NCBI GenBank assembly: GCA_002281555.1
Contig: NCGJ01000002.1
Coordinates: 186,001 to 250,000, forward strand
Length of the DNA stretch: 64,000 nucleotides
Origin: Hydrogenophilales bacterium 28-61-23
GTDB lineage: Bacteria; Pseudomonadota; Gammaproteobacteria; Burkholderiales; Thiobacillaceae
Reading direction: 5' to 3'
Shown here one piece after another: positions 1 to 64,000 of the stretch (position 1 is its first letter; every line of letters starts with the position of its first letter). The notes beneath the pieces are model-generated. The model worked only from the letters and a program-made list of their open reading frames with translations. It had not been told where the DNA came from and did not search any database. Both the position numbers and the translations under genes were made by a program.

Positions 1-692
1 TGCTGGCCAAACAGGCGGCCAAAATCACCCGCAAACCGATCACCCACGTCATCAACACGCACCATCATGGCGACCACAGCCTGGGCAATGCGGCCTTCCC
101 CAACGCCAAAATCCTCAGTTCCGAGCAATGCCGCAAGCTGGCGCTGGAAACGGGCGCGGAGTGGATCGCCACCGTCGAAGCCGCCGCCGGACGCAAATTC
201 CCGAACACCAAAGTCGTCACCGCCGAGACCACCTACCCGCAAAACAGCAAAACCGAACTGAGCATCGATGGCGTCAGGATGGTGTTCTGGGTGCCGGAAG
301 CCGCGCACACCCTGGGCGACCTGATGATCTGGCTGCCGGACGACCAGGTTTTGCTGTCCGGCGACATCATGGTCAACCGGGTCACGCCCAACTTCCGCGA
401 TGCCAACCTGAAGCAATGGATCAATGCGCTGGGCGAAGTGCAAAGCCTGCCGGTGAAGACCATCGTGCCCGGCCACGGCCCATTGATGAGCAAACAGGAC
501 GCCGCCGCCATGCATAGCCGCATGTCCAGCCTGTATGACGGCATCGCGGCGGGTGTGAAGGCCGGTCTGACCGACAGCGAAATCCGCACCAAACTCGACC
601 TGAAAGAGTGGAAGAAACTGCACCACTTCGACGAACAGATGGGCGGCAACATCAACAAGGCCTATCTGGAAATCGAAGCGGCGAGTTTTTGA
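1..692 (+). CDS. MBL-fold metallo-hydrolase (5' end outside window)
   Basis: This is the C-terminal 229 residues of a metallo-beta-lactamase-fold hydrolase; the start lies upstream of the window. The zinc motif THHHGDH is encoded near nt 57-77. Further conserved histidine/aspartate sites follow: PEAAHTLGD near nt 295, LLSGDIM near nt 352 and VPGHGP near nt 466. This spacing fits the glyoxalase II / SoxH-like branch. The substrate cannot be told from sequence. No neighbouring gene suggests a pathway; rsgA follows after 130 bases and looks separately transcribed. Confidence 0.88.
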   Translation, partial: LAKQAAKITRKPITHVINTHHHGDHSLGNAAFPNAKILSSEQCRKLALETGAEWIATVEAAAGRKFPNTKVVTAETTYPQNSKTELSIDGVRMVFWVPEAAHTLGDLMIWLPDDQVLLSGDIMVNRVTPNFRDANLKQWINALGEVQSLPVKTIVPGHGPLMSKQDAAAMHSRMSSLYDGIAAGVKAGLTDSEIRTKLDLKEWKKLHHFDEQMGGNINKAYLEIEAASF

Positions 693-822
693 TGGATTCA
701 GGTGCTGATTCGATGACTGTCGCCTGTGGCAGACACCGACCACGACCGGTCATTCGCGGGGCGAATCAGCCTGCCTTGACACCCCTGGTTGGCGGGCTTG
801 CCGGTACCTGCAGACTTTCACG

Positions 823-1893
823 ATGAAATTCAGTGAACTTGGCCTGGATCGCTGGTTGGCGGACAAAGCCAGCGAACTGTGTGGGCCCGACTTGTCCGTG
901 GCCAGGGTCGCTGCGGTTGACCGAGGGCGGTATTTGATCCGGGGCGAGGGTGGCGAGGCACTAGCCGAACTGACCGGCAAATTCCTCCATCTCGCCGAGT
1001 CCTCCGAGGAACTTCCCTGCGTGGGCGATTGGGTGTGCGTGCACTACCGCGATGCCGGCGCGCAGGCCAGCATTCACCACCTGCTGCCACGCCGATCCTT
1101 CCTCCGGCGCAAAGCCGCCGGCCGAGATGTCGAGTTCCAGATGATTGCGGCAAACATCGACGTGGCATTCATCGTGCAGTCCTGCCACTTCGATTTCAAT
1201 GTCCGACGCCTGGAGCGCTACCTCGTGATGGCCAGGGACGGCCATATCGAGCCCGTGGTGCTTCTAACCAAGACAGATCTGGTCACCCCGGAAGAACTGG
1301 AACAGTTGATCGGCCGGATCCGGCTCATGAGGGTGGAGGCGAAGATCGTCTGCGTCAGCAACGTGACGGGCGCTGGCATCGATCAGGTTCGCGAGCTCAT
1401 GGCTTCCGGCAAGACCTATTGTCTGCTCGGTTCGTCGGGTGTCGGCAAGACGACGCTCATCAACCGTCTGCGTGGTGACGGCGCGCTCGAAACCCGCGCG
1501 GTCAGCCATACGGGCGAGGGGCGTCACACCACCACGCGGCGCCAGTTGATCGTGCTTGAGCATGGCGGGCTGTTGATCGACATGCCAGGCATGCGCGAAC
1601 TGGGGATGCTTGGCGCAGGCGAAGGCATCGAGGAGACTTTCGTCGACATCAGCTCGCTTGCACGGGGCTGCCGGTATCCCGACTGCCGCCATGACAGTGA
1701 ACCGGGTTGTGAGGTTCGTGCGGCCATCGAGCGGCACGAGCTGAGCGAAGAGCATCTGCAAAACTACCTGAAGCTGCGCAACGAATCCGAATTCCACGAC
1801 CTGTCCTACCTTGATCGGCGCAAGAAGGACAAGGCATTCGGCCGGTTTGTCCACAGCTACAAAAAACAGAAGGACGGGCCGGGCCGGAACTAG
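823..1893 (+). CDS. rsgA: Ribosome small subunit-dependent GTPase A
   Basis: RsgA (YjeQ) is a circularly permuted GTPase that tests late 30S ribosomal subunits and releases maturation factors. The 356-residue product has an N-terminal OB-fold (about 1-95). The GTPase motifs follow in permuted order: TKTD (149-152), P-loop GSSGVGKT (203-210) and DMPGM (253-257). The C-terminal zinc finger uses C283, C288, H290 and C296 in the CX4CXHX5C pattern diagnostic of the family. Length is normal. The ATG at 823 is the first codon that keeps the whole OB-fold. It appears to be monocistronic. Confidence 0.96.
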   Translation: MKFSELGLDRWLADKASELCGPDLSVARVAAVDRGRYLIRGEGGEALAELTGKFLHLAESSEELPCVGDWVCVHYRDAGAQASIHHLLPRRSFLRRKAAGRDVEFQMIAANIDVAFIVQSCHFDFNVRRLERYLVMARDGHIEPVVLLTKTDLVTPEELEQLIGRIRLMRVEAKIVCVSNVTGAGIDQVRELMASGKTYCLLGSSGVGKTTLINRLRGDGALETRAVSHTGEGRHTTTRRQLIVLEHGGLLIDMPGMRELGMLGAGEGIEETFVDISSLARGCRYPDCRHDSEPGCEVRAAIERHELSEEHLQNYLKLRNESEFHDLSYLDRRKKDKAFGRFVHSYKKQKDGPGRN

Positions 1894-2041
1894 ACCGGAA
1901 TGTGGAGACGGCGGAACGACCATGCGCCAGCAGCAACGAACAGCTGTTCATTGACGGAGAGTTGGTCGGCCAGCGCCAAGTGACTGACCGCATCGGGTCG
2001 GAAGCAGTCATGGATATCCACGCCGGATTCCAGATGCCTTT

Positions 2042-3664
2042 TTACCGGCTCGACTGGCCAACCATGCTCAGCGCCACCGCTTCGGCGACCTTGATACCGT
2101 CGACGGCGGCGGACAGGATGCCGCCGGCGTAACCGGCACCTTCGCCGGCGGGATAAAGGCCGCGCGTGTTCAGGCTCTGGCAATCGTCGCCGCGCGCGAT
2201 GCGGATCGGCGAGGAGGTGCGCGTTTCCACCCCGGTCAGTACCGCGTCGTCCATCGCGAAGCCTTTGATCTGCTTGTCGAATGCCGGCAGCGCCTCGCGG
2301 ATCGTGGCAATGACGTAGTCGGGCAGGCAGGCGGACAGGTCGGTCCAGTGCACGCCCGGCGTGTACGAGGGCGTCACCGTGCCCGGCCCGGTGGATGGCC
2401 GGCCGGCGAGGAAGTCGCCGACTTTCTGCGCCGGCGCGCGGTAGTCGCTGCCGCCCGCGACGAAGGCGGCGGCTTCCCATAGCCGCTGGAAATCCATGCC
2501 GGCGAGCGGGTTGGTTTGGATGTTGCTGCCAAAGTCTTTCGGTTCGATGCCGACCACGATGGCGGCATTGGCGTTGCGTTCGTTGCGCGAATATTGGCTC
2601 ATGCCGTTGGTCACCACTCGCCCCGGTTCCGAGGTGGCGGCCACCACGGTGCCGCCCGGGCACATGCAGAAACTGTAGGCCGAGCGGCCGTTGCCGGCGT
2701 GATACACCAGCTTGTAGTCGGCCGCGCCGAGTACCGGGTTGCCGGCGAAGTCGCCGAAGCGGCACTGGTCGATCAAGGACTGCGGATGCTCGATGCGGAA
2801 GCCGACCGAGAACGGCTTCGGCTCGATGTGGACGCCGCGCTCGAACAGCATGCGGAAGGTATCGCGCGCGCTGTGGCCCAGCGCCAGCACGACATGGTCG
2901 GCGGCGATGCGCTCGCCGTCTGCCAGCACCACGCCTTCGATCTGGCCAGCGACGATGTCCAGGTCGACCACCCGGCTCTGAAAGCGAATCTCGCCACCTA
3001 GCTGGGTGATGGCCTCGCGCATGTGCTCGACCATGGTCACCAACTTGAAGGTGCCGATATGCGGCTTGCTGACGTAGAGAATTTCTTCCGGCGCGCCGGC
3101 TTTGACGAACTCTTCCAGCACCTTGCGGCCGTGGTGCTGCGGGTCCTTGATCTGGCTGTACAGCTTGCCGTCGGAAAAGGTGCCGGCGCCGCCTTCGCCG
3201 AACTGGACGTTGGATTCGGGGTTCAACTCGCCTTTGCGCCACAGCGCCCAGGTGTCCTTGGTGCGCTCGCGCACCGCCTTGCCGCGTTCCAGCAGGATGG
3301 GTTTGAAACCCATTTGCGCCAGCAGCAACGCAGCCAGCAAGCCGCACGGGCCGGCGCCGATGACCAGCGGGCGGGAACGCAATTGTTCCGGCGCTTGGGC
3401 GACGTAGCGGTAAGCCATGTCCGGCGTAAGCATCAGGTGTTTATCGCCGCGTAGCCGTTTCAGCAGCGCGGCCTCGTCGTTCACCTCGACATCCAGCGTG
3501 TAGATCAAGGCGATCGCGGCGCGCTTGCGGGCGTCGTAGCTACGCTTATGGATTTCAAAACGCAGCAACTGATCCGGCGCGATGGCCAGGCGCTTCAGAA
3601 TGGCGGCGCGCAACGCCTGTTCGGAATGGTCGAGCGGAAGTTTGACTTCGGTTAATCGCAACAT
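2042..3664 (-). CDS. FAD-dependent dehydrogenase (COG2509 family)
   Basis: This 540-residue flavoprotein resembles the COG2509 group of uncharacterised FAD-dependent dehydrogenases. After a roughly 95-residue N-terminal domain comes the dinucleotide-binding motif VIGAGPCG (101-108), followed by LLERGKAVRERTKD. Near the C-terminus PAGEGAGYAGGI marks the second FAD contact typical of the family. The reading frame continues 28 codons upstream, but the ATG at 3664 begins the conserved MLRLTEVKL segment and is preferred. The substrate is unknown. The gene is divergent from the MscS gene, with about 100 bases between their starts. Confidence 0.88.
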   Translation of the reverse strand: MLRLTEVKLPLDHSEQALRAAILKRLAIAPDQLLRFEIHKRSYDARKRAAIALIYTLDVEVNDEAALLKRLRGDKHLMLTPDMAYRYVAQAPEQLRSRPLVIGAGPCGLLAALLLAQMGFKPILLERGKAVRERTKDTWALWRKGELNPESNVQFGEGGAGTFSDGKLYSQIKDPQHHGRKVLEEFVKAGAPEEILYVSKPHIGTFKLVTMVEHMREAITQLGGEIRFQSRVVDLDIVAGQIEGVVLADGERIAADHVVLALGHSARDTFRMLFERGVHIEPKPFSVGFRIEHPQSLIDQCRFGDFAGNPVLGAADYKLVYHAGNGRSAYSFCMCPGGTVVAATSEPGRVVTNGMSQYSRNERNANAAIVVGIEPKDFGSNIQTNPLAGMDFQRLWEAAAFVAGGSDYRAPAQKVGDFLAGRPSTGPGTVTPSYTPGVHWTDLSACLPDYVIATIREALPAFDKQIKGFAMDDAVLTGVETRTSSPIRIARGDDCQSLNTRGLYPAGEGAGYAGGILSAAVDGIKVAEAVALSMVGQSSR

Positions 3665-3763
3665 GGTAGAGCCGCATTGGGCCAGCCGGCCGGGTAAGCA
3701 AGGCCCGGATTTTAGCCCGCTCCGGCTTAGAATCCGGGACGTTCGCATCTAGAGAAACCCGCC

Positions 3764-4612
3764 ATGAACAATCCCATCGGCCACGAAATCGACAACAACA
3801 TCGCCGCGCTGGATCAAGTGCAGAGCACCGCGATCGACCTCGCGCTCAAGTTCGGCCCCAAGCTGCTCGTCGCCGGCCTGATTCTGCTGGCCGGACACTA
3901 TGTCGGGCGCTGGCTGGGCAAGATGGTGGAGGGCCTGCTGCTCAAGCTGGAACTGGATGTCACCGTGCGCATCCTGCTGGTGCGGCTGGCGCGCGTTCTG
4001 GTGCTCGGCATGTTCGCCGTGCTCGCCTTGCAGAACCTGGGCGTCGAATTGCTGCCCCTGATCGCCGGCCTCGGCGTCGCCGGCGCCGGCCTCGCGCTGG
4101 CCATGCAGGGCGTCCTGTCCAACCTGGCGGCCGGGCTGACCATCATCTTCACGCGGCCGTTCCGGGTCGGCGAATACATCTCCATTGCCGGCGAGGAAGG
4201 CCAGGTCGAGGTCATCAGCCTGTTCAATACCGTGCTGAGCCATCCGGACATGTCGCGCGTGGTCATCCCGAATCGCAAGATCGCCGGCGAAATCCTGCAC
4301 AACTACGGCCAGGTCAGGCAGGTGAATCTGAGCGTCGGCGTGGCCTACGACACCGATCTGAGTGCCGCGCTGGCGCGCATCGATGCGCTGCTCGCCGCCA
4401 ATCCCAAGGTGATGCGCGACCCGGCGCCGCTGGTGCAGGTCGCCACGCTGGCCGACTCGTCGGTCAACATCGGCGTCCGGCCCTGGGTTTCGGTCGAGGC
4501 CTACCCGACCGCCGCGGGCGATATCAACAAAGCCATTCTGGAAAGCTTCCGCGCGGGCGGTATCGCGATCCCCTTCCCGCAGCGGGAAGTTCGGCTCCTG
4601 GGCCAGGCCTGA
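3764..4612 (+). CDS. Small-conductance mechanosensitive channel (MscS family)
   Basis: The 282-residue product is an inner-membrane channel of the MscS family, which opens under membrane tension to release solutes on hypo-osmotic shock. Three hydrophobic helices occupy about residues 27-125. The third is Gly/Ala-rich (IAGLGVAGAGLALAMQ) and is followed by the conserved FTRPFRVGEYI segment that starts the cytoplasmic beta domain. The IPNRKIAGEI stretch is also typical. Length matches the minimal MscS architecture with no extra domains. It is followed after 3 bases by a SemiSWEET gene, so the two are probably co-transcribed. Confidence 0.94.
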   Translation: MNNPIGHEIDNNIAALDQVQSTAIDLALKFGPKLLVAGLILLAGHYVGRWLGKMVEGLLLKLELDVTVRILLVRLARVLVLGMFAVLALQNLGVELLPLIAGLGVAGAGLALAMQGVLSNLAAGLTIIFTRPFRVGEYISIAGEEGQVEVISLFNTVLSHPDMSRVVIPNRKIAGEILHNYGQVRQVNLSVGVAYDTDLSAALARIDALLAANPKVMRDPAPLVQVATLADSSVNIGVRPWVSVEAYPTAAGDINKAILESFRAGGIAIPFPQREVRLLGQA

Positions 4613-4615
4613 ATC

Positions 4616-4876
4616 ATGTCGCCCGACCTGATCGGCTATGGCGCGGCCTTCTTCACCACCGCCGCCTTCGTGCCGCAAGCGCTGAAATCCTGGAGCACGC
4701 GCGATCTTTCCGGCGTTTCATTGAGCATGTACAGCATGTTCACGCTGGGCGTGGCGCTATGGCTACTGTATGGAATCGCCTTGCAAAGCTGGCCGATCAT
4801 CCTGGCCAACTGCATAACGCTGGCGCTGGCCAGCCTGGTTTTAGGCCTGAAAATCAGCCATCTGCGCGCAAAGTAA
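4616..4876 (+). CDS. SemiSWEET / PQ-loop family sugar transporter
   Basis: The 86-residue membrane protein has three predicted helices and a PQ-loop motif (FVPQALKSW, about residues 20-28). It matches bacterial SemiSWEETs, which dimerise into small bidirectional sugar carriers. Its substrate is not evident. It starts 3 bases after the MscS stop, so translation coupling is likely. Its last 23 bases overlap the 3' end of the convergent phosphatase gene, an overlap of coding ends with no room for a separate terminator. Confidence 0.9.
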   Translation: MSPDLIGYGAAFFTTAAFVPQALKSWSTRDLSGVSLSMYSMFTLGVALWLLYGIALQSWPIILANCITLALASLVLGLKISHLRAK

Positions 4877-5417
4877 CCGGCTGCGGCGGCCATTCCAGCC
4901 GCAGCCACGCGCAATTGCCTAGGCTGGCGCGCGCGGCCGCTTCCACATCCTGTCCGGCCAGCGCGGCGGCGGCTTGAATCGGATTTTCGTGCGAAACCGC
5001 GAGCACGATTCCGTCGGGATGTCGCCGCGCAATTTCTTCGAGAAAATCGCCTACCCGCTGCATCTGCTCCAGAAAAGACTCGCCATTCGCCGGCTTGATC
5101 CGCACCGGGTCCGGCCGCACCAGACCGTTGAACGCCTCCACCTGCTGGCCGTCGAGGCCGGAACGGCGCTCATTCAGACGGGCATCGATACGCAGCGGCA
5201 GATCGCGGCCCGCCAGGATGATCTCGGCGGTCTGCCGAGCGCGCAGGAACTGCGAGGCATAGGCGTGGCTGAAACTGATGCCGCTTAAAGCTTGCGCGGC
5301 CGTTACCGCCTGCGCGCGTCCCTTGGCGGTCAGTAGTACCGGCCGAGTCGGATCATCGTTGATGAAACCGCCGACATTGGCTTCGCTTTCGCCATGGCGG
5401 ACGAGGTAAAGCAGCAT
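4854..5417 (-). CDS. Histidine phosphatase family protein (phosphoglycerate mutase-like)
   Basis: The 187-residue protein belongs to the histidine phosphatase superfamily. The catalytic RHGES motif is at residues 7-11, with H8 the phospho-accepting histidine. The second active-site histidine lies in AVSHENP near residue 144. Conserved LRARQTAEI after the first beta-alpha unit is also typical. Members act on small phosphorylated metabolites or proteins; the true substrate cannot be called, and cofactor-dependent mutase activity is unlikely at this short length. It lies downstream of the GIY-YIG gene with a 75-base gap. Confidence 0.9.
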   Translation of the reverse strand: MLLYLVRHGESEANVGGFINDDPTRPVLLTAKGRAQAVTAAQALSGISFSHAYASQFLRARQTAEIILAGRDLPLRIDARLNERRSGLDGQQVEAFNGLVRPDPVRIKPANGESFLEQMQRVGDFLEEIARRHPDGIVLAVSHENPIQAAAALAGQDVEAAARASLGNCAWLRLEWPPQPVTLRADG

Positions 5418-5492
5418 CTCTCGTTAGTGGTTGTTGACCGTGAGGGGCTTGGGAGGCAAGGTGATTGGCTACTTGCTCTCTCGAACTAGGAA

Positions 5493-6341
5493 TTAGCTCC
5501 CCTCAAGTTCCTTCAGGGTCTTACCAGCCTCGTCCTTCCAAGCAGTAAGTCCATTCGCACCACCTCCGTGTACAACAGCTGCTGCTGCACTTGGGCTGGT
5601 GAACTCGGTATCCTTGGTGAAGACATACAAGCCATCTTTCTCAATCAGCGTGCCGTCTTGAACTAACTTTTCGCGGAGCGCAACGACAAAAGGATGCTGT
5701 GTTTCAGCAGAAGGCCGCAATGCTCTCACTGCGGTTGAGTCCTTGAAAATCACAAAGCCCCCTTCTGTTCTCCTTCCACGCGCTAATGCATTCTTGATCT
5801 TGCAGAAAAGTTGGGCCTGTTGTTTCGCAGGTTTGGTCGAACCGGATATCGGCGAAAGAAGATCAGACCCAAGCACCGGCAACACCTGTCGGATGCGTGA
5901 GAGGTAAACCTCCATGTCTTCGCGATCGGACTCGGGTAATTTCGGGTTACTTGAGTTCGTGTTCTCAAGGGCGTAGCGGCCAATTAGCTTTGCCTCCTGG
6001 AGAAGGCGGTTCTCCAGAAAGCGAATGTGTGCCTTCGTGAGGTTCTCATCTTTGCTTACAAAAACAACAACCGCGTTCCAGAAATCTTTTGCCTTATGTT
6101 GCTTCAGTCTTTCTCGAATAACCTCGGCTTCACCGATGTACGCCAGTGGCGTGCCTGTATCTGGGTTAACGCCTAGCAAGAAGTAAACGCCTGAGCTTTC
6201 GAGTTCTTCTCGGGCAAGCAGATCTTCCAACTCGGTCCGGGGCGCTGCTAGCGCTTTGCCCGTCCAATTAGAGACTTCACCGACACGGAGACGCTTCGCA
6301 TCTCCGTGGGGTAGAAACAGCTTGATCGTTGCGGAGGTCAT
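5493..6341 (-). CDS. GIY-YIG nuclease family protein with DUF4357
   Basis: The 282-residue product has an N-terminal GIY-YIG nuclease-like domain. GVY is at 51-53, YIG at 68-70, a conserved arginine lies just after it and a candidate catalytic glutamate is E110 in FLEN. The C-terminal 75 residues match DUF4357, with the FTSPSAAAAVVHGGGANG-type signature near 245-265. Such proteins are usually accessory genes of uncertain DNA-processing role. The coding sequence is clearly less GC-rich than its neighbours and separates gyrB from the phosphatase, suggesting recent acquisition. No partner toxin, methylase or integrase is adjacent. Confidence 0.88.
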   Translation of the reverse strand: MTSATIKLFLPHGDAKRLRVGEVSNWTGKALAAPRTELEDLLAREELESSGVYFLLGVNPDTGTPLAYIGEAEVIRERLKQHKAKDFWNAVVVFVSKDENLTKAHIRFLENRLLQEAKLIGRYALENTNSSNPKLPESDREDMEVYLSRIRQVLPVLGSDLLSPISGSTKPAKQQAQLFCKIKNALARGRRTEGGFVIFKDSTAVRALRPSAETQHPFVVALREKLVQDGTLIEKDGLYVFTKDTEFTSPSAAAAVVHGGGANGLTAWKDEAGKTLKELEGS

Positions 6342-6383
6342 GTCGAAGAACGACTGAAGATATGAAACCCTACCGAAAACGGT

Positions 6384-10053
<3,670 letters not shown>

Positions 10054-10290
10054 TTATATATATTCCTGAAGATAGTAATAGGTAACGGCTGTTTCTTTGG
10101 ATAAGCCAATAAAGTGTATCAAAATCATCGGGTTAAGCTGTGTAAAAAAAGCCTTGAAGCCTGTGGACGCAGCGGGTGTTCATTGTGGGTAATTATTGTG
10201 TGTAGCGGCCAACCCGGCTTTATCAACAATCTGTACATACCCTATCCACGGAGTTATCAACAAGAAGCCCATGTCATCCAAGCTTGGGCT
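10054..10290. other. dnaA-dnaN intergenic region with DnaA-box-like cluster (possible oriC component)
   Basis: Five DnaA-box-like 9-mers lie within 101 bases. They are TGTGGACGC (10162, reverse orientation), TGTGGGTAA (10184, reverse, one change from the complement of TTATCCACA), TTATCAACA (10220), CTATCCACG (10242) and TTATCAACA (10254). The flanks are AT-richer than the coding DNA. Genes diverge around dnaA/rpmH, as expected at a bidirectional origin. The 147-base dnaA-rpmH gap holds no clear boxes, so this gap is the better origin candidate here. Replication activity is inferred, not shown. Confidence 0.6.
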
Positions 10291-11706
10291 TCACCCGGTT
10301 AATACCTGTATCAGCAAGTTGTAATCCTTGCGCAGTGTCTGGTCGCTGGCTTTCAGTTCTTCAATTTTGGCGCATGCATGTAATACCGTGGTGTGATCGC
10401 GCCCGCCAAACGAGAGGCCTATTTCGGGGTAGGACAAGTTGGTCAACTCGCGCGCCAGATACATGGCCATTTGACGCGGTCTCGCCAGTACACGGGTGCG
10501 CTTCTTGGAGTACATGTCGGCAACCTTGATCTTGAAGTAATCGGCGACGGTCTTCTGGATGTTTTCGATGGAAATCTGTCGGTTTTGTACCGCTAACAAG
10601 TCCTTCAAAGCTTCTTTTGCGAGTTCTACCGATATCGGCAGCTTGCTGAAACGGGCATAGGCGATCACCCGCTTCAGGGCGCCTTCCAGCTCGCGCACGT
10701 TGGAACGAACCTGTTTGGCGATGAAGAAGGCGGTTCCTTCATCGAGACTGGTTTTTTCTATGCGTGCTTTATCCAGCAATATAGCCACGCGCATTTCAAG
10801 TTCCGGCGGTTCCAGCATCACGGTCAAACCCCAACTGAAACGGGATTTGAGGCGCTCTTCTATGCCTTCCATGTTCTTGGGGAAGGTATCGCTGGTGATG
10901 ATGACTTGCTTGTGTTCCTCAATCAGGGTGTTGAAGGTGTAGAAAAACTGTTGCTGGGTACCTTCTTTGCCAGAGAAAAACTGAATGTCATCGATCAGCA
11001 ATAGATCCAGGGAATCGTAGCGACGCTTGAAATCATCATAAGAGTTGGTGCGTACGGCTCGAACGACATCGGAGACATAACGATCCGCGTGGATGTAACG
11101 AACCCTGGCCTTTGGATTGATCTGCACCATACGATTGCCTATCGCATGCATAAGGTGGGTTTTGCCAAGTCCGACACCGCCATAGACAAAAAGCGGGTTA
11201 TAGCCCGCCCCAGGGTTGTCGGCGACTTGAAGCGCGGCCGCACGCGCCAGATCGTTAGCCTTGCCTGGCACGAAGGAATCGAAATTGAATAAAGAATTCA
11301 GTCGGCTCTCGTCGGGCAGGGCTGGTTTTTCCTGAGCGGAATTTTTGGAATTTCTTGCGGGTTTCGCGCTTTCGCCTTCAGGTTCGGCCAAAGGAACCAG
11401 ATCAAATCTTTCTGGAATCAGTGGCGCATCCATGGGTGTAGAAGCAGCTTGAGGCGAGCTTTGAACGCGTACCTCCGAGATGACCAGTTGAATCGTTACA
11501 GTGGAGGTGAAAAATTCGCCTGCCAACAGTTCAATATCGCGAAGAAATTTTTCGCGCACCCATTGGGCGACAAACCGATTGGGTGCGTTGATCAAAACCT
11601 GATCAAGATTGACCTCAATCGTTAACGGTTTGATCCAGGTGTTTAGTTGCTGTGCGTTCAACGTACGCGCGAAATGGGCGATGCAATGGCTCCAGAATTC
11701 GTGCAT
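10291..11706 (-). CDS. dnaA: Chromosomal replication initiator DnaA
   Basis: DnaA binds DnaA boxes at oriC, melts the origin and loads the helicase. The 471-residue protein has domain I (about 1-85) and a linker rich in Ser, Ala, Glu and Lys. The AAA+ domain III carries Walker A GGVGLGKTH and Walker B LLLIDDIQF. Domain IV has the DNA-binding signature GGRDHTTVLHA. The start MHEFWSHCIAHF is the conserved N-terminus. It is divergent from rpmH, with 147 bases between the start codons. Confidence 0.98.
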   Translation of the reverse strand: MHEFWSHCIAHFARTLNAQQLNTWIKPLTIEVNLDQVLINAPNRFVAQWVREKFLRDIELLAGEFFTSTVTIQLVISEVRVQSSPQAASTPMDAPLIPERFDLVPLAEPEGESAKPARNSKNSAQEKPALPDESRLNSLFNFDSFVPGKANDLARAAALQVADNPGAGYNPLFVYGGVGLGKTHLMHAIGNRMVQINPKARVRYIHADRYVSDVVRAVRTNSYDDFKRRYDSLDLLLIDDIQFFSGKEGTQQQFFYTFNTLIEEHKQVIITSDTFPKNMEGIEERLKSRFSWGLTVMLEPPELEMRVAILLDKARIEKTSLDEGTAFFIAKQVRSNVRELEGALKRVIAYARFSKLPISVELAKEALKDLLAVQNRQISIENIQKTVADYFKIKVADMYSKKRTRVLARPRQMAMYLARELTNLSYPEIGLSFGGRDHTTVLHACAKIEELKASDQTLRKDYNLLIQVLTG

Positions 11707-11779
11707 GAGTGGAATGGCAACAAGGGGTTGGAGAGTAGGGCGAGGATTCTATCACCGCCCCATAAAGACCCGGAAATGA

Positions 11780-11808
11780 TTGACAAATCAGAGGGCTAGC
11801 GGTTTAAT
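11780..11808 (+). promoter_or_regulatory. Predicted sigma-70 promoter of rpmH-rnpA
   Basis: A consensus -35 box TTGACA (11780-11785) is followed by a 17-base spacer and the -10-like TTTAAT (11803-11808). It sits 45 bases before the rpmH start on the same strand. Strong promoters at this position are usual for the ribosomal protein L34 gene. Confidence 0.7.
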
Positions 11809-11853
11809 TGCCGACTGTTTTGAAGTCAAATCTTCCCTCCTGAGGCACCCAAT

Positions 11854-11988
11854 ATGAAACGTACTTATCAACCTTCCGTAGTCCGTCGTAAGCGTACCCA
11901 TGGCTTTCGTGCGCGGATGAAGACAGTCGGCGGTCGTGCTGTCATCAATGCTCGTCGTGCTAAAGGCCGCAAGCGTTTGGCAGTTTGA
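11854..11988 (+). CDS. rpmH: 50S ribosomal protein L34
   Basis: The 44-residue, highly basic product begins [18 protein letters not shown] and ends AKGRKRLAV, the universal L34 pattern. It is a component of the large ribosomal subunit that binds 23S rRNA. It is followed after 6 bases by rnpA, the conserved rpmH-rnpA pair. A consensus promoter lies 45 bases upstream. Confidence 0.99.
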
Positions 11989-11994
11989 GTCCTG

Positions 11995-12414
11995 ATGCCA
12001 GATTCTGGTTCGGTTGCTGTAACAACAAAGCCGGATAACACCTTTGGGTGGCTAAAAAAAATGCGCGAAACGGATGAATTTTCATCCGTTTTTCGTTTCC
12101 GCTGTGTATGCGCTCTTCCAGGACTGGATCTGCTTGCGGCACCAAATGGTTTGGAATACCCGCGTTTGGGTTTGATTGTGCCGAAAAAAATAATTCCTAC
12201 GGCGGTGGCGCGAAATAGAATCAAACGCCTGATAAGGGAAAGCTTCCGCCTGAACCAAAATGAGTTGATCGGGCTAGATTTGGTCGCTCGGGTCAAGGCG
12301 AAGATTGACGAGGCTGATCTTGTTAATGTTTTGCATCCGGGCCTGAAACGATGCAGATCGTTAGTCGTTTCACGCGCAAAGTCCACACCCTCCATCAATT
12401 CAGGTAAGCCATAG
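11995..12414 (+). CDS. rnpA: Ribonuclease P protein component
   Basis: RnpA is the protein subunit of RNase P, which removes the 5' leader from pre-tRNA. The 139-residue product contains the RNR signature (VARNRIKRLIRESFR, about residues 70-84) and a KKMRETDEFSSVF segment corresponding to the usual N-terminal substrate-binding strand. The first 20 or so residues are an extension relative to the typical family start, so a later start codon is possible. It is translationally close to rpmH. No yidD follows; yidC starts only 40 bases downstream. Confidence 0.95.
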   Translation: MPDSGSVAVTTKPDNTFGWLKKMRETDEFSSVFRFRCVCALPGLDLLAAPNGLEYPRLGLIVPKKIIPTAVARNRIKRLIRESFRLNQNELIGLDLVARVKAKIDEADLVNVLHPGLKRCRSLVVSRAKSTPSINSGKP

Positions 12415-12453
12415 TGGCTTACTCACTGTAAACAACTAAATTCTGCCGACATC

Positions 12454-14118
12454 ATGGATACCCAACGCATTATCGCGTTTATCGTTTTTTCCTTCTCCAT
12501 CCTCCTGTTGTGGGAATCCTGGCAGAACTACAGTGATCCCAAGACAGCAGTGGAAGCCCAGGCAACCAAGCAAAAACAGCCAGCTCAGTCTGCAAATGCT
12601 GAGTTGCCCGTACCTGGCCAAGGACTGAAACCAGTATCCGCAATCGCGGCTGAAAGTCAGGTCGTGCGTGGGGCGCGAGCCAGGGTCGTGACGGATGTGC
12701 TTGATGCTGAAATCGATGCCAACGGCGGTGACCTGCGCAAGCTGGTACTCACCCGTTACCGGAAAAACGAACAGGCCGATCAACCCTTTGTACTGCTGGA
12801 AGAGAAAGCGGGCCGAAATTACTTCGCGCAGATGGGATTCGTTGGCGGCAGCCTGCCCACACATAAAACCGTATTTGAGCTGGTTCCGGGTGAATACCGC
12901 CTGAAAGAGGGCCAGAACGAACTCAAGGTGAGTATCAAAGCAAACGTCGCTGGCGCGGAAGTCCTACGTACCTACACATTTCAACGTGGCAGTTATGTCA
13001 TCGATGTGGATACACGGATCATCAATCGCGGCGAAACGAATATCGAAGGTTTTCCCTATTACCAGATTCTTCGCCATGGTCAGGCGCCAGAGGGAGAGTC
13101 TGCCTTGATGCATACCTATACCGGCCCGGCGATCTACACCGATGCGGGGAAATTCCAGAAAGTTGTATTCGAGGACATCGCCAAAGGCAAGACCGAGTAT
13201 GTAAAGGAGGCCAAGGATGGATGGGTCGGGCTGGTCCAACATCACTTTGCCTCGGCCTGGATGACACGCGACCCCGCTGATGCGAGCCAGCGCCAGTTCT
13301 ATACAGGGGTGGTTGGAAATGATGAATACAGCACAGGCATGATTTTTCCTGTCGTGAAGTTGAATCCAGGACAGGAAAAAGCCGTCTCCATGCGCCTTTA
13401 TGCGGGCCCGCAGGAGCTGGAAAAAATCAAAACTTTAGCGCCAGGGCTGGATTTGGTCGTGGATTACGGTTGGCTGAAAGTGCTGGCCTATCCAATCTTC
13501 GTATTACTGAACTGGATCAACAAGTTAGTCGTCAATTGGGGCTTATCCATCATCCTGTTGACGGTGCTGATCAAGCTGGCGTTCTATCCCTTGTCAGCGG
13601 CCGGCTACAAATCCATGGCCAAGATGCGCAAGCTTGCACCGCGCTTGCAAACGCTCAAGGAACGTCACGGAGACGACCGTCAGAAATTGCATGAAGGGAT
13701 GATGAAAATTTATCAGGAGGAAAAAATCAACCCGATGGGTGGATGCCTGCCCATCCTGGTTCAGATTCCTGTCTTCATTGCGTTGTATTGGGTGCTTATG
13801 GGCGCGGTGGAACTGCGTCAGGCGCCCTTCGCGCTCTGGATACAAGATCTCTCCAAGCCTGATCCTTACTACGTTTTGCCGGTAATCATGGCGATTACAT
13901 CGTTCATCCAGGTCAAGCTTTCGCCTGCTTCACCCGATCCGGTGCAGCAAAAAGTGATGATGGCGATGCCGGTCATCTTCTCGGTCATGTTCCTGTTTTT
14001 CCCCGCGGGTCTGGTGCTTTATTGGTTGGTCAACAACGTGCTTTCGATCCTGCAGCAATGGCGTATCAACAAGGTAATAGAAGCGGGCGGCAAGGCGGCC
14101 AACGACAGCAAGCACTGA
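12454..14118 (+). CDS. yidC: Membrane protein insertase YidC
   Basis: YidC inserts and folds inner-membrane proteins, alone or with SecYEG. The 554-residue product has an N-terminal membrane anchor (RIIAFIVFSFSILLLWES) and a large periplasmic domain (about 55-345) typical of Gram-negative YidC. A conserved five-helix core follows from LGLSIIL-like NWGLSIILLTVLIK onward, with the positively charged cytoplasmic hairpin (MAKMRKLAPRLQTLKERHG) and MGGCLPILVQIPVFIALYW. Its position between rnpA and mnmE is the standard origin-region order. Confidence 0.98.
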   Translation: MDTQRIIAFIVFSFSILLLWESWQNYSDPKTAVEAQATKQKQPAQSANAELPVPGQGLKPVSAIAAESQVVRGARARVVTDVLDAEIDANGGDLRKLVLTRYRKNEQADQPFVLLEEKAGRNYFAQMGFVGGSLPTHKTVFELVPGEYRLKEGQNELKVSIKANVAGAEVLRTYTFQRGSYVIDVDTRIINRGETNIEGFPYYQILRHGQAPEGESALMHTYTGPAIYTDAGKFQKVVFEDIAKGKTEYVKEAKDGWVGLVQHHFASAWMTRDPADASQRQFYTGVVGNDEYSTGMIFPVVKLNPGQEKAVSMRLYAGPQELEKIKTLAPGLDLVVDYGWLKVLAYPIFVLLNWINKLVVNWGLSIILLTVLIKLAFYPLSAAGYKSMAKMRKLAPRLQTLKERHGDDRQKLHEGMMKIYQEEKINPMGGCLPILVQIPVFIALYWVLMGAVELRQAPFALWIQDLSKPDPYYVLPVIMAITSFIQVKLSPASPDPVQQKVMMAMPVIFSVMFLFFPAGLVLYWLVNNVLSILQQWRINKVIEAGGKAANDSKH

Positions 14119-14152
14119 TAATTTGTTTGCACATGGTTAGATGCCGGCTGAC

Positions 14153-15484
14153 ATGAGCGCCAGCGATACCATCGTCGCTATCGCTACCGCTTCCGGGCGG
14201 GGTGGGATTGGAGTCGTGCGAATTTCCGGCCCCGATCTCTCCGCTTACTTGCTTGGATTGACCGGTAAAACGCTGACGCCCAGACATGCCAGCCATGTGC
14301 ATTTTCGGGCTGCCGATGGGGCGGCACTCGACGATGGCATCGCGCTTTATTTTCCTTCGCCCCACTCCTTCACCGGTGAACATGTTCTGGAATTGCAAGG
14401 CCACGGCGGCCCGCAGGTGTTGCAGTTGGTTCTGGAAAGATGCATCCAACTGGGCGCTCGTTTGGCTCAGCCAGGCGAATTCAGCCGGCGCGCATTCCTC
14501 AACGGAAAACTGGACCTGGCTCAGGCCGAGGCAATCGCCGACCTGATAGATGCCGGCAGCCGCGAGGCCGCCCGCTCCGCGTTACGCACCCTGGATGGCG
14601 AGTTTTCGCGCAAGGTCAATGTGCTCCGGGATGGTTTGATTCAACTGCGCATGTTGGTCGAGGCCACCCTGGATTTTCCAGAAGAAGACATCGATTTCCT
14701 CGAACGAGCCGATGCGTGGGGGAAGTTGTCCGGGCTGGAAAGCAGCCTTGAGGCGGTGCTGGCCCAGGCTCGCCAGGGCGCGTTGCTGCGCGAAGGCCTT
14801 AACGTCGTGCTGATCGGCCAGCCCAATGTCGGCAAATCAAGTCTGATGAATCAGCTGGCTGGATACGATGCCGCCATCGTCACGGAATATGCCGGGACCA
14901 CGCGGGACACGCTACGCGAAGCGATCCAGATTGAGGGCATACCGATTCATCTGATTGATACCGCCGGCCTGCGTGAAACGGAAGACCCGGTCGAGCGGCT
15001 GGGAATTGCACGAACCTGGGCGGTTCTCGATAAGGCGGATATCGCGGTATTACTGGTCGACGCGACACACGGTATTGGCGATCAGGAAGCGGAAATTCTG
15101 CGGCGTTTGCCGCAAATCCCGCTTCTAACGGTGCATAACAAGATCGATCTAACCGGTGCTTTGGCCAAGGCAATACCGGATGGGAAAGAAATCTGGTTAT
15201 CAGCCAAAACGGGCGCCGGTATTGAACTTCTGCGTCGAAGATTACTGGAGCTGGCTGGCTGGCATAGCGAAGAAGGCGGCGTATTCATCGCCCGCGCGCG
15301 GCATCTGGCTGCATTGCGGCGGGCGGGTGAGTGTCTTGCAAGGGCGCGTGGCGCGGGCCACCAGTTGGAATTCTTTGCCGAGGAATTGCGTCTGGCTCAG
15401 GATGCTCTTTCCGAAATTACCGGGGAGTTCGGATCCGACGATCTCCTCGGTGTCATCTTCAGCCAGTTTTGCATCGGCAAGTGA
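14153..15484 (+). CDS. mnmE: tRNA modification GTPase MnmE
   Basis: MnmE works with MnmG to install 5-carboxymethylaminomethyl (or aminomethyl) groups on wobble uridine 34 of tRNAs. The roughly 443-residue product has an N-terminal tetrahydrofolate-binding domain (start [19 protein letters not shown]) and a helical domain containing the G domain (P-loop [22 protein letters not shown]). The invariant C-terminal tail FCIGK provides the catalytic cysteine. An ATG four codons earlier at 14141 is possible, but the one at 14153 better matches the family. Unusually, two other genes separate it from mnmG. Confidence 0.97.
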
Positions 15485-15489
15485 GCGTC

Positions 15490-15505
15490 TGTTTCACGTG
15501 AAACG
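15490..15505. promoter_or_regulatory. parS: parS site downstream of mnmE
   Basis: TGTTTCACGTGAAACG matches the bacterial parS consensus at 15 of 16 positions, with only the last base changed. It begins 6 bases after the mnmE stop codon and lies about 5.7 kb from the parB gene in this window. This is the normal placement for ParB nucleation sites close to the origin. Confidence 0.85.
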
Positions 15506-15526
15506 CCCACACAGTCCTTTTGGTTT

Positions 15527-15883
15527 TTACAACAGAACCCAACTGCCTGGGTCCGTGCCGCAGAGTTCGGATCTGTTGCCAGTGAAACTGAATGCTTCCG
15601 GGCTGGTGCTTTCAATGACGGTTCCGCATAGATGGCTCAGGTGCCAGCGGATGCCGGCGAGAAATATCAATTCATCCAGTACCTCGATGGGAAACCCCAT
15701 TCGGTCGCCACGATCATCCAGCAGCAGGCTATCGATGTAAGCATCGATTTCCCCGCCGGCCCAAAGAGCGCAGATCTCGCCCGAAATACGCGGGAAAGCT
15801 TTTTCGATTGCGGACGCTTCATTCCTGGCATTGCTGTGGGGAGTGCGTAGGCTGGTAGTGCTATAGACGGTGTTGGTGAGCAT
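15527..15883 (-). CDS. Conserved hypothetical protein
   Basis: The 118-residue protein has no recognised domain, transmembrane segment or signal peptide. It contains acidic and hydrophobic stretches such as AYIDSLLLDDRGDRMGFP and a C-terminal half rich in helix-forming residues (EVLDELIFLAGIRWHLSH). The ATG at 15883 is preferred to a TTG four codons upstream because GGAG lies 6 bases before it. It runs against mnmE and the ABC transporter gene. Codon use looks like a real gene, but function is unknown. Confidence 0.65.
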   Translation of the reverse strand: MLTNTVYSTTSLRTPHSNARNEASAIEKAFPRISGEICALWAGGEIDAYIDSLLLDDRGDRMGFPIEVLDELIFLAGIRWHLSHLCGTVIESTSPEAFSFTGNRSELCGTDPGSWVLL

Positions 15884-16042
15884 GATCAGCTCCAAGGTTT
15901 GCTGTTACCTTAACTAGCAATCCGCGCGCCAACTTCGCCGGAATAATTAATTGTTACAAAACAAATGGTTACGTTTATTACTGAAGTTCTTGCTTAGTGT
16001 GTGGATGCATGCTGACCTGAAGCCGACAGGTGTGATGAAATC

Positions 16043-17836
16043 ATGACGAATAATCAAACAGGACCGACGGCACTGACTTGGCGTGCAATATTCGCCGAGC
16101 TGGGCCGACATCGCCGCGCATTGATACGCGGCAACTTCATTGCCTTCCTTGCGGTTGCCTGCGCCGTTCCGGTACCGCTTTTCCTGCCGGTGTTGGTGGA
16201 TGAGGTGCTGCTGAATCGTCCGGGCGGGTTTATTGAATTCTTCTCGCCCTGGTTTCCGGCGGCTTGGCATGGCCCGCTATTATTCATATTGGTAGCGCTG
16301 ACGCTGACTTTGGGGTTGAGGTTGGCCTCTATCCTGCTAAATGTTTGGCAGTCACGCACCTTCTCCCTCATTTCCAAAGAGGTGGTTTATCGCATACGCG
16401 AGCGAATGCTGACTCGATTGTCGAAGATTGCTTTGTCGGAATACGAAACCTTGGGGTCGGGTCGAACCACATCGCATTTCGTCACCGATGTGAACGCGGT
16501 GGACACCTTTTTAGGTGCGTCGATTTCCGGTCTTCTAGTTGCATTGCTTTCCCTTGTCGGCGTGGCCGGTGTTTTGCTCTGGATGAATTGGCGCTTTGCG
16601 CTGTTCGTTCTTGTGCTGAATCCGTTGGTTATCGGCTTTTCAACCCGCCTCGGCAAAAAGGTCAAGGAGCTCAAGAAGCGGGAAAACAGCGCTTTCGAGC
16701 TATTCCAGGAGGCCCTGAGCGAAACCCTGGATGCACTCAACCAAATCCGTGTGATGAATCGCGAGGCGTATTACCTTGGGCGTGTTCGGGACAAGGCGGC
16801 AAATATCCGCCAACACGCGGCAGCCTACGCCTGGAAATCGGATGCCATGAATAGGGTTTCCTTTTTCATTTTTCTGGCCGGTTTTGACGCGTTCCGCGCC
16901 GGAGCCATGTTGATGGTTGTTTTCTCCGATCTGACTATCGGCCAGATGCTGGCGGTATTCGGTTATCTCTGGTTCATGATGTCGCCAGTGCAGGAGATCA
17001 TCAATATCCAATACTCATGGTATGCGGCAAATGCGGCGCTCGCGCGCATCAATGGCTTGTTGGCGTTGAAGCCCGCGCAAGCGGGTGAAAGCAAAATCGA
17101 TCCTTTCTCCGGATCGGAATCCATTGGGCTGGAACTCGAGGATGTGAGTTTTTCCTATGGCGAGGGCGACGCGGTTTTGGATGGCGTCAATCTGCTCATA
17201 GCGCCAGGCGAGAAGGTCGCACTGGTTGGGGCATCCGGCGGCGGGAAGTCCACTTTGGTGCAAGCGCTGCTTGGGTTGTATCCGCTACGAAGCGGCTTGA
17301 TTCGATATGGCGGCGTCGAGGTCGCCGATATTGGCTGGGACAAGGTGAGAGAAAACGTCGGGGTGGTTTTGCAGCACCCGGTTTTGTTTAACGCCTCGGT
17401 GCGCGAAAACCTGACCTTGGGTCGTGAATACGCCGATTCAGAGCTATGGTTTGCTCTTGAAGTGGCGCAATTGAAAGATTTCGTCTCCGATCTCGCGCTG
17501 GGGTTGGATAGCGTTGTCGGCAAGAATGGCGTGCGCTTATCCGGTGGCCAGCGGCAGCGTCTGGCTGTTGCGCGTGTTGTTTTGGGGCGTCCGCGCGTGG
17601 TGATTCTGGATGAGGCGACATCGGCCCTGGATAGCGCGACGGAACGAGAGCTTCATCGAGCGATGGCCGATTTTCTGGAAAATCGGACCACGTTAATCAT
17701 CGCCCATCGCCTTTCAGCGGTGCGTCAGGCCGATCGCATCCTAGTGTTCGAAAATGGCCGTATTGTCGAAGAAGGCGCGCACGACAGCCTTATGCGGCGG
17801 GGCGGCCTGTATCACCAGCTTTATGCGCATGCCTGA
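16043..17836 (+). CDS. ABC transporter, fused permease/ATPase (exporter type)
   Basis: The 597-residue half-transporter combines a six-helix membrane domain (about 1-320) with a C-terminal ATPase. The ATPase shows Walker A GASGGGKST, signature LSGGQRQRLAVARVVL, Walker B VVILDEATSALD and the H-loop in IIAHRLSAV. It would function as a homodimeric exporter of lipid, peptide or drug type. The substrate cannot be inferred; no peptidase domain is present. It lies between mnmE and mnmG, an uncommon location, and a perfect parS site follows its stop codon by 4 bases. Confidence 0.92.
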   Translation: MTNNQTGPTALTWRAIFAELGRHRRALIRGNFIAFLAVACAVPVPLFLPVLVDEVLLNRPGGFIEFFSPWFPAAWHGPLLFILVALTLTLGLRLASILLNVWQSRTFSLISKEVVYRIRERMLTRLSKIALSEYETLGSGRTTSHFVTDVNAVDTFLGASISGLLVALLSLVGVAGVLLWMNWRFALFVLVLNPLVIGFSTRLGKKVKELKKRENSAFELFQEALSETLDALNQIRVMNREAYYLGRVRDKAANIRQHAAAYAWKSDAMNRVSFFIFLAGFDAFRAGAMLMVVFSDLTIGQMLAVFGYLWFMMSPVQEIINIQYSWYAANAALARINGLLALKPAQAGESKIDPFSGSESIGLELEDVSFSYGEGDAVLDGVNLLIAPGEKVALVGASGGGKSTLVQALLGLYPLRSGLIRYGGVEVADIGWDKVRENVGVVLQHPVLFNASVRENLTLGREYADSELWFALEVAQLKDFVSDLALGLDSVVGKNGVRLSGGQRQRLAVARVVLGRPRVVILDEATSALDSATERELHRAMADFLENRTTLIIAHRLSAVRQADRILVFENGRIVEEGAHDSLMRRGGLYHQLYAHA

Positions 17837-17840
17837 GATA

Positions 17841-17856
17841 TGTTTCACGTGAAACA
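17841..17856. promoter_or_regulatory. parS: Perfect parS site upstream of mnmG
   Basis: TGTTTCACGTGAAACA is identical to the canonical 16-base parS palindrome bound by chromosomal ParB. It lies in the 91-base gap between the ABC transporter and mnmG, about 3.4 kb from parB. Confidence 0.93.
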
Positions 17857-17927
17857 CGACATGAAAGCCCGGTCTGCTTGGCGTAGAATGCGCCGCCTGT
17901 CAGACCGCCATAAGCGCCAATAAGACC

Positions 17928-19835
17928 ATGATTTTCCCGGATATTTTTGAAGTCATCGTGGTGGGCGGCGGCCACGCTGGATGCGAGGCCGCTCTCGCCG
18001 CGGCGCGCATGGGTGCGAAAACCTTGCTGCTTACGCACAACATCGAAACGCTGGGCGCGATGTCGTGCAACCCTTCGATCGGCGGTATCGGCAAAGGGCA
18101 TCTGGTCAAAGAAGTCGATGCGCTGGGCGGCGCGATGGCGATCGCCACCGATGAGGCGGGCATCCAGTTTCGTATCTTGAATTCATCCAAGGGCCCGGCG
18201 GTGCGCGCCACGCGCGCCCAGGCTGACCGTATTCTCTACAAACAGGCCATCCGCGGCCGCCTTGAAAATCAGGCGAACCTCACCTTGTTTCAGCAGGCCG
18301 TGGATGATTTGATCCTGGATGGCGACCGGATAGCCGGTGTACGCACGCAGCTCGGCGTCGTATTCAAGGCGCGGGCGGTGGTGCTGACCACCGGAACCTT
18401 TCTGGCCGGGCTGGTTCATGTCGGTCTGGAAAACTTCCAGGCGGGTCGGATGGGCGATCCGCCCTCGGTCTCGCTGGCGGCGCGTCTGCGCGAACTGAAT
18501 TTGCCCGTTGGCCGGCTCAAGACCGGCACGCCGCCACGCATCGACGGGCGCAGCATCGATTTTTCCTTGATGCAGGAGCAGCCCGGCGATGATCCGGCGC
18601 CGCTGTTCTCGTTCATGGGACGGCGCGAGATGCATCCGCGGCAGTTGCCGTGCTGGATTACCTCCACCAACGAGCGGACGCATGAAATCATTCGCCAGGG
18701 GCTGGACAGGTCGCCTCTTTATACAGGCGTCATCGAAGGCGTCGGGCCGCGCTATTGCCCGTCGATTGAAGACAAGATTTCGCGTTTTGCCGACAAGACC
18801 GGGCATAACGTGTTCCTGGAACCGGAAGGCCTGACCACGCACGAGTTTTATCCGAACGGAATCTCCACCAGTCTTCCATTCGATGTGCAGCTGAATCTGG
18901 TGCGCTCGATACGTGGTCTGGAAAAAGCACACCTGCTACGCCCCGGCTACGCCATCGAGTATGACTATTACGACCCGCGCGGCCTGAAGCCGAGCCTGGA
19001 AACAAAAGCCCTATCCGGTTTGTTTTTTGCCGGCCAGATCAATGGCACTACCGGTTATGAGGAAGCGGCGGCTCAGGGGCTGTTGGCGGGACTGAACGCG
19101 GGTTTGCATGTCAGGGAGGAGTCGGCCTGGTGGCCGCGCCGAGATCAGGCTTACCTTGGCGTGATGGTCGACGATTTGACGACGCGCGGCGTGCTTGAGC
19201 CATACCGGATGTTTACCAGCCGCGCCGAGTATCGGCTTTCCTTGCGCGAAGACAATGCCGATCAACGCCTGACTGAAAGCGGTAGGCGCATGGGTTTGGT
19301 CTGGGATGCCCAGTGGCGGCGTTTTGAGGCCAAACGGGAGGCGATGGCGCTTGAAATAGAGCGCCTCAAGTCAACCTGGGTTAATCCGAATATTCTGGCG
19401 GATGAGGAGGCGCGGCGAGTCCTGGGCAAATCCATAGAGCGTGAATACTGTTTGTTCGATTTGCTCCGTCGCCCGGAGGTGTCCTACACCAGTATCTTGA
19501 GTCTGCCAGGCGCGGGGCCGGGTTTGCGGGATATTGAGGCGGCTGAGCAGGTTGAAATCGAAGCCAAATACGCGGGCTATGTGAATCGGCAGCTAGAGGA
19601 AATTGAGCGCCAACGTGGCCAGGAGAATCAAGCGCTGCCGCTGGATTTTGACTACATGAGCCTGGGCAGCCTCTCCATCGAGGTGCGCCAGAAGCTTAAT
19701 CAGGTTCGTCCCGCCACCTTGGGCCAGGCTTCGCGCATGGCTGGCGTGACGCCCGCGGCGATATCGGTTTTGATGGTCTATCTGAAGCGCGGCGATCTGG
19801 GCGAACGATCCGAGCGGATCGGGGAGCCGGTGTGA
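17928..19835 (+). CDS. mnmG: tRNA uridine-5-carboxymethylaminomethyl modification enzyme MnmG
   Basis: MnmG (GidA) is the FAD/NADH-binding partner of MnmE in wobble-uridine modification. The 635-residue product begins with the dinucleotide-binding motif [12 protein letters not shown] (about 9-20). It contains the family signatures [12 protein letters not shown] and [20 protein letters not shown], and a C-terminal helical MnmE-binding domain. Length is normal. It overlaps the rsmG start by 4 bases, so mnmG-rsmG-parA-parB form a tightly coupled operon. Confidence 0.98.
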
Positions 19836-20452
19836 ATCTGTCCGACTCTCTCGATGCCGGTTTGGCGGGCTTGCGGCTTGATTTGTCGGAGCAGCAAAAA
19901 ACCACGCTATTGAGTTATCTGTCTCTGCTTGGAAAATGGAACAAGACTTATAACCTGACCGCGATTCACGACCCGGAACGCATGCTGACGCACCATATCC
20001 TGGATAGTTTGGCGATAGCCCCGTATGTTGCCGACGGCGCGCTGCTCGACGTGGGAAGCGGCGGTGGCTTTCCGGGTATCCCCCTGGCGATAGCGCGACC
20101 GGAGCTTGCCGTAACGGTGATGGACGCAAGCCAGAAAAAATGCGGTTTCATGCGGCAGGTGGCAATCGAGTTGCGGCTGGTTAATGTTTCTGTCCTGCAT
20201 GCGCGCGTCGAGTCCTATCAAGCGCCGCAAAAATTTACCCAGATCGTTTCGCGCGCCTTTTCCGATCTATCAGAGTTTGTCCGTTTAAGCGCGCATTTGC
20301 TGGCGCCGGGCGGAAACTGGCTGGCGATGAAGGGCGTGCATCCGCATGAAGAGATCGCTCGATTGAAGGCGGCGCGTGTTGTGCGGGATTTGCCGCTGCA
20401 TGTCCCGGGGCTTGATGCCGAACGGAGCTTGATCATAATGGAACTCGCCTGA
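19832..20452 (+). CDS. rsmG: 16S rRNA (guanine527-N7)-methyltransferase RsmG
   Basis: RsmG (GidB) methylates G527 of 16S rRNA using S-adenosylmethionine; its loss gives low-level streptomycin resistance in other bacteria. The 206-residue product has the SAM-binding motif [17 protein letters not shown] (about 67-83), preceded by the conserved [17 protein letters not shown] segment. It starts at a GTG that overlaps the mnmG stop by 4 bases. Its own stop overlaps the parA start (TGATG), which implies translational coupling. Confidence 0.97.
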
Positions 20453-21249
20453 TGGCTCGTATTCTTGCAATTACCAATCAAAAAGGCGGGGTTGGAAAAA
20501 CCACGACCGCTGTCAATCTGGCCGCCAGTCTGGCGAGTCTCGGCAAAAAGGTGCTGTTGGTCGATCTGGACCCGCAAGGCAATGCAACCACGGGCAGTGG
20601 GGCCGAGAAGCAGGGGCTGGCCAAGACCGTGTATCACCTCCTGCTGGGAACGGATGGCTACGAGGCTGTGCGTCTGCGCTCCGAATCGGGCGGTTTCGAT
20701 CTGCTGCCGGCGAACCGCGATCTGGCTGGCGCGGAGGTTGAACTGGTCGAGCAAAAGCAGCGCGAATACAGGCTCAAACAGGCTTTGGACAAGGCCTCCG
20801 ATGCATACGACTTCATTTTGATCGATTGCCCGCCCGCCTTGAATTTGTTGACGGTTAACGCGCTGACTTGCGCGCACTCGGTGTTGATTCCGATGCAGTG
20901 CGAATATTTCGCCATTGAAGGCCTGGCCGATCTGGTCAATACCATCAAGAAAATCAAGGCGCGACTGAATCCGGGCCTGGTCATCGATGGCGTGGTGCGC
21001 GTGATGTTCGACAACCGCAATACCCTAGCTCAGCATGTATCCGATCAACTCAAGGCACACTTTGGCGCCAAGGTGTTCGATACCGTTGTGCCGCGCAACG
21101 TACGCCTGGCGGAAGCGCCGAGTCATGGCCTGGCGGTCTTGCAATACGACCGTGTTTCGAAGGGCGCGCAGGCTTATTTGCAGATGGCGCGCGAGCTGAT
21201 TGCAAAGCGGGATGCCGAGATTGGCAAAGAGGGGGTAAGACGTGGCTAG
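20452..21249 (+). CDS. parA: Chromosome partitioning ATPase ParA
   Basis: ParA (Soj) is a deviant-Walker ATPase that drives segregation of ParB-parS complexes. The 265-residue product begins ARILAITNQKGGVGKTTTAV, with the KGGVGKT P-loop containing the signature lysine. It continues with Walker A' DLDPQGNATTG and Walker B FILIDCPPALN. It lacks the N-terminal helix-turn-helix of plasmid ParAs. It is followed by an overlapping parB, with cognate parS sites nearby, so it is the chromosomal segregation ATPase. Confidence 0.97.
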   Translation: MARILAITNQKGGVGKTTTAVNLAASLASLGKKVLLVDLDPQGNATTGSGAEKQGLAKTVYHLLLGTDGYEAVRLRSESGGFDLLPANRDLAGAEVELVEQKQREYRLKQALDKASDAYDFILIDCPPALNLLTVNALTCAHSVLIPMQCEYFAIEGLADLVNTIKKIKARLNPGLVIDGVVRVMFDNRNTLAQHVSDQLKAHFGAKVFDTVVPRNVRLAEAPSHGLAVLQYDRVSKGAQAYLQMARELIAKRDAEIGKEGVRRG

Positions 21250-22078
21250 ATTGAAAGGATTGGGGCGTGGTCTTGATGCCCTGCTGGGCGAGGGCGATAC
21301 CAATGATGGCGAGCGTTTGCTGACTCTGCCGGTTGAAAGTCTGGTGCCCGGTAAATATCAGCCGCGAACTCACATGGACGAAACCGCGCTCGGCGACCTG
21401 GCATCTTCAATCAAGTCGCAAGGGCTTATGCAGCCGATACTGGCGCGGGCGATACCCGGCGGGCTATTCGAAATCATTGCCGGTGAACGGCGCTGGCGGG
21501 CCAGTCAGCTTGCCGGGTTGAAAGAAGTCCCGGTATTGGTTCGCGTTGTCGAGGACGAGGCCGCCCTGAAAATGGCGCTGATTGAAAACATTCAGCGCGA
21601 GAATTTGAATCCGCTTGAGGAGGCGCAAGGAATACATCGCTTGATCAAGGAATTCACCATGACGCACCAGGTGGCGGCGGAATCCGTCGGACGATCGCGT
21701 GTCGCCGTGTCGAATTTATTGCGTTTGCTTAATCTCGCCAAGCCCGTGCAAGCCATGCTGATGAAGGGGGATCTGGATATGGGCCATGCGCGGGCGCTGC
21801 TCGCGCTCACCCATGCCAAGCAGGTCGATGCCGCGCATGAGGTGGTGAAAAAAGGTATGTCAGTACGAGATGCCGAGCGCTTGGCTTTGCGCATCGCCAA
21901 ACCTGTTGATCTAGCCTCGGCGCCGAAGGATCGTGATGTGGCGAGACTTGAAGAAGAGTTAGCCGAGCGCTTGGGCGCTAGCGTGAAAGTAGCGGCCAAC
22001 AGGCGGGGCGCTGGACGGCTGTCGATCCACTTCGACAGTCTTGATCAATTGGAAGAGATACTGCGCCGCATCAAGTGA
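21242..22078 (+). CDS. parB: Chromosome partitioning protein ParB
   Basis: ParB (Spo0J) is a CTP-dependent clamp that loads at parS and spreads. The 278-residue product has an N-terminal ParA-contact stretch (LGRGLDALLG) and the CTPase/N-engagement domain, including GERRWRASQLAG and ENIQRENLNPLEEA. A helix-turn-helix follows (about 145-185, VGRSRVAVSNLLRLLNL), then a C-terminal dimerisation domain ending IHFDSLDQLEEILRRIK. It starts at a GTG overlapping parA by 8 bases. Its likely targets are the parS sites at 15490 and 17841. Confidence 0.97.
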   Translation: MARLKGLGRGLDALLGEGDTNDGERLLTLPVESLVPGKYQPRTHMDETALGDLASSIKSQGLMQPILARAIPGGLFEIIAGERRWRASQLAGLKEVPVLVRVVEDEAALKMALIENIQRENLNPLEEAQGIHRLIKEFTMTHQVAAESVGRSRVAVSNLLRLLNLAKPVQAMLMKGDLDMGHARALLALTHAKQVDAAHEVVKKGMSVRDAERLALRIAKPVDLASAPKDRDVARLEEELAERLGASVKVAANRRGAGRLSIHFDSLDQLEEILRRIK

Positions 22079-22133
22079 ATAAGCACTTGGCTCCTAATGA
22101 CGCGGGACGTGAATTCATCAAACTCATTGATGG

Positions 22134-22161
22134 TTGCATTAGCCCCACTAATTCATATATT
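22134..22161 (+). promoter_or_regulatory. Possible promoter of the atp operon
   Basis: TTGCAT (22134-22139), a 16-base spacer and TATATT (22156-22161) lie just before atpI in an AT-rich 94-base gap after parB. This gap is the only obvious place for the ATP synthase promoter. The match is moderate and the -10 box lies only 12 bases before the atpI start, which would give a very short leader. Confidence 0.35.
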
Positions 22162-22172
22162 ATCTTCCGCTA

Positions 22173-22529
22173 ATGTTTTTCGCTCTGTTGATGCAGGCAA
22201 TTGCAATTGTGTCTGTCACGGCAAGCAGTTGGCTGTTGATGGACGCGACATTTGCTCAGGCTATTGGTTACGGTACAGTTGTAGCATTGGTCAATTCGGG
22301 CATGCTTGTGAGGCGCTGGTACGTTGGGCTTTACGACTATCATTGCGATGCGCCGCGCCATTTAAAGTCATTCCACCGTTCCAGTATGGAGCGGTTTTTT
22401 GTTGTCGGAATTTTGTTGGCATTGGGTTTGGCGGTATTCAAGCTGATGCCATCGGCGATGTTGTTGGGTTTTATAGTGGGACAGTTGGCCTGGATTGTTG
22501 CGAACATTCTTGCGCGGCGATTGTTCTGA
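22173..22529 (+). CDS. atpI: ATP synthase subunit I
   Basis: AtpI is a small, poorly conserved membrane protein that assists assembly of the Fo c-ring. The 118-residue product has four hydrophobic helices and the charged cytoplasmic region RRWYVGLYDYHCDAPRHL between helices 2 and 3. Identification rests mainly on size, topology and position as the first gene of the complete ATP synthase operon, 53 bases before atpB. Confidence 0.85.
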   Translation: MFFALLMQAIAIVSVTASSWLLMDATFAQAIGYGTVVALVNSGMLVRRWYVGLYDYHCDAPRHLKSFHRSSMERFFVVGILLALGLAVFKLMPSAMLLGFIVGQLAWIVANILARRLF

Positions 22530-22540
22530 ATATGGATTGA

Positions 22541-23425
<885 letters not shown>

Positions 23426-23443
23426 AATTTTTTGACTTGTTGA

Positions 23444-23698
<255 letters not shown>

Positions 23699-23732
23699 TC
23701 ACCAACCGCAATAACCCGCAAGAGGAGCGGTC

Positions 23733-24203
23733 ATGAACATCAATATGACCCTGATTGGGCAGTCCATCACCTTCGCCATATTCGTATGGTTCTGTATGAA
23801 GTTTGTATGGCCGCCCATTGTCAGTGCATTGGAAGCCCGCAAGAAGCTGATCGCCGATGGCTTGGCAGCGGCGGATCGCGGCAGGCATGAGCTGGAACTG
23901 GCCGCCAAGCGCGCCAGCGAAACCATGCATGAGGCGAAAGTGAAGGCTTCCGACATCATTGCGCAAGCTGAAAAGCGCGCCATGCAGATCGTTGAGGAAG
24001 CCAAGGGTGCGGCCAAGGAGGAGGGTGATCGCTTGATCGCTTCCGCCAAGGCCGAAATCGAGCAGGAGTCGCACCGCGCGCGTGAAGCGTTGCGTGGCGA
24101 TGTCGCCGCGTTGGTCGTGGCTGGAGCGGGCAAGGTGCTACGTCGCGAAGTGAACGCGCAAGCCCACGCCGATCTCCTGGAAGCCATCAAGAACGAGCTC
24201 TGA
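23733..24203 (+). CDS. atpF: F1Fo ATP synthase subunit b
   Basis: Subunit b is the peripheral stator. The 156-residue product has one N-terminal membrane helix ([18 protein letters not shown]), followed by a long charged alpha-helical coiled coil rich in Ala, Glu and Lys. This is the normal size for the homodimeric b of proteobacteria. It lies between atpE and atpH with standard spacing; only one b gene is present. Confidence 0.97.
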
Positions 24204-24204
24204 C

Positions 24205-24738
24205 ATGGAACGCGCAACCTTAGCTCGCCCTTATGCCGAAGCGATCGCCAAGCTGGCCGCCGAAGCATCGTCCTGGAATCTCTGGTCGGAGCGTCTGGCG
24301 CTACTTGCTATGGTGGCGGGCGATGAACAAGTCCGGGATCTGGCGGGCAATCCGGCCGTGCCGGCCGCGCGGGTCGCCGATGTGGTGCTCGCCGTGTGCG
24401 GCGAAAAGCTGGGTGTGGAGGTCGACAACCTGGCCCGCTTGCTGGTTGAAAACAAGCGCCTTGGTTTGTTGCCTGAAATAGTCGCCTTGTTCGAGGCGAT
24501 CAAGGCCGCGCAGGAAGGCGAGCTCGTGGCACACGTCATCAGTGCGTTTGCGCTGGATGCGGGGCAAATGGCAGGTTTTGTCGCCAAGTTGGAGGCCAGA
24601 TTTGGCCGCAAGGTCACGGCGACACAATCAGTGGATGACGCGCTGATTGGCGGCGTTGTGATCAAGGTTGGCGATGAAGTCATGGATGCGTCGGTGCGCG
24701 GCGGGCTTGAAGCCCTTGCCGTCACCCTGAAAGCTTAA
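24205..24738 (+). CDS. atpH: F1Fo ATP synthase subunit delta
   Basis: Subunit delta caps the F1 head and links it to subunit b. The 177-residue product has the typical start ERATLARPYAEAIAKLAAEA and the C-terminal signature DDALIGGVVIKVGDEVMDAS, found in nearly all delta/OSCP proteins. It begins one base after the atpF stop. Confidence 0.97.
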   Translation: MERATLARPYAEAIAKLAAEASSWNLWSERLALLAMVAGDEQVRDLAGNPAVPAARVADVVLAVCGEKLGVEVDNLARLLVENKRLGLLPEIVALFEAIKAAQEGELVAHVISAFALDAGQMAGFVAKLEARFGRKVTATQSVDDALIGGVVIKVGDEVMDASVRGGLEALAVTLKA

Positions 24739-24758
24739 TCAAGTAATTTGGAGTTCTC

Positions 24759-26300
24759 ATGCAACTCAATTCGTCTGAAATCAGCGAGCTGATCAAGAGC
24801 CGCATCCAGAACATGGAAGCGGGTTCTGAACTGCGTACCCAGGGGACCGTGGTCTCCGTCACCGACGGCATCGTGCGCGTGCATGGTCTGGCCGAAGTCA
24901 TGCAAGGCGAAATGCTGGAGTTCCCCGGCAACGTCTTCGGTATGGCGTTGAATCTCGAGCGCGACTCTGTCGGCGCTGTGGTTCTGGGTGAATACGAACA
25001 TATTACGGAAGGCGATACGGTCAAATGTACCGGCCGCATTCTGGAAGTGCCGGTTGGCGAAGCGCTACTGGGCCGTGTGGTGAATTCTCTGGGCCAGCCG
25101 ATCGATGGCAAGGGCCCGGTCGATTGCGCGCAGAGCGCGCCGATCGAACAGATCGCGCCGGGCGTGATCGCGCGCCAGTCGGTGTCGCAACCGATGCAGA
25201 CCGGCCTCAAGGCGATCGATGCCATGGTGCCGATCGGTCGCGGCCAGCGCGAACTGATCATCGGCGACCGTCAGACCGGCAAGACCGCGGTGGCCGTCGA
25301 TGCCATCATCAATCAGAAGGGTACCGGCGTACTGTGTATTTATGTCGCCGTCGGCCAAAAGGCATCCAGCATCGCCAACGTGGTGCGCAAGCTGGAAGAA
25401 CATGGCGCGATGGCCCACACCATCGTGGTCGCGGCAACCGCTTCCGATCCCGCCGCAATGCAGTTCATCGCGCCCTATGCCGGTTGCACGATGGGCGAGT
25501 ATTTCCGCGACTCGGGCCGCGATGCCCTGATCGTCTATGACGACCTGACCAAACAGGCCTGGGCGTATCGTCAGATTTCCCTGCTGCTGCGCCGCCCGCC
25601 GGGTCGCGAAGCCTATCCCGGCGATGTGTTCTATCTGCACTCGCGTCTGCTGGAACGCGCCGCCCGGGTCAATGCCGATTTCGTCGAGAAAAAGACCAAT
25701 GGCGCGGTCAAGGGCAAGACCGGCTCGCTGACGGCTCTGCCGGTGATCGAAACCCAAGCCGGCGACGTCTCAGCATTCGTGCCGACCAACGTGATCTCCA
25801 TTACCGATGGTCAGATATTCCTGGAATCCGATCTGTTCAACGCCGGCATCCGTCCCGCCATCAACGCCGGTTTGTCGGTGTCACGCGTCGGCGGCGCGGC
25901 GCAAACCAAGGTGATCAAGAAACTGGGCGGCGGTATTCGTCTGGCCCTGGCCCAGTACCGTGAACTGGCCGCATTCGCCCAGTTCGCTTCCGACCTGGAC
26001 GAAGCCACGCGCAAGCAGCTTGAGCGCGGCAAGCTGGTTACCGAGTTGATGAAGCAATTCCAGTATTCGCCGATGAACGTGGCTGAAATGGCCGTCACTT
26101 TGTTTGCCGTCAACCGCGGCTACATGGATGACGTCGAAGTGAAGCGTGTGTTGGCTTTTGAAGCATCGTTGCAGTCCTTCATGAAGGGCAAGTACGCGGC
26201 AATGATGGACAAAATCCAGACCACGGGCGATCTGGACGGGGATACCGAGAAACAGCTCTCAGCTGCTATCGACGATTTCAAGGCCAGCGCGGCTTACTGA
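24759..26300 (+). CDS. atpA: F1 ATP synthase subunit alpha
   Basis: Subunit alpha is the non-catalytic nucleotide-binding subunit of F1. The 513-residue product has the P-loop [10 protein letters not shown] (about 169-178). It also carries the conserved [20 protein letters not shown] segment and an arginine finger region near ISVSR-like [12 protein letters not shown]. Length equals that of the E. coli protein. Confidence 0.98.
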
Positions 26301-26326
26301 TCAACTACTGACGGACGAGAAAAAGC

Positions 26327-27193
26327 ATGGCCGCCGGCAAGGAAATTCGCAGCAAGATCAAGAGCGTGGAAAACACGCGCAAGATCACTCGTGCCATGGA
26401 GATGGTCGCCGCCGCCAAGATGCGCAAGGCACAGGAGCGCATGCGACATGCGCGCCCCTATGCTGAAAAAATTGGCCATGTGGCCGCGCACTTTAGCCAG
26501 GCCCATCCTGAATACCGCCATCCTTTTGTTGTTTCACGCGGAACGACCAAGCGAGTGGGCCTGATTCTGGTGACAACGGACAAAGGCTTATGTGGCGGCC
26601 TTAATACCAATGCGTTACGGCTGGTGCTGAACAAGCTCAAGGCTTGGGACGAGCAGAAGATCGAGGTCGATGTCTGCGCCGTGGGCAATAAAGGCTTGGG
26701 CTTTTTGCAACGCCTGGGCGCCAATGTCGCCTCACATGTCACCGGCTTGGGCGATACGCCGCACATGGAACGTTTGATTGGCCCGATCCAGGTCATGCTC
26801 GACGCATACAAGGAAGGACGCATTGATGCGCTCTACCTGGTGTACAGCAAGTTTGTCTCGACCATGAAGCAGGAGCCCTCGATCACCCAGTTATTGCCGC
26901 TCAACGCCGCGGAAGCGGTGGAGAAGGCCCAGCACCACTGGGATTACATCTACGAGCCGGAAGCCCATGTGGTGGTGGACAGTCTGATGGTGCGCTACAT
27001 CGAGGCATTGATTTATCAGGCCGTGGCGGAAAACCTGGCCTGCGAGCAGTCTGCCCGCATGGTGGCCATGAAAGCCGCATCCGATAACGCCAAAGACGTC
27101 GTCGATGAGCTCAAATTGGTTTACAACAAGACTCGCCAAGCTGCGATTACGCAGGAAATCTCCGAAATCGTCGCCGGCGCAGCCGCGGTTTAA
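26327..27193 (+). CDS. atpG: F1 ATP synthase subunit gamma
   Basis: Subunit gamma is the central rotor shaft. The 288-residue protein begins [20 protein letters not shown], contains [10 protein letters not shown] after the first helix, and ends with the long helix [22 protein letters not shown] that inserts into the alpha/beta hexamer. Length and position are standard. Confidence 0.98.
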
Positions 27194-27224
27194 CGAACCC
27201 CGCCGTTTAACAGATTCGAACTAG

Positions 27225-28619
<1,395 letters not shown>

Positions 28620-28631
28620 GGAAGCCACGCC

Positions 28632-29057
28632 ATGGCCATGACAGTTCATGTCGATATCGTCAGCACGGAAGCCTCCATTTATTCGGGCATCGCCGAGTAT
28701 GTGATCGCACCCGCCGAAATGGGCGAGATCGGCATCTATCCTCGCCACACGCCCTTGCTCACGCGTCTGAAACCCGGCTCTGTACGGATCAAGTCGCCGG
28801 ACCGGGCACAAGAGGATTTGATTTATGTTTCCGGCGGCATTCTTGAAGTGCAGCCCGGCGTGATCACGATCTTGTCGGATACCGCCGCGCGTGGCGCCGA
28901 TCTGGATGAGGCGCGCGCCATTGAGGCCAAACTCCAGGCGGAGGAGGCGATGAAGAATCGCGCCTCGTCGATGGACTACGCGCGCGCCCAGGCGGAACTG
29001 GCGGAAGCCGTCGCGCAACTGTCGGCCATTCAGAAGCTGCGCAAAATAAAAGGCTGA
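28632..29057 (+). CDS. atpC: F1 ATP synthase subunit epsilon
   Basis: Subunit epsilon couples the rotor to the c-ring and can inhibit ATP hydrolysis. The 141-residue product has the beta-sandwich with [14 protein letters not shown] and [16 protein letters not shown], followed by a two-helix C-terminal domain. It is the last gene of the operon, and a strong terminator lies 19 bases after its stop. Confidence 0.97.
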
Positions 29058-29076
29058 ACGCAACGCGCGCAACAAT

Positions 29077-29105
29077 AAAACGGCAGCCTGGAGCTGCCGT
29101 TTTTC
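29077..29105 (+). terminator. Rho-independent terminator of the atp operon
   Basis: CGGCAGC and GCTGCCG form a 7-base-pair GC-rich stem (29081-29099) around a 5-base loop. Flanking A and T runs extend the pairing, and a T-tract (TTTTTCTTT) follows. It closes the ATP synthase operon before glmU. Confidence 0.9.
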
Positions 29106-29186
29106 TTTCCGAGCACGCCAGACAAATAACGAAGGCGCTGTTTATACTTACGCGCGTTTCAGCGCTCAACTCGCCCGTCTTCCCTC

Positions 29187-30557
29187 ATGATCCCACCCCT
29201 CGATATCGTCATTCTTGCCGCTGGCAAGGGCACCCGGATGAAGTCCGATTTGCCCAAGGTACTGCACCCATTGGCGGGGAAGCCCCTTATTTCGCATGTT
29301 CTGGCGGCTGCCGATCAGCTTGGCCCTGAATCCATCTGCGTTATCTATGGTCACGGCGGCGAAACCTTGCCGCGGGCGATAGCGCGTGACGATCTGGACT
29401 GGGCGAAGCAGGAACCGCAACTGGGTACCGGCCATGCCGTACAGCAAGCGATACCGTATCTCGATCCGGCCGCGCTTTGTCTGATTCTGTACGGCGATGT
29501 GCCGCTGACCCGCGCCGAGACCTTGCAGGAAATGACGCTTATCGCGCGCGAGGGCGCGATCGCATTGCTGACCGTGCATCTGGAAAATCCGACCGGCTAT
29601 GGCCGCATCGTGCGCAATGCGCGCGGCCAAGTCGAACGCATAGTCGAACAAAAGGATGCAAGTCCCGAGGAGTTGGCCATCAACGAGGTGAATACCGGAA
29701 TCCTGTGTCTGCCCGCCGACAAACTGGCTGGCTGGCTGGCTCGCTTGAACAACAACAATGCGCAAGGCGAGTATTACCTGACCGATGTGATCGGCATGGC
29801 CGCGGCCGAAGGCGAGCGGGTGATTCCTTGCCACCCGGCGGCGGAATGGGAAGTGCTCGGCATCAATAGCCGGGCCCAGTTGGCCGAGCTTGAGCGTCTG
29901 CACCAACGTAACCAGGCCAACCGGCTGATGACCGACGGCGTGACGCTGATCGATCCGGCTCGCATCGACATCCGCGGCACGCTGACCTGTGGACGCGATG
30001 TTCTGATCGACATCAATGGGATCTTCGAAGGCGATGTTGTCCTCGGCGACGGCGTTCAGATCGGCGCGAACTGCGTGCTGAAAAATGTCGAACTGGCCGC
30101 GGGCGTGACGCTCAAGCCATTTTGCCATCTGGAAGGCGCGCGCATCGGCGCCAACGCGGTGATCGGTCCTTACGCCCGTTTACGCCCCGGCACCGAACTG
30201 GCCGAGGAAACGCATATCGGCAACTTCGTCGAACTGAAAAATGCGCAAGTCGGCTTCAACTCCAAAATCAACCACCTGTCCTACGTCGGCGATGCGACCG
30301 TCGGCAGCAAGGTCAACATCGGCGCCGGCACCATCACCTGCAACTACGACGGCGCCAACAAGCACCGAACCATCATCGAGGACGACGCCTTCATCGGATC
30401 GGACACTCAACTGGTCGCGCCGGTGACGGTCGGAAAAGGAGCGACTTTGGGGGCGGGAACCACGCTGACCAAGGACGCGCCAGCCGGAGAACTCACGTTG
30501 TCGCGCGCCAAGCAAGTCACCATTTCCGGCTGGCAACGGCCGACAAAAAAGAAGTAA
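29187..30557 (+). CDS. glmU: Bifunctional GlcNAc-1-P uridyltransferase / GlcN-1-P acetyltransferase
   Basis: GlmU makes UDP-N-acetylglucosamine, the precursor of peptidoglycan and lipopolysaccharide. The 456-residue enzyme has the pyrophosphorylase signature [19 protein letters not shown] at the N-terminus. A left-handed beta-helix of hexapeptide repeats forms the acetyltransferase from about residue 250, with conserved [13 protein letters not shown]. It is followed after 13 bases by glmS, which supplies its substrate pathway, so the two form an operon. Confidence 0.98.
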
Positions 30558-30570
30558 ACGGAGAAATACT

Positions 30571-32397
30571 ATGTGCGGCATCGTCGGCGCAGTGGCCCAA
30601 CGTAACGTTGTGCCCATCCTTATCGAAGGTTTGCAACGCCTGGAATATCGCGGCTACGACTCGGCCGGCATCGCGGTTCGGCGACAGGATGGCAGCTTGG
30701 AACGCATCCGCGCGGTAGGCAAGGTCGCCATGTTGCGTCAATTGGTCGAGACGAATCCCATCGCCGGCAACATCGGCATCGCGCACACCCGCTGGGCCAC
30801 GCATGGCATGCCGGCCGAACGCAATGCCCACCCGCACATGAGCGGTGAAAAAGTGGCCGTGGTGCATAACGGCATCATCGAAAACCACGCCGAACTGCGC
30901 GCCGAATTGCAGGCTAAAGGCTATTTCTTCACTTCGGAAACCGATACCGAAGTCATCGCGCACCTGCTCGCCGATTTGCAGAAAGACGAGCCCGATCTGC
31001 TGCTTGCGGTGCAGAAAGCGATCACGCATCTGGTCGGCGCATACGGCCTTGCCGTTGCCACGCCGGGCGACGCGGACCGCCTGATCGTCGCCCGCGCCGG
31101 CAGTCCGCTGGTCATCGGCCTTGGCGTCGGCGAGAACTTCATCGCCTCCGACGTATTCGCGCTGCTGCCGGTCACTCAGCGTTTCATCTTTCTGGAAGAG
31201 GGCGATGTCGCCGAAATCCGTCGCGACGGCGTGCGCGTGTTCGATGTCGCCGGCAACCCGGTCGAGCGGCCGGAGCGCTTGTCGCAGCTTTCCGCCTCGA
31301 CCACCGACAAGGGCCCGTACAAGCATTACATGCTGAAGGAAATCTTCGAGCAGCCCTCGGTCATCGCCGAAACGCTGGAAGGCCGCATCCACAAGGGCCG
31401 CCTGCTGGAAGAAAGCTTCGGCCACGAAGCCAAGACCTTGTTCGACAAGACGCGCGGCGTCCACATCATCGCCTGCGGCACCAGTTATCACGCCGGTCTG
31501 GTCGCGCGTTACTGGCTGGAGGAAATCGGCATCCCGTGCAGCGTCGAAGTCGCCAGCGAATATCGCTACCGCAAGGTCGTGGTGCCGCCGGATACCTTGT
31601 TCCTGTCCATTTCCCAGTCCGGCGAGACGGCGGACACTCTGGCCGCGTTGCGCTTCGCCAAGCAGGCCGGCTATATCGGTTCGCTGACCATCTGCAACGT
31701 GCCGGAATCGTCATTGACGCGCGAATCCGATGTCGCGCTGATGACGCGCGCCGGCCCGGAAATCGGCGTCGCCTCGACCAAAGCGTTCACCACCCAGCTC
31801 ACCGCGCTGCGCCTGCTCACCATCGCGCTGGCGCGTCGGCTCGGCCTCTCGGCCGAGGATGAAAAGCGGATGGTGGATGAGCTGCACGCGTTGCCGCGTC
31901 AGGTCGAAGTCGTGCTGTCCTTGTCCGACGCGATCAAGGAAATGGCCGCCGCCTTTGCCGACAAGCACCACGCGCTGTTCCTCGGCCGCGGCCCGTTCTA
32001 CCCGATCGCGCTGGAAGGCGCGCTCAAGCTGAAGGAAATCTCCTACATCCACGCCGAGGCCTATCCCGCCGGCGAGTTGAAGCACGGTCCGCTCGCGCTG
32101 GTGGATGCCGACATGCCGGTGATCTGCGCGCTGCCGGACGACCCGCTGCTGGACAAGGTGTTGTCGAACCTGCAGGAAGTCCGCGCGCGCGGCGGCGAGC
32201 TGTTCCTGTTCTCCGACCACAACGTCAAGATTGGACTGGATCGCTACCAGAACCTGACGCTGGACGATATCTATCCCGGCACCGCGCCCATCGTCTACAG
32301 CATCCCGCTGCAATTGCTGGCCTATCACGTCGCTATCCTAAAAGGCACGGACGTAGACCAGCCGCGCAATCTCGCTAAATCGGTCACGGTGGAGTAA
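30571..32397 (+). CDS. glmS: Glutamine-fructose-6-phosphate aminotransferase (isomerizing)
   Basis: GlmS converts fructose-6-phosphate and glutamine to glucosamine-6-phosphate, the first committed step to amino sugars. The 608-residue protein starts MCGIVGAV with the catalytic Cys2 of the Ntn glutaminase domain. It contains GYDSAGIAV, two SIS sugar-isomerase domains ([18 protein letters not shown]) and the C-terminal LAKSVTVE tail that forms part of the active site. No glmS ribozyme is expected or seen in the 13-base gap. Confidence 0.98.
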
Positions 32398-32404
32398 CGA
32401 TTAC

Positions 32405-33169
32405 ATGGCAGTCATCGCGGTATTCAATCAAAAAGGTGGCGTCGGCAAGACCACCACCACCCTGAACGTGGCCGCCTCGCTTGCACTTCTCGAACGCAAT
32501 CCGTTGGTCATCGATCTCGACCCGCAGGCGCATGTCAGCCTGGCGTTGGGCGTCAAGCATTTGCAAGCCAGCGTGACCACGGCGGCTTTTTTCCGCGACA
32601 AAACGCCGCTGGATCGCAATATCCGTCGCTTGGCCAACCAGATCCGGCTCCTCCCGGGCCACCCCGATCTATCCAAAGTCGACGCCTTGCTGGGCGCGAC
32701 GCCGGGCGTCGCGGGCATCCTCAAGCGCGGGCTCGATTCCGCCCTGGCTTGGGAAGAAGCCCCCATCCTGATCGACTGTGCCCCGGCCTTGGGCGTGCTC
32801 TCGCTCAACGCGCTGTTCGCGGCGGATCGAGTCCTGATTCCGGTCACTGCCGACTACCTGGCGATCCAAGGTTTGAACCGGCTCGACCTCGCGCTCAACG
32901 TGCTGGAAGGCCCGCTCAAACGGCGCATCCAGCGTCGGGTCGTGTTGACCCGTTTCGACGAAGCCAAACCGCAATGCCGCGAAGCCCTCGCCAACCTGAA
33001 AAGCCGATATGGCGAAAATCTGTGCGATACGCGTATTTGCGAAGACCCGGCGCTGTCCGAAAGTCCGGCGCATGGCATGGACATCTTCGCCTATTCCTCC
33101 GATTCGCCGGGCGCGCACGATTACCGACTGCTGACCATGGAACTGCTTTCCAAAGGCTTTTTCCAGTAA
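32405..33169 (+). CDS. Orphan ParA-family ATPase
   Basis: The 254-residue protein has the deviant Walker motif FNQKGGVGKTTTT (about 7-19), Walker A' DLDPQAHVSLALG and Walker B PILIDCAPALG. It is therefore a ParA/MinD-superfamily ATPase distinct from the origin parA at 20452. It begins 8 bases after glmS and has no adjacent parB or centromere-like repeat. Such orphans position cargo (flagellar, chemotaxis or other protein clusters) or act in plasmid-type partition. No cargo gene is evident here, so function stays open. Confidence 0.88.
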   Translation: MAVIAVFNQKGGVGKTTTTLNVAASLALLERNPLVIDLDPQAHVSLALGVKHLQASVTTAAFFRDKTPLDRNIRRLANQIRLLPGHPDLSKVDALLGATPGVAGILKRGLDSALAWEEAPILIDCAPALGVLSLNALFAADRVLIPVTADYLAIQGLNRLDLALNVLEGPLKRRIQRRVVLTRFDEAKPQCREALANLKSRYGENLCDTRICEDPALSESPAHGMDIFAYSSDSPGAHDYRLLTMELLSKGFFQ

Positions 33170-33190
33170 ACCTGCCTGGGGTGTCCGAGC

Positions 33191-34495
33191 ATGAGCAATG
33201 CCGATTGGCTCAGCCGAAGTCATACCGCCGTCTGGCACCCGTGCACCCAGATGAAACATCTGGAACAAATTCCCCCGCTACCGGTAGCGCGCGGGGAAGG
33301 CGCCTGGTTGATCGACTATGACGGGCGCCGCTATCTCGACGCCACCTCCTCCTGGTGGGTCAACCTGTTCGGCCACGCCAACCCGCGCATCAACGCGGCC
33401 ATCGTCGACCAGCTCGGTCGCATCGAACACGTCATGCTGGCTGGCTGTACCCATGCGCCGGTGGTCGAATTGTCGGAACGGCTGGCCCGGCTCAGCGGTT
33501 TGTCGCATGCCTTCTATGCCTCGGACGGCGCCAGCGCCACGGAAATCGCGCTCAAGATGAGTTTCCATTTCTGGCGCAATCGAGGTCGGCCGCACAAGAC
33601 CGGATTCGTCAGTCTGCAAAACGGCTATCACGGCGAAACGCTGGGCGCCTTGTCGGTCACCGATGTTCCGCTGTTCAAGGATGTCTATGCGCCGCTGCTG
33701 CGCCTGTCGCATCAGGTGATCAGCCCGGACTGGCGCCAGGCCGACCCGGACGAGAGCGCGGAAGCCTATGCCTGGCGCGCCATCGCCCAGATGGAGGATT
33801 TTCTGGCCGAATGCGCCGATACCACGGCCGCCGTCATTGTCGAACCGCTGGTGCAGGGCGCCGCCGGCATGGCCATGTATCACCCGATCTACCTGACCCG
33901 TTTGCGCGAACTGTGCGACAAGTACCAGGTGCATCTGATCGCCGACGAAATCGCCGTCGGCTTTGGCCGCACCGGCACCTTTTTTGCCTGCGAGCAAGCC
34001 GACATACGGCCCGACTTCCTGTGTCTGTCGAAAGGCATCACCGGCGGCTACCTGCCCCTGTCCTGTGTGCTCGCGAGCGACGAAATCTACGCCGCTTTCT
34101 ATGCCGACTCGACCGCGCGCGGCTTCCTGCATTCGCATTCCTACACCGGCAACCCGCTTGCCTGCCGCGCGGCGCTGGCGGTGCTGGACATCTTCGATCA
34201 GGACGACGTCATCGCGGCCAACCGGGCCAAGGCGGTTCGTTTCACCGAACTGCTCGGCTCCGTCGCCGCGCATCCTCATGTCCGCCATTTTCGTCACACC
34301 GGCATGATCTGGGCTTTCGACGTCAAACAATCGTCGCCGCATTTCGCGCGCGACTTTCACCAACAAGCCCTGGCTCAAGGCTTGTTCATCCGTCCCATCG
34401 GCAACACGGTCTACTTCATGCCGCCCTATGTCATCGAAGAAGCGGAAATGCGCCTGATGGCCGATGTGACGCTCAACCTGCTGCAAACCCTTTGA
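33191..34495 (+). CDS. bioA: Adenosylmethionine-8-amino-7-oxononanoate aminotransferase
   Basis: BioA is a PLP enzyme that converts 8-amino-7-oxononanoate to 7,8-diaminononanoate in biotin synthesis, using SAM as amino donor. The 434-residue product shows the class III aminotransferase pattern: substrate segment SSWWVNLFGHANPR, PLP-binding QNGYHGETLGALSVTD, ADEIAVGFGRTG and the catalytic lysine in LSKGITGGYLPLS. The other biotin genes are not in this window. Confidence 0.95.
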   Translation: MSNADWLSRSHTAVWHPCTQMKHLEQIPPLPVARGEGAWLIDYDGRRYLDATSSWWVNLFGHANPRINAAIVDQLGRIEHVMLAGCTHAPVVELSERLARLSGLSHAFYASDGASATEIALKMSFHFWRNRGRPHKTGFVSLQNGYHGETLGALSVTDVPLFKDVYAPLLRLSHQVISPDWRQADPDESAEAYAWRAIAQMEDFLAECADTTAAVIVEPLVQGAAGMAMYHPIYLTRLRELCDKYQVHLIADEIAVGFGRTGTFFACEQADIRPDFLCLSKGITGGYLPLSCVLASDEIYAAFYADSTARGFLHSHSYTGNPLACRAALAVLDIFDQDDVIAANRAKAVRFTELLGSVAAHPHVRHFRHTGMIWAFDVKQSSPHFARDFHQQALAQGLFIRPIGNTVYFMPPYVIEEAEMRLMADVTLNLLQTL

Positions 34496-34506
34496 AAGCA
34501 CCCGCC

Positions 34507-34971
34507 ATGAAACGCCTCCTTCCGTTGTTGCTGCTGCTTGCCGTCGCCCCCCTGAATGCCGCCGATCACAGCCATGAACATGCCGATGCGCCGGCTATGG
34601 AACACCGCAAACCGATCACCCTGAGCGCGGAAGAGAAAGCCCATATCCACCTGGAAATGCGCTTGTTCCTGGCCGGCACGCAGAAAATCGTCACCGGCAT
34701 CGCCGCCAACGACATGAAACTGGTGACTGCGGCCGCAAGTTCACTGGGCATGGCCGCCGCGCACGAAGTCCCGGCCGGGTTGCGCGCCAGATTGCCGCTC
34801 GAATTCAAGAAACTGGGCCAGGCCACGCACCAGGGCTTCGACGACCTGGCGCGCGACGCCGACAGTCTGGCCGACGCCAACCACGCCTTGCGCCAACTCG
34901 GCCAAGTCATGTCGAACTGCGTGTCGTGCCACGCGATGTACAGGCTCGAGGCACGGGCGGGCGGCAAGTAG
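34507..34971 (+). CDS. Exported c-type cytochrome (cytochrome c'-like)
   Basis: The 154-residue product has a cleavable signal ([20 protein letters not shown]), a helical body and one heme-binding CVSCH motif at residues 138-142 close to the C-terminus. A C-terminal CXXCH after four helices is the arrangement of cytochrome c'. The start at 34507 follows bioA by 11 bases in a different frame; an apparent larger reading frame running through bioA is an artefact. A Met/His-rich stretch ([13 protein letters not shown]) follows the signal. Electron donor and acceptor are unknown. Confidence 0.82.
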
Positions 34972-34983
34972 GCGCGCATTGCC

Positions 34984-35024
34984 AGGCCGCCATACCCGAC
35001 AGGATTTGTCGGGTATGGCGGCCT
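34984..35024. repeat. 18-bp perfect inverted repeat (hairpin)
   Basis: AGGCCGCCATACCCGACA and its exact complement are separated by a 5-base loop GGATT in the 89-base gap between the cytochrome c'-like gene and the DUF255 gene. No T-run follows, so it is not a classic intrinsic terminator. It could slow transcription, protect an mRNA 3' end or be a copy of a dispersed REP-like element. Confidence 0.75.
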
Positions 35025-35060
35025 TCTCCTAAACTGGCGGCCCGATCCCCGGAGTCCGCC

Positions 35061-37094
<2,034 letters not shown>

Positions 37095-37142
37095 CATCCG
37101 CCGCGCAACACAAGTTGCCTTTACCAATAATGGAGATTCAAC

Positions 37143-37445
37143 ATGAAAGTTATCGTAATTGCTGCTGCCATTCTCGCCATGAGCGCGGGCGTTGCTTCCG
37201 CCGACCAGGCTCTGGCCCAAAAAAGCGCCTGCCTGAGCTGCCACGCGGTCGACAAGAAAGTCGTCGGCCCCGCTTTCAAGGATGTCGCCAAGAAATACAA
37301 GGGTGATGCCAAGGCCGCCGAACACATCGTCGGCGTGATCAAGAAGGGTGGCAAGGGCGTTTGGGGCCCGGTTCCCATGCCCCCGCACCCGCAAGTGTCC
37401 GACGAAAACGCCAAGAAGCTGGCTGACTGGGTTCTGTCCCTGTAA
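37143..37445 (+). CDS. Periplasmic class I cytochrome c (c551/c552 type)
   Basis: The 100-residue product has a signal peptide (about 1-20, MKVIVIAAAILAMSAGVASA) and an 80-residue mature domain. The heme motif CLSCH is at 30-34, VGPAFKDVA follows, and a methionine ligand lies in GPVPMPPHPQVSD near residue 79. This is the compact cytochrome c8/c551 pattern, usually a mobile electron carrier to terminal oxidases or nitrite reductase. A strong terminator follows, so the gene is probably monocistronic. Confidence 0.94.
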   Translation: MKVIVIAAAILAMSAGVASADQALAQKSACLSCHAVDKKVVGPAFKDVAKKYKGDAKAAEHIVGVIKKGGKGVWGPVPMPPHPQVSDENAKKLADWVLSL

Positions 37446-37461
37446 GCCTGGCCTTTCAGGT

Positions 37462-37502
37462 AAAAAAAGCCGCGCGAGTTTGCACTCGCCCGGCTTTTTT
37501 CT
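37462..37502 (+). terminator. Intrinsic terminator after cytochrome c551-like gene
   Basis: A long stem of about 17 base pairs with one mismatch is formed by AAAAAAGCCGCGCGAGT and ACTCGCCCGGCTTTTTT around the loop TTGC, ending in a T-run. It lies 17 bases after the stop codon and isolates the cytochrome gene from the liv operon. Confidence 0.92.
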
Positions 37503-37568
37503 TGGTTCGGCGGGAAGGTGTGTTGTGATATAAACCACGGGTTTTTAAGGCTTTTCCGGAGCATCCAG

Positions 37569-38711
37569 ATGCAATCCAACAAGAAGAATTACGTCGTTGC
37601 CGGCTTGCTTGCGCTGCTCGCGGCGGGCTGTGGCAAACAACAAGAATCTGGCGACCAGATCGTCAAGATCGGCTCGGTGGCGCCGCTGACCGGCCCGCAA
37701 ACCCACATCGGCAAAGACAACGAAAACGGCGCGCGTCTGGCGGTGGATGAAATCAATGCCAAAGGGTTGCAACTGGGCGGCAAGAAAGTGAAGCTGGAAC
37801 TGTTGGGCGAGGACGATCAGGCCGAACCCAAGACCGCGACCATCGTCGCGCAGAAGCTGGTCGATGCCGGCGTGGTGGCTGTGATCGGCCATCTGAATTC
37901 GGGTACCAGCATCCCGGCCTCCAAGATTTACCACGATGCCGGCATTCCGCAGATTTCTCCTTCCGCTACCGCCGTGGCCTATACCGCGCAAGGTTACAAC
38001 ACCGCCTATCGGGTCATGGCCAACGACGCGCAGCAGGGCAAGGCGCTGGGACAGTACGCGGTGGGCAAGATGGGCGCGAAGAAGATCGCCATCGTCGACG
38101 ACCGCACCGCTTACGGCCAGGGCCTGGCCGATGAGTTCGAGAAGGCCGCCAAGGCGGCCGGCGGCGCAGTGGTGGCGCGTGAATTCACCAACGACAAGGC
38201 TACCGATTTCAGCGCGATTCTGACCAGCATCAAGGGCAAGACGCCGGATCTGATCTTCTTCGGCGGAATGGACCCGCAAGGCGGCCCGATGGCGAAACAG
38301 ATGAAAAGCCTGGGCCTGACCGCCAAACTGCTCGGCGGCGATGGCCTGCAGAATGTGAACTTCGTCAAACTGGCCGGCACGGATGCCGAGGGCGTGGTGG
38401 CTTCCTCGCCCGGTTTGCCGATCGATTCGATGCCCGGCGGCCCGGATTTCCGCAAGCGTTTCGAGGCCAAGTACGGCGTGATCCAGGTCTACGCGCCGTA
38501 TGCCTACGACGCCGTCTATGCGCTGGTGGAAGCCATGAAGCGCGCCGATTCGGCCGAACCGGCCAGGGTTCTGGCGGAACTGCCGAAGACCGATATCCAG
38601 GGCGTCAGCGGCCCGGTCAAGTTCGACGCCAAGGGCGATACCACCGGCGGCGCGGTGACGCTTTACCAGGTCAAGGGCGGCGCCTGGCAGGTGCTGGAAA
38701 CCGTCAAGTAA
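37569..38711 (+). CDS. livJ: Branched-chain amino acid ABC transporter substrate-binding lipoprotein
   Basis: The 380-residue product is a periplasmic-binding protein of the Leu/Ile/Val family (type I fold). A lipoprotein signal with lipobox LAAGC puts the acylated cysteine at residue 21, so it is membrane-anchored. The mature part begins IVKIGSVAPLTGPQTHIGKD, the family signature. The ATG at 37569 is chosen over a start 17 codons earlier because it directly precedes the signal sequence. It heads the complete livHMGF set. Real ligands could include other amino acids, amides or urea. Confidence 0.93.
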   Translation: MQSNKKNYVVAGLLALLAAGCGKQQESGDQIVKIGSVAPLTGPQTHIGKDNENGARLAVDEINAKGLQLGGKKVKLELLGEDDQAEPKTATIVAQKLVDAGVVAVIGHLNSGTSIPASKIYHDAGIPQISPSATAVAYTAQGYNTAYRVMANDAQQGKALGQYAVGKMGAKKIAIVDDRTAYGQGLADEFEKAAKAAGGAVVAREFTNDKATDFSAILTSIKGKTPDLIFFGGMDPQGGPMAKQMKSLGLTAKLLGGDGLQNVNFVKLAGTDAEGVVASSPGLPIDSMPGGPDFRKRFEAKYGVIQVYAPYAYDAVYALVEAMKRADSAEPARVLAELPKTDIQGVSGPVKFDAKGDTTGGAVTLYQVKGGAWQVLETVK

Positions 38712-38755
38712 TCGAATCTTCGGGGCGGGTCTGACCGCTCCCACAGCCGCATTCA

Positions 38756-39685
38756 ATGGACATCTTTACCCAACAGTTGGTCAACGGCCTCGTGCTGGGC
38801 AGCATCTATGCGCTGGTGGCGCTCGGCTACACCATGGTTTACGGCATTCTGGAGTTGATCAACTTCGCGCATGGCGAGGTGACCATGATCGGCGCGATGG
38901 TGGCGTTGAGCGTGATCGGTGTGCTGGCCGGCGTGGCGCCCGATCTGCCCGGCGTGCTGGTGGTTCTGGGCGGCATTCTGGTGGCGATTCCGGCCTGCAT
39001 GCTGCTGGCTTTCGGCATCGAGAAGATCGCTTACCGGCCTCTGCGCAAAGCACCCCGTCTGGCGCCGCTGATCACCGCCATCGGCGTCTCCATCATTCTG
39101 CAGAACCTGGCGATGCTGATCTGGGGCCGCCAGTACGTGTCTTTCCCGGAGATTCTGCCGACGACGAAATTCGAATTTCTCGGCGCGCATATCAGCCTGT
39201 TGCAGATCGCCATCGTGGTTCTGGCGCTGACCATCATGGCTGGGCTCTGGCTGCTGGTGGAGAAGACCCGGCTCGGTCGGGCCATGCGCGCCACCGCGCA
39301 ATCGCGCGAAGTGGCGGAGCTGATGGGCGTGAATGTGGATCGGGTTATTTCCGCCACCTTCATCATCGGCGCCGCCATCGCCGTGATCGCCGGGGTCATG
39401 GTCAGCGCTTATTACGGTCTGGCGCATTACTACATGGGCTTCATGCTTGGCCTGAAAGCCTTTTCGGCGGCGGTGCTGGGCGGCATCGGCAATATCGCCG
39501 GGGCGATGCTGGGTGGTCTGCTGCTGGGCGTGATCGAGGCGCTCGGCGCGGGTTACATCGGCGACATCACCGGCGGCTTCCTCGGCAGTCACTATCAGGA
39601 CGTGTTCGCGTTCTTCGTGCTGATCGGCGTGCTGGTGTTCCGGCCGTCCGGCCTGCTCGGCGAGCGCGTGGCCAATCGTGCGTAA
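38756..39685 (+). CDS. livH: Branched-chain amino acid ABC transporter permease LivH
   Basis: The 309-residue integral membrane protein starts MDIFTQQLVNGLVLGSIYALVALGYTMVYGI, matching LivH-type permeases. It has about eight hydrophobic helices and the GLKAFSAAVLGGIGNIAGAM coupling region that contacts the ATPases. The stop overlaps the livM GTG start by 8 bases, so it is translationally coupled. Confidence 0.95.
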   Translation: MDIFTQQLVNGLVLGSIYALVALGYTMVYGILELINFAHGEVTMIGAMVALSVIGVLAGVAPDLPGVLVVLGGILVAIPACMLLAFGIEKIAYRPLRKAPRLAPLITAIGVSIILQNLAMLIWGRQYVSFPEILPTTKFEFLGAHISLLQIAIVVLALTIMAGLWLLVEKTRLGRAMRATAQSREVAELMGVNVDRVISATFIIGAAIAVIAGVMVSAYYGLAHYYMGFMLGLKAFSAAVLGGIGNIAGAMLGGLLLGVIEALGAGYIGDITGGFLGSHYQDVFAFFVLIGVLVFRPSGLLGERVANRA

Positions 39686-40805
39686 CTCGGGCATGAATCG
39701 CGCGCTCGACGGCTTGCGCAAACGGCCGCGTCTGACCGCCATCCTGCTGGCAATTCTGCTCGCGGCCCTGCCCTTCATGATGGGTTTCGGCCTGGGCAAT
39801 TCCTGGGTGCGGGTGCTCGATTTCGTGCTGCTCTATGTGCTGCTGGCCATCGGCTTGAACATCGTGGTCGGCTATGCCGGCCTGCTCGATCTCGGTTATA
39901 TCGCTTTCTACGCGCTCGGCGCTTATCTCTATGCCTGGCTGGCCAGCCCGCATTTCGGCCTGCATCTGCCGTTCTGGCTGGTGTTGCCGATCGGCGCGAT
40001 GCTGGCCGGGCTGTTCGGCGTGTTGCTGGGCGCGCCCACGCTACGGTTGCGCGGCGATTACCTGGCCATCGTCACGCTCGGTTTCGGCGAGATCATCCGC
40101 ATCTTCATGAACAATCTGAACGCCCCGTTCAACCTGACCAACGGCCCGCAGGGCATGAACCTGATCGACCCGGTCAGCATCGCCGGCTTTTCTTTCGGCA
40201 AGCCGCTGCACGTTTTCGGCATGACATTTCCGCCGACTTACTTTTATTACTACCTGTTCCTTGCGTTCACGCTGCTCGCCATCTTCGTCGCGCTGCGCTT
40301 GCAGGATTCGCGCATCGGCCGCGCCTGGGCGGCGATCCGCGAGGACGAGATCGCCGCCGCGGCGATGGGCATCAACACGCGCAACATGAAATTGCTGGCA
40401 TTCGCCATGGGCGCCACCTTCGGAGGCCTGGCCGGCGGCTTGTTCGCGGCGTTTCAGGGCTTCATCAGCCCGGAAAGCTTCAACTTGTGGGAATCCATCC
40501 TGGTGCTGTGCATGATCGTGCTGGGCGGCATGGGCAATATTCCCGGCGTGATTCTCGGCGCGGTGTTGTTGACGGCGATTCCCGAAGCGCTGCGTTATCT
40601 GGGCGACTTCCAGCGCGCGACCCTGGGCCATGTCGCGGTCGATCCGGCCGATCTGCGTATGTTGCTGTTCGGCGTTGCGCTGGTCGCGATGATGCTGTTC
40701 CGGCCCGCCGGCTTGCTGCCGTCGCGTCAACGCAAGCGCGAGTTCGCGGCGGAGGACGGCGTCGCCGAGCAGGAGCAGGCCAGTCTTTACGACGCGCGGG
40801 CGTAG
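39678..40805 (+). CDS. livM: Branched-chain amino acid ABC transporter permease LivM
   Basis: The 375-residue permease contains the LivM signatures VGYAGLLDLGYIAFYALGAY and LRLRGDYLAIVTLGFGEIIR, and the ATPase-coupling segment ESILVLCMIVLGGMGNIPG. The frame opens at a GTG (39678) overlapping livH. An ATG five codons in (39693) is an equally good start. It is adjacent to livG with no gap. Confidence 0.95.
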   Translation: MRNSGMNRALDGLRKRPRLTAILLAILLAALPFMMGFGLGNSWVRVLDFVLLYVLLAIGLNIVVGYAGLLDLGYIAFYALGAYLYAWLASPHFGLHLPFWLVLPIGAMLAGLFGVLLGAPTLRLRGDYLAIVTLGFGEIIRIFMNNLNAPFNLTNGPQGMNLIDPVSIAGFSFGKPLHVFGMTFPPTYFYYYLFLAFTLLAIFVALRLQDSRIGRAWAAIREDEIAAAAMGINTRNMKLLAFAMGATFGGLAGGLFAAFQGFISPESFNLWESILVLCMIVLGGMGNIPGVILGAVLLTAIPEALRYLGDFQRATLGHVAVDPADLRMLLFGVALVAMMLFRPAGLLPSRQRKREFAAEDGVAEQEQASLYDARA

Positions 40806-41582
40806 ATGAGGACGGCCATGGCGTTGCTGAGCGTCGAGAAAGTGACCAAACGCTTCGGCGGCCTCGCGGCGCTGGAGGATGTTTCGCTATCGGTACGGGC
40901 CGGTGAAATCTACGGCCTGATCGGGCCCAATGGCGCGGGCAAAACCACGTTGTTCAACTGCATGACCGGTCTCTACACGGCCACGACGGGCGCGGTGCGT
41001 CTGGATGGCGCTCCGGTGCAGGGGCTTAAGCCGCACCAGATCGTGAAGTTGGGCTTTGCACGCACGTTCCAGAACATCCGTTTGTTCGCCAACATGACCG
41101 CGCTGGAAAACGTCATGGTCGGTCGCCATGTCCGAACGCGCGCCAATGTGCTGGGCGCGGTGCTGCGCTGCGCCGGAACGCGCGCCGAAGAGGCCGCCAT
41201 CCGCGACAGGGCTCATGAGCTCATGAAATATGTCGGGCTCGCCGGCAAAGGCCGCACCCTCGCCAACCACCTGGCTTATGGCGATCAGCGCCGCCTGGAA
41301 ATCGCCCGGGCGCTGGCGACCGAGCCGAAACTGCTCGCCCTTGATGAGCCTGTCGCCGGCATGAATCCAGCCGAGCGCGTGCAGATGGGGGAACTGTTCC
41401 GAAAATTGCGCGATGGCGGCGTCACGTTGTTGTTGATCGAACACGACGTGAAACTGGTCATGGGCTTGTGCGACCGCGTCGCGGTGCTCGATTACGGCCG
41501 CAAGATCGCCGAGGGGCCGGCTGAGGAAGTACGCAAAAATCCCGCTGTCATCGCCGCTTATCTCGGAGGCGAATCGGCATGA
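40806..41582 (+). CDS. livG: Branched-chain amino acid ABC transporter ATPase LivG
   Basis: The 258-residue ATPase has Walker A GPNGAGKTTLFN and the family-specific GFARTFQNIRLF. The signature is degenerate (YGDQRRLEIARAL, where LSGGQ is replaced, as is usual in LivG), followed by Walker B LLALDEPVAGMNP. It pairs with LivF to power the importer. An internal ATG at 40818 could be the true start. The stop overlaps livF by 4 bases. Confidence 0.95.
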   Translation: MRTAMALLSVEKVTKRFGGLAALEDVSLSVRAGEIYGLIGPNGAGKTTLFNCMTGLYTATTGAVRLDGAPVQGLKPHQIVKLGFARTFQNIRLFANMTALENVMVGRHVRTRANVLGAVLRCAGTRAEEAAIRDRAHELMKYVGLAGKGRTLANHLAYGDQRRLEIARALATEPKLLALDEPVAGMNPAERVQMGELFRKLRDGGVTLLLIEHDVKLVMGLCDRVAVLDYGRKIAEGPAEEVRKNPAVIAAYLGGESA

Positions 41583-42286
41583 GTCTGCTCATGGCTCAAG
41601 GCATCAAGATCAGCTACGGCGGTATTCATGCCGTGCGTGGCATTGATTTTGAAGTCGCCAAAGGCGAGCTGGTCTGTCTTATCGGCGCCAATGGCGCGGG
41701 CAAAAGCAGCACCTTGAAAGGCTTGCTTGGTCTGGTATCCCATAGTGGCGACCTGAGATTCAATGGCGAACGCCTCACCGGCCTGGCAACTCATGCAATC
41801 GTCGCCCGCGGCCTCGCGCTGGTGCCGGAGGGGCGTGGCATCTTCGGGCGTCTGACGGTCGCGGAAAACCTCGATATGGGCGCCTATTTGCGCCGCGACA
41901 GGGACGGCATCAAGGCTGATCGGACACGCGCTTACGAACTGTTTCCCCGTCTCGCCGAACGTAACAAGCAACTGGCCGGAACGCTGTCTGGCGGAGAACA
42001 GCAGATGTTGGCCATCGCCCGCGCCCTGATGGGGCGTCCGTCCCTGTTGTTGCTGGATGAGCCGAGCATGGGATTGGCCCCGCTGATGGTGCGCAAGATA
42101 TACGAGACCATCGCTCGAATTGCTCAAGAGGGCGTTACTTTATTGGTGGTCGAGCAGAATGCGCATCTTGCTTTGCAAATCAGTCAGCGCGCCTATGTCA
42201 TGGAAAGCGGGGTCATCCGCTTGTCAGGTCCATCGCATGCGTTGGCTCGCGATCCGCAGATTCGTGCCGCCTATCTTGGCGATTGA
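41579..42286 (+). CDS. livF: Branched-chain amino acid ABC transporter ATPase LivF
   Basis: The 235-residue ATPase shows Walker A GANGAGKSSTLKG, the LivF-specific LVPEGRGIFGRLTV, signature LSGGEQQMLAIARALM and Walker B LLLLDEPSMGLAP. It ends the livJHMGF operon (ATGA overlap with livG). No terminator is obvious in the 170 bases before the next gene. Confidence 0.96.
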   Translation: MSLLMAQGIKISYGGIHAVRGIDFEVAKGELVCLIGANGAGKSSTLKGLLGLVSHSGDLRFNGERLTGLATHAIVARGLALVPEGRGIFGRLTVAENLDMGAYLRRDRDGIKADRTRAYELFPRLAERNKQLAGTLSGGEQQMLAIARALMGRPSLLLLDEPSMGLAPLMVRKIYETIARIAQEGVTLLVVEQNAHLALQISQRAYVMESGVIRLSGPSHALARDPQIRAAYLGD

Positions 42287-42456
42287 TATTCTGCCTATAA
42301 TTTGAGCGCCTTCTTCGGGTGTCGCATGAGCGCAACATGATTCTGGCGGCCACTTGTTTAGGCTCTTTGGTAAATCGAATATTCTAATATTCCTCTTTAT
42401 ACTGGCTCGGCTGTACAACTTATCTCATATTTTTCAATCATTTAGGAGTTGCAGAC

Positions 42457-43113
42457 ATGAAGAAGTTTTCCGCCCTGATCCTTGCTCTGATCGCCCAATC
42501 CGCGTTCGCCAATGGCGCCGCCACCCCGGAATCCACCGCCGCCCAGTTGCTGGATCCCGCCAAGGTTGCTGACGTCGCCAAAGACCCGAAGGCTGCCGTT
42601 GCCGCCATGACCAATATGATGGACCCGGCTACCGCCATCATCCTGATGCAGAAGGGCATGGACCCCGCCACCTTCACCAAAATGGCCCAGGCTGGCATGT
42701 CTCCCGAGATACTGAAAGCCTATGCTGGTTTCCTCGACCCCAACATGTACGCCAAGTGGCTGGCCGCTTCCATGGACCCGAATTTCTACACGGCTGCCAT
42801 GGCCCCGCTGATGAACCCCAACATGTACATGAAGTGGCTGTCCGCTCCTATGGATCCCCGCGTTCTGCAGATGATGATGGCTCCCATGAATCCCAGCATG
42901 TACGCCAACTGGGCGATGGCTCCCATGGCCCCCGCCAACATGAACCTGATGATGGCTCCGCTGAACCCCAACCTCTACACCCAATGGGCTGGCGCCGCGG
43001 CCAATCCCGCCACCTATGGCGCTTTCGGTGCGTTCATGAACCCCGCCACCTACGGCAATATGGCGAACCCGTTCGCCGGCTTCATGCCCGTGCCCGCGCC
43101 TGCCGCCAAGTAA
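42457..43113 (+). CDS. Exported Met/Pro-rich tandem-repeat protein (unknown family)
   Basis: The 218-residue product has a signal peptide (about 1-18, cleavage after SAFA). A repeat array follows from residue 32 to about 205. About 14 units of 12-13 residues each open with [ML][DN]P, and alternate units carry a Y..W or Y/F motif, e.g. LDPNMYAKWLAAS, MNPNMYMKWLSAP, MNPSMYANWAMAP, LNPNLYTQWAGAA. The mature protein has over 20 methionines and no cysteine. There is a good AGGAG ribosome site 10 bases before the ATG. I recognise no family. The period and composition suggest a solenoid-like or surface-associated fold, or metal (copper) binding by Met; both are guesses. It is followed by a strong terminator and a diverged paralogue. 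Confidence 0.85.
   Translation: MKKFSALILALIAQSAFANGAATPESTAAQLLDPAKVADVAKDPKAAVAAMTNMMDPATAIILMQKGMDPATFTKMAQAGMSPEILKAYAGFLDPNMYAKWLAASMDPNFYTAAMAPLMNPNMYMKWLSAPMDPRVLQMMMAPMNPSMYANWAMAPMAPANMNLMMAPLNPNLYTQWAGAAANPATYGAFGAFMNPATYGNMANPFAGFMPVPAPAAK
42550..43071 (+). repeat. Array of 36-39 bp degenerate coding repeats
   Basis: The DNA encodes about 14 consecutive 12-13 residue units beginning [ML][DN]P. The nucleotide repeats are degenerate, with synonymous and non-synonymous differences between units, so the array is old rather than a recent slippage product. Confidence 0.75.
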
Positions 43114-43138
43114 GTTATTGAGTAAGCGGTAGTTGCAC

Positions 43139-43174
43139 AAAAGGGCGGAACCGCAAGGTTCCGCCCTTTTTGTT
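43139..43174 (+). terminator. Intrinsic terminator between the two repeat-protein genes
   Basis: AAAAGGGCGGAACC and GGTTCCGCCCTTTT form a 14-base-pair perfect stem closed by a GCAA tetraloop, followed by TGTTTTT. It lies 25 bases after the first repeat-protein stop, so the second paralogue probably has its own promoter. Confidence 0.93.
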
Positions 43175-43241
43175 TTTGGAGCCAATCGCCATGTTAAGAT
43201 AATTCTAATATTGCTATGTCTATGTTAATCATAGGGTTTTT

Positions 43242-43940
43242 ATGATGATGTACCGTTTTCTTTTTACATGCGCGATTCTGGCCTGGTGTTCAACATCACA
43301 TGCTGAGTCCAGCTCGAATTTGGAACTTACGCCGCAGGGCAAACACGGCCTGCAAAAGGTGATCCTGGCCGATGGTAGTGTGGTTGATCGGCTGACATTG
43401 CCCGCTGCCGCGAGTGGATCAAGGAAAGCGGGTTTCCCCGCGACTCCGGAGGCATGGCTGGCGCGCATGATTGATCCTACTAAGAATGGCCTTGCCGCGA
43501 AGAATCCGGAGTTGTTTGCCGAGTGGCTGGATGCGGTTACTGAACCCCGTTTTATGACGGCCCTTGCCACGGTTGCGATGCGCCCAGAATCCTATTCCCT
43601 ATCCCTGGGCAAAGTGGCGAATCCCGCCACGTTCAGAAACTGGGCTGAATTTGCCGATCCCCAAGTGTATTTGCGCTGGATGTCGGCTGGAATCGACCCT
43701 CGCTTCTATCAGGCAATATTTAACCGGATGACCGAGAGTGGAAAACTTCGGCGCTGGGGCTTTTATCAAGAGGTGCGCTCGTCGGCGGCTTCTGACCCAG
43801 ACGCCGGTCTGCCTGGCCAACCATCCGGTCAAGAGGGAAATGGAAAGCCTGCCCGAGCGAAGCAAGAGTGGTTGCAGATGCCCGCGCGCTCGACTCAATC
43901 CAATCCCTGGTTATCGAACAGCGTGAATTACCGCTATTGA
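43242..43940 (+). CDS. Exported repeat protein, diverged paralogue of the preceding gene
   Basis: The 232-residue product has a signal peptide ending near SHA (residue 21) and a non-repeat N-terminal segment. From about 65 to 163 it has eight units of the same 11-13 residue pattern as the gene upstream, e.g. NPELFAEWLDAVT, NPATFRNWAEF, DPQVYLRWMSAG and DPRFYQAIFNRM. It has far fewer methionines and a charged, Ser/Gln-rich C-terminal tail without repeats. It starts with three consecutive ATGs, and the exact start is uncertain by one or two codons. Function is unknown. The pairing with the Met-rich paralogue suggests a shared structure or complex. Confidence 0.8.
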   Translation: MMMYRFLFTCAILAWCSTSHAESSSNLELTPQGKHGLQKVILADGSVVDRLTLPAAASGSRKAGFPATPEAWLARMIDPTKNGLAAKNPELFAEWLDAVTEPRFMTALATVAMRPESYSLSLGKVANPATFRNWAEFADPQVYLRWMSAGIDPRFYQAIFNRMTESGKLRRWGFYQEVRSSAASDPDAGLPGQPSGQEGNGKPARAKQEWLQMPARSTQSNPWLSNSVNYRY

Positions 43941-43986
43941 CCAAGCTCCGCGGTTGTTGCAGAAAGTCAGTTCAGTCAGCCCCGGT

Positions 43987-44394
43987 TTACAGCGCCAACC
44001 AGCGCAGCCAGACACGCAACTTGCGCCAATCGCCGCTTGGCATGCTGTCCGACAGAATTACAAAATTCCTGAGCCGGCGTCGATCCAAGCCGGCAATTCG
44101 CAGTACCGTGCATCCGGGCAAGACTACGCTGGAAGTGGCGAGCCGCACATTATTCCAGCGATTGTTCCGCCAAATTTCGAGCGCTCCGTCTTGGCCGCAT
44201 CTCAGGCGGATACGCGGAGAAGCTCGCCAATAATAAACAACGCTGGGTACCAATAAGGCCAGACCCGCACCTCTGAAAATCGCGGGCAGATCGGCGAGGA
44301 AAACGGCCATTACGGCGAGAAGATGTGTGGCGGCGAGAAAAATGCGTCGTTTGTTTGAGTCGCCGATGTCTACGATAAGAGGCAGTTCAAACAT
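43987..44394 (-). CDS. YgfX-family membrane protein
   Basis: The 135-residue protein has two hydrophobic helices near the N-terminus (about 17-52). A soluble beta-rich part follows with the family pattern LEIWRNNRWNNVRL, then SSVVLPGCTVLR and a final SMPSGDWRKLRVWLRWL. This matches YgfX (CptA), described in E. coli as a toxin-like inhibitor of cell division proteins encoded next to sdhE; no sdhE is present here. The ATG at 44394 lies 13 bases after the protease gene and gives the expected N-terminus; longer in-frame starts overlap the protease. Confidence 0.75.
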   Translation of the reverse strand: MFELPLIVDIGDSNKRRIFLAATHLLAVMAVFLADLPAIFRGAGLALLVPSVVYYWRASPRIRLRCGQDGALEIWRNNRWNNVRLATSSVVLPGCTVLRIAGLDRRRLRNFVILSDSMPSGDWRKLRVWLRWLAL

Positions 44395-44407
44395 TTTGCC
44401 GCCGGAT

Positions 44408-45271
44408 TTATTTTCTATTGCGCGTTGTGGGCGTTGATGCCAAGCCCAATTCAGCGCTCGCGTTACCTTGTCTTGAGGCATTTTGAAGCCCGGCTTTATC
44501 CAACAGATCCTGAACATATTTCGCCGGAATGGCGTAGGTAATGCCGCTTGGATCGCGTAGCGCATTCTCTTTCGCGCCTTTTACAAAGACCGAATTGATC
44601 ACGCCGATAACGGCACCTGTATTGCCATCATAGAGAGGACTGCCGCTATTGCCTGGATAGGCCGTGGCATCGAGCTGAAACATCAGGAACGGGTTGTCGG
44701 CGCGCTTGATGAGCTTGGCGGTGAGGTTTTTGACTCCGGGTGGCGGGCTGAATATCGGGGCTATGGCGGCCAGTCCGGCGCGGTGCGTTGCGGGGTACAG
44801 TCCGAGTACCGCGCCGATCGGATAGCCGGTGAAGTAATAGAGTTGTCCTTCGCGCGCTTGCGCTGAATTAGCCAACCTGAGTGGCGATATGGCCTCGCCC
44901 TCGATCTTGAGCAGGAGCAGGTCGTGCTCGGGGTCGTCGGCCAGTTTTTCTGCTTTGCGTACGATGACGCCATCCGGGCCGCGCAGGAATACCGCAAGCG
45001 ATTCGCCTTTTTCTTCTTCCATCAACAAGGGGGCGACATGGGTATTGGTGACGACATAATGGCCGTCCGCTACCACAAACCCGGTGCCAAGCAGCTTGAT
45101 GCGAGGGTTGCGCAAGGGATGCACCGTACCCACGCCGGCAATGGAGACTTTAATCTGCGGCAGGATGTCAGTGATGTCGGCGCGAGCGGGTTGCGGAGTC
45201 GCGCTCAATAAAATGCAGAATCCTGTCGATAACAGAAACGTCGTCAGTTGTATGGGCATGTTGGGCTTCAT
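44408..45271 (-). CDS. Exported trypsin-like serine protease (S1 family)
   Basis: The 287-residue product has a signal peptide (about 1-31, ending ATPQPARA) and a chymotrypsin-fold domain. The catalytic triad is visible as THVAPL (His), DPEHDLLLL (Asp) and the serine in YPGNSGSPLYDG. No PDZ domain is present, unlike DegP/DegQ. An upstream ATG at 45307 is possible, but the one at 45271 directly precedes the signal. The periplasmic substrate is unknown. It is likely co-transcribed with the YgfX-like gene. Confidence 0.87.
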   Translation of the reverse strand: MKPNMPIQLTTFLLSTGFCILLSATPQPARADITDILPQIKVSIAGVGTVHPLRNPRIKLLGTGFVVADGHYVVTNTHVAPLLMEEEKGESLAVFLRGPDGVIVRKAEKLADDPEHDLLLLKIEGEAISPLRLANSAQAREGQLYYFTGYPIGAVLGLYPATHRAGLAAIAPIFSPPPGVKNLTAKLIKRADNPFLMFQLDATAYPGNSGSPLYDGNTGAVIGVINSVFVKGAKENALRDPSGITYAIPAKYVQDLLDKAGLQNASRQGNASAELGLASTPTTRNRK

Positions 45272-45309
45272 CGGCGTTTTATCGCGTACTAGACGCAGTG
45301 TCGCCATGC

Positions 45310-45431
45310 TACAGCGGAGTCGTTAACGCTTCAGCGGTTTACGAATCCGGCGTGCACCTTGCGGGTACAGCGGAGTCCTTGGCGCTTCAGCGCTTAGGAA
45401 TCCGGCGTGCACCTTGCGGGTACAGCCAAGT
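45310..45431. repeat. Direct tandem repeat, about 56-bp unit, 2.2 copies
   Basis: Two units begin TACAGCGGAGTC at 45310 and 45366. They share the tail AATCCGGCGTGCACCTTGCG and differ at about eight internal bases. A third truncated copy begins TACAGCCAAGTC at 45421. The array fills most of the 221-base gap between the divergent protease and TviB-like genes. It is non-coding, with no CRISPR-like spacers. Confidence 0.8.
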
Positions 45432-45492
45432 CTTGCTTGGGTAGAATGAATCGGTTTCGTTTACTTTTTACGTTTTCTTCTTGGGAGTGATC

Positions 45493-46776
45493 ATGGCTAT
45501 TGTTGCTGTTGTGGGTCTGGGATACGTCGGTCTGCCTCTGGCGGTCGAGTTTGGCAAGAAGTTCGAGACGATCGGATTCGATCTGTCGGATTCCAAAATC
45601 GCCAATTACAAAAATTACAGCGACCCGACCGGCGAAGTCAGCACGGAAGACCTGAAAGCCGCGACCAAGCTCAGTGTCAGCACCGACCCAAGCACGATAG
45701 CCAGGGCCGACTTCATCATCATCGCGGTGCCCACCCCGGTCGATGACGCCCACATCCCCGACTTCTCCCCCCTGGTCGGTTCCTCCACCACGGTCGGCAA
45801 GCACATGAAGAAGGGCGCCACCGTGGTCTATGAATCCACGGTTTACCCCGGCGCCACGGAAGAAGTCTGCATCCCGTTGCTGGAAAAGCACTCCGGCATG
45901 AAATGGAAGCAGGACTTCCATGTCGGCTACTCCCCAGAGCGGGTCAACCCGGGTGACAAAGAGCGCACCATCACCAAGATCGTCAAAGTCGTCTCCGGCG
46001 ATGACGGCCCCACCTCCGAAGCCGTCGCCGAGTTGTACGCCTCCGTCATCGTCGCCGGCGTCCATCGCGCCAGCTCGATCAAAGTCGCCGAAGCCGCCAA
46101 GGTGATCGAAAACACCCAGCGCGACCTCAACATCGCCCTGATGAACGAACTCGCCCTGATCTTCGACCGTCTCGGCATCGATACGCTGGAAGTGCTGCAA
46201 GCCGCCGGTACCAAGTGGAACTTCCTGCCGTTCCGACCCGGCCTGGTCGGCGGCCACTGTATCGGCGTCGATCCGTACTACCTGACACACAAGGCCGAGA
46301 TGCTCGGCTATCACCCGCAGGTCATTCTCGCCGGCCGCCGCATCAACGACGGAATGGCCGCCTATGTCGCGCAGCAGACGGTCAAAGGCATGATCAACAA
46401 CGGGGTCACTGTCAAGGGTGCCAAAGTCATCGTGTTGGGCCTCACCTTCAAGGAAAACTGCCCCGACCTGCGCAATTCCAAAGTCGCCGACCTAGTCGCC
46501 GAACTGAAGGATTTCGGCTGTGAAGTGCTGGTCAACGACCCGATCGCCGAATCGCCGGAAGCCGAACACGAATACGGCATCAGCCTGACGCCATGGGATC
46601 AGTTGCCCAACAATGTCGACGCGATTGTCGCGGCGGTCTCGCACAAGGAATATCTGGCCATGTCGCTGGCCGAGTTGACGTCCAAGCTAAGCAAGGGCGG
46701 CGTCTTTACCGATGTGAAATCCGCCTACGATCAGGCTGCCGTCAAAGCCGCCGGCTTCAAACTCTGGCGTTTGTGA
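45493..46776 (+). CDS. Nucleotide-sugar dehydrogenase (TviB/WbpA type)
   Basis: The 427-residue enzyme belongs to the UDP-glucose/GDP-mannose dehydrogenase family. The NAD site is [12 protein letters not shown] (about 6-17), and the catalytic cysteine C256 lies in [12 protein letters not shown]. The closest pattern is TviB/WbpA, which oxidises UDP-N-acetylhexosamine to the uronic acid. The ATG at 45493 has GGGAG 6 bases upstream; a TTG four codons earlier is less likely. A TviC-like epimerase follows, as in Vi antigen and related O-antigen pathways. Confidence 0.92.
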
Positions 46777-46786
46777 TTCACCTCCG

Positions 46787-46813
46787 CCGTCATGCCCGCG
46801 CCGGGCATGACGG
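46787..46813. repeat. 12-bp inverted repeat, REP-like
   Basis: CCGTCATGCCCG and its complement flank a 3-base loop in the 73-base gap between the dehydrogenase and epimerase genes. GTCATGCCCG-type palindromes are common dispersed intergenic elements in proteobacteria. No T-run follows, so read-through to the epimerase is likely. Confidence 0.7.
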
Positions 46814-46849
46814 ATGCTCCCGCATTTCAAAGTCCTGACTGTCCAATCA

Positions 46850-47881
46850 ATGACCGCCTATTCCGAACTCATCGCCCAGCTTCCGAGCCAACCCAAAACC
46901 TGGCTGATTACCGGCGTCGCCGGTTTCATCGGCAGCAACTTGCTGGAGCGGTTGCTCAAGCTGGATCAGAACGTGGTCGGGCTGGACAACTTCGCCACCG
47001 GCCACCGCCATAATCTGCATCAGATTCAGGCGGCTGTTTCGGCTGAACAGTGGGCGCGCTTCAACTTCATCGAAGGCGATATCCGCGCGCTGGATGACTG
47101 CCGAACCGCCTGCGCCGGCGTCGATTACGTCCTGCATCAGGCGGCGCTGGGCTCGGTGCCACGTTCGCTGGAAGACCCGATCACCACCAATACCGCGAAC
47201 ATCGATGGTTTCCTCAACATGCTGGTGGCCGCGCGCGATGCCAAAGTGGCGCGCTTCGTTTACGCCGCCTCCAGTTCCACTTATGGCGATCACCCCGGCC
47301 TGCCCAAGGTGGAAGATGTGATCGGCAAGCCGCTGTCGCCCTACGCGGTGACCAAGTTGGTCAACGAGCAGTACGCCGACGTCTTCGCCCGCGCCTACGG
47401 CTTCAAGACCATCGGCCTGCGCTACTTCAATATTTTCGGCGCGCATCAGGACCCGGAAGGCGCCTATGCCGCCGTGGTGCCGAAGTGGACTTCCGCGATG
47501 ATCCACAACGAGCCGGTCTTCATCAACGGCGATGGCGAGACCAGCCGCGATTTCTGCTACATCGCCAATACCGTGCAGGCCAATCTGCTGGCCGCCACGG
47601 CGCAACATCCGGATGCCGCGAATCAGGTATACAACGTCGCGGTCGGCGATCGCACCACGCTGAACGATCTGTTCGAAGCCATCCGCGCCTCGCTGGAGCC
47701 TCGCTTCCCGCATCTGAAAGACTACAAGCCGACTTATCGCGATTTCCGCGCGGGCGATGTGCGGCATTCGCTGGCCGATATTTCTAAAGCGCGCAGCTTG
47801 CTTGGCTACGAACCCAGTCATCGCATTCAGGACGGCCTGATCGAGGCGATGGACTGGTACGTGAGCGACCTGGCTCGGTGA
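46850..47881 (+). CDS. NAD-dependent nucleotide-sugar epimerase (TviC/WbpP type)
   Basis: The 343-residue extended short-chain dehydrogenase has the [12 protein letters not shown] dinucleotide site (about 25-36), the serine region [14 protein letters not shown] and catalytic SPYAVTK. The N-terminal extension before the Rossmann motif is typical of TviC/WbpP UDP-GlcNAc(A) 4-epimerases. The ATG at 46850 gives the conserved start [10 protein letters not shown]; an ATG 12 codons earlier lies next to a hairpin and is less likely. The stop overlaps the dacB start by 4 bases. Confidence 0.92.
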
Positions 47882-49314
47882 TTTCCAACGTGGTTTGTCG
47901 ACAGGCGCGGCGCGCTGTCGTGTTGGTCCTGTTGCTGTTGTTGTCTGGCGTTGCGCTCGCCGAATTGCCTGCCACGGTTGCCCAGGCCTTGAAACAGGCG
48001 GGCATTCCCGTTAGCCATGTCGGCATTCTGGTTCAGGACGTCGACAACCCGGTGCCGCTCCTCGCGCATGGCGAAAAAAGATCGTTCAACCCCGCTTCGG
48101 TGATGAAGCTGGTCACTACGCTGATCGCGCTGGATAGCCTCGGCCCGGCGCACACATTCAAGACCCGAGTGCTTGTCGATGGCCCGATTGCCGACGGTAT
48201 TCTGCGCGGCAACCTGATTCTGCGGGGCGGTGGCGACCCGGCGCTGACGCTGGAGCGCTTCTGGCTGTTGCTGCGTGAACTGCGCCAACTGGGTGTGCGC
48301 GAGATTCGCGGCGATGTGATTCTGGATTCCTCTTATTACCAGCTTGAGCCCATCGATCCCGCCGCATTCGATCAGGCGCCGCTGCGCCCTTACAACGCGG
48401 CGCCGAGCGCTTTACTGGTCAATTTCAATGTCTTAAATCTGCGTTTTGGCGTGTCGAACAAGGCTGCAACGGCGGCAAACGGCATCGACGTCCGGCTTGA
48501 TCCGGCGCCCGCGGATACGCTGCCCACCCTGGTCAACCAGTTGCAGGCCAGCGACGCGCCCTGCGATGGATGGCGCGGAAACATCACGCCGCAACAGGAC
48601 AACGGTGTATTAACCCTGACCGGCGCTTATCCGAGCGCGTGCGGCAACCAAAGCGTGCCGCTCAATCTGCTCAGCCCGGATGCGACGGTCACCGCCGCCT
48701 TCGGCACGCTCTGGAAAGAACTCGGCGGCGTCCATGCCGGCAAGGTGCGTCCGGGCGTGGCGGAAGCGACGGCGCGTTTGCTGCTGGAATTCGAATCGCC
48801 GCCGCTGGCGCAACTGGTGCGCGATATCAACAAATACAGCAACAACGTCATGGCCAAGATGCTGTTTCTCAATCTGGGCGCAGCCCAGTTCGGGCCGCCC
48901 GCGAGCTGGGAAAAAAGCGTTCGCGCGCTGCGCGCATGGGTGAGGGAACGGGGCATCGAGATGCCGGAACTGGTTTTGGACAATGGTTCCGGGTTGTCTC
49001 GCATCGAGCGAATTTCGGCGGCTTCGCTGGCGCGGTTACTGCGTTACGCCACGGCCCAACCGGCTTATTACGAATTCGCCGCCAGCCTGCCGGCGGTCGG
49101 GCTGGAAGGCACGCAAAAAGGCCGCATGAATGGCTCCGAAGCGGCCGGCCGCGCCTGGTTGAAAACCGGCACATTGAATGGCGCCAGAAATCTGGCCGGG
49201 TATGTGTTGGCTCCGGATGGGCATCGACGCATCCTGGTGATGTTGATCAATCATGCCAATGCGGCGGCGGGAGCCAAAGCACAAACGGCGCTGCTGGAGT
49301 GGGCGTTGAAGTGA
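47878..49314 (+). CDS. dacB: D-alanyl-D-alanine carboxypeptidase/endopeptidase (PBP4)
   Basis: The 478-residue product is a class C low-molecular-mass penicillin-binding protein that trims or cleaves peptidoglycan cross-links. It has a signal peptide ([15 protein letters not shown]), SXXK motif SVMK (near 71-74), SNN motif in KYSNNVMAK and the KTGT motif in [10 protein letters not shown]. It starts at a GTG overlapping the epimerase stop. Pairing with sugar-nucleotide genes may be incidental. Confidence 0.94.
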
Positions 49315-49649
49315 GTACAGTGATGATATTTCGCTGGACAGCGGGCGAATATCAAGGATGTAAACGTCCACTTATGCACACCTTGGCACTTGACATGGGA
49401 TTTTCGAGGCGCTAGCAATCCGTAGAAACGTGCGTATTCGTAACTTATTGATTTTTCTATTTATTATTACTGCCCGTTTTTTAAGCCCGACGGTTAAACC
49501 GGCGTTTTATAAGGGCATAGGGCGGTTATAAAGTGGGTTGTCCACATAGTTATCCACAGGTTCTGTGGGCAATTAAAAAAACCCTTACCGTGTCGGAAGT
49601 TCGTCATGCTTCCTCTCGATCTACTTTAACTTTGCTCGATAACACCGCT
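49315..49649. other. AT-rich intergenic region with DnaA-box-like sequences upstream of priA
   Basis: This 335-base stretch carries TTATGCACA (49372), TTGTCCACA (49538), TTATCCACA (49550) and, in reverse, TGTGGGCAA (49564). The first and third fit the DnaA consensus TTATNCACA exactly. Between them lies an AT-rich run (49436-49484, e.g. TTGATTTTTCTATTTATTA). No small gene is evident. It could serve as a DnaA-controlled priA promoter, a DnaA-titration locus or an accessory origin element. Confidence 0.6.
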
Positions 49650-51857
49650 GTGCCCGATTCCAATAGCTCCGCCCTCGCCACATCTGTTTCCATTGCCCGG
49701 GTCGCGCTGGATACCCCGTTGGATCGTCTGTTCGACTATCTCGCGCCAGAGGCGAATGCGGCCGATATCGGCCGACGTGTCGAGGCGTCGTTCGGAACCC
49801 GAAGCTTGATCGGCGTTCTGCTGGAACTGACCGATGGCTCGAACCTGCCGCCCGAAAGCTTGAAGAATCTGGGCGCAATCGATCGAACAATGCCGCCTCT
49901 GCCCGCGGATTTGCTGGCCCTGGCCCGTTTTGTCTCCGGCTACTACCACCACCCGCTTGGCGCGGCGTTGGCCATGATGTTGCCGCCGGCCTTGCGCCGC
50001 GCGGTCGCCAGCTCGAAAGTGCCGGCGGCGGCGGCCTATCGCCTGACGGCGACGGGCCAGGCGCAAGCTGGCCAGGTTCCGGCCCGTTTCAGCGCTCGTA
50101 AAGCCTTCGCTGAAAAACTATTGGCCGGCGATGTGCTGCGCGCCCAACTCACGCCGGGTGAAAAGAGTCTTGTCCGCGACTGGCTCCAGCATGGCTGGAT
50201 CGAGCCTGCCCCGCTGGCGGTGGCAAGTGAAAAGGGCGATGCGGCGCCGGAATTGACCGAGGAGCAGGGGCTGGTCATCGCGAGTTTTCGCGCTTCGCCC
50301 AACAGCTTCGCCGCGCACTTGCTGCATGGCGTCACCGGCAGCGGTAAAACCGAGGTGTATTTGCGCTTGGTCGCGGACGTCATGGCACGCGGCCAGCAAG
50401 TGTTGGTTCTGGTGCCGGAAATTCACCTGACGCCGCAGTTGCTGGAGCGATTCGCGCGCCGCTTTCCGGCCCGAAAACTGGTCGGTCTGCACAGCAATCT
50501 GGCCGACGGCGAACGTCGTATCGCCTGGCTGGACGCGCTAGAAGGGCGCGCCGATATCGTGCTTGGCACGCGTCTGGCCATCTTTACGCCACTGCCCAGG
50601 CTGGGACTAATCATCGTCGACGAAGAACACGACAGCGCCTACAAGCAAATGGAAGGCATGCGCTATTCGGCGCGCGATGTCGCCGTCTGGCGCGCGCGCG
50701 AACGCAACATCCCGGTCTTGCTCGGTTCGGCCACGCCAGCGCTGGAAAGCTGGCGCAATGCCAAGGCTGGACGTTACCGTCTGCTCAGTCTGAGCAGACG
50801 CGCGCATGCGCAGGCCGTGCTGCCCAGGGTACGTCTGATCGACAGCCGCACCGATCGTCCCAAACTTGGTCTGACCGGCGCGCTGCACAACGCGCTGGCC
50901 GAGCGCCTGCAACGCGGCGAACAAAGCCTGGTGTTCATCAACCGGCGCGGTTACGCACCGACTTTGTTGTGCAACGGCTGCGGCCATGTTTTTCCGTGCT
51001 CACGCTGCTCGGCGCACCTGGTTTTGCACCGCGATCGAACCGGCTATCGCCTGGTTTGCCACCACTGCGGACTCATCGCGCGCCCGCCCGAGGCTTGCCC
51101 GGAATGCGGCAATCTGGATTTGCGCCCGGCCGGCCAGGGCACGCAGCGGGTCGAGGAAACTCTGGCGGAGTTGTTTCCGGAAGCCCGCATTCTGCGTATC
51201 GACCGGGACACCGCCGCGCGCAAGGGCGCTTTTGCCGCCATGCGCGATCAGGTCGAAGCACGCGAGGTGGACATCCTGGTCGGCACGCAGATCGTCGCCA
51301 AGGGGCATGATTTCCCGCATCTGACCCTGGTCGGCGTAATTGGCGCCGACCAGGCGCTGATCTCGCCGGATTTTCGCGCCAGCGAACGCCTGTTCGCCCA
51401 GCTCATGCAAGTTGCCGGGCGCGCCGGGCGCGCGCACCATCCCGGCGAAGTGCTGATTCAGACCGCCTACCCGCGCCACCCGCTTTATCAAGCCGTGGTA
51501 CGCCACGATTACCCGGGCTTCGCCGAAGCGGCATTGCGCGAGCGGCGCGGCGCGGATTTTCCGCCTTACGCGAGCCAGGCGTTATTGCGCGCGGAAGCAC
51601 GCGATGAGGCAGCCGCGTTGGGTTTTTTGCACGCCGCGCGGGATGCCGGGCTGGCATTGAATGCCGGTGTCATTCTGTTCGACCCGGTCGACGCGCTGAT
51701 GGCCCGCGTCGCCAATCGCCATCGCATGCAATTGCTGGTACAGGCGGGCGCGCGCCAGCGCATGCAACAGTTTCTGACTGCGTGGTTGCCGCTGCTGGAG
51801 GCGTTACCGGCCAAGGCGGTGAAATGGTCTCTCGACGTCGATCCGGTGGATTACTAG
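49650..51857 (+). CDS. priA: Primosomal replication-restart helicase PriA
   Basis: PriA recognises stalled forks and reloads the replisome. The approximately 735-residue product has the N-terminal 3'-binding domain, helicase Walker A GVTGSGKTEVYL and the DEAH-like box VDEEHDSAYKQ. The zinc-binding cysteine cluster (CNGCGHVF, CSRC, CHHCG, CPECG) is unique to PriA, and a C-terminal helicase domain with GTQIVAKGHDFPHL follows. The frame is open to 49533, and GTGs at 49533, 49590 and 49650 are candidates. 49650 gives the usual length, but none has a good ribosome site. Confidence 0.95.
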   Translation: MPDSNSSALATSVSIARVALDTPLDRLFDYLAPEANAADIGRRVEASFGTRSLIGVLLELTDGSNLPPESLKNLGAIDRTMPPLPADLLALARFVSGYYHHPLGAALAMMLPPALRRAVASSKVPAAAAYRLTATGQAQAGQVPARFSARKAFAEKLLAGDVLRAQLTPGEKSLVRDWLQHGWIEPAPLAVASEKGDAAPELTEEQGLVIASFRASPNSFAAHLLHGVTGSGKTEVYLRLVADVMARGQQVLVLVPEIHLTPQLLERFARRFPARKLVGLHSNLADGERRIAWLDALEGRADIVLGTRLAIFTPLPRLGLIIVDEEHDSAYKQMEGMRYSARDVAVWRARERNIPVLLGSATPALESWRNAKAGRYRLLSLSRRAHAQAVLPRVRLIDSRTDRPKLGLTGALHNALAERLQRGEQSLVFINRRGYAPTLLCNGCGHVFPCSRCSAHLVLHRDRTGYRLVCHHCGLIARPPEACPECGNLDLRPAGQGTQRVEETLAELFPEARILRIDRDTAARKGAFAAMRDQVEAREVDILVGTQIVAKGHDFPHLTLVGVIGADQALISPDFRASERLFAQLMQVAGRAGRAHHPGEVLIQTAYPRHPLYQAVVRHDYPGFAEAALRERRGADFPPYASQALLRAEARDEAAALGFLHAARDAGLALNAGVILFDPVDALMARVANRHRMQLLVQAGARQRMQQFLTAWLPLLEALPAKAVKWSLDVDPVDY

Positions 51858-51885
51858 AGGGCGATAAACAGACGTAAACAACAGA

Positions 51886-51918
51886 CGTAAAAAAGCGGGC
51901 CATGCCCGCTTTTTTACG
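51886..51918. terminator. Bidirectional terminator between priA and the AlgP-like gene
   Basis: CGTAAAAAAGCGGGC and its exact complement form a 15-base-pair stem around CAT. A-runs on the left and T-runs on the right make it work in either direction, suiting the convergent genes on both sides. Confidence 0.92.
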
Positions 51919-51949
51919 ATCGGCCCAACCGCGGGCTGACAGATCGGAT

Positions 51950-52627
51950 TTATTTCTTTGCAGCGGCTTTTTTGGCTGGGGCCGCCTTGGCGGCGGGCGC
52001 TTTGGCTACAGCCGTTTTCTTTGTGGCAACGGCGGGCTTCGGGGCTGTTTTCGCGGCCGCCGGTTTCGCCGCCGCAACCTTGGCTACAGCCACTTTTTTA
52101 GCGGGGGCCGCTGCGGGTTTGGCGGCGGCTGGGGCTTTTGCCACGGCTGCTTTTTTAACGGGCGCGGCGGCTTTGGCCGGTGCCGCGGCTTTAGCGGGAG
52201 CGGCGGCTTTTGCCGTTGCTGTCGGCTTTTTAGCGGGTGCTACCGCGGCGACGGCTTTGGTTGCCGCTGCCGGCTTGGTGGCAGGCGCTTTGGCAACGAC
52301 TTTTTTGGCTGGCGCCGCGGCCTTGGTGGTGGTGGCTTTATTGACAGGAGCGGCGGCGGGTTTGGCGACCTTGGCAGTGGCAACCTTCTTGGCGGGGGCT
52401 GCGGCTTTAGCAGCGGCGCTGGCGGGTTTTGCGGTCTTGGCGGCTGGTGCTTTGGCTACAGCGGCCTTCTTGGCGGGAGCTGCGGTTTTGACTGCGGCAG
52501 CGGCTTTTTTAGCGGGCGCGGCGGTGGTTTTGGCAACTTTGGCTTCGGCTACGGCCGCGGCGGCTTTCTTGTCTGCTTTCTTTTCGGCTTTCTTGGCGGC
52601 ACTTTTTGCGGGTTTGGCAGCGGGCAT
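51950..52627 (-). CDS. AlgP / histone H1-like Ala-Lys-Pro-rich protein
   Basis: The 225-residue protein is almost entirely Ala, Lys, Pro, Val and Thr, arranged as irregular PAKKA-like repeats (APAKKAAVAKAPA and similar). Only the N-terminal 30 residues contain acidic residues. This matches AlgP (AlgR3) and other bacterial histone H1-like proteins, which bind DNA non-specifically and can alter expression. The ATG at 52627 has a GAGGAG ribosome site. The gene is bounded on both sides by terminators. The low-complexity DNA is prone to slippage and length change. Confidence 0.85.
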   Translation of the reverse strand: MPAAKPAKSAAKKAEKKADKKAAAAVAEAKVAKTTAAPAKKAAAAVKTAAPAKKAAVAKAPAAKTAKPASAAAKAAAPAKKVATAKVAKPAAAPVNKATTTKAAAPAKKVVAKAPATKPAAATKAVAAVAPAKKPTATAKAAAPAKAAAPAKAAAPVKKAAVAKAPAAAKPAAAPAKKVAVAKVAAAKPAAAKTAPKPAVATKKTAVAKAPAAKAAPAKKAAAKK

Positions 52628-52718
52628 GTCTGACTCCTCGATTGATGAAGGGTTTGGCCGGAAAGCCTGTTGCCTCAAGTACTTCCACGCGTGCAAGAGG
52701 CGTGCGGCGATTGTAGAA

Positions 52719-52754
52719 CAAAAAAAAGCGCGCTCAGCAAGGCTGGCGCGCGTT
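52719..52754 (-). terminator. Intrinsic terminator of lptM-lysA
   Basis: Read on the minus strand, GCGCGCCAGC and GCTGAGCGCGC form a stem followed by eight or more T residues. It lies just after the lysA stop and before the AlgP-like gene start, so the AlgP-like gene needs its own promoter in the next 90 bases. Confidence 0.85.
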
Positions 52755-52790
52755 TGTGGCTAATTTTCAGATGAATTCAACACGGATGAT

Positions 52791-54038
52791 TCATGCGGAC
52801 AGCAGCGATTCCTGCGCGAGCAAGTCTTCAATACGCTCACGGGCATGAATCAAGTGCATCTGATCGCCATCGACCATGACTTCGGCCGCGCGCGGCCGCG
52901 TGTTGTAGTTGGAGCTCATGCTCATGCCATAAGCACCTGTCGAGCAGATGGCGAGCAGGTCGTCTTCGGCCAGCGCGAGCTTGCGATCATGGCCCAGGAA
53001 GTCGCCGCTTTCACACACCGGGCCGACGATTGCATAACTGCGCGCCTCGGCCTGGCGTTCCCGCACTGGCAGGATGTCGTGCCAGGCATCGTAGAGCGCG
53101 GGCCGCATCAGATCGTTCATCGCCGCATCGACAATGGCGAAATCCTTGTTTTCGCCATGCTTCAGATATTCCACGCGGGTCAGCAGCCAGCCCGCGTTGC
53201 CAACCAGCGAACGGCCGGGTTCGACGATGAGTTTTTCCGAACGTCCGCGCATGCGCTCGAGCAGGACGCGCGCGTAGTCGTCCAGCGCGGGCGGGGTTTC
53301 GTCGCGATAACGGATGCCGACACCGCCGCCGACGTCGATGTGCTGCAACTGGATGCCATCGGCGTGCAGGCCAGCAACCAATTCAAGCACGCGATCCAGC
53401 GCTTCGCCGAAGGGCGCGAGTTCGGTCAATTGCGAGCCGATATGGCAGTCGATGCCGGTGATGCGCAGGTGCGCCATGTCGGCCGCCTCGCGATACACGC
53501 GCAAGGCGTGATCGTGCGAAATGCCGAACTTGTTGTCCTTGAGGCCGGTGGAAATGTAGGGATGCGTTTTGGCGTCGACATTCGGGTTGACGCGCACGCT
53601 GATCGCCGCGGTCTGGCCCAGTTCGCCGGCAACCCGATTCAGGCGCGCCAGTTCGCTTTCCGACTCGATGTTGAAGCAATGTATGCCGGCGTCCAGCGCC
53701 GCGCGCATCTCCGCGACTGTCTTGCCGACGCCGGAAAACACGACTTTGGCGGGATCGCCGCCGGCCGCCAGCACGCGCGCCAATTCACCGCCGGAGACGA
53801 TGTCGAAGCCGGCGCCCAGGCGGGCGAACAGGTTGAGGATGGCCAGGCTGGAGTTGGCTTTCACCGCGTAACAGACCAGATGCGGATGCGCCGTCAGGGC
53901 CTGGTCATAAGCGCGGTAAGCCTGCTCCAGCGTGGCGCGGGAATAGACATAACAGGGTGTGCCGTAGTGTTCGGCGACGGTATTGAGCGGCACATCCTCG
54001 ACATGGAGGACGCCGCCCCGGCGGGTGAGTGCGTTCAT
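52791..54038 (-). CDS. lysA: Diaminopimelate decarboxylase
   Basis: LysA performs the last step of lysine synthesis, decarboxylating meso-diaminopimelate with PLP. The 415-residue product shows the fold III decarboxylase motifs: YAVKANSSLAILNLF with the PLP lysine near residue 59, DCHIGSQLTELAPF, IDVGGGVGIRYRDE and the C-terminal GAYGMSMSSNYNTRPRAAEV. It lies 9 bases after the lptM stop on the same strand. Confidence 0.97.
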   Translation of the reverse strand: MNALTRRGGVLHVEDVPLNTVAEHYGTPCYVYSRATLEQAYRAYDQALTAHPHLVCYAVKANSSLAILNLFARLGAGFDIVSGGELARVLAAGGDPAKVVFSGVGKTVAEMRAALDAGIHCFNIESESELARLNRVAGELGQTAAISVRVNPNVDAKTHPYISTGLKDNKFGISHDHALRVYREAADMAHLRITGIDCHIGSQLTELAPFGEALDRVLELVAGLHADGIQLQHIDVGGGVGIRYRDETPPALDDYARVLLERMRGRSEKLIVEPGRSLVGNAGWLLTRVEYLKHGENKDFAIVDAAMNDLMRPALYDAWHDILPVRERQAEARSYAIVGPVCESGDFLGHDRKLALAEDDLLAICSTGAYGMSMSSNYNTRPRAAEVMVDGDQMHLIHARERIEDLLAQESLLSA

Positions 54039-54047
54039 CGCGGGGGG

Positions 54048-54179
54048 TTATTTCTGGACGGGCTGGGTGGAAGGCACGGCGGCGGTTTCGGTGGGCAGAT
54101 ACAGATTGCCCTTTTTGCCGCAGCCGGCAATAAACAACGAGGTGGCGCAGAAGGCGCAGATCAACAGGAAAATTCGCAT
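54048..54179 (-). CDS. lptM: LPS translocon maturation chaperone LptM-like lipoprotein
   Basis: This 43-residue small lipoprotein begins MRIFLLICAFCATSLF and has lipobox FIAGC with the acylated cysteine at residue 20. It is followed by GKKGNLYLPT and a short Pro-rich tail. GCGxKGPLxxP just after the lipobox is the LptM (YifL) signature; LptM assists assembly of the LptD/E lipopolysaccharide translocon. It directly precedes lysA and is divergent from cyaY, the conserved beta/gammaproteobacterial cyaY-lptM-lysA order. Confidence 0.9.
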   Translation of the reverse strand: MRIFLLICAFCATSLFIAGCGKKGNLYLPTETAAVPSTQPVQK

Positions 54180-54255
54180 GGCTAGCCTCTAAAATGCCCC
54201 CCAGTTTAGCAGCCCCGAGTTAGCTGCCCATGGCCGCACCCTAATGGAGTCCCGC

Positions 54256-54576
54256 ATGACCGAAACCGAATACACCCGTCTGGCCGACGAAACCTTGCGC
54301 AAGCTTGAGCAGGCCATCGAACACGCCGATGGCGATTTCGATTACGAATTTTCCGAGGGCGGCATTCTGGAAATCGAATTCGCCGATGGCTCGGTCATCG
54401 TCGTCAACAAACAATCCGCCGCGCAGGAAATCTGGGTCGCGGCGAAAAGCGGCGGTTTCCATTTCCGTTGGGATGGCAGTGTCTGGCGCGACACTCGCGA
54501 CAATGACGAACTGTTCGCCGCCCTTTCAAGGTTTGCCAGCGCGCAGTCGGGTGCGTCGGTCGCCTTGAACCGCTAG
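54256..54576 (+). CDS. cyaY: Iron-sulfur cluster assembly protein CyaY (frataxin)
   Basis: CyaY is bacterial frataxin, an iron-binding modulator of the IscS/IscU cluster-assembly machine. The 106-residue product has an acidic first helix (TETEYTRLADETLRKLEQAI), the beta-sheet with DYEFSEGGILEIEF and IVVNKQSAAQEIWVAAKSGG, and a final helix. GGAG lies before the ATG at 54256. It is divergent from lptM-lysA with a 76-base shared promoter region. Confidence 0.95.
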   Translation: MTETEYTRLADETLRKLEQAIEHADGDFDYEFSEGGILEIEFADGSVIVVNKQSAAQEIWVAAKSGGFHFRWDGSVWRDTRDNDELFAALSRFASAQSGASVALNR

Positions 54577-54623
54577 CCGGAATATCCGCGCCAGGAATGC
54601 CCCGAGGCCGTATGGGAGAACAA

Positions 54624-55181
54624 ATGGACGAAAAAATCCTTTTCGAGTTGTTGCCCGAATTGGTCGAGCAACTCGGGGTCGAACACGTCAAGCCGCTGCT
54701 GGACCGCATCAGCCTGCACGTGCTGGAAGAGGGCCAGGTCATGGTGCGCGACCAGGATCCGATCGACGCGTTTTACCTGGTGCTGAGCGGTCGCCTGCAA
54801 CTGGCCATCGAACTGTCCGGCCATACCATCCAGCTGGGCTGTATCCGGCCGGGCAACTGGTGCGGCGAACTGGGCTATTTCAGTGGCGTCAGGCATGCGT
54901 CCAGCACCGTCACCGCGGGTGAGGAAACCACCGTGGCGCGACTGTCCTACGCCGATTTCGATGCCTTGATCGCGGAAGACTCGATTGCCGTCTGCCGTCT
55001 AACGCACGCTTTCATCCAGATGTTGATCCGTCGACTGCAGGTCACCGCGAACAATCCGGTCATCGACCCGGAGGGCAACCTGTTGCTGCTGGGCGACCTC
55101 ACCGTGCCGCTTTCCGAATTGAGCCGCAAACCGCATGGCGTCATCGATTTCCTGAAAAGTCTCCTGGGAGTGCACGGATGA
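54624..55181 (+). CDS. Cyclic nucleotide-binding domain protein (first of a pair)
   Basis: The 185-residue protein contains one cNMP-binding beta-barrel (about 15-135) with a phosphate-cassette-like WCGELGYFSGVRHASSTV and FYLVLSGRLQLAIE. A helical tail follows, with no helix-turn-helix, kinase or channel module. The ATG at 54624 has GGGAG 5 bases upstream; two earlier ATGs (54597, 54612) lack one. The stop overlaps the start of the next gene, which has the same domain. It may sense a nucleotide or act by protein contact; function is unknown. Confidence 0.82.
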   Translation: MDEKILFELLPELVEQLGVEHVKPLLDRISLHVLEEGQVMVRDQDPIDAFYLVLSGRLQLAIELSGHTIQLGCIRPGNWCGELGYFSGVRHASSTVTAGEETTVARLSYADFDALIAEDSIAVCRLTHAFIQMLIRRLQVTANNPVIDPEGNLLLLGDLTVPLSELSRKPHGVIDFLKSLLGVHG

Positions 55182-55702
55182 TTCTGAAAAATTACCTGCG
55201 CACGTTGCCGGGCTTCCAGTTTCTATCGGATGTCGATGTCGAACACGTCGCCGCCGCGATGCGCGTCGACGACTACCCGAATGAACATGTGTTCATTTAT
55301 CAGGACCGGCTCAATCAGGAGCTATATCTGCTGCTGGATGGCAAGGTCGAGGTCTCTCACTATGGCAACACCGGCCGGTATTACACGCTGAAGACCTTGC
55401 GGCCGGGCGAGTTCTTCGGCCTGCCTTCGTTGTCGCTGGGCAAACCGGCGTTGGCGGCTTGCACCGCGCGTGGGCCGGTGCGGGTCGCCAGCCTGCCGTT
55501 TTCCGCCTATTTGTTGCTGTACCAGCCGGATTCGGAAATCGGCTGCCGCTTCCAGTTCGTCATCGCCACCCAGTTGGCGCGCGACCTGCACGACCGCCAC
55601 GATGTATTGCGGAATTTGCTGGCGCAGGTCTACGGCGATGTGGAGAAACTGGATATGCCTCGCGCCGAGGTGGGCCTCAAGGGCGCCCTGCCCAGCCCCT
55701 GA
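55178..55702 (+). CDS. Cyclic nucleotide-binding domain protein (second of a pair)
   Basis: The 174-residue protein has one cNMP-binding fold (about 10-125), with ELYLLLDGKVEVSHYG and the cassette-like RPGEFFGLPSLSLGKPALAAC. A helical C-terminal part follows without a DNA-binding motif. Its start overlaps the upstream partner by 4 bases, so the two are made together and probably form a complex. The canonical Arg of cAMP-binding proteins is replaced (KPALAA), so the ligand may not be cAMP. The next gene, argH, is convergent after 8 bases. Confidence 0.82.
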   Translation: MILKNYLRTLPGFQFLSDVDVEHVAAAMRVDDYPNEHVFIYQDRLNQELYLLLDGKVEVSHYGNTGRYYTLKTLRPGEFFGLPSLSLGKPALAACTARGPVRVASLPFSAYLLLYQPDSEIGCRFQFVIATQLARDLHDRHDVLRNLLAQVYGDVEKLDMPRAEVGLKGALPSP

Positions 55703-55710
55703 CGGGGCGC

Positions 55711-57162
55711 TCAGGCCAGGCGCAGCCGCGCTCGCGCCACGGCCGCGCGCACCTGGTTCGGCGCGGTGCCGCCCAAATGGTCGCGCGCCGCGAGCGAGCC
55801 TTCCAGCGTCAACACGTCGTAGATATCCGCCCCGACGAGGGGGGAGAAAGCCTGCAATTCGGCCAGTGGCAAATCCGCCAGATCGCAGCCCTTCTGCTCC
55901 GCCGCGCGCACCGCGAGCGCCACCGCCTCGTGCGCCTCTCGGAACGGCAAGCCTTTCTTGACCAAGTAATCGGCCAGGTCGGTCGCGGTGGCGAAGCCTT
56001 CGATCGCCGCCTGACGCATGCGTTCCGCCTTCACCTTGACGTGGAACACGCGCTCGCCGGTGCTCTCGTCAACATGGCTGCCCATCATCTCGGCGAAGAT
56101 GGCCAGGGTGTCGACCAGCGTATCGACCGCGTCGAACAGGGGTTCCTTGTCTTCCTGGTTGTCCTTGTTGTAGGCCAGCGGTTGGCCCTTCATCAGCGTC
56201 AGCAGCGCGATCAGATGGCCGTTCATGCGCCCGGTCTTGCCGCGCATGAGTTCGGGCACATCCGGGTTTTTCTTCTGCGGCATGATGCTGGAGCCGGTGC
56301 AAAAGCGGTCGGCCAGATCGATGAAGCCGAAACGCGGCGTCATCCAGATCACCAGCTCTTCCGCCATGCGCGAGAAATGGGTCATGATCAACGCGCCGGC
56401 GGCCAGGAATTCGATCGCGAAATCGCGGTCGGACACGGCGTCCAGCGAGTTCTCGCAGATGGCCTCGAAACCGAGTTCGCGCGCGACGAATTCACGGTCG
56501 ATCGGAAAACTGGTGCCGGCCAGCGCCGCCGCGCCCAAGGGCAGAAGATTGACGCGGCGGCGGCAGTCGACCAGACGCTCATGGTCGCGCGCCAGCATCT
56601 CCTGCCAGGCCAACATGTGATGGCCGAACGTCACCGGCTGCGCCGCCTGCAAGTGGGTGAAGCCGGGCATCACGGTATCGGCATGCCGTTCGGCCAGATC
56701 GACCAATGCGCGCCGGGCCTGGATGTTCAGTTCCAGGATGCGATCGATGGCGTCGCGCAGCCACAGGCGCACATCGGTGGCGACCTGGTCGTTGCGCGAG
56801 CGGCCGGTGTGCAGGCGTTTGCCGGCATCGCCGACCTTGCGGGTCAGCGCGCGTTCGATGTTGAAATGGATATCCTCGTCGTCGAGGTTCCACGTGAAAC
56901 GTCCAGCCTCGAAATCGGCCAGAATCTCGCCCAGGCCGCGCCGGATGTCGGCCAGATCCCGCTCCGTCAGCACGCCGACCTGGTGCAGCATGGCGGCATG
57001 CGCCAGCGAGCCTTGAATGTCGAACGGCGCCAGGCGCCAATCGAACGGAATCGACGCGGTATAACGCTTTACCCGCTCGGAAACGGGCTCGGAAAAACGG
57101 CCGGACCAGGTGGTGGCAGTCGTTGTGGCAATAGCGGCGGAGGGGGTTTCGGCTTGGCTCAT
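55711..57162 (-). CDS. argH: Argininosuccinate lyase
   Basis: ArgH splits argininosuccinate into arginine and fumarate, the last step of arginine synthesis. The 483-residue product has the fumarase/aspartase superfamily signature [12 protein letters not shown], with [14 protein letters not shown] and [12 protein letters not shown] at the N-terminus. The ATG at 57162 is chosen; the frame remains open upstream across the divergent promoter, but without family similarity. A parS-like 13-of-16 match lies inside the coding region at 56886. It is divergent from the algZ-like gene. Confidence 0.97.
56886..56901. promoter_or_regulatory. Degenerate parS-like site inside argH
   Basis: GGTTCCACGTGAAACG matches the parS consensus at 13 of 16 positions and shares the 14-base core GTTCCACGTGAAAC with the gyrB site. 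The CACGTG centre is intact. It lies about 35 kb from parB, within the distance at which secondary parS sites are seen in other chromosomes. A chance match within coding DNA cannot be excluded. Confidence 0.45.
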
Positions 57163-57205
57163 GGGGTGATAGCTTGCGTGCTGAAGTTTTCGTAAGGCGA
57201 GGATT

Positions 57206-58258
57206 ATGACAAAGGAGACCCAAATCGCTTTGCCGGATTTCCGCAATCTGGGTATTTTGCTGCGCGCGGCCCTGGCGCTGCAGGTGCTCGGTGGGTTGGC
57301 GGCGGTGGCGCATGGCGCCGATCTGGCCGGCGCGCTGGCGCTGTTTTTCCAATACGCCGCTTATCTGGAGCCGCCCTTGCTCAGCGCCATGCTGATCCTG
57401 TTCCTGGCCGCGCCCAGGTTGGCGGCACTGCCTCGCCATCTGGCTTTTTCCGCGTGTGTCGCGATCGCCATGGCCGGCGCGGCGTTCTGGCATGTGCTGT
57501 TGCAAGCGGGTTTCACCGACGCGGGCGGCTCCGGTTTGTGGCGCACGCTGTTGCTCGCCGGGAGCGCGGCTGGCTTGATCCTCGTCCTGCTCGACTGGCG
57601 CGCGCGGCGTCTGTCACCGGCGCTGGCCGAGGCGCGTTTGCAGGCGCTGCAAGCGCGGATACGGCCGCATTTCCTGTTCAACAGCATCAACAGCGTGTTG
57701 TCGCTGATGCGCTCGAACCCGGCGCGGGCGGAAACCGCGCTGGAAAACCTGGCCGAGTTGTACCGCGTGTTGATGGCCGACAACCGCCAGCTTTCCCCGC
57801 TCGGGCGCGAAATGGAGCTGGCGCGCGCCTATCTCGACCTCGAAGCCTTGCGTCTGGGCGAGCGCCTGCAGGTCGATTGGCGCGTCGATGGGGGTGTCGA
57901 CCTCGCCCCGGCACAAGCCTTGTTGCCCGCGCTGGTGCTGCAACCGCTGTTGGAAAATGCGGTCTGCCACGGCATTGAGCCGCATCCCGAAGGCGGTCGC
58001 ATCGGTGTCGATATTTTTACCCGCGATGGCCAGCTCACCGTGGTGGTGCGCAACCCGGTTCATGCCGATGCGCCGGCGCGACCCGGTAATCGCATGGCGA
58101 TTTCAAATATTCGCGAGCGTCTGGCCCTGCATTTCGACGCCGAGGCGCGCCTTTCCGCGCGCCGCGTCGGCGACGAGTTCGTTGTGCAGATGGTGATTCC
58201 GCTTCGCTACTCCGGGACTCTGCCGCTCAAGGAAGGCCCACGTGTCCGCGCCGAATAA
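57206..58258 (+). CDS. LytTR-type sensor histidine kinase (AlgZ/FimS-like)
   Basis: The 350-residue protein has four hydrophobic helices (about 12-130) followed by a His_kinase domain of the LytS/YehU class. The phospho-acceptor histidine lies in [18 protein letters not shown]. The ATPase region carries [19 protein letters not shown] and a degenerate G-box ending. It has no extracellular sensor domain, so the membrane part is probably the sensor. Its end overlaps the response regulator start by 17 bases. AlgZ/AlgR in pseudomonads controls alginate, pili and virulence genes; the targets here are unknown. Confidence 0.92.
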
Positions 58259-59000
58259 AGTGCCCCTCAAAGTCATTCTGGCCGACGATGAAGCGCTGGC
58301 GCGGGCGCGTCTGGCCGACCTGCTGCTCGATCTGGCCGGGGATTTCGAGGTTGAGGTCGTGGCTCAGGCCGGCAACGGCGAGATTGCGCTGGAACGCGCC
58401 GCCGATACGCCGGCCGACGTGATCCTGCTCGATATCCAGATGCCGGGCATGAACGGGCTGGAGGCGGCGCGCCACATTGCTCGGTTGCCGCGCCCGCCGG
58501 CGATCGTTTTTGTCACCGCGTTCGATGAACATGCCGTGCAGGCTTTCGAATTGCGCGCGATCGATTACCTGCTCAAGCCGGTTCGCCTGGCGCGCTTGCG
58601 TGAGGCCTTATCCCGCATCAAGCCGCTTGCGCTGGCCGATGCTGAAGCATTGGCGCCGCGCCGCACGCATTTCTCGCTGCTGGAACGCGGCCGCATCTGG
58701 CGCGTACCGGTCGCCGATGTGCTCTATCTGCGCGCCGAGTTGCGTTACGTCACCGCCCGCACGCGTGAACGCGAATATCTGCTCGACGAATCGCTGGTGA
58801 AACTGGAGGAGGAGTTCGGCGATGAATTTCTGCGGATACATCGCAACTGCCTGATCGCTCGCCGCCACCTGGCGGGATTCCAGCGCCATGCCGACGAAGG
58901 CGAGGGGCACTGGCTGGCGGTGTTGAAGGAGAGTCCGGAGCGGCTGCCGGTGTCGCGCCGGCAAATGCATGTGGTGCGCGAGTTTGTGAAGAGCGCCTGA
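58242..59000 (+). CDS. LytTR-type response regulator (AlgR-like)
   Basis: The 252-residue regulator has a receiver domain (ILADDEALARARL at the N-terminus, phospho-acceptor Asp in ILLDIQMPGMNG, FVTAFDEHAVQAFE and YLLKPVR). A LytTR DNA-binding domain follows (about 145-250) with VLYLRAELRYVTARTRERE and FLRIHRNCLIAR. It starts at a GTG inside the end of the kinase gene, so the pair is translationally coupled. It is most similar in layout to AlgR. The AlgP-like gene 6 kb upstream recalls the algR/algP association in pseudomonads. Confidence 0.93.
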   Translation: MSAPNKVPLKVILADDEALARARLADLLLDLAGDFEVEVVAQAGNGEIALERAADTPADVILLDIQMPGMNGLEAARHIARLPRPPAIVFVTAFDEHAVQAFELRAIDYLLKPVRLARLREALSRIKPLALADAEALAPRRTHFSLLERGRIWRVPVADVLYLRAELRYVTARTREREYLLDESLVKLEEEFGDEFLRIHRNCLIARRHLAGFQRHADEGEGHWLAVLKESPERLPVSRRQMHVVREFVKSA

Positions 59001-59019
59001 GCGCTTGCGCGGCGCGCGT

Positions 59020-59529
59020 TTATTTCGGCTCGGGCAAGCCGCGCACCTTGGCGACACCTTTGTCGATCGCCTGATCGAGGTAATAACCGTAGTAATCGAT
59101 GGTGCCCAGCCCGACCACGGGTTTGCTCAGCAATTTTCCATCGGCATCGAACACCATCACGGTCGGCACCATGCGCACGCCGTTGTCGCCGGCAAAGTGT
59201 CGATGCGGCGTCTTGCCACCCTGAAAATCCTTCAGTTCCATATAGCTTGAGATTTCCACTTTGCGCATCACCACCTTGGCCTGGTAATCGGCATTGCCGC
59301 TCATTGGAATCAGAAATTCGTTCAACACGGTCTCGCAATAGGAGCAATGCGCGCCGGAAAACATGACCAGCACGACGCCGTTTTTTTCTTTCGCCAGAGC
59401 CGCGTCTTTCTGAAAATCACGCGCATAAGGCACCCCCTCAGGCGCACCTTCCGCTGCGCAGGCCAGACCAAAAGTCAGGCCAATGCCCCATGCTACAATC
59501 GCCAGCAGTGACGCAAATGCTTGTTTCAT
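59020..59529 (-). CDS. Periplasmic thioredoxin-fold protein with CSYC motif
   Basis: The 169-residue product has a signal peptide (about 1-25) and a thioredoxin fold. The redox motif is C62-S-Y-C65 in [12 protein letters not shown], followed by [15 protein letters not shown], which contains the cis-proline. The motif and size resemble SoxW/DsbE-like reductants that keep heme-attachment or sulfur-oxidation proteins reduced. A specific partner is not evident. It is convergent with the AlgR-like gene and divergent from hemC. Confidence 0.85.
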
Positions 59530-59595
59530 AGACTTATTTCCTCGTATTGGCGGGCCATTCTACTGAGTCGGCTGTGCCTTAAAAATAGTTCAAAC

Positions 59596-60528
59596 ATGCC
59601 TGAAAAAATCATCATCGCGACCCGTGAAAGCCCGCTTGCCCTTTGGCAGGCCGAACATGTCAAAGCCCGGCTCATGGCCTTGCATCCCGGTTTGCAGGTC
59701 GAATTGCTCGGCATGACCACGCAGGGCGACCAGATTCTCGACTCGCCGCTCGCGCGCATTGGCGGCAAGGGTCTGTTCGTCAAGGAACTGGAGGTCGCCA
59801 TGGCCGAAGGCCGCGCCGATCTGGCCGTGCATTCGATCAAGGATGTGCCGATGGATTTGCCGGAAGGCTTCGAAATGGCCGCCATCCTGGAACGCGAAGA
59901 CCCGCGCGATGCCTTTGTTTCCAATGTTTATCCCAGTCTGGAAGCGCTGCCGCCCAATGCGCGCGTCGGCACTTCCAGTCTGCGCCGCCAGGTGCAAATT
60001 CGCGCGCGTCTGCCGCATCTGTATGTCGACACCCTGCGCGGCAACGTCAATACCCGCCTGCGCAAGCTCGACGAGGGCCAGTACGCCGCGATTCTGCTCG
60101 CCGCGGCCGGGTTGAAACGGCTCGGTTTCGAATCTCGCATACGCGCCACCCTGGAGCCGGAGGAAAGCCTGCCGGCGGTGGGCCAAGGCGCGATTGGCAT
60201 CGAGATTCGCGCCGGACGGCCCGATCTGGCCGCGTTGATCGCGCCGCTCAATCACCCGGAAACCGCGGCCTGTGTGCGCGCCGAACGCGCCATGAGCCGT
60301 GTGCTGCAAGGCGGTTGCCAGGCGCCTATCGGCGGCTACGCGGTTGTGCATGGGGGCAGTCTTTACCTGCGCGCATTCGTGGCCGATCTGGAAGGCATCC
60401 GTTTCTTCCGCGCCAACGCCGAAGGCGCGCTCGATGCGCCCGAAGCCGTGGGCCACGCCGCCGCGCGGGAATTGATCGCGCAAGGCGCCGACCAGCTCAT
60501 GGCGGAAATCATCCAGCGCGCGAAATAA
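59596..60528 (+). CDS. hemC: Hydroxymethylbilane synthase (porphobilinogen deaminase)
   Basis: HemC polymerises four porphobilinogens into hydroxymethylbilane. The 310-residue product begins [20 protein letters not shown], has [11 protein letters not shown] and [14 protein letters not shown], and the dipyrromethane-cofactor cysteine C241 in [13 protein letters not shown]. The ATG at 59596 gives the normal N-terminus; the frame is open 25 codons upstream without similarity. It heads the hemCDXY cluster. Confidence 0.97.
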
Positions 60529-60552
60529 GTAAAGCCCGGTGAGTACGGATCG

Positions 60553-61497
60553 GTGAATTCAGACCTGCCGCTCGCGGGTATCGGCGTGCTGGTGACGCGC
60601 CCGATTGAGCAGGCCGATGGCCTGGTGGCGCGGCTGCGGGGACTGGGCGCGCGGCCCTTTCTGTTTCCCGCCCTTGCGATTCTGCCCACGGCCAATCCGG
60701 ATGCGTTGCGCGCCGTCCTGAGCCGAGCCGACCGATACGACTGGTACCTTTTTGTCAGCCCGAGCGCCGTCCGTTTCGGGCTCGCGGCCGGGTCTTTGCC
60801 GACAACGCCCGGCCTGATTGAAAATCTGCGCGCGGCCGCGGTCGGCAGTGGCACGGCGGCGGCTTTGCGCGCGGCGGGGTGTCGAAATGTGCTGGCGCCC
60901 GCAACCGGGGCGGACAGCGAACATCTGCTCGCCCTGCCGGAGTTCGCGCGGCTCGCCGGCCAGCGGGTGCTGATTTTTCGTGGCGAGGGCGGCCGTGAAC
61001 TGATCGCCGACACCTTGCGCGCGCGCGGCGCCGAAGTCGATTACGCGGAATGCTACCGGCGCGCCTGTCCGCAGGCCGGCCCTTGTCCGCAGGCCGGCCC
61101 CGACTCGCAGGCCGGTCCCGATTCGCAGGCTGGCCCCGATTCGCAGGTTGGTCCCAATTCGCAGGTTGGTCCCAATTCGCAGGTTGGTCCCAATTCGCAG
61201 GTTGGTCCCAATTCGCAGGTTGGTCCCAATTCGCAAATCGACCCGACCTCGCTTCTGCGCGCGTTTGCACAAGACCGGATTCAGGCCATCACCGTATTCA
61301 GCGCGGAAACGCTGGATAACCTGCTTCATCTGCTTGGCTTGGCTGGCGCCCAGGCCGCCCGCGCGCTGCCCTTGTTCGCGCCGCATGAACGTATCGCACA
61401 ACACGCGCGCAACCGGCATTTCGCCCGGGCCATCGCCACCGGGCCAGGCGAAGACGGCCTGCTGGCCGGGCTTGTGGAATACTTCGGTCATGACTGA
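60553..61497 (+). CDS. hemD: Uroporphyrinogen-III synthase with internal hexapeptide-repeat insertion
   Basis: HemD cyclises hydroxymethylbilane to uroporphyrinogen III. The 314-residue frame starts LPLAGIGVLVTRPIEQADGL and includes FVSPSAVRFGL and a late FSAETLDNLLHLLG. Between the two halves, at about residues 173-232, lies an insertion of ten hexapeptides of the form [PS]Q[AV]GP[DN], encoded by 18-bp near-identical units. The frame is kept through the repeat, so the gene is probably expressed. Without the insertion the length is normal (about 250). It is followed by an overlapping hemX. Confidence 0.92.
   Translation: MNSDLPLAGIGVLVTRPIEQADGLVARLRGLGARPFLFPALAILPTANPDALRAVLSRADRYDWYLFVSPSAVRFGLAAGSLPTTPGLIENLRAAAVGSGTAAALRAAGCRNVLAPATGADSEHLLALPEFARLAGQRVLIFRGEGGRELIADTLRARGAEVDYAECYRRACPQAGPCPQAGPDSQAGPDSQAGPDSQVGPNSQVGPNSQVGPNSQVGPNSQVGPNSQIDPTSLLRAFAQDRIQAITVFSAETLDNLLHLLGLAGAQAARALPLFAPHERIAQHARNRHFARAIATGPGEDGLLAGLVEYFGHD
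61069..61248 (+). repeat. 18-bp tandem repeat (10 units) inside hemD
   Basis: Ten 18-base units occur in frame. The last full ones are nearly identical (SQVGPN repeated five times, coded by TCGCAGGTTGGTCCCAAT), and the earlier ones are diverged (PQAGPC, PQAGPD, SQAGPD). Homogeneous 3' units and diverged 5' units point to ongoing expansion by slippage. Confidence 0.95.
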
Positions 61498-62512
61498 ACC
61501 GCTCGCCCCCGCTCGCAACACTTCGTCCACGCTAGCCTGGATCGCTTTGGCCGTGGCCACCTTGGCCTTGTTCGCCGCGCTCGGTTTCGCCTGGCACAAC
61601 CATGACCGCGCGCGCCAACTGGAGCTGCAACTTGCGCGCCGAATCGGCGATTTCGACGCCGCCAGCCGTGAGGCGCGCGCCGCCGCCAAGGCCGCCAACG
61701 AAGCCTTGGCCGATCTGCAAACGCGCTTGCTGACCCTGGAAACGCGCGCCACCGATACGCAGAGCCAGCAACTGGCGCTCACCGCGATGTATCAGGAGCT
61801 GGCGCGCAGCCAGGATGAGCGAGTGGCGGCGGAAATCGAGCAAACCCTTCTGCTAGCGCAACAACAATTGCAACTGGCCGGCAATGTGCATGCGGCGTTG
61901 CTTGGCCTGGAGGCGGCGGATGCGCGTCTGGCCCAACTCGCCAAACCGCAATTCGCCAGCTTGCGCGGCGTGCTGGCCATGGATATGGCGCGCCTGAAGT
62001 TGTTGCCCGCGGCTGACATCGAGGGCGCCAGCGCGCGCTTGGAAGCCTTGATTCAGAATGTCGAACGGCTGAAGCCGGAATCCGACACCGAACCGCGCCG
62101 CGCCGCCACGCGCGCTTCGGACACCGACAAGGTTGCATTGGGCACGGTCGATACGCTGGCGGAATTCTCCAGACAGGCCTGGAGCGAGTTCAAGGGCCTG
62201 GTGCGCATCCGCCGGCTGGATCACCCGGAACTGCCGCTGCTGACGCCGTCGCAAAACTATTTCCTGCGCCAGAATCTGAAACTCCGGCTGCTCGCCGCGC
62301 GGCTGGCGCTGCTGCAGCGCGACGAGACCGCTTTCCGCACCGATATCGCCACTGCGCGCGATTGGACCAACCGCTATTTCAATCGCCAGGACGAGGCCAG
62401 CAAGGCGTTCGTGCTCAATCTTGAAGAGTTGCTGCGCGCGCCGGTGGCGCTCAAGGACGCGCAGATCTCGGCCAGCATGCAGGCGCTGCGCATGGCGCGC
62501 GGAGCGCATTGA
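61490..62512 (+). CDS. hemX: Heme biosynthesis-associated protein HemX
   Basis: The 340-residue protein has one N-terminal membrane helix (STLAWIALAVATLALFAALG) and a long coiled-coil plus helical domain rich in Ala, Glu, Gln and Arg. This is the HemX family found after hemD, often mis-annotated as uroporphyrin-III C-methyltransferase although no SAM-binding motif is present. The ATG at 61490 overlaps hemD by 8 bases. The frame also runs back through the hemD repeat, but that part is not coding for this protein. Confidence 0.9.
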   Translation: MTEPLAPARNTSSTLAWIALAVATLALFAALGFAWHNHDRARQLELQLARRIGDFDAASREARAAAKAANEALADLQTRLLTLETRATDTQSQQLALTAMYQELARSQDERVAAEIEQTLLLAQQQLQLAGNVHAALLGLEAADARLAQLAKPQFASLRGVLAMDMARLKLLPAADIEGASARLEALIQNVERLKPESDTEPRRAATRASDTDKVALGTVDTLAEFSRQAWSEFKGLVRIRRLDHPELPLLTPSQNYFLRQNLKLRLLAARLALLQRDETAFRTDIATARDWTNRYFNRQDEASKAFVLNLEELLRAPVALKDAQISASMQALRMARGAH

Positions 62513-62931
62513 TGCGCGCCGCTTTGTGGGTGCTTGCACTGTTTGCGCTGGCCGTGGCGTTCACGCTGGCCGCGCGGCTCGACCAGGGTTACGTCATCAT
62601 CGTTTATCCGCCCTGGCGGCTGGAACTTTCCTTCATGCTGGCCTTGCTGCTGCTGGCCGGTTTGTCGGTGCTGGCCTACCTCGTGCTGCGCTTGCTCGGC
62701 ATCGCGTTGAACATTTCCGGCGATGTCCACGCCTGGCGCGAAAAGCGGCGCAAAGACAAGGCCGACCAGGCTCTGCTCGATGCGCTGCGCGCCTATCTGG
62801 ACGGCGACCTGAAGCAGGCCGAAGACTTGGCCGACAAAGCGGGCGAGAGCACGTTGGCGCCGGATCTGATCGAGCGTTTGCGGCGGCCGGTTGCGGGCGT
62901 CTCGACAACAAACCCGTCGAGTAGCCCGTAG
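62512..62931 (+). CDS. hemY: Short HemY-like protein (N-terminal HemY domain only)
   Basis: The 139-residue product has two membrane helices (about 1-65: RAALWVLALFALAVAFTLA and LSFMLALLLLAGLSVLAYL). The HemY_N pattern follows (DQGYVIIVYPPWRLELS, HAWREKRRKDKADQALLDALR). Full-length HemY is roughly 390-400 residues with a long TPR region. Here the frame ends after about 115 residues, followed by a short Ser/Pro tail. There is no downstream continuation, as the next gene (convergent) begins 20 bases later. It starts in the hemX stop codon (TGATG). Confidence 0.85.
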   Translation: MRAALWVLALFALAVAFTLAARLDQGYVIIVYPPWRLELSFMLALLLLAGLSVLAYLVLRLLGIALNISGDVHAWREKRRKDKADQALLDALRAYLDGDLKQAEDLADKAGESTLAPDLIERLRRPVAGVSTTNPSSSP

Positions 62932-62951
62932 ATACAAGGTTGCGGTTGGCT

Positions 62952-63965
62952 TCAGCCGCCGGTCTGGTAATCGAACGAGTCCGAAAAGAAGGCATCTTCC
63001 GGTAGGCCGCGCGCCTGAAATTCGCGCCGGGCGGCGGCGATCATCGGCGGCGCGCCGCAGGCGTAAACCTCATAGCCGTGCAGATCGGCGAAATCGGCCA
63101 GCACCGCCTGATGCACATAGCCGCTGCGGCCCGGCCAATTGTCTTCTACACGCGGTTCCGACAGCACCGGGATGAAGCTGAAGTTCTGGTGTTCCTGCTG
63201 CCACTGGCTCGGCACGCTGGCCTGATACAGGTCGGCCAGCGCCTTGGCGCCCCAATAGAGCACGAATTCGCGCTGTATCTCATGGTGGAAGGCGTGGTTC
63301 AACAGGCTCTTGATCGGCGCGAAGCCGGTGCCGCCGGCGACGAAGATCGCCGGTTTGTCCGACTCGCGCAGGAAGAAGCTGCCATAGGGGCCGGAGATGC
63401 GCATGATGTCCTTCGCCTTCATCGCGCCGAAGACGTGGTCGGTGAACTGGCCGCCGAGCACATGGCGAATGTGCAGTTCGAGCAAACCGTCGTCCTCGGG
63501 TGAATTGGCCAGAGAGAAGCTGCGCCGCTTGCCGTCCTTGAGCAGGAAGTCGATGTACTGGCCGGCGAGAAATTGCAGGCGTTCGTTGGACGGCAGTTTC
63601 AGCCAGACTGCCATCACGTCATCGGCCAGTTTTTCCATGCGCTCGACCCGGCAGGGTAGCGTCTTGATCGGAATGTCCTTCGCCGCGCCGACTTCCTTCA
63701 CTTCGATGCTCAGGTCGCTCTGCGCTTTCGCGCAGCAGAACAAGGCCAGGCCCTTTAGCTTGTCCTCATGCGTCAGCGCGCTGTCCTGATGCGCGCCGTA
63801 GTCCACCGAGCCGGCCAGCACCTTGCCCTTGCACGCGCCACAAGCGCCATTGCGGCAGCCGTAGGGCAGCGAAAAACCGGCATTCAGCGCTGCCGCCAGC
63901 AGGGTTTCATTGGGCTTGACGGTAAACTGGTGGCCGCTGGGTTGTATGGTGACCTGATGCGTCAT
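62952..63965 (-). CDS. CDP-6-deoxy-delta-3,4-glucoseen reductase-like flavoprotein (ferredoxin + FNR)
   Basis: The 337-residue protein fuses a plant-type [2Fe-2S] ferredoxin domain (about 1-90) to a ferredoxin-NADP reductase module. The cluster motif is CRNGACGACKGKVLAG, with a fourth cysteine in LFCCAKAQSD. The FAD/NADH module carries RRSFSLANSP and FVAGGTGFAPIKSLL. This AscD/VanB-like layout passes electrons from NAD(P)H to a partner enzyme. No partner (dehydratase or oxygenase) is seen in the window. Confidence 0.92.
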   Translation of the reverse strand: MTHQVTIQPSGHQFTVKPNETLLAAALNAGFSLPYGCRNGACGACKGKVLAGSVDYGAHQDSALTHEDKLKGLALFCCAKAQSDLSIEVKEVGAAKDIPIKTLPCRVERMEKLADDVMAVWLKLPSNERLQFLAGQYIDFLLKDGKRRSFSLANSPEDDGLLELHIRHVLGGQFTDHVFGAMKAKDIMRISGPYGSFFLRESDKPAIFVAGGTGFAPIKSLLNHAFHHEIQREFVLYWGAKALADLYQASVPSQWQQEHQNFSFIPVLSEPRVEDNWPGRSGYVHQAVLADFADLHGYEVYACGAPPMIAAARREFQARGLPEDAFFSDSFDYQTGG

Positions 63966-64000
63966 GAATAAATCCTCTCGATGAAACTGTTATGCGAATC

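Follow-up and report, generated by a model that had tools for sequence, protein, structure and literature searches.

Sox systems lacking SoxCD, and flavocytochrome c sulfide dehydrogenase (FCSD), leave zero-valent sulfur in the periplasm. Among proteins built of tandem helices, TPR, HEAT, Sel1 and PPR units are about 34-40 residues long, whilst perilipins and phasins, the coats of lipid droplets and granules, are cytoplasmic and carry other repeats. The genome paper of Thiobacillus thioparus reports no soxCD and transient elemental sulfur; its passages on that sulfur place it in the medium and on colonies, mention no intracellular globule, and propose that an unidentified protein may help release elemental sulfur, which may explain the sulfur deposits (PMC5248467). 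In the purple sulfur bacterium Allochromatium vinosum, SgpD is described as a Sec-exported, periplasmic protein found on the sulfur globules, with regularly spaced prolines and almost restricted to the Chromatiaceae (PMC10386293).

Here, we describe an unnamed, multi-copy and probably exported family of helical-repeat proteins in sulfur oxidizers, the existence of which is well supported by sequence comparison. Two members, A and B, lie side by side in the window (the whole stretch of 64,000 nucleotides analysed). By description, the A/B family resembles SgpA, SgpB, SgpC and SgpD of A. vinosum in its signal peptides, putative periplasmic location, several genes, repetitive sequence, regular prolines and occurrence in sulfur oxidizers (PMC10386293). 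The two differ in proline pattern (P-x2-P-x2-P in SgpD versus one proline per 12-13 residues here) and in predicted structure, the AlphaFold model described for SgpD having two helices and large low-confidence loops (PMC10386293) compared with 15 helices in A. Since the proline spacing differs and the likeness is one of description, membership in the Sgp group is not claimed; the sulfur globule proteins would be the nearest known kind in role.

Protein A (42457..43113, + strand; 218 aa in the ORF listing) is, by composition, a Met-rich repeat protein and is probably exported. Residues 1-19 (42457..42513, +) form a predicted Sec signal peptide, judged by eye, and the repeat region (42553..43065, +) consists of units mostly 12-13 residues long that open [DNSA]P, with boundaries also set by eye. 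Eight [DN]P-to-[DN]P steps of 12 or 13 residues occur in A, compared with a mean of 0.07 in shuffled sequences (0/20000 shuffles reached 8), and Pro-Pro spacings of 12/13 are in excess as well (0/20000 shuffles). In its middle part, alternate units carry Y..W, and the four Trp (residues 101, 127, 152 and 177) are spaced by 26, 25 and 25 residues, so the two-unit superperiod proposed in an earlier sequence-only reading of this DNA is real. No tandem repeat was found at the DNA level (0 rows). A contains 12.8% Met and no Cys, and the mature protein is 10% charged (KRDE) and 68% AILMFWYVP. Orthologues of the A type, with 61-90% identity over the best segment, were found in 21 of 25 named loci (L037-L057), and across 25 rows of A orthologues the Pro, Trp and Tyr columns are 94-98% conserved.

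Protein B (43242..43940, +; 232 aa), recognised in the ORF listing by A-query and profile matches, is a Met-poor, diverged paralogue of A. It matches the A query at E 1.9e-11 and profile A2 at E 4.4e-58, the latter profile including B itself. Following a predicted signal peptide (residues 1-22; 43242..43307, +; by eye), its repeat region (43443..43766, +; end by eye) comprises eight units opening xP, the number given in the sequence-only reading, counted from residue 68 at steps of 10, 10, 13, 13, 13, 12 and 13 and followed by GKLRRW. The D or N before P is kept in some units only. Two [DN]P steps of 12 or 13 residues remain, versus a shuffled mean of 0.02 (8/20000 shuffles), with Pro-Pro spacings of 12/13 again in excess (30/20000 shuffles). 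The 12-13 residue repeat first reported by eye in A and B is thus real and far above chance, as is the reported contrast between a Met-rich and a Met-poor protein (12.8% versus 3.9% Met). Both Cys of B sit inside its predicted signal peptide and hence mature A and mature B both lack Cys, which upholds another point of that reading. Homologues of B keep the repeat-containing middle and a conserved C-terminal stretch that ends YRY in most rows. In a tree of 30 chosen rows, B paired with its paralogue C25 (99/97) and this pair was joined next by the OmpA-fused C3 type (93/86), with A placed elsewhere; support was weak at 9 of the 27 inner branches, and the composition of the B rows is unusual.

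The two genes are separated by an intrinsic-terminator-like hairpin of 14 pairs followed by a T-run (43139..43170, +; hairpin scan), in agreement with the terminator noted there before; four such sites occurred in the stretch scanned, versus 1.8 expected from shuffles. Upstream of A are branched-chain amino-acid ABC transport genes (37518..42286, +; from the ORF listing), which we take to be livK/H/M/G/F-like. Homologues of livM/livG/livF were found upstream of A in 11 of the 21 named loci that have an A orthologue, and a B homologue came next in 11. Downstream of B, on the opposite strand, are genes for a CptA-like protein (43987-44565 (-); PF07254, E 2.4e-15) and a trypsin-like protease (44408-45307 (-); PF13365, E 4.6e-22).

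AlphaFold2 modelled mature A (25 rows) as 15 helices, approximately one per unit (pLDDT 76, pTM 0.59), with pLDDT dropping to 45 at the C-terminus. The model of B had a pLDDT of 52, its helices lying with low confidence in the middle, repeat-bearing region. Given this difference, A is likely to be an alpha-solenoid with one short helix per unit, whilst the same fold is suggested for B. The solenoid with a two-unit superperiod envisaged in the sequence-only reading is therefore predicted for A, which modelled as helical, and stands less firmly for B, which modelled poorly. Comparison of the A model with the PDB by Foldseek gave no match at E 10 or better, and the best hit of a PDB sequence search with A was at E 0.86. 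TPR, HEAT, Sel1 and PPR proteins are alike in having tandem helices packed in a solenoid (predicted for A), but the A/B unit of 12-13 residues, or 25-26 per hairpin, is shorter than theirs; no match to TPR, HEAT, Sel1 or another named repeat was found for A (Pfam and Foldseek) or for B and five further copies described below (Pfam). If correct, the helical unit would rank as very short for a solenoid repeat; Pfam matched the repeats of none of the seven, and Foldseek found no counterpart of A in the PDB.

This agrees with the earlier statement that no described family has the repeat: within the repeats of the seven members, no Pfam family scored over its cut-off, and NCBIfam returned nothing significant for A or B. 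No publication on this repeat family was found in a literature search of titles and abstract openings, which is not proof of absence from print. Perilipins and phasins, repeated helices over a hydrophobic deposit, serve as a working analogy; a match to a phasin-like family had been named in the earlier reading as something that would settle the fold, and none of the seven members matched a Pfam phasin or similar granule-coat domain. A Pfam TetR_C_27 match to A (E 0.0037, under the family cut-off) was taken as chance, and JmjN and other weak Pfam matches to relatives as short helical similarity. The same was concluded for the central core domain of GerD (PF17898), a spore-germination protein by its Pfam title. 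One repeat protein of G515, a genome outside the class (L140:8312-9337), passed the GerD cut-off over 67 residues (31.5 versus 29.5 bits); another G515 protein and paralogue C7 had weaker matches under it, and A, B, C27, C10, C3 and C25 had none. In the two G515 repeat proteins (L140:8312-9337 and L141:6778-7575 (-)), steps of 12 and 13 residues alternate almost strictly, which makes them a clear example of the two-unit hairpin.

A and B are two of seven copies in the window's genome (3.51 Mb, 30 contigs), a multiplicity that the sequence-only reading had missed. The A query recovered A, B and five others, and profile A2, which includes all seven among its rows, recovered the same set. All seven open with a signal-peptide-like stretch, judged by eye. 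Paralogue C3 (L064:7537-9006; 489 aa) carries a C-terminal OmpA family peptidoglycan-binding domain (PF00691, E 3.7e-17), which is absent from A and B, and a Pro/Ala-rich linker joins its repeat domain to the OmpA domain. This fusion supports an envelope location for the A/B family, and the earlier term 'envelope protein' fits both it and the signal peptides seen by eye. In many relatives the family match lies in an open frame of ~450-650 codons, which suggests that fusions of the C3 type may be common among them. A soxB gene is on C3's contig, 19 kb from C3. Composition varies between copies. C27 contains 18.1% Met and no Cys, whilst B, C3 and C25 retain the repeat at 1.7-4.1% Met. Charged residues make up 20% of B and C25 compared with 10% of mature A, showing that hydrophobicity is not uniform across the family.

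The C10-type member lies between mla lipid-transport genes (MlaE and MlaD by Pfam) and a cysS-like gene (region L063:2780-9041), an arrangement that looks alike by eye in two named relatives (L060 and L061). The C10-type gene of Parasulfuritortus cantonensis (L061:4905-5704) gave two overlapping match pieces and its open frame ends early, reflecting a frameshift or a sequencing error.

The distribution of the family was investigated at three scales. The close-relative sample contained 61 genomes, 37 from the family-level group of the window's genome and 24 from other families of the order. Profile searches found the family in 29/61, all inside the 37-genome group, with 4 to 10 matches per holder; holders included all 23 genomes of the window's genus-level group and 6 of the 14 others in the family-level group, but none of the 24 genomes from other families. 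The named loci belong to Thiobacillus, Thiobacillaceae, Hydrogenophilales, Gallionellaceae-labelled and other bins and Parasulfuritortus cantonensis, and because of these taxa the family-level group is very probably Thiobacillaceae. Within a class-wide sample of 369 genomes, profile A2 identified eight holders and profile A3, built from seven of the new members, the same eight; profile A4, for a related type with MNPATY units, gave six holders, of which one (G274) was new. This brings the total to 9/369, the window's genome included. The family thereby occurs in 29/37 genomes of one family-level group and in eight further genomes of the class. Profile A2 (beta set) aligned with A3 (gamma set) at a probability of 99.6 (hhalign, E 6e-25) and with A4 at 98.9 (E 2e-17), scores that low-complexity repeats can inflate. 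The phylum sample (200 genomes) returned the window's genome, G515 from another class with five matches, and a weak match in G560 (E 1.5e-7), where the retrieved region contained no ORF that could be recognised as carrying the repeat. A match in G038 (E 9.5e-4) was rejected, as the frames there lack the repeat and the profile finds none in that genome. The plasmid search gave no match, and of 21 pattern matches in viral contigs none was confirmed.

Holder genomes were rich in genes for reduced-sulfur oxidation, a trait known here from genes alone, in both the class and close-relative samples. At E 1e-20, dsrA was found in 119/369 class genomes (112 over the cut-off), the model used (TIGR02064) making no distinction between oxidative and reductive dsrA. 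It was present in eight of the nine class-sample holders, all eight over the curated cut-off; soxB was over its cut-off in 8/9, and all nine had one or both (G153 has soxB without dsrA, G271 dsrA without soxB). With the window's genome left out, dsrA occurred in 7/8 holders versus 118/368 genomes overall (one-sided Fisher test, p 0.0018), a test that ignores relatedness, three families contributing two each of the eight holders. Amongst the 29 close holders, dsrA was found in 25 (23 over the cut-off), the four without it being 58-89% complete, and soxY in 26 (20 over the cut-off). All had dsrA and/or soxY except G012, which is 58% complete and has neither. soxC was found in 0/29 at E 1e-30. 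For the window's genome itself, SoxB was well over the curated cut-off and SoxY under it (97.7 versus 125 bits). In 14 named control genomes, dsrA matched in two, soxC in two, soxB in five and soxY in none, with no match over the curated cut-off.

The link is not a strict one. All eight non-holders of the same family-level group have dsrA, so that sulfur oxidation does not require the family. By the profiles used, it is missing from 111 of the 119 dsrA genomes in the class sample, and soxY matches occur in 15/24 genomes from other families of the order, where members occur in none. The link of the family to sulfur oxidation is well supported.

Other members are also co-located with sox, sulfide dehydrogenase and dsrE2 genes, which the sequence-only reading had missed; profiles were run on selected neighbouring genes, and many of the neighbour names and unit boundaries were assigned by eye. 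In G036, the order is FCSD flavoprotein, member, soxY (20 bp on), soxZ and DUF302. In G017, it is soxY, soxZ, a PAS-type gene (by eye), rhodanese, DUF302, member, cytochrome c, FCSD and napA. G030 (L131) has soxZ, DUF302, member and FCSD by profile in an order like that of G017, with cytochrome c by eye and soxY also arranged as in G017; a second G030 cluster (L132) was counted from profile-match coordinates, no clean member ORF being read there. soxY, DUF302 and a member are together in G013. Across the 29 close holders, at least five member-soxY pairs fall within 6 kb, compared with 1.24 expected (Poisson, P 0.009), a moderate excess; these counts are lower bounds read by hand, two pairs come from one genome, the clusters look homologous and the Poisson model ignores relatedness. 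A sixth pair, in G020, lies at 7.5 kb, outside the 6 kb count, and there a soxY fragment is alone in the neighbourhood.

Sulfur genes also accompany members in more distant genomes. In G074, a member, Sulf_transp, DUF302, soxZ and soxY occur within 9 kb, with TusA and DsrE2 farther on and one neighbour of the LTXXQ (Spy/CpxP) group. G274 has its MNPATY-type relative with RuBisCO, DUF302, Sulf_transp and SoxB, and G515 a regular 12/13-residue repeat protein with Sulf_transp, DsrE2 and two FadL-like proteins. Of the seven gammaproteobacterial-type holders whose member surroundings were read (mostly by eye), two had a recognised sulfur gene close to the member, and members in G104, G245, G385, G147 and G271 had no sulfur gene adjoining by eye, save an NrfD-like gene in G271.

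A DUF302 (PF03625) protein was found by profile near the repeat protein in six genomes (L085:11672-12703 (-), L122:7438-8523, L128:9790-10506, L129:6469-7200 (-), L130:6529-7254 (-) and L131:6744-7487 (-)), and it may be a partner of the repeat protein. DUF302 genes are also described in sox operons of other sulfur oxidizers (PMC5248467).

In the window's genome, no recognised sulfur genes adjoin A and B, which have transport genes instead, and none was recognised in the ORF listing ~7-8 kb to each side of the five other copies, whose few profile-checked neighbours were a metallo-beta-lactamase-fold gene (C7), a short-chain dehydrogenase (C27) and MlaE/MlaD (C10). In the tree, C27 forms a clade (100/99) with the members found in the sox clusters of G013, G017 and G030, and the G036 member falls outside it. 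The gammaproteobacterial-type member of G104 is likewise beside a branched-chain-type ABC transporter (region L083:7042-12748), recalling A by its liv genes; this resemblance may be coincidence, or the place of A may mean something else.

Our main reading, with a probability of roughly 0.45, is that these proteins are exported alpha-solenoids which, in the periplasm, coat or scaffold zero-valent sulfur or polysulfide, or the enzymes of that sulfur. Every 12-13 residue unit would fold as one short helix beginning with [DN]P, and two units would make a hairpin of 25-26 residues. The material handled would be the zero-valent sulfur or polysulfide left in the periplasm by Sox without SoxCD together with FCSD, and rows of Met, Trp, Tyr, Phe and Ala would make up the face on which sulfur is bound or adjacent solenoids pack together. 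The paralogue with the OmpA domain would anchor this assembly to peptidoglycan, and the Met-rich A and Met-poor B would be two among its seven components. A bolder and rather doubtful version is that this previously unrecognised family of folded alpha-solenoids forms the coat around zero-valent sulfur in sulfur oxidizers other than purple sulfur bacteria, its paralogues being graded and its OmpA-tethered member pinning the deposit to the cell wall. Either would bear on how bacteria without SoxCD keep and re-use their own elemental sulfur, for which an exported multi-copy family tied to sox/sulfide-dehydrogenase genes in several lineages offers concrete candidates.

Much of the same evidence could be read differently. 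Alpha-solenoids are commonly protein-binding platforms, member genes are tightly clustered with those for Sox, sulfide dehydrogenase and DUF302 proteins, and conservation of P, W, Y and D points to a defined surface, all of which would suit scaffolds or chaperones that hold SoxYZ, FCSD and DUF302 together with no elemental-sulfur contact. We consider this unlikely, as none of the seven copies in the window's genome is by a recognised sox or fcc gene and mature A has low charge, although B and C25 have twice as much. The OmpA fusion of C3 and the place of the C10 type between mla and cysS-like genes would also be expected of a general envelope-structure protein, associated with peptidoglycan or the outer membrane and incidentally frequent in sulfur oxidizers. 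However, it would leave unexplained why members of several lineages lie near sox, sulfide dehydrogenase, dsrE2 and Sulf_transp genes, making this explanation distinctly improbable.

Met-rich proteins that bind or deliver copper(I), as suggested in the sequence-only reading, would account for the high Met content of A and C27, Cys being in neither, and for the LTXXQ-group neighbour in G074, and in five of A's 27 Met columns, 90% or more of the residues are Met. Nevertheless, Met columns across the 25 A-type rows average 70% conservation, well below the Pro, Trp and Tyr columns, Leu or Ile accounts for 117 of 194 replacements, and in a 16-row family set the start Met is the sole nearly invariant one; B, C3 and C25 keep the repeat with little Met. 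With no Met among the 21 invariant columns of the A alignment, yet five at 90% or above, copper binding is unlikely for A, and as a role for the family we regard it as very unlikely. Of the sequence-only reading, the unnamed family, the solenoid for A and the envelope location are supported, and copper(I) binding as the family's role is not. Least probable is that the protein is disordered or of low complexity and its repeat lacks a fixed fold, for which the poor model of B and the low-confidence end of A speak, together with the over-confidence of AlphaFold2 on repeats, in the cited work demonstrated for beta-solenoids (PMC11795689). This is at odds with the position-specific conservation of P, W and Y across 25 sequences and the consistent helix pattern of the A model.

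Further repeat proteins were observed beside members. Near soxYZ in G074, a 27% Met protein of MNPM repeats (L085:10598-11590 (-)) contains a CAACH motif, which could bind heme. A second, very regular MNPATYMQWMNP-type repeat family (L085:9081-9710 (-), L085:9815-10498, L087:807-1433 and L088:1616-2218) adjoins members in G074, G147 and G271, and carries an FN[WF]FD motif near its end that is also present in the C10 type.
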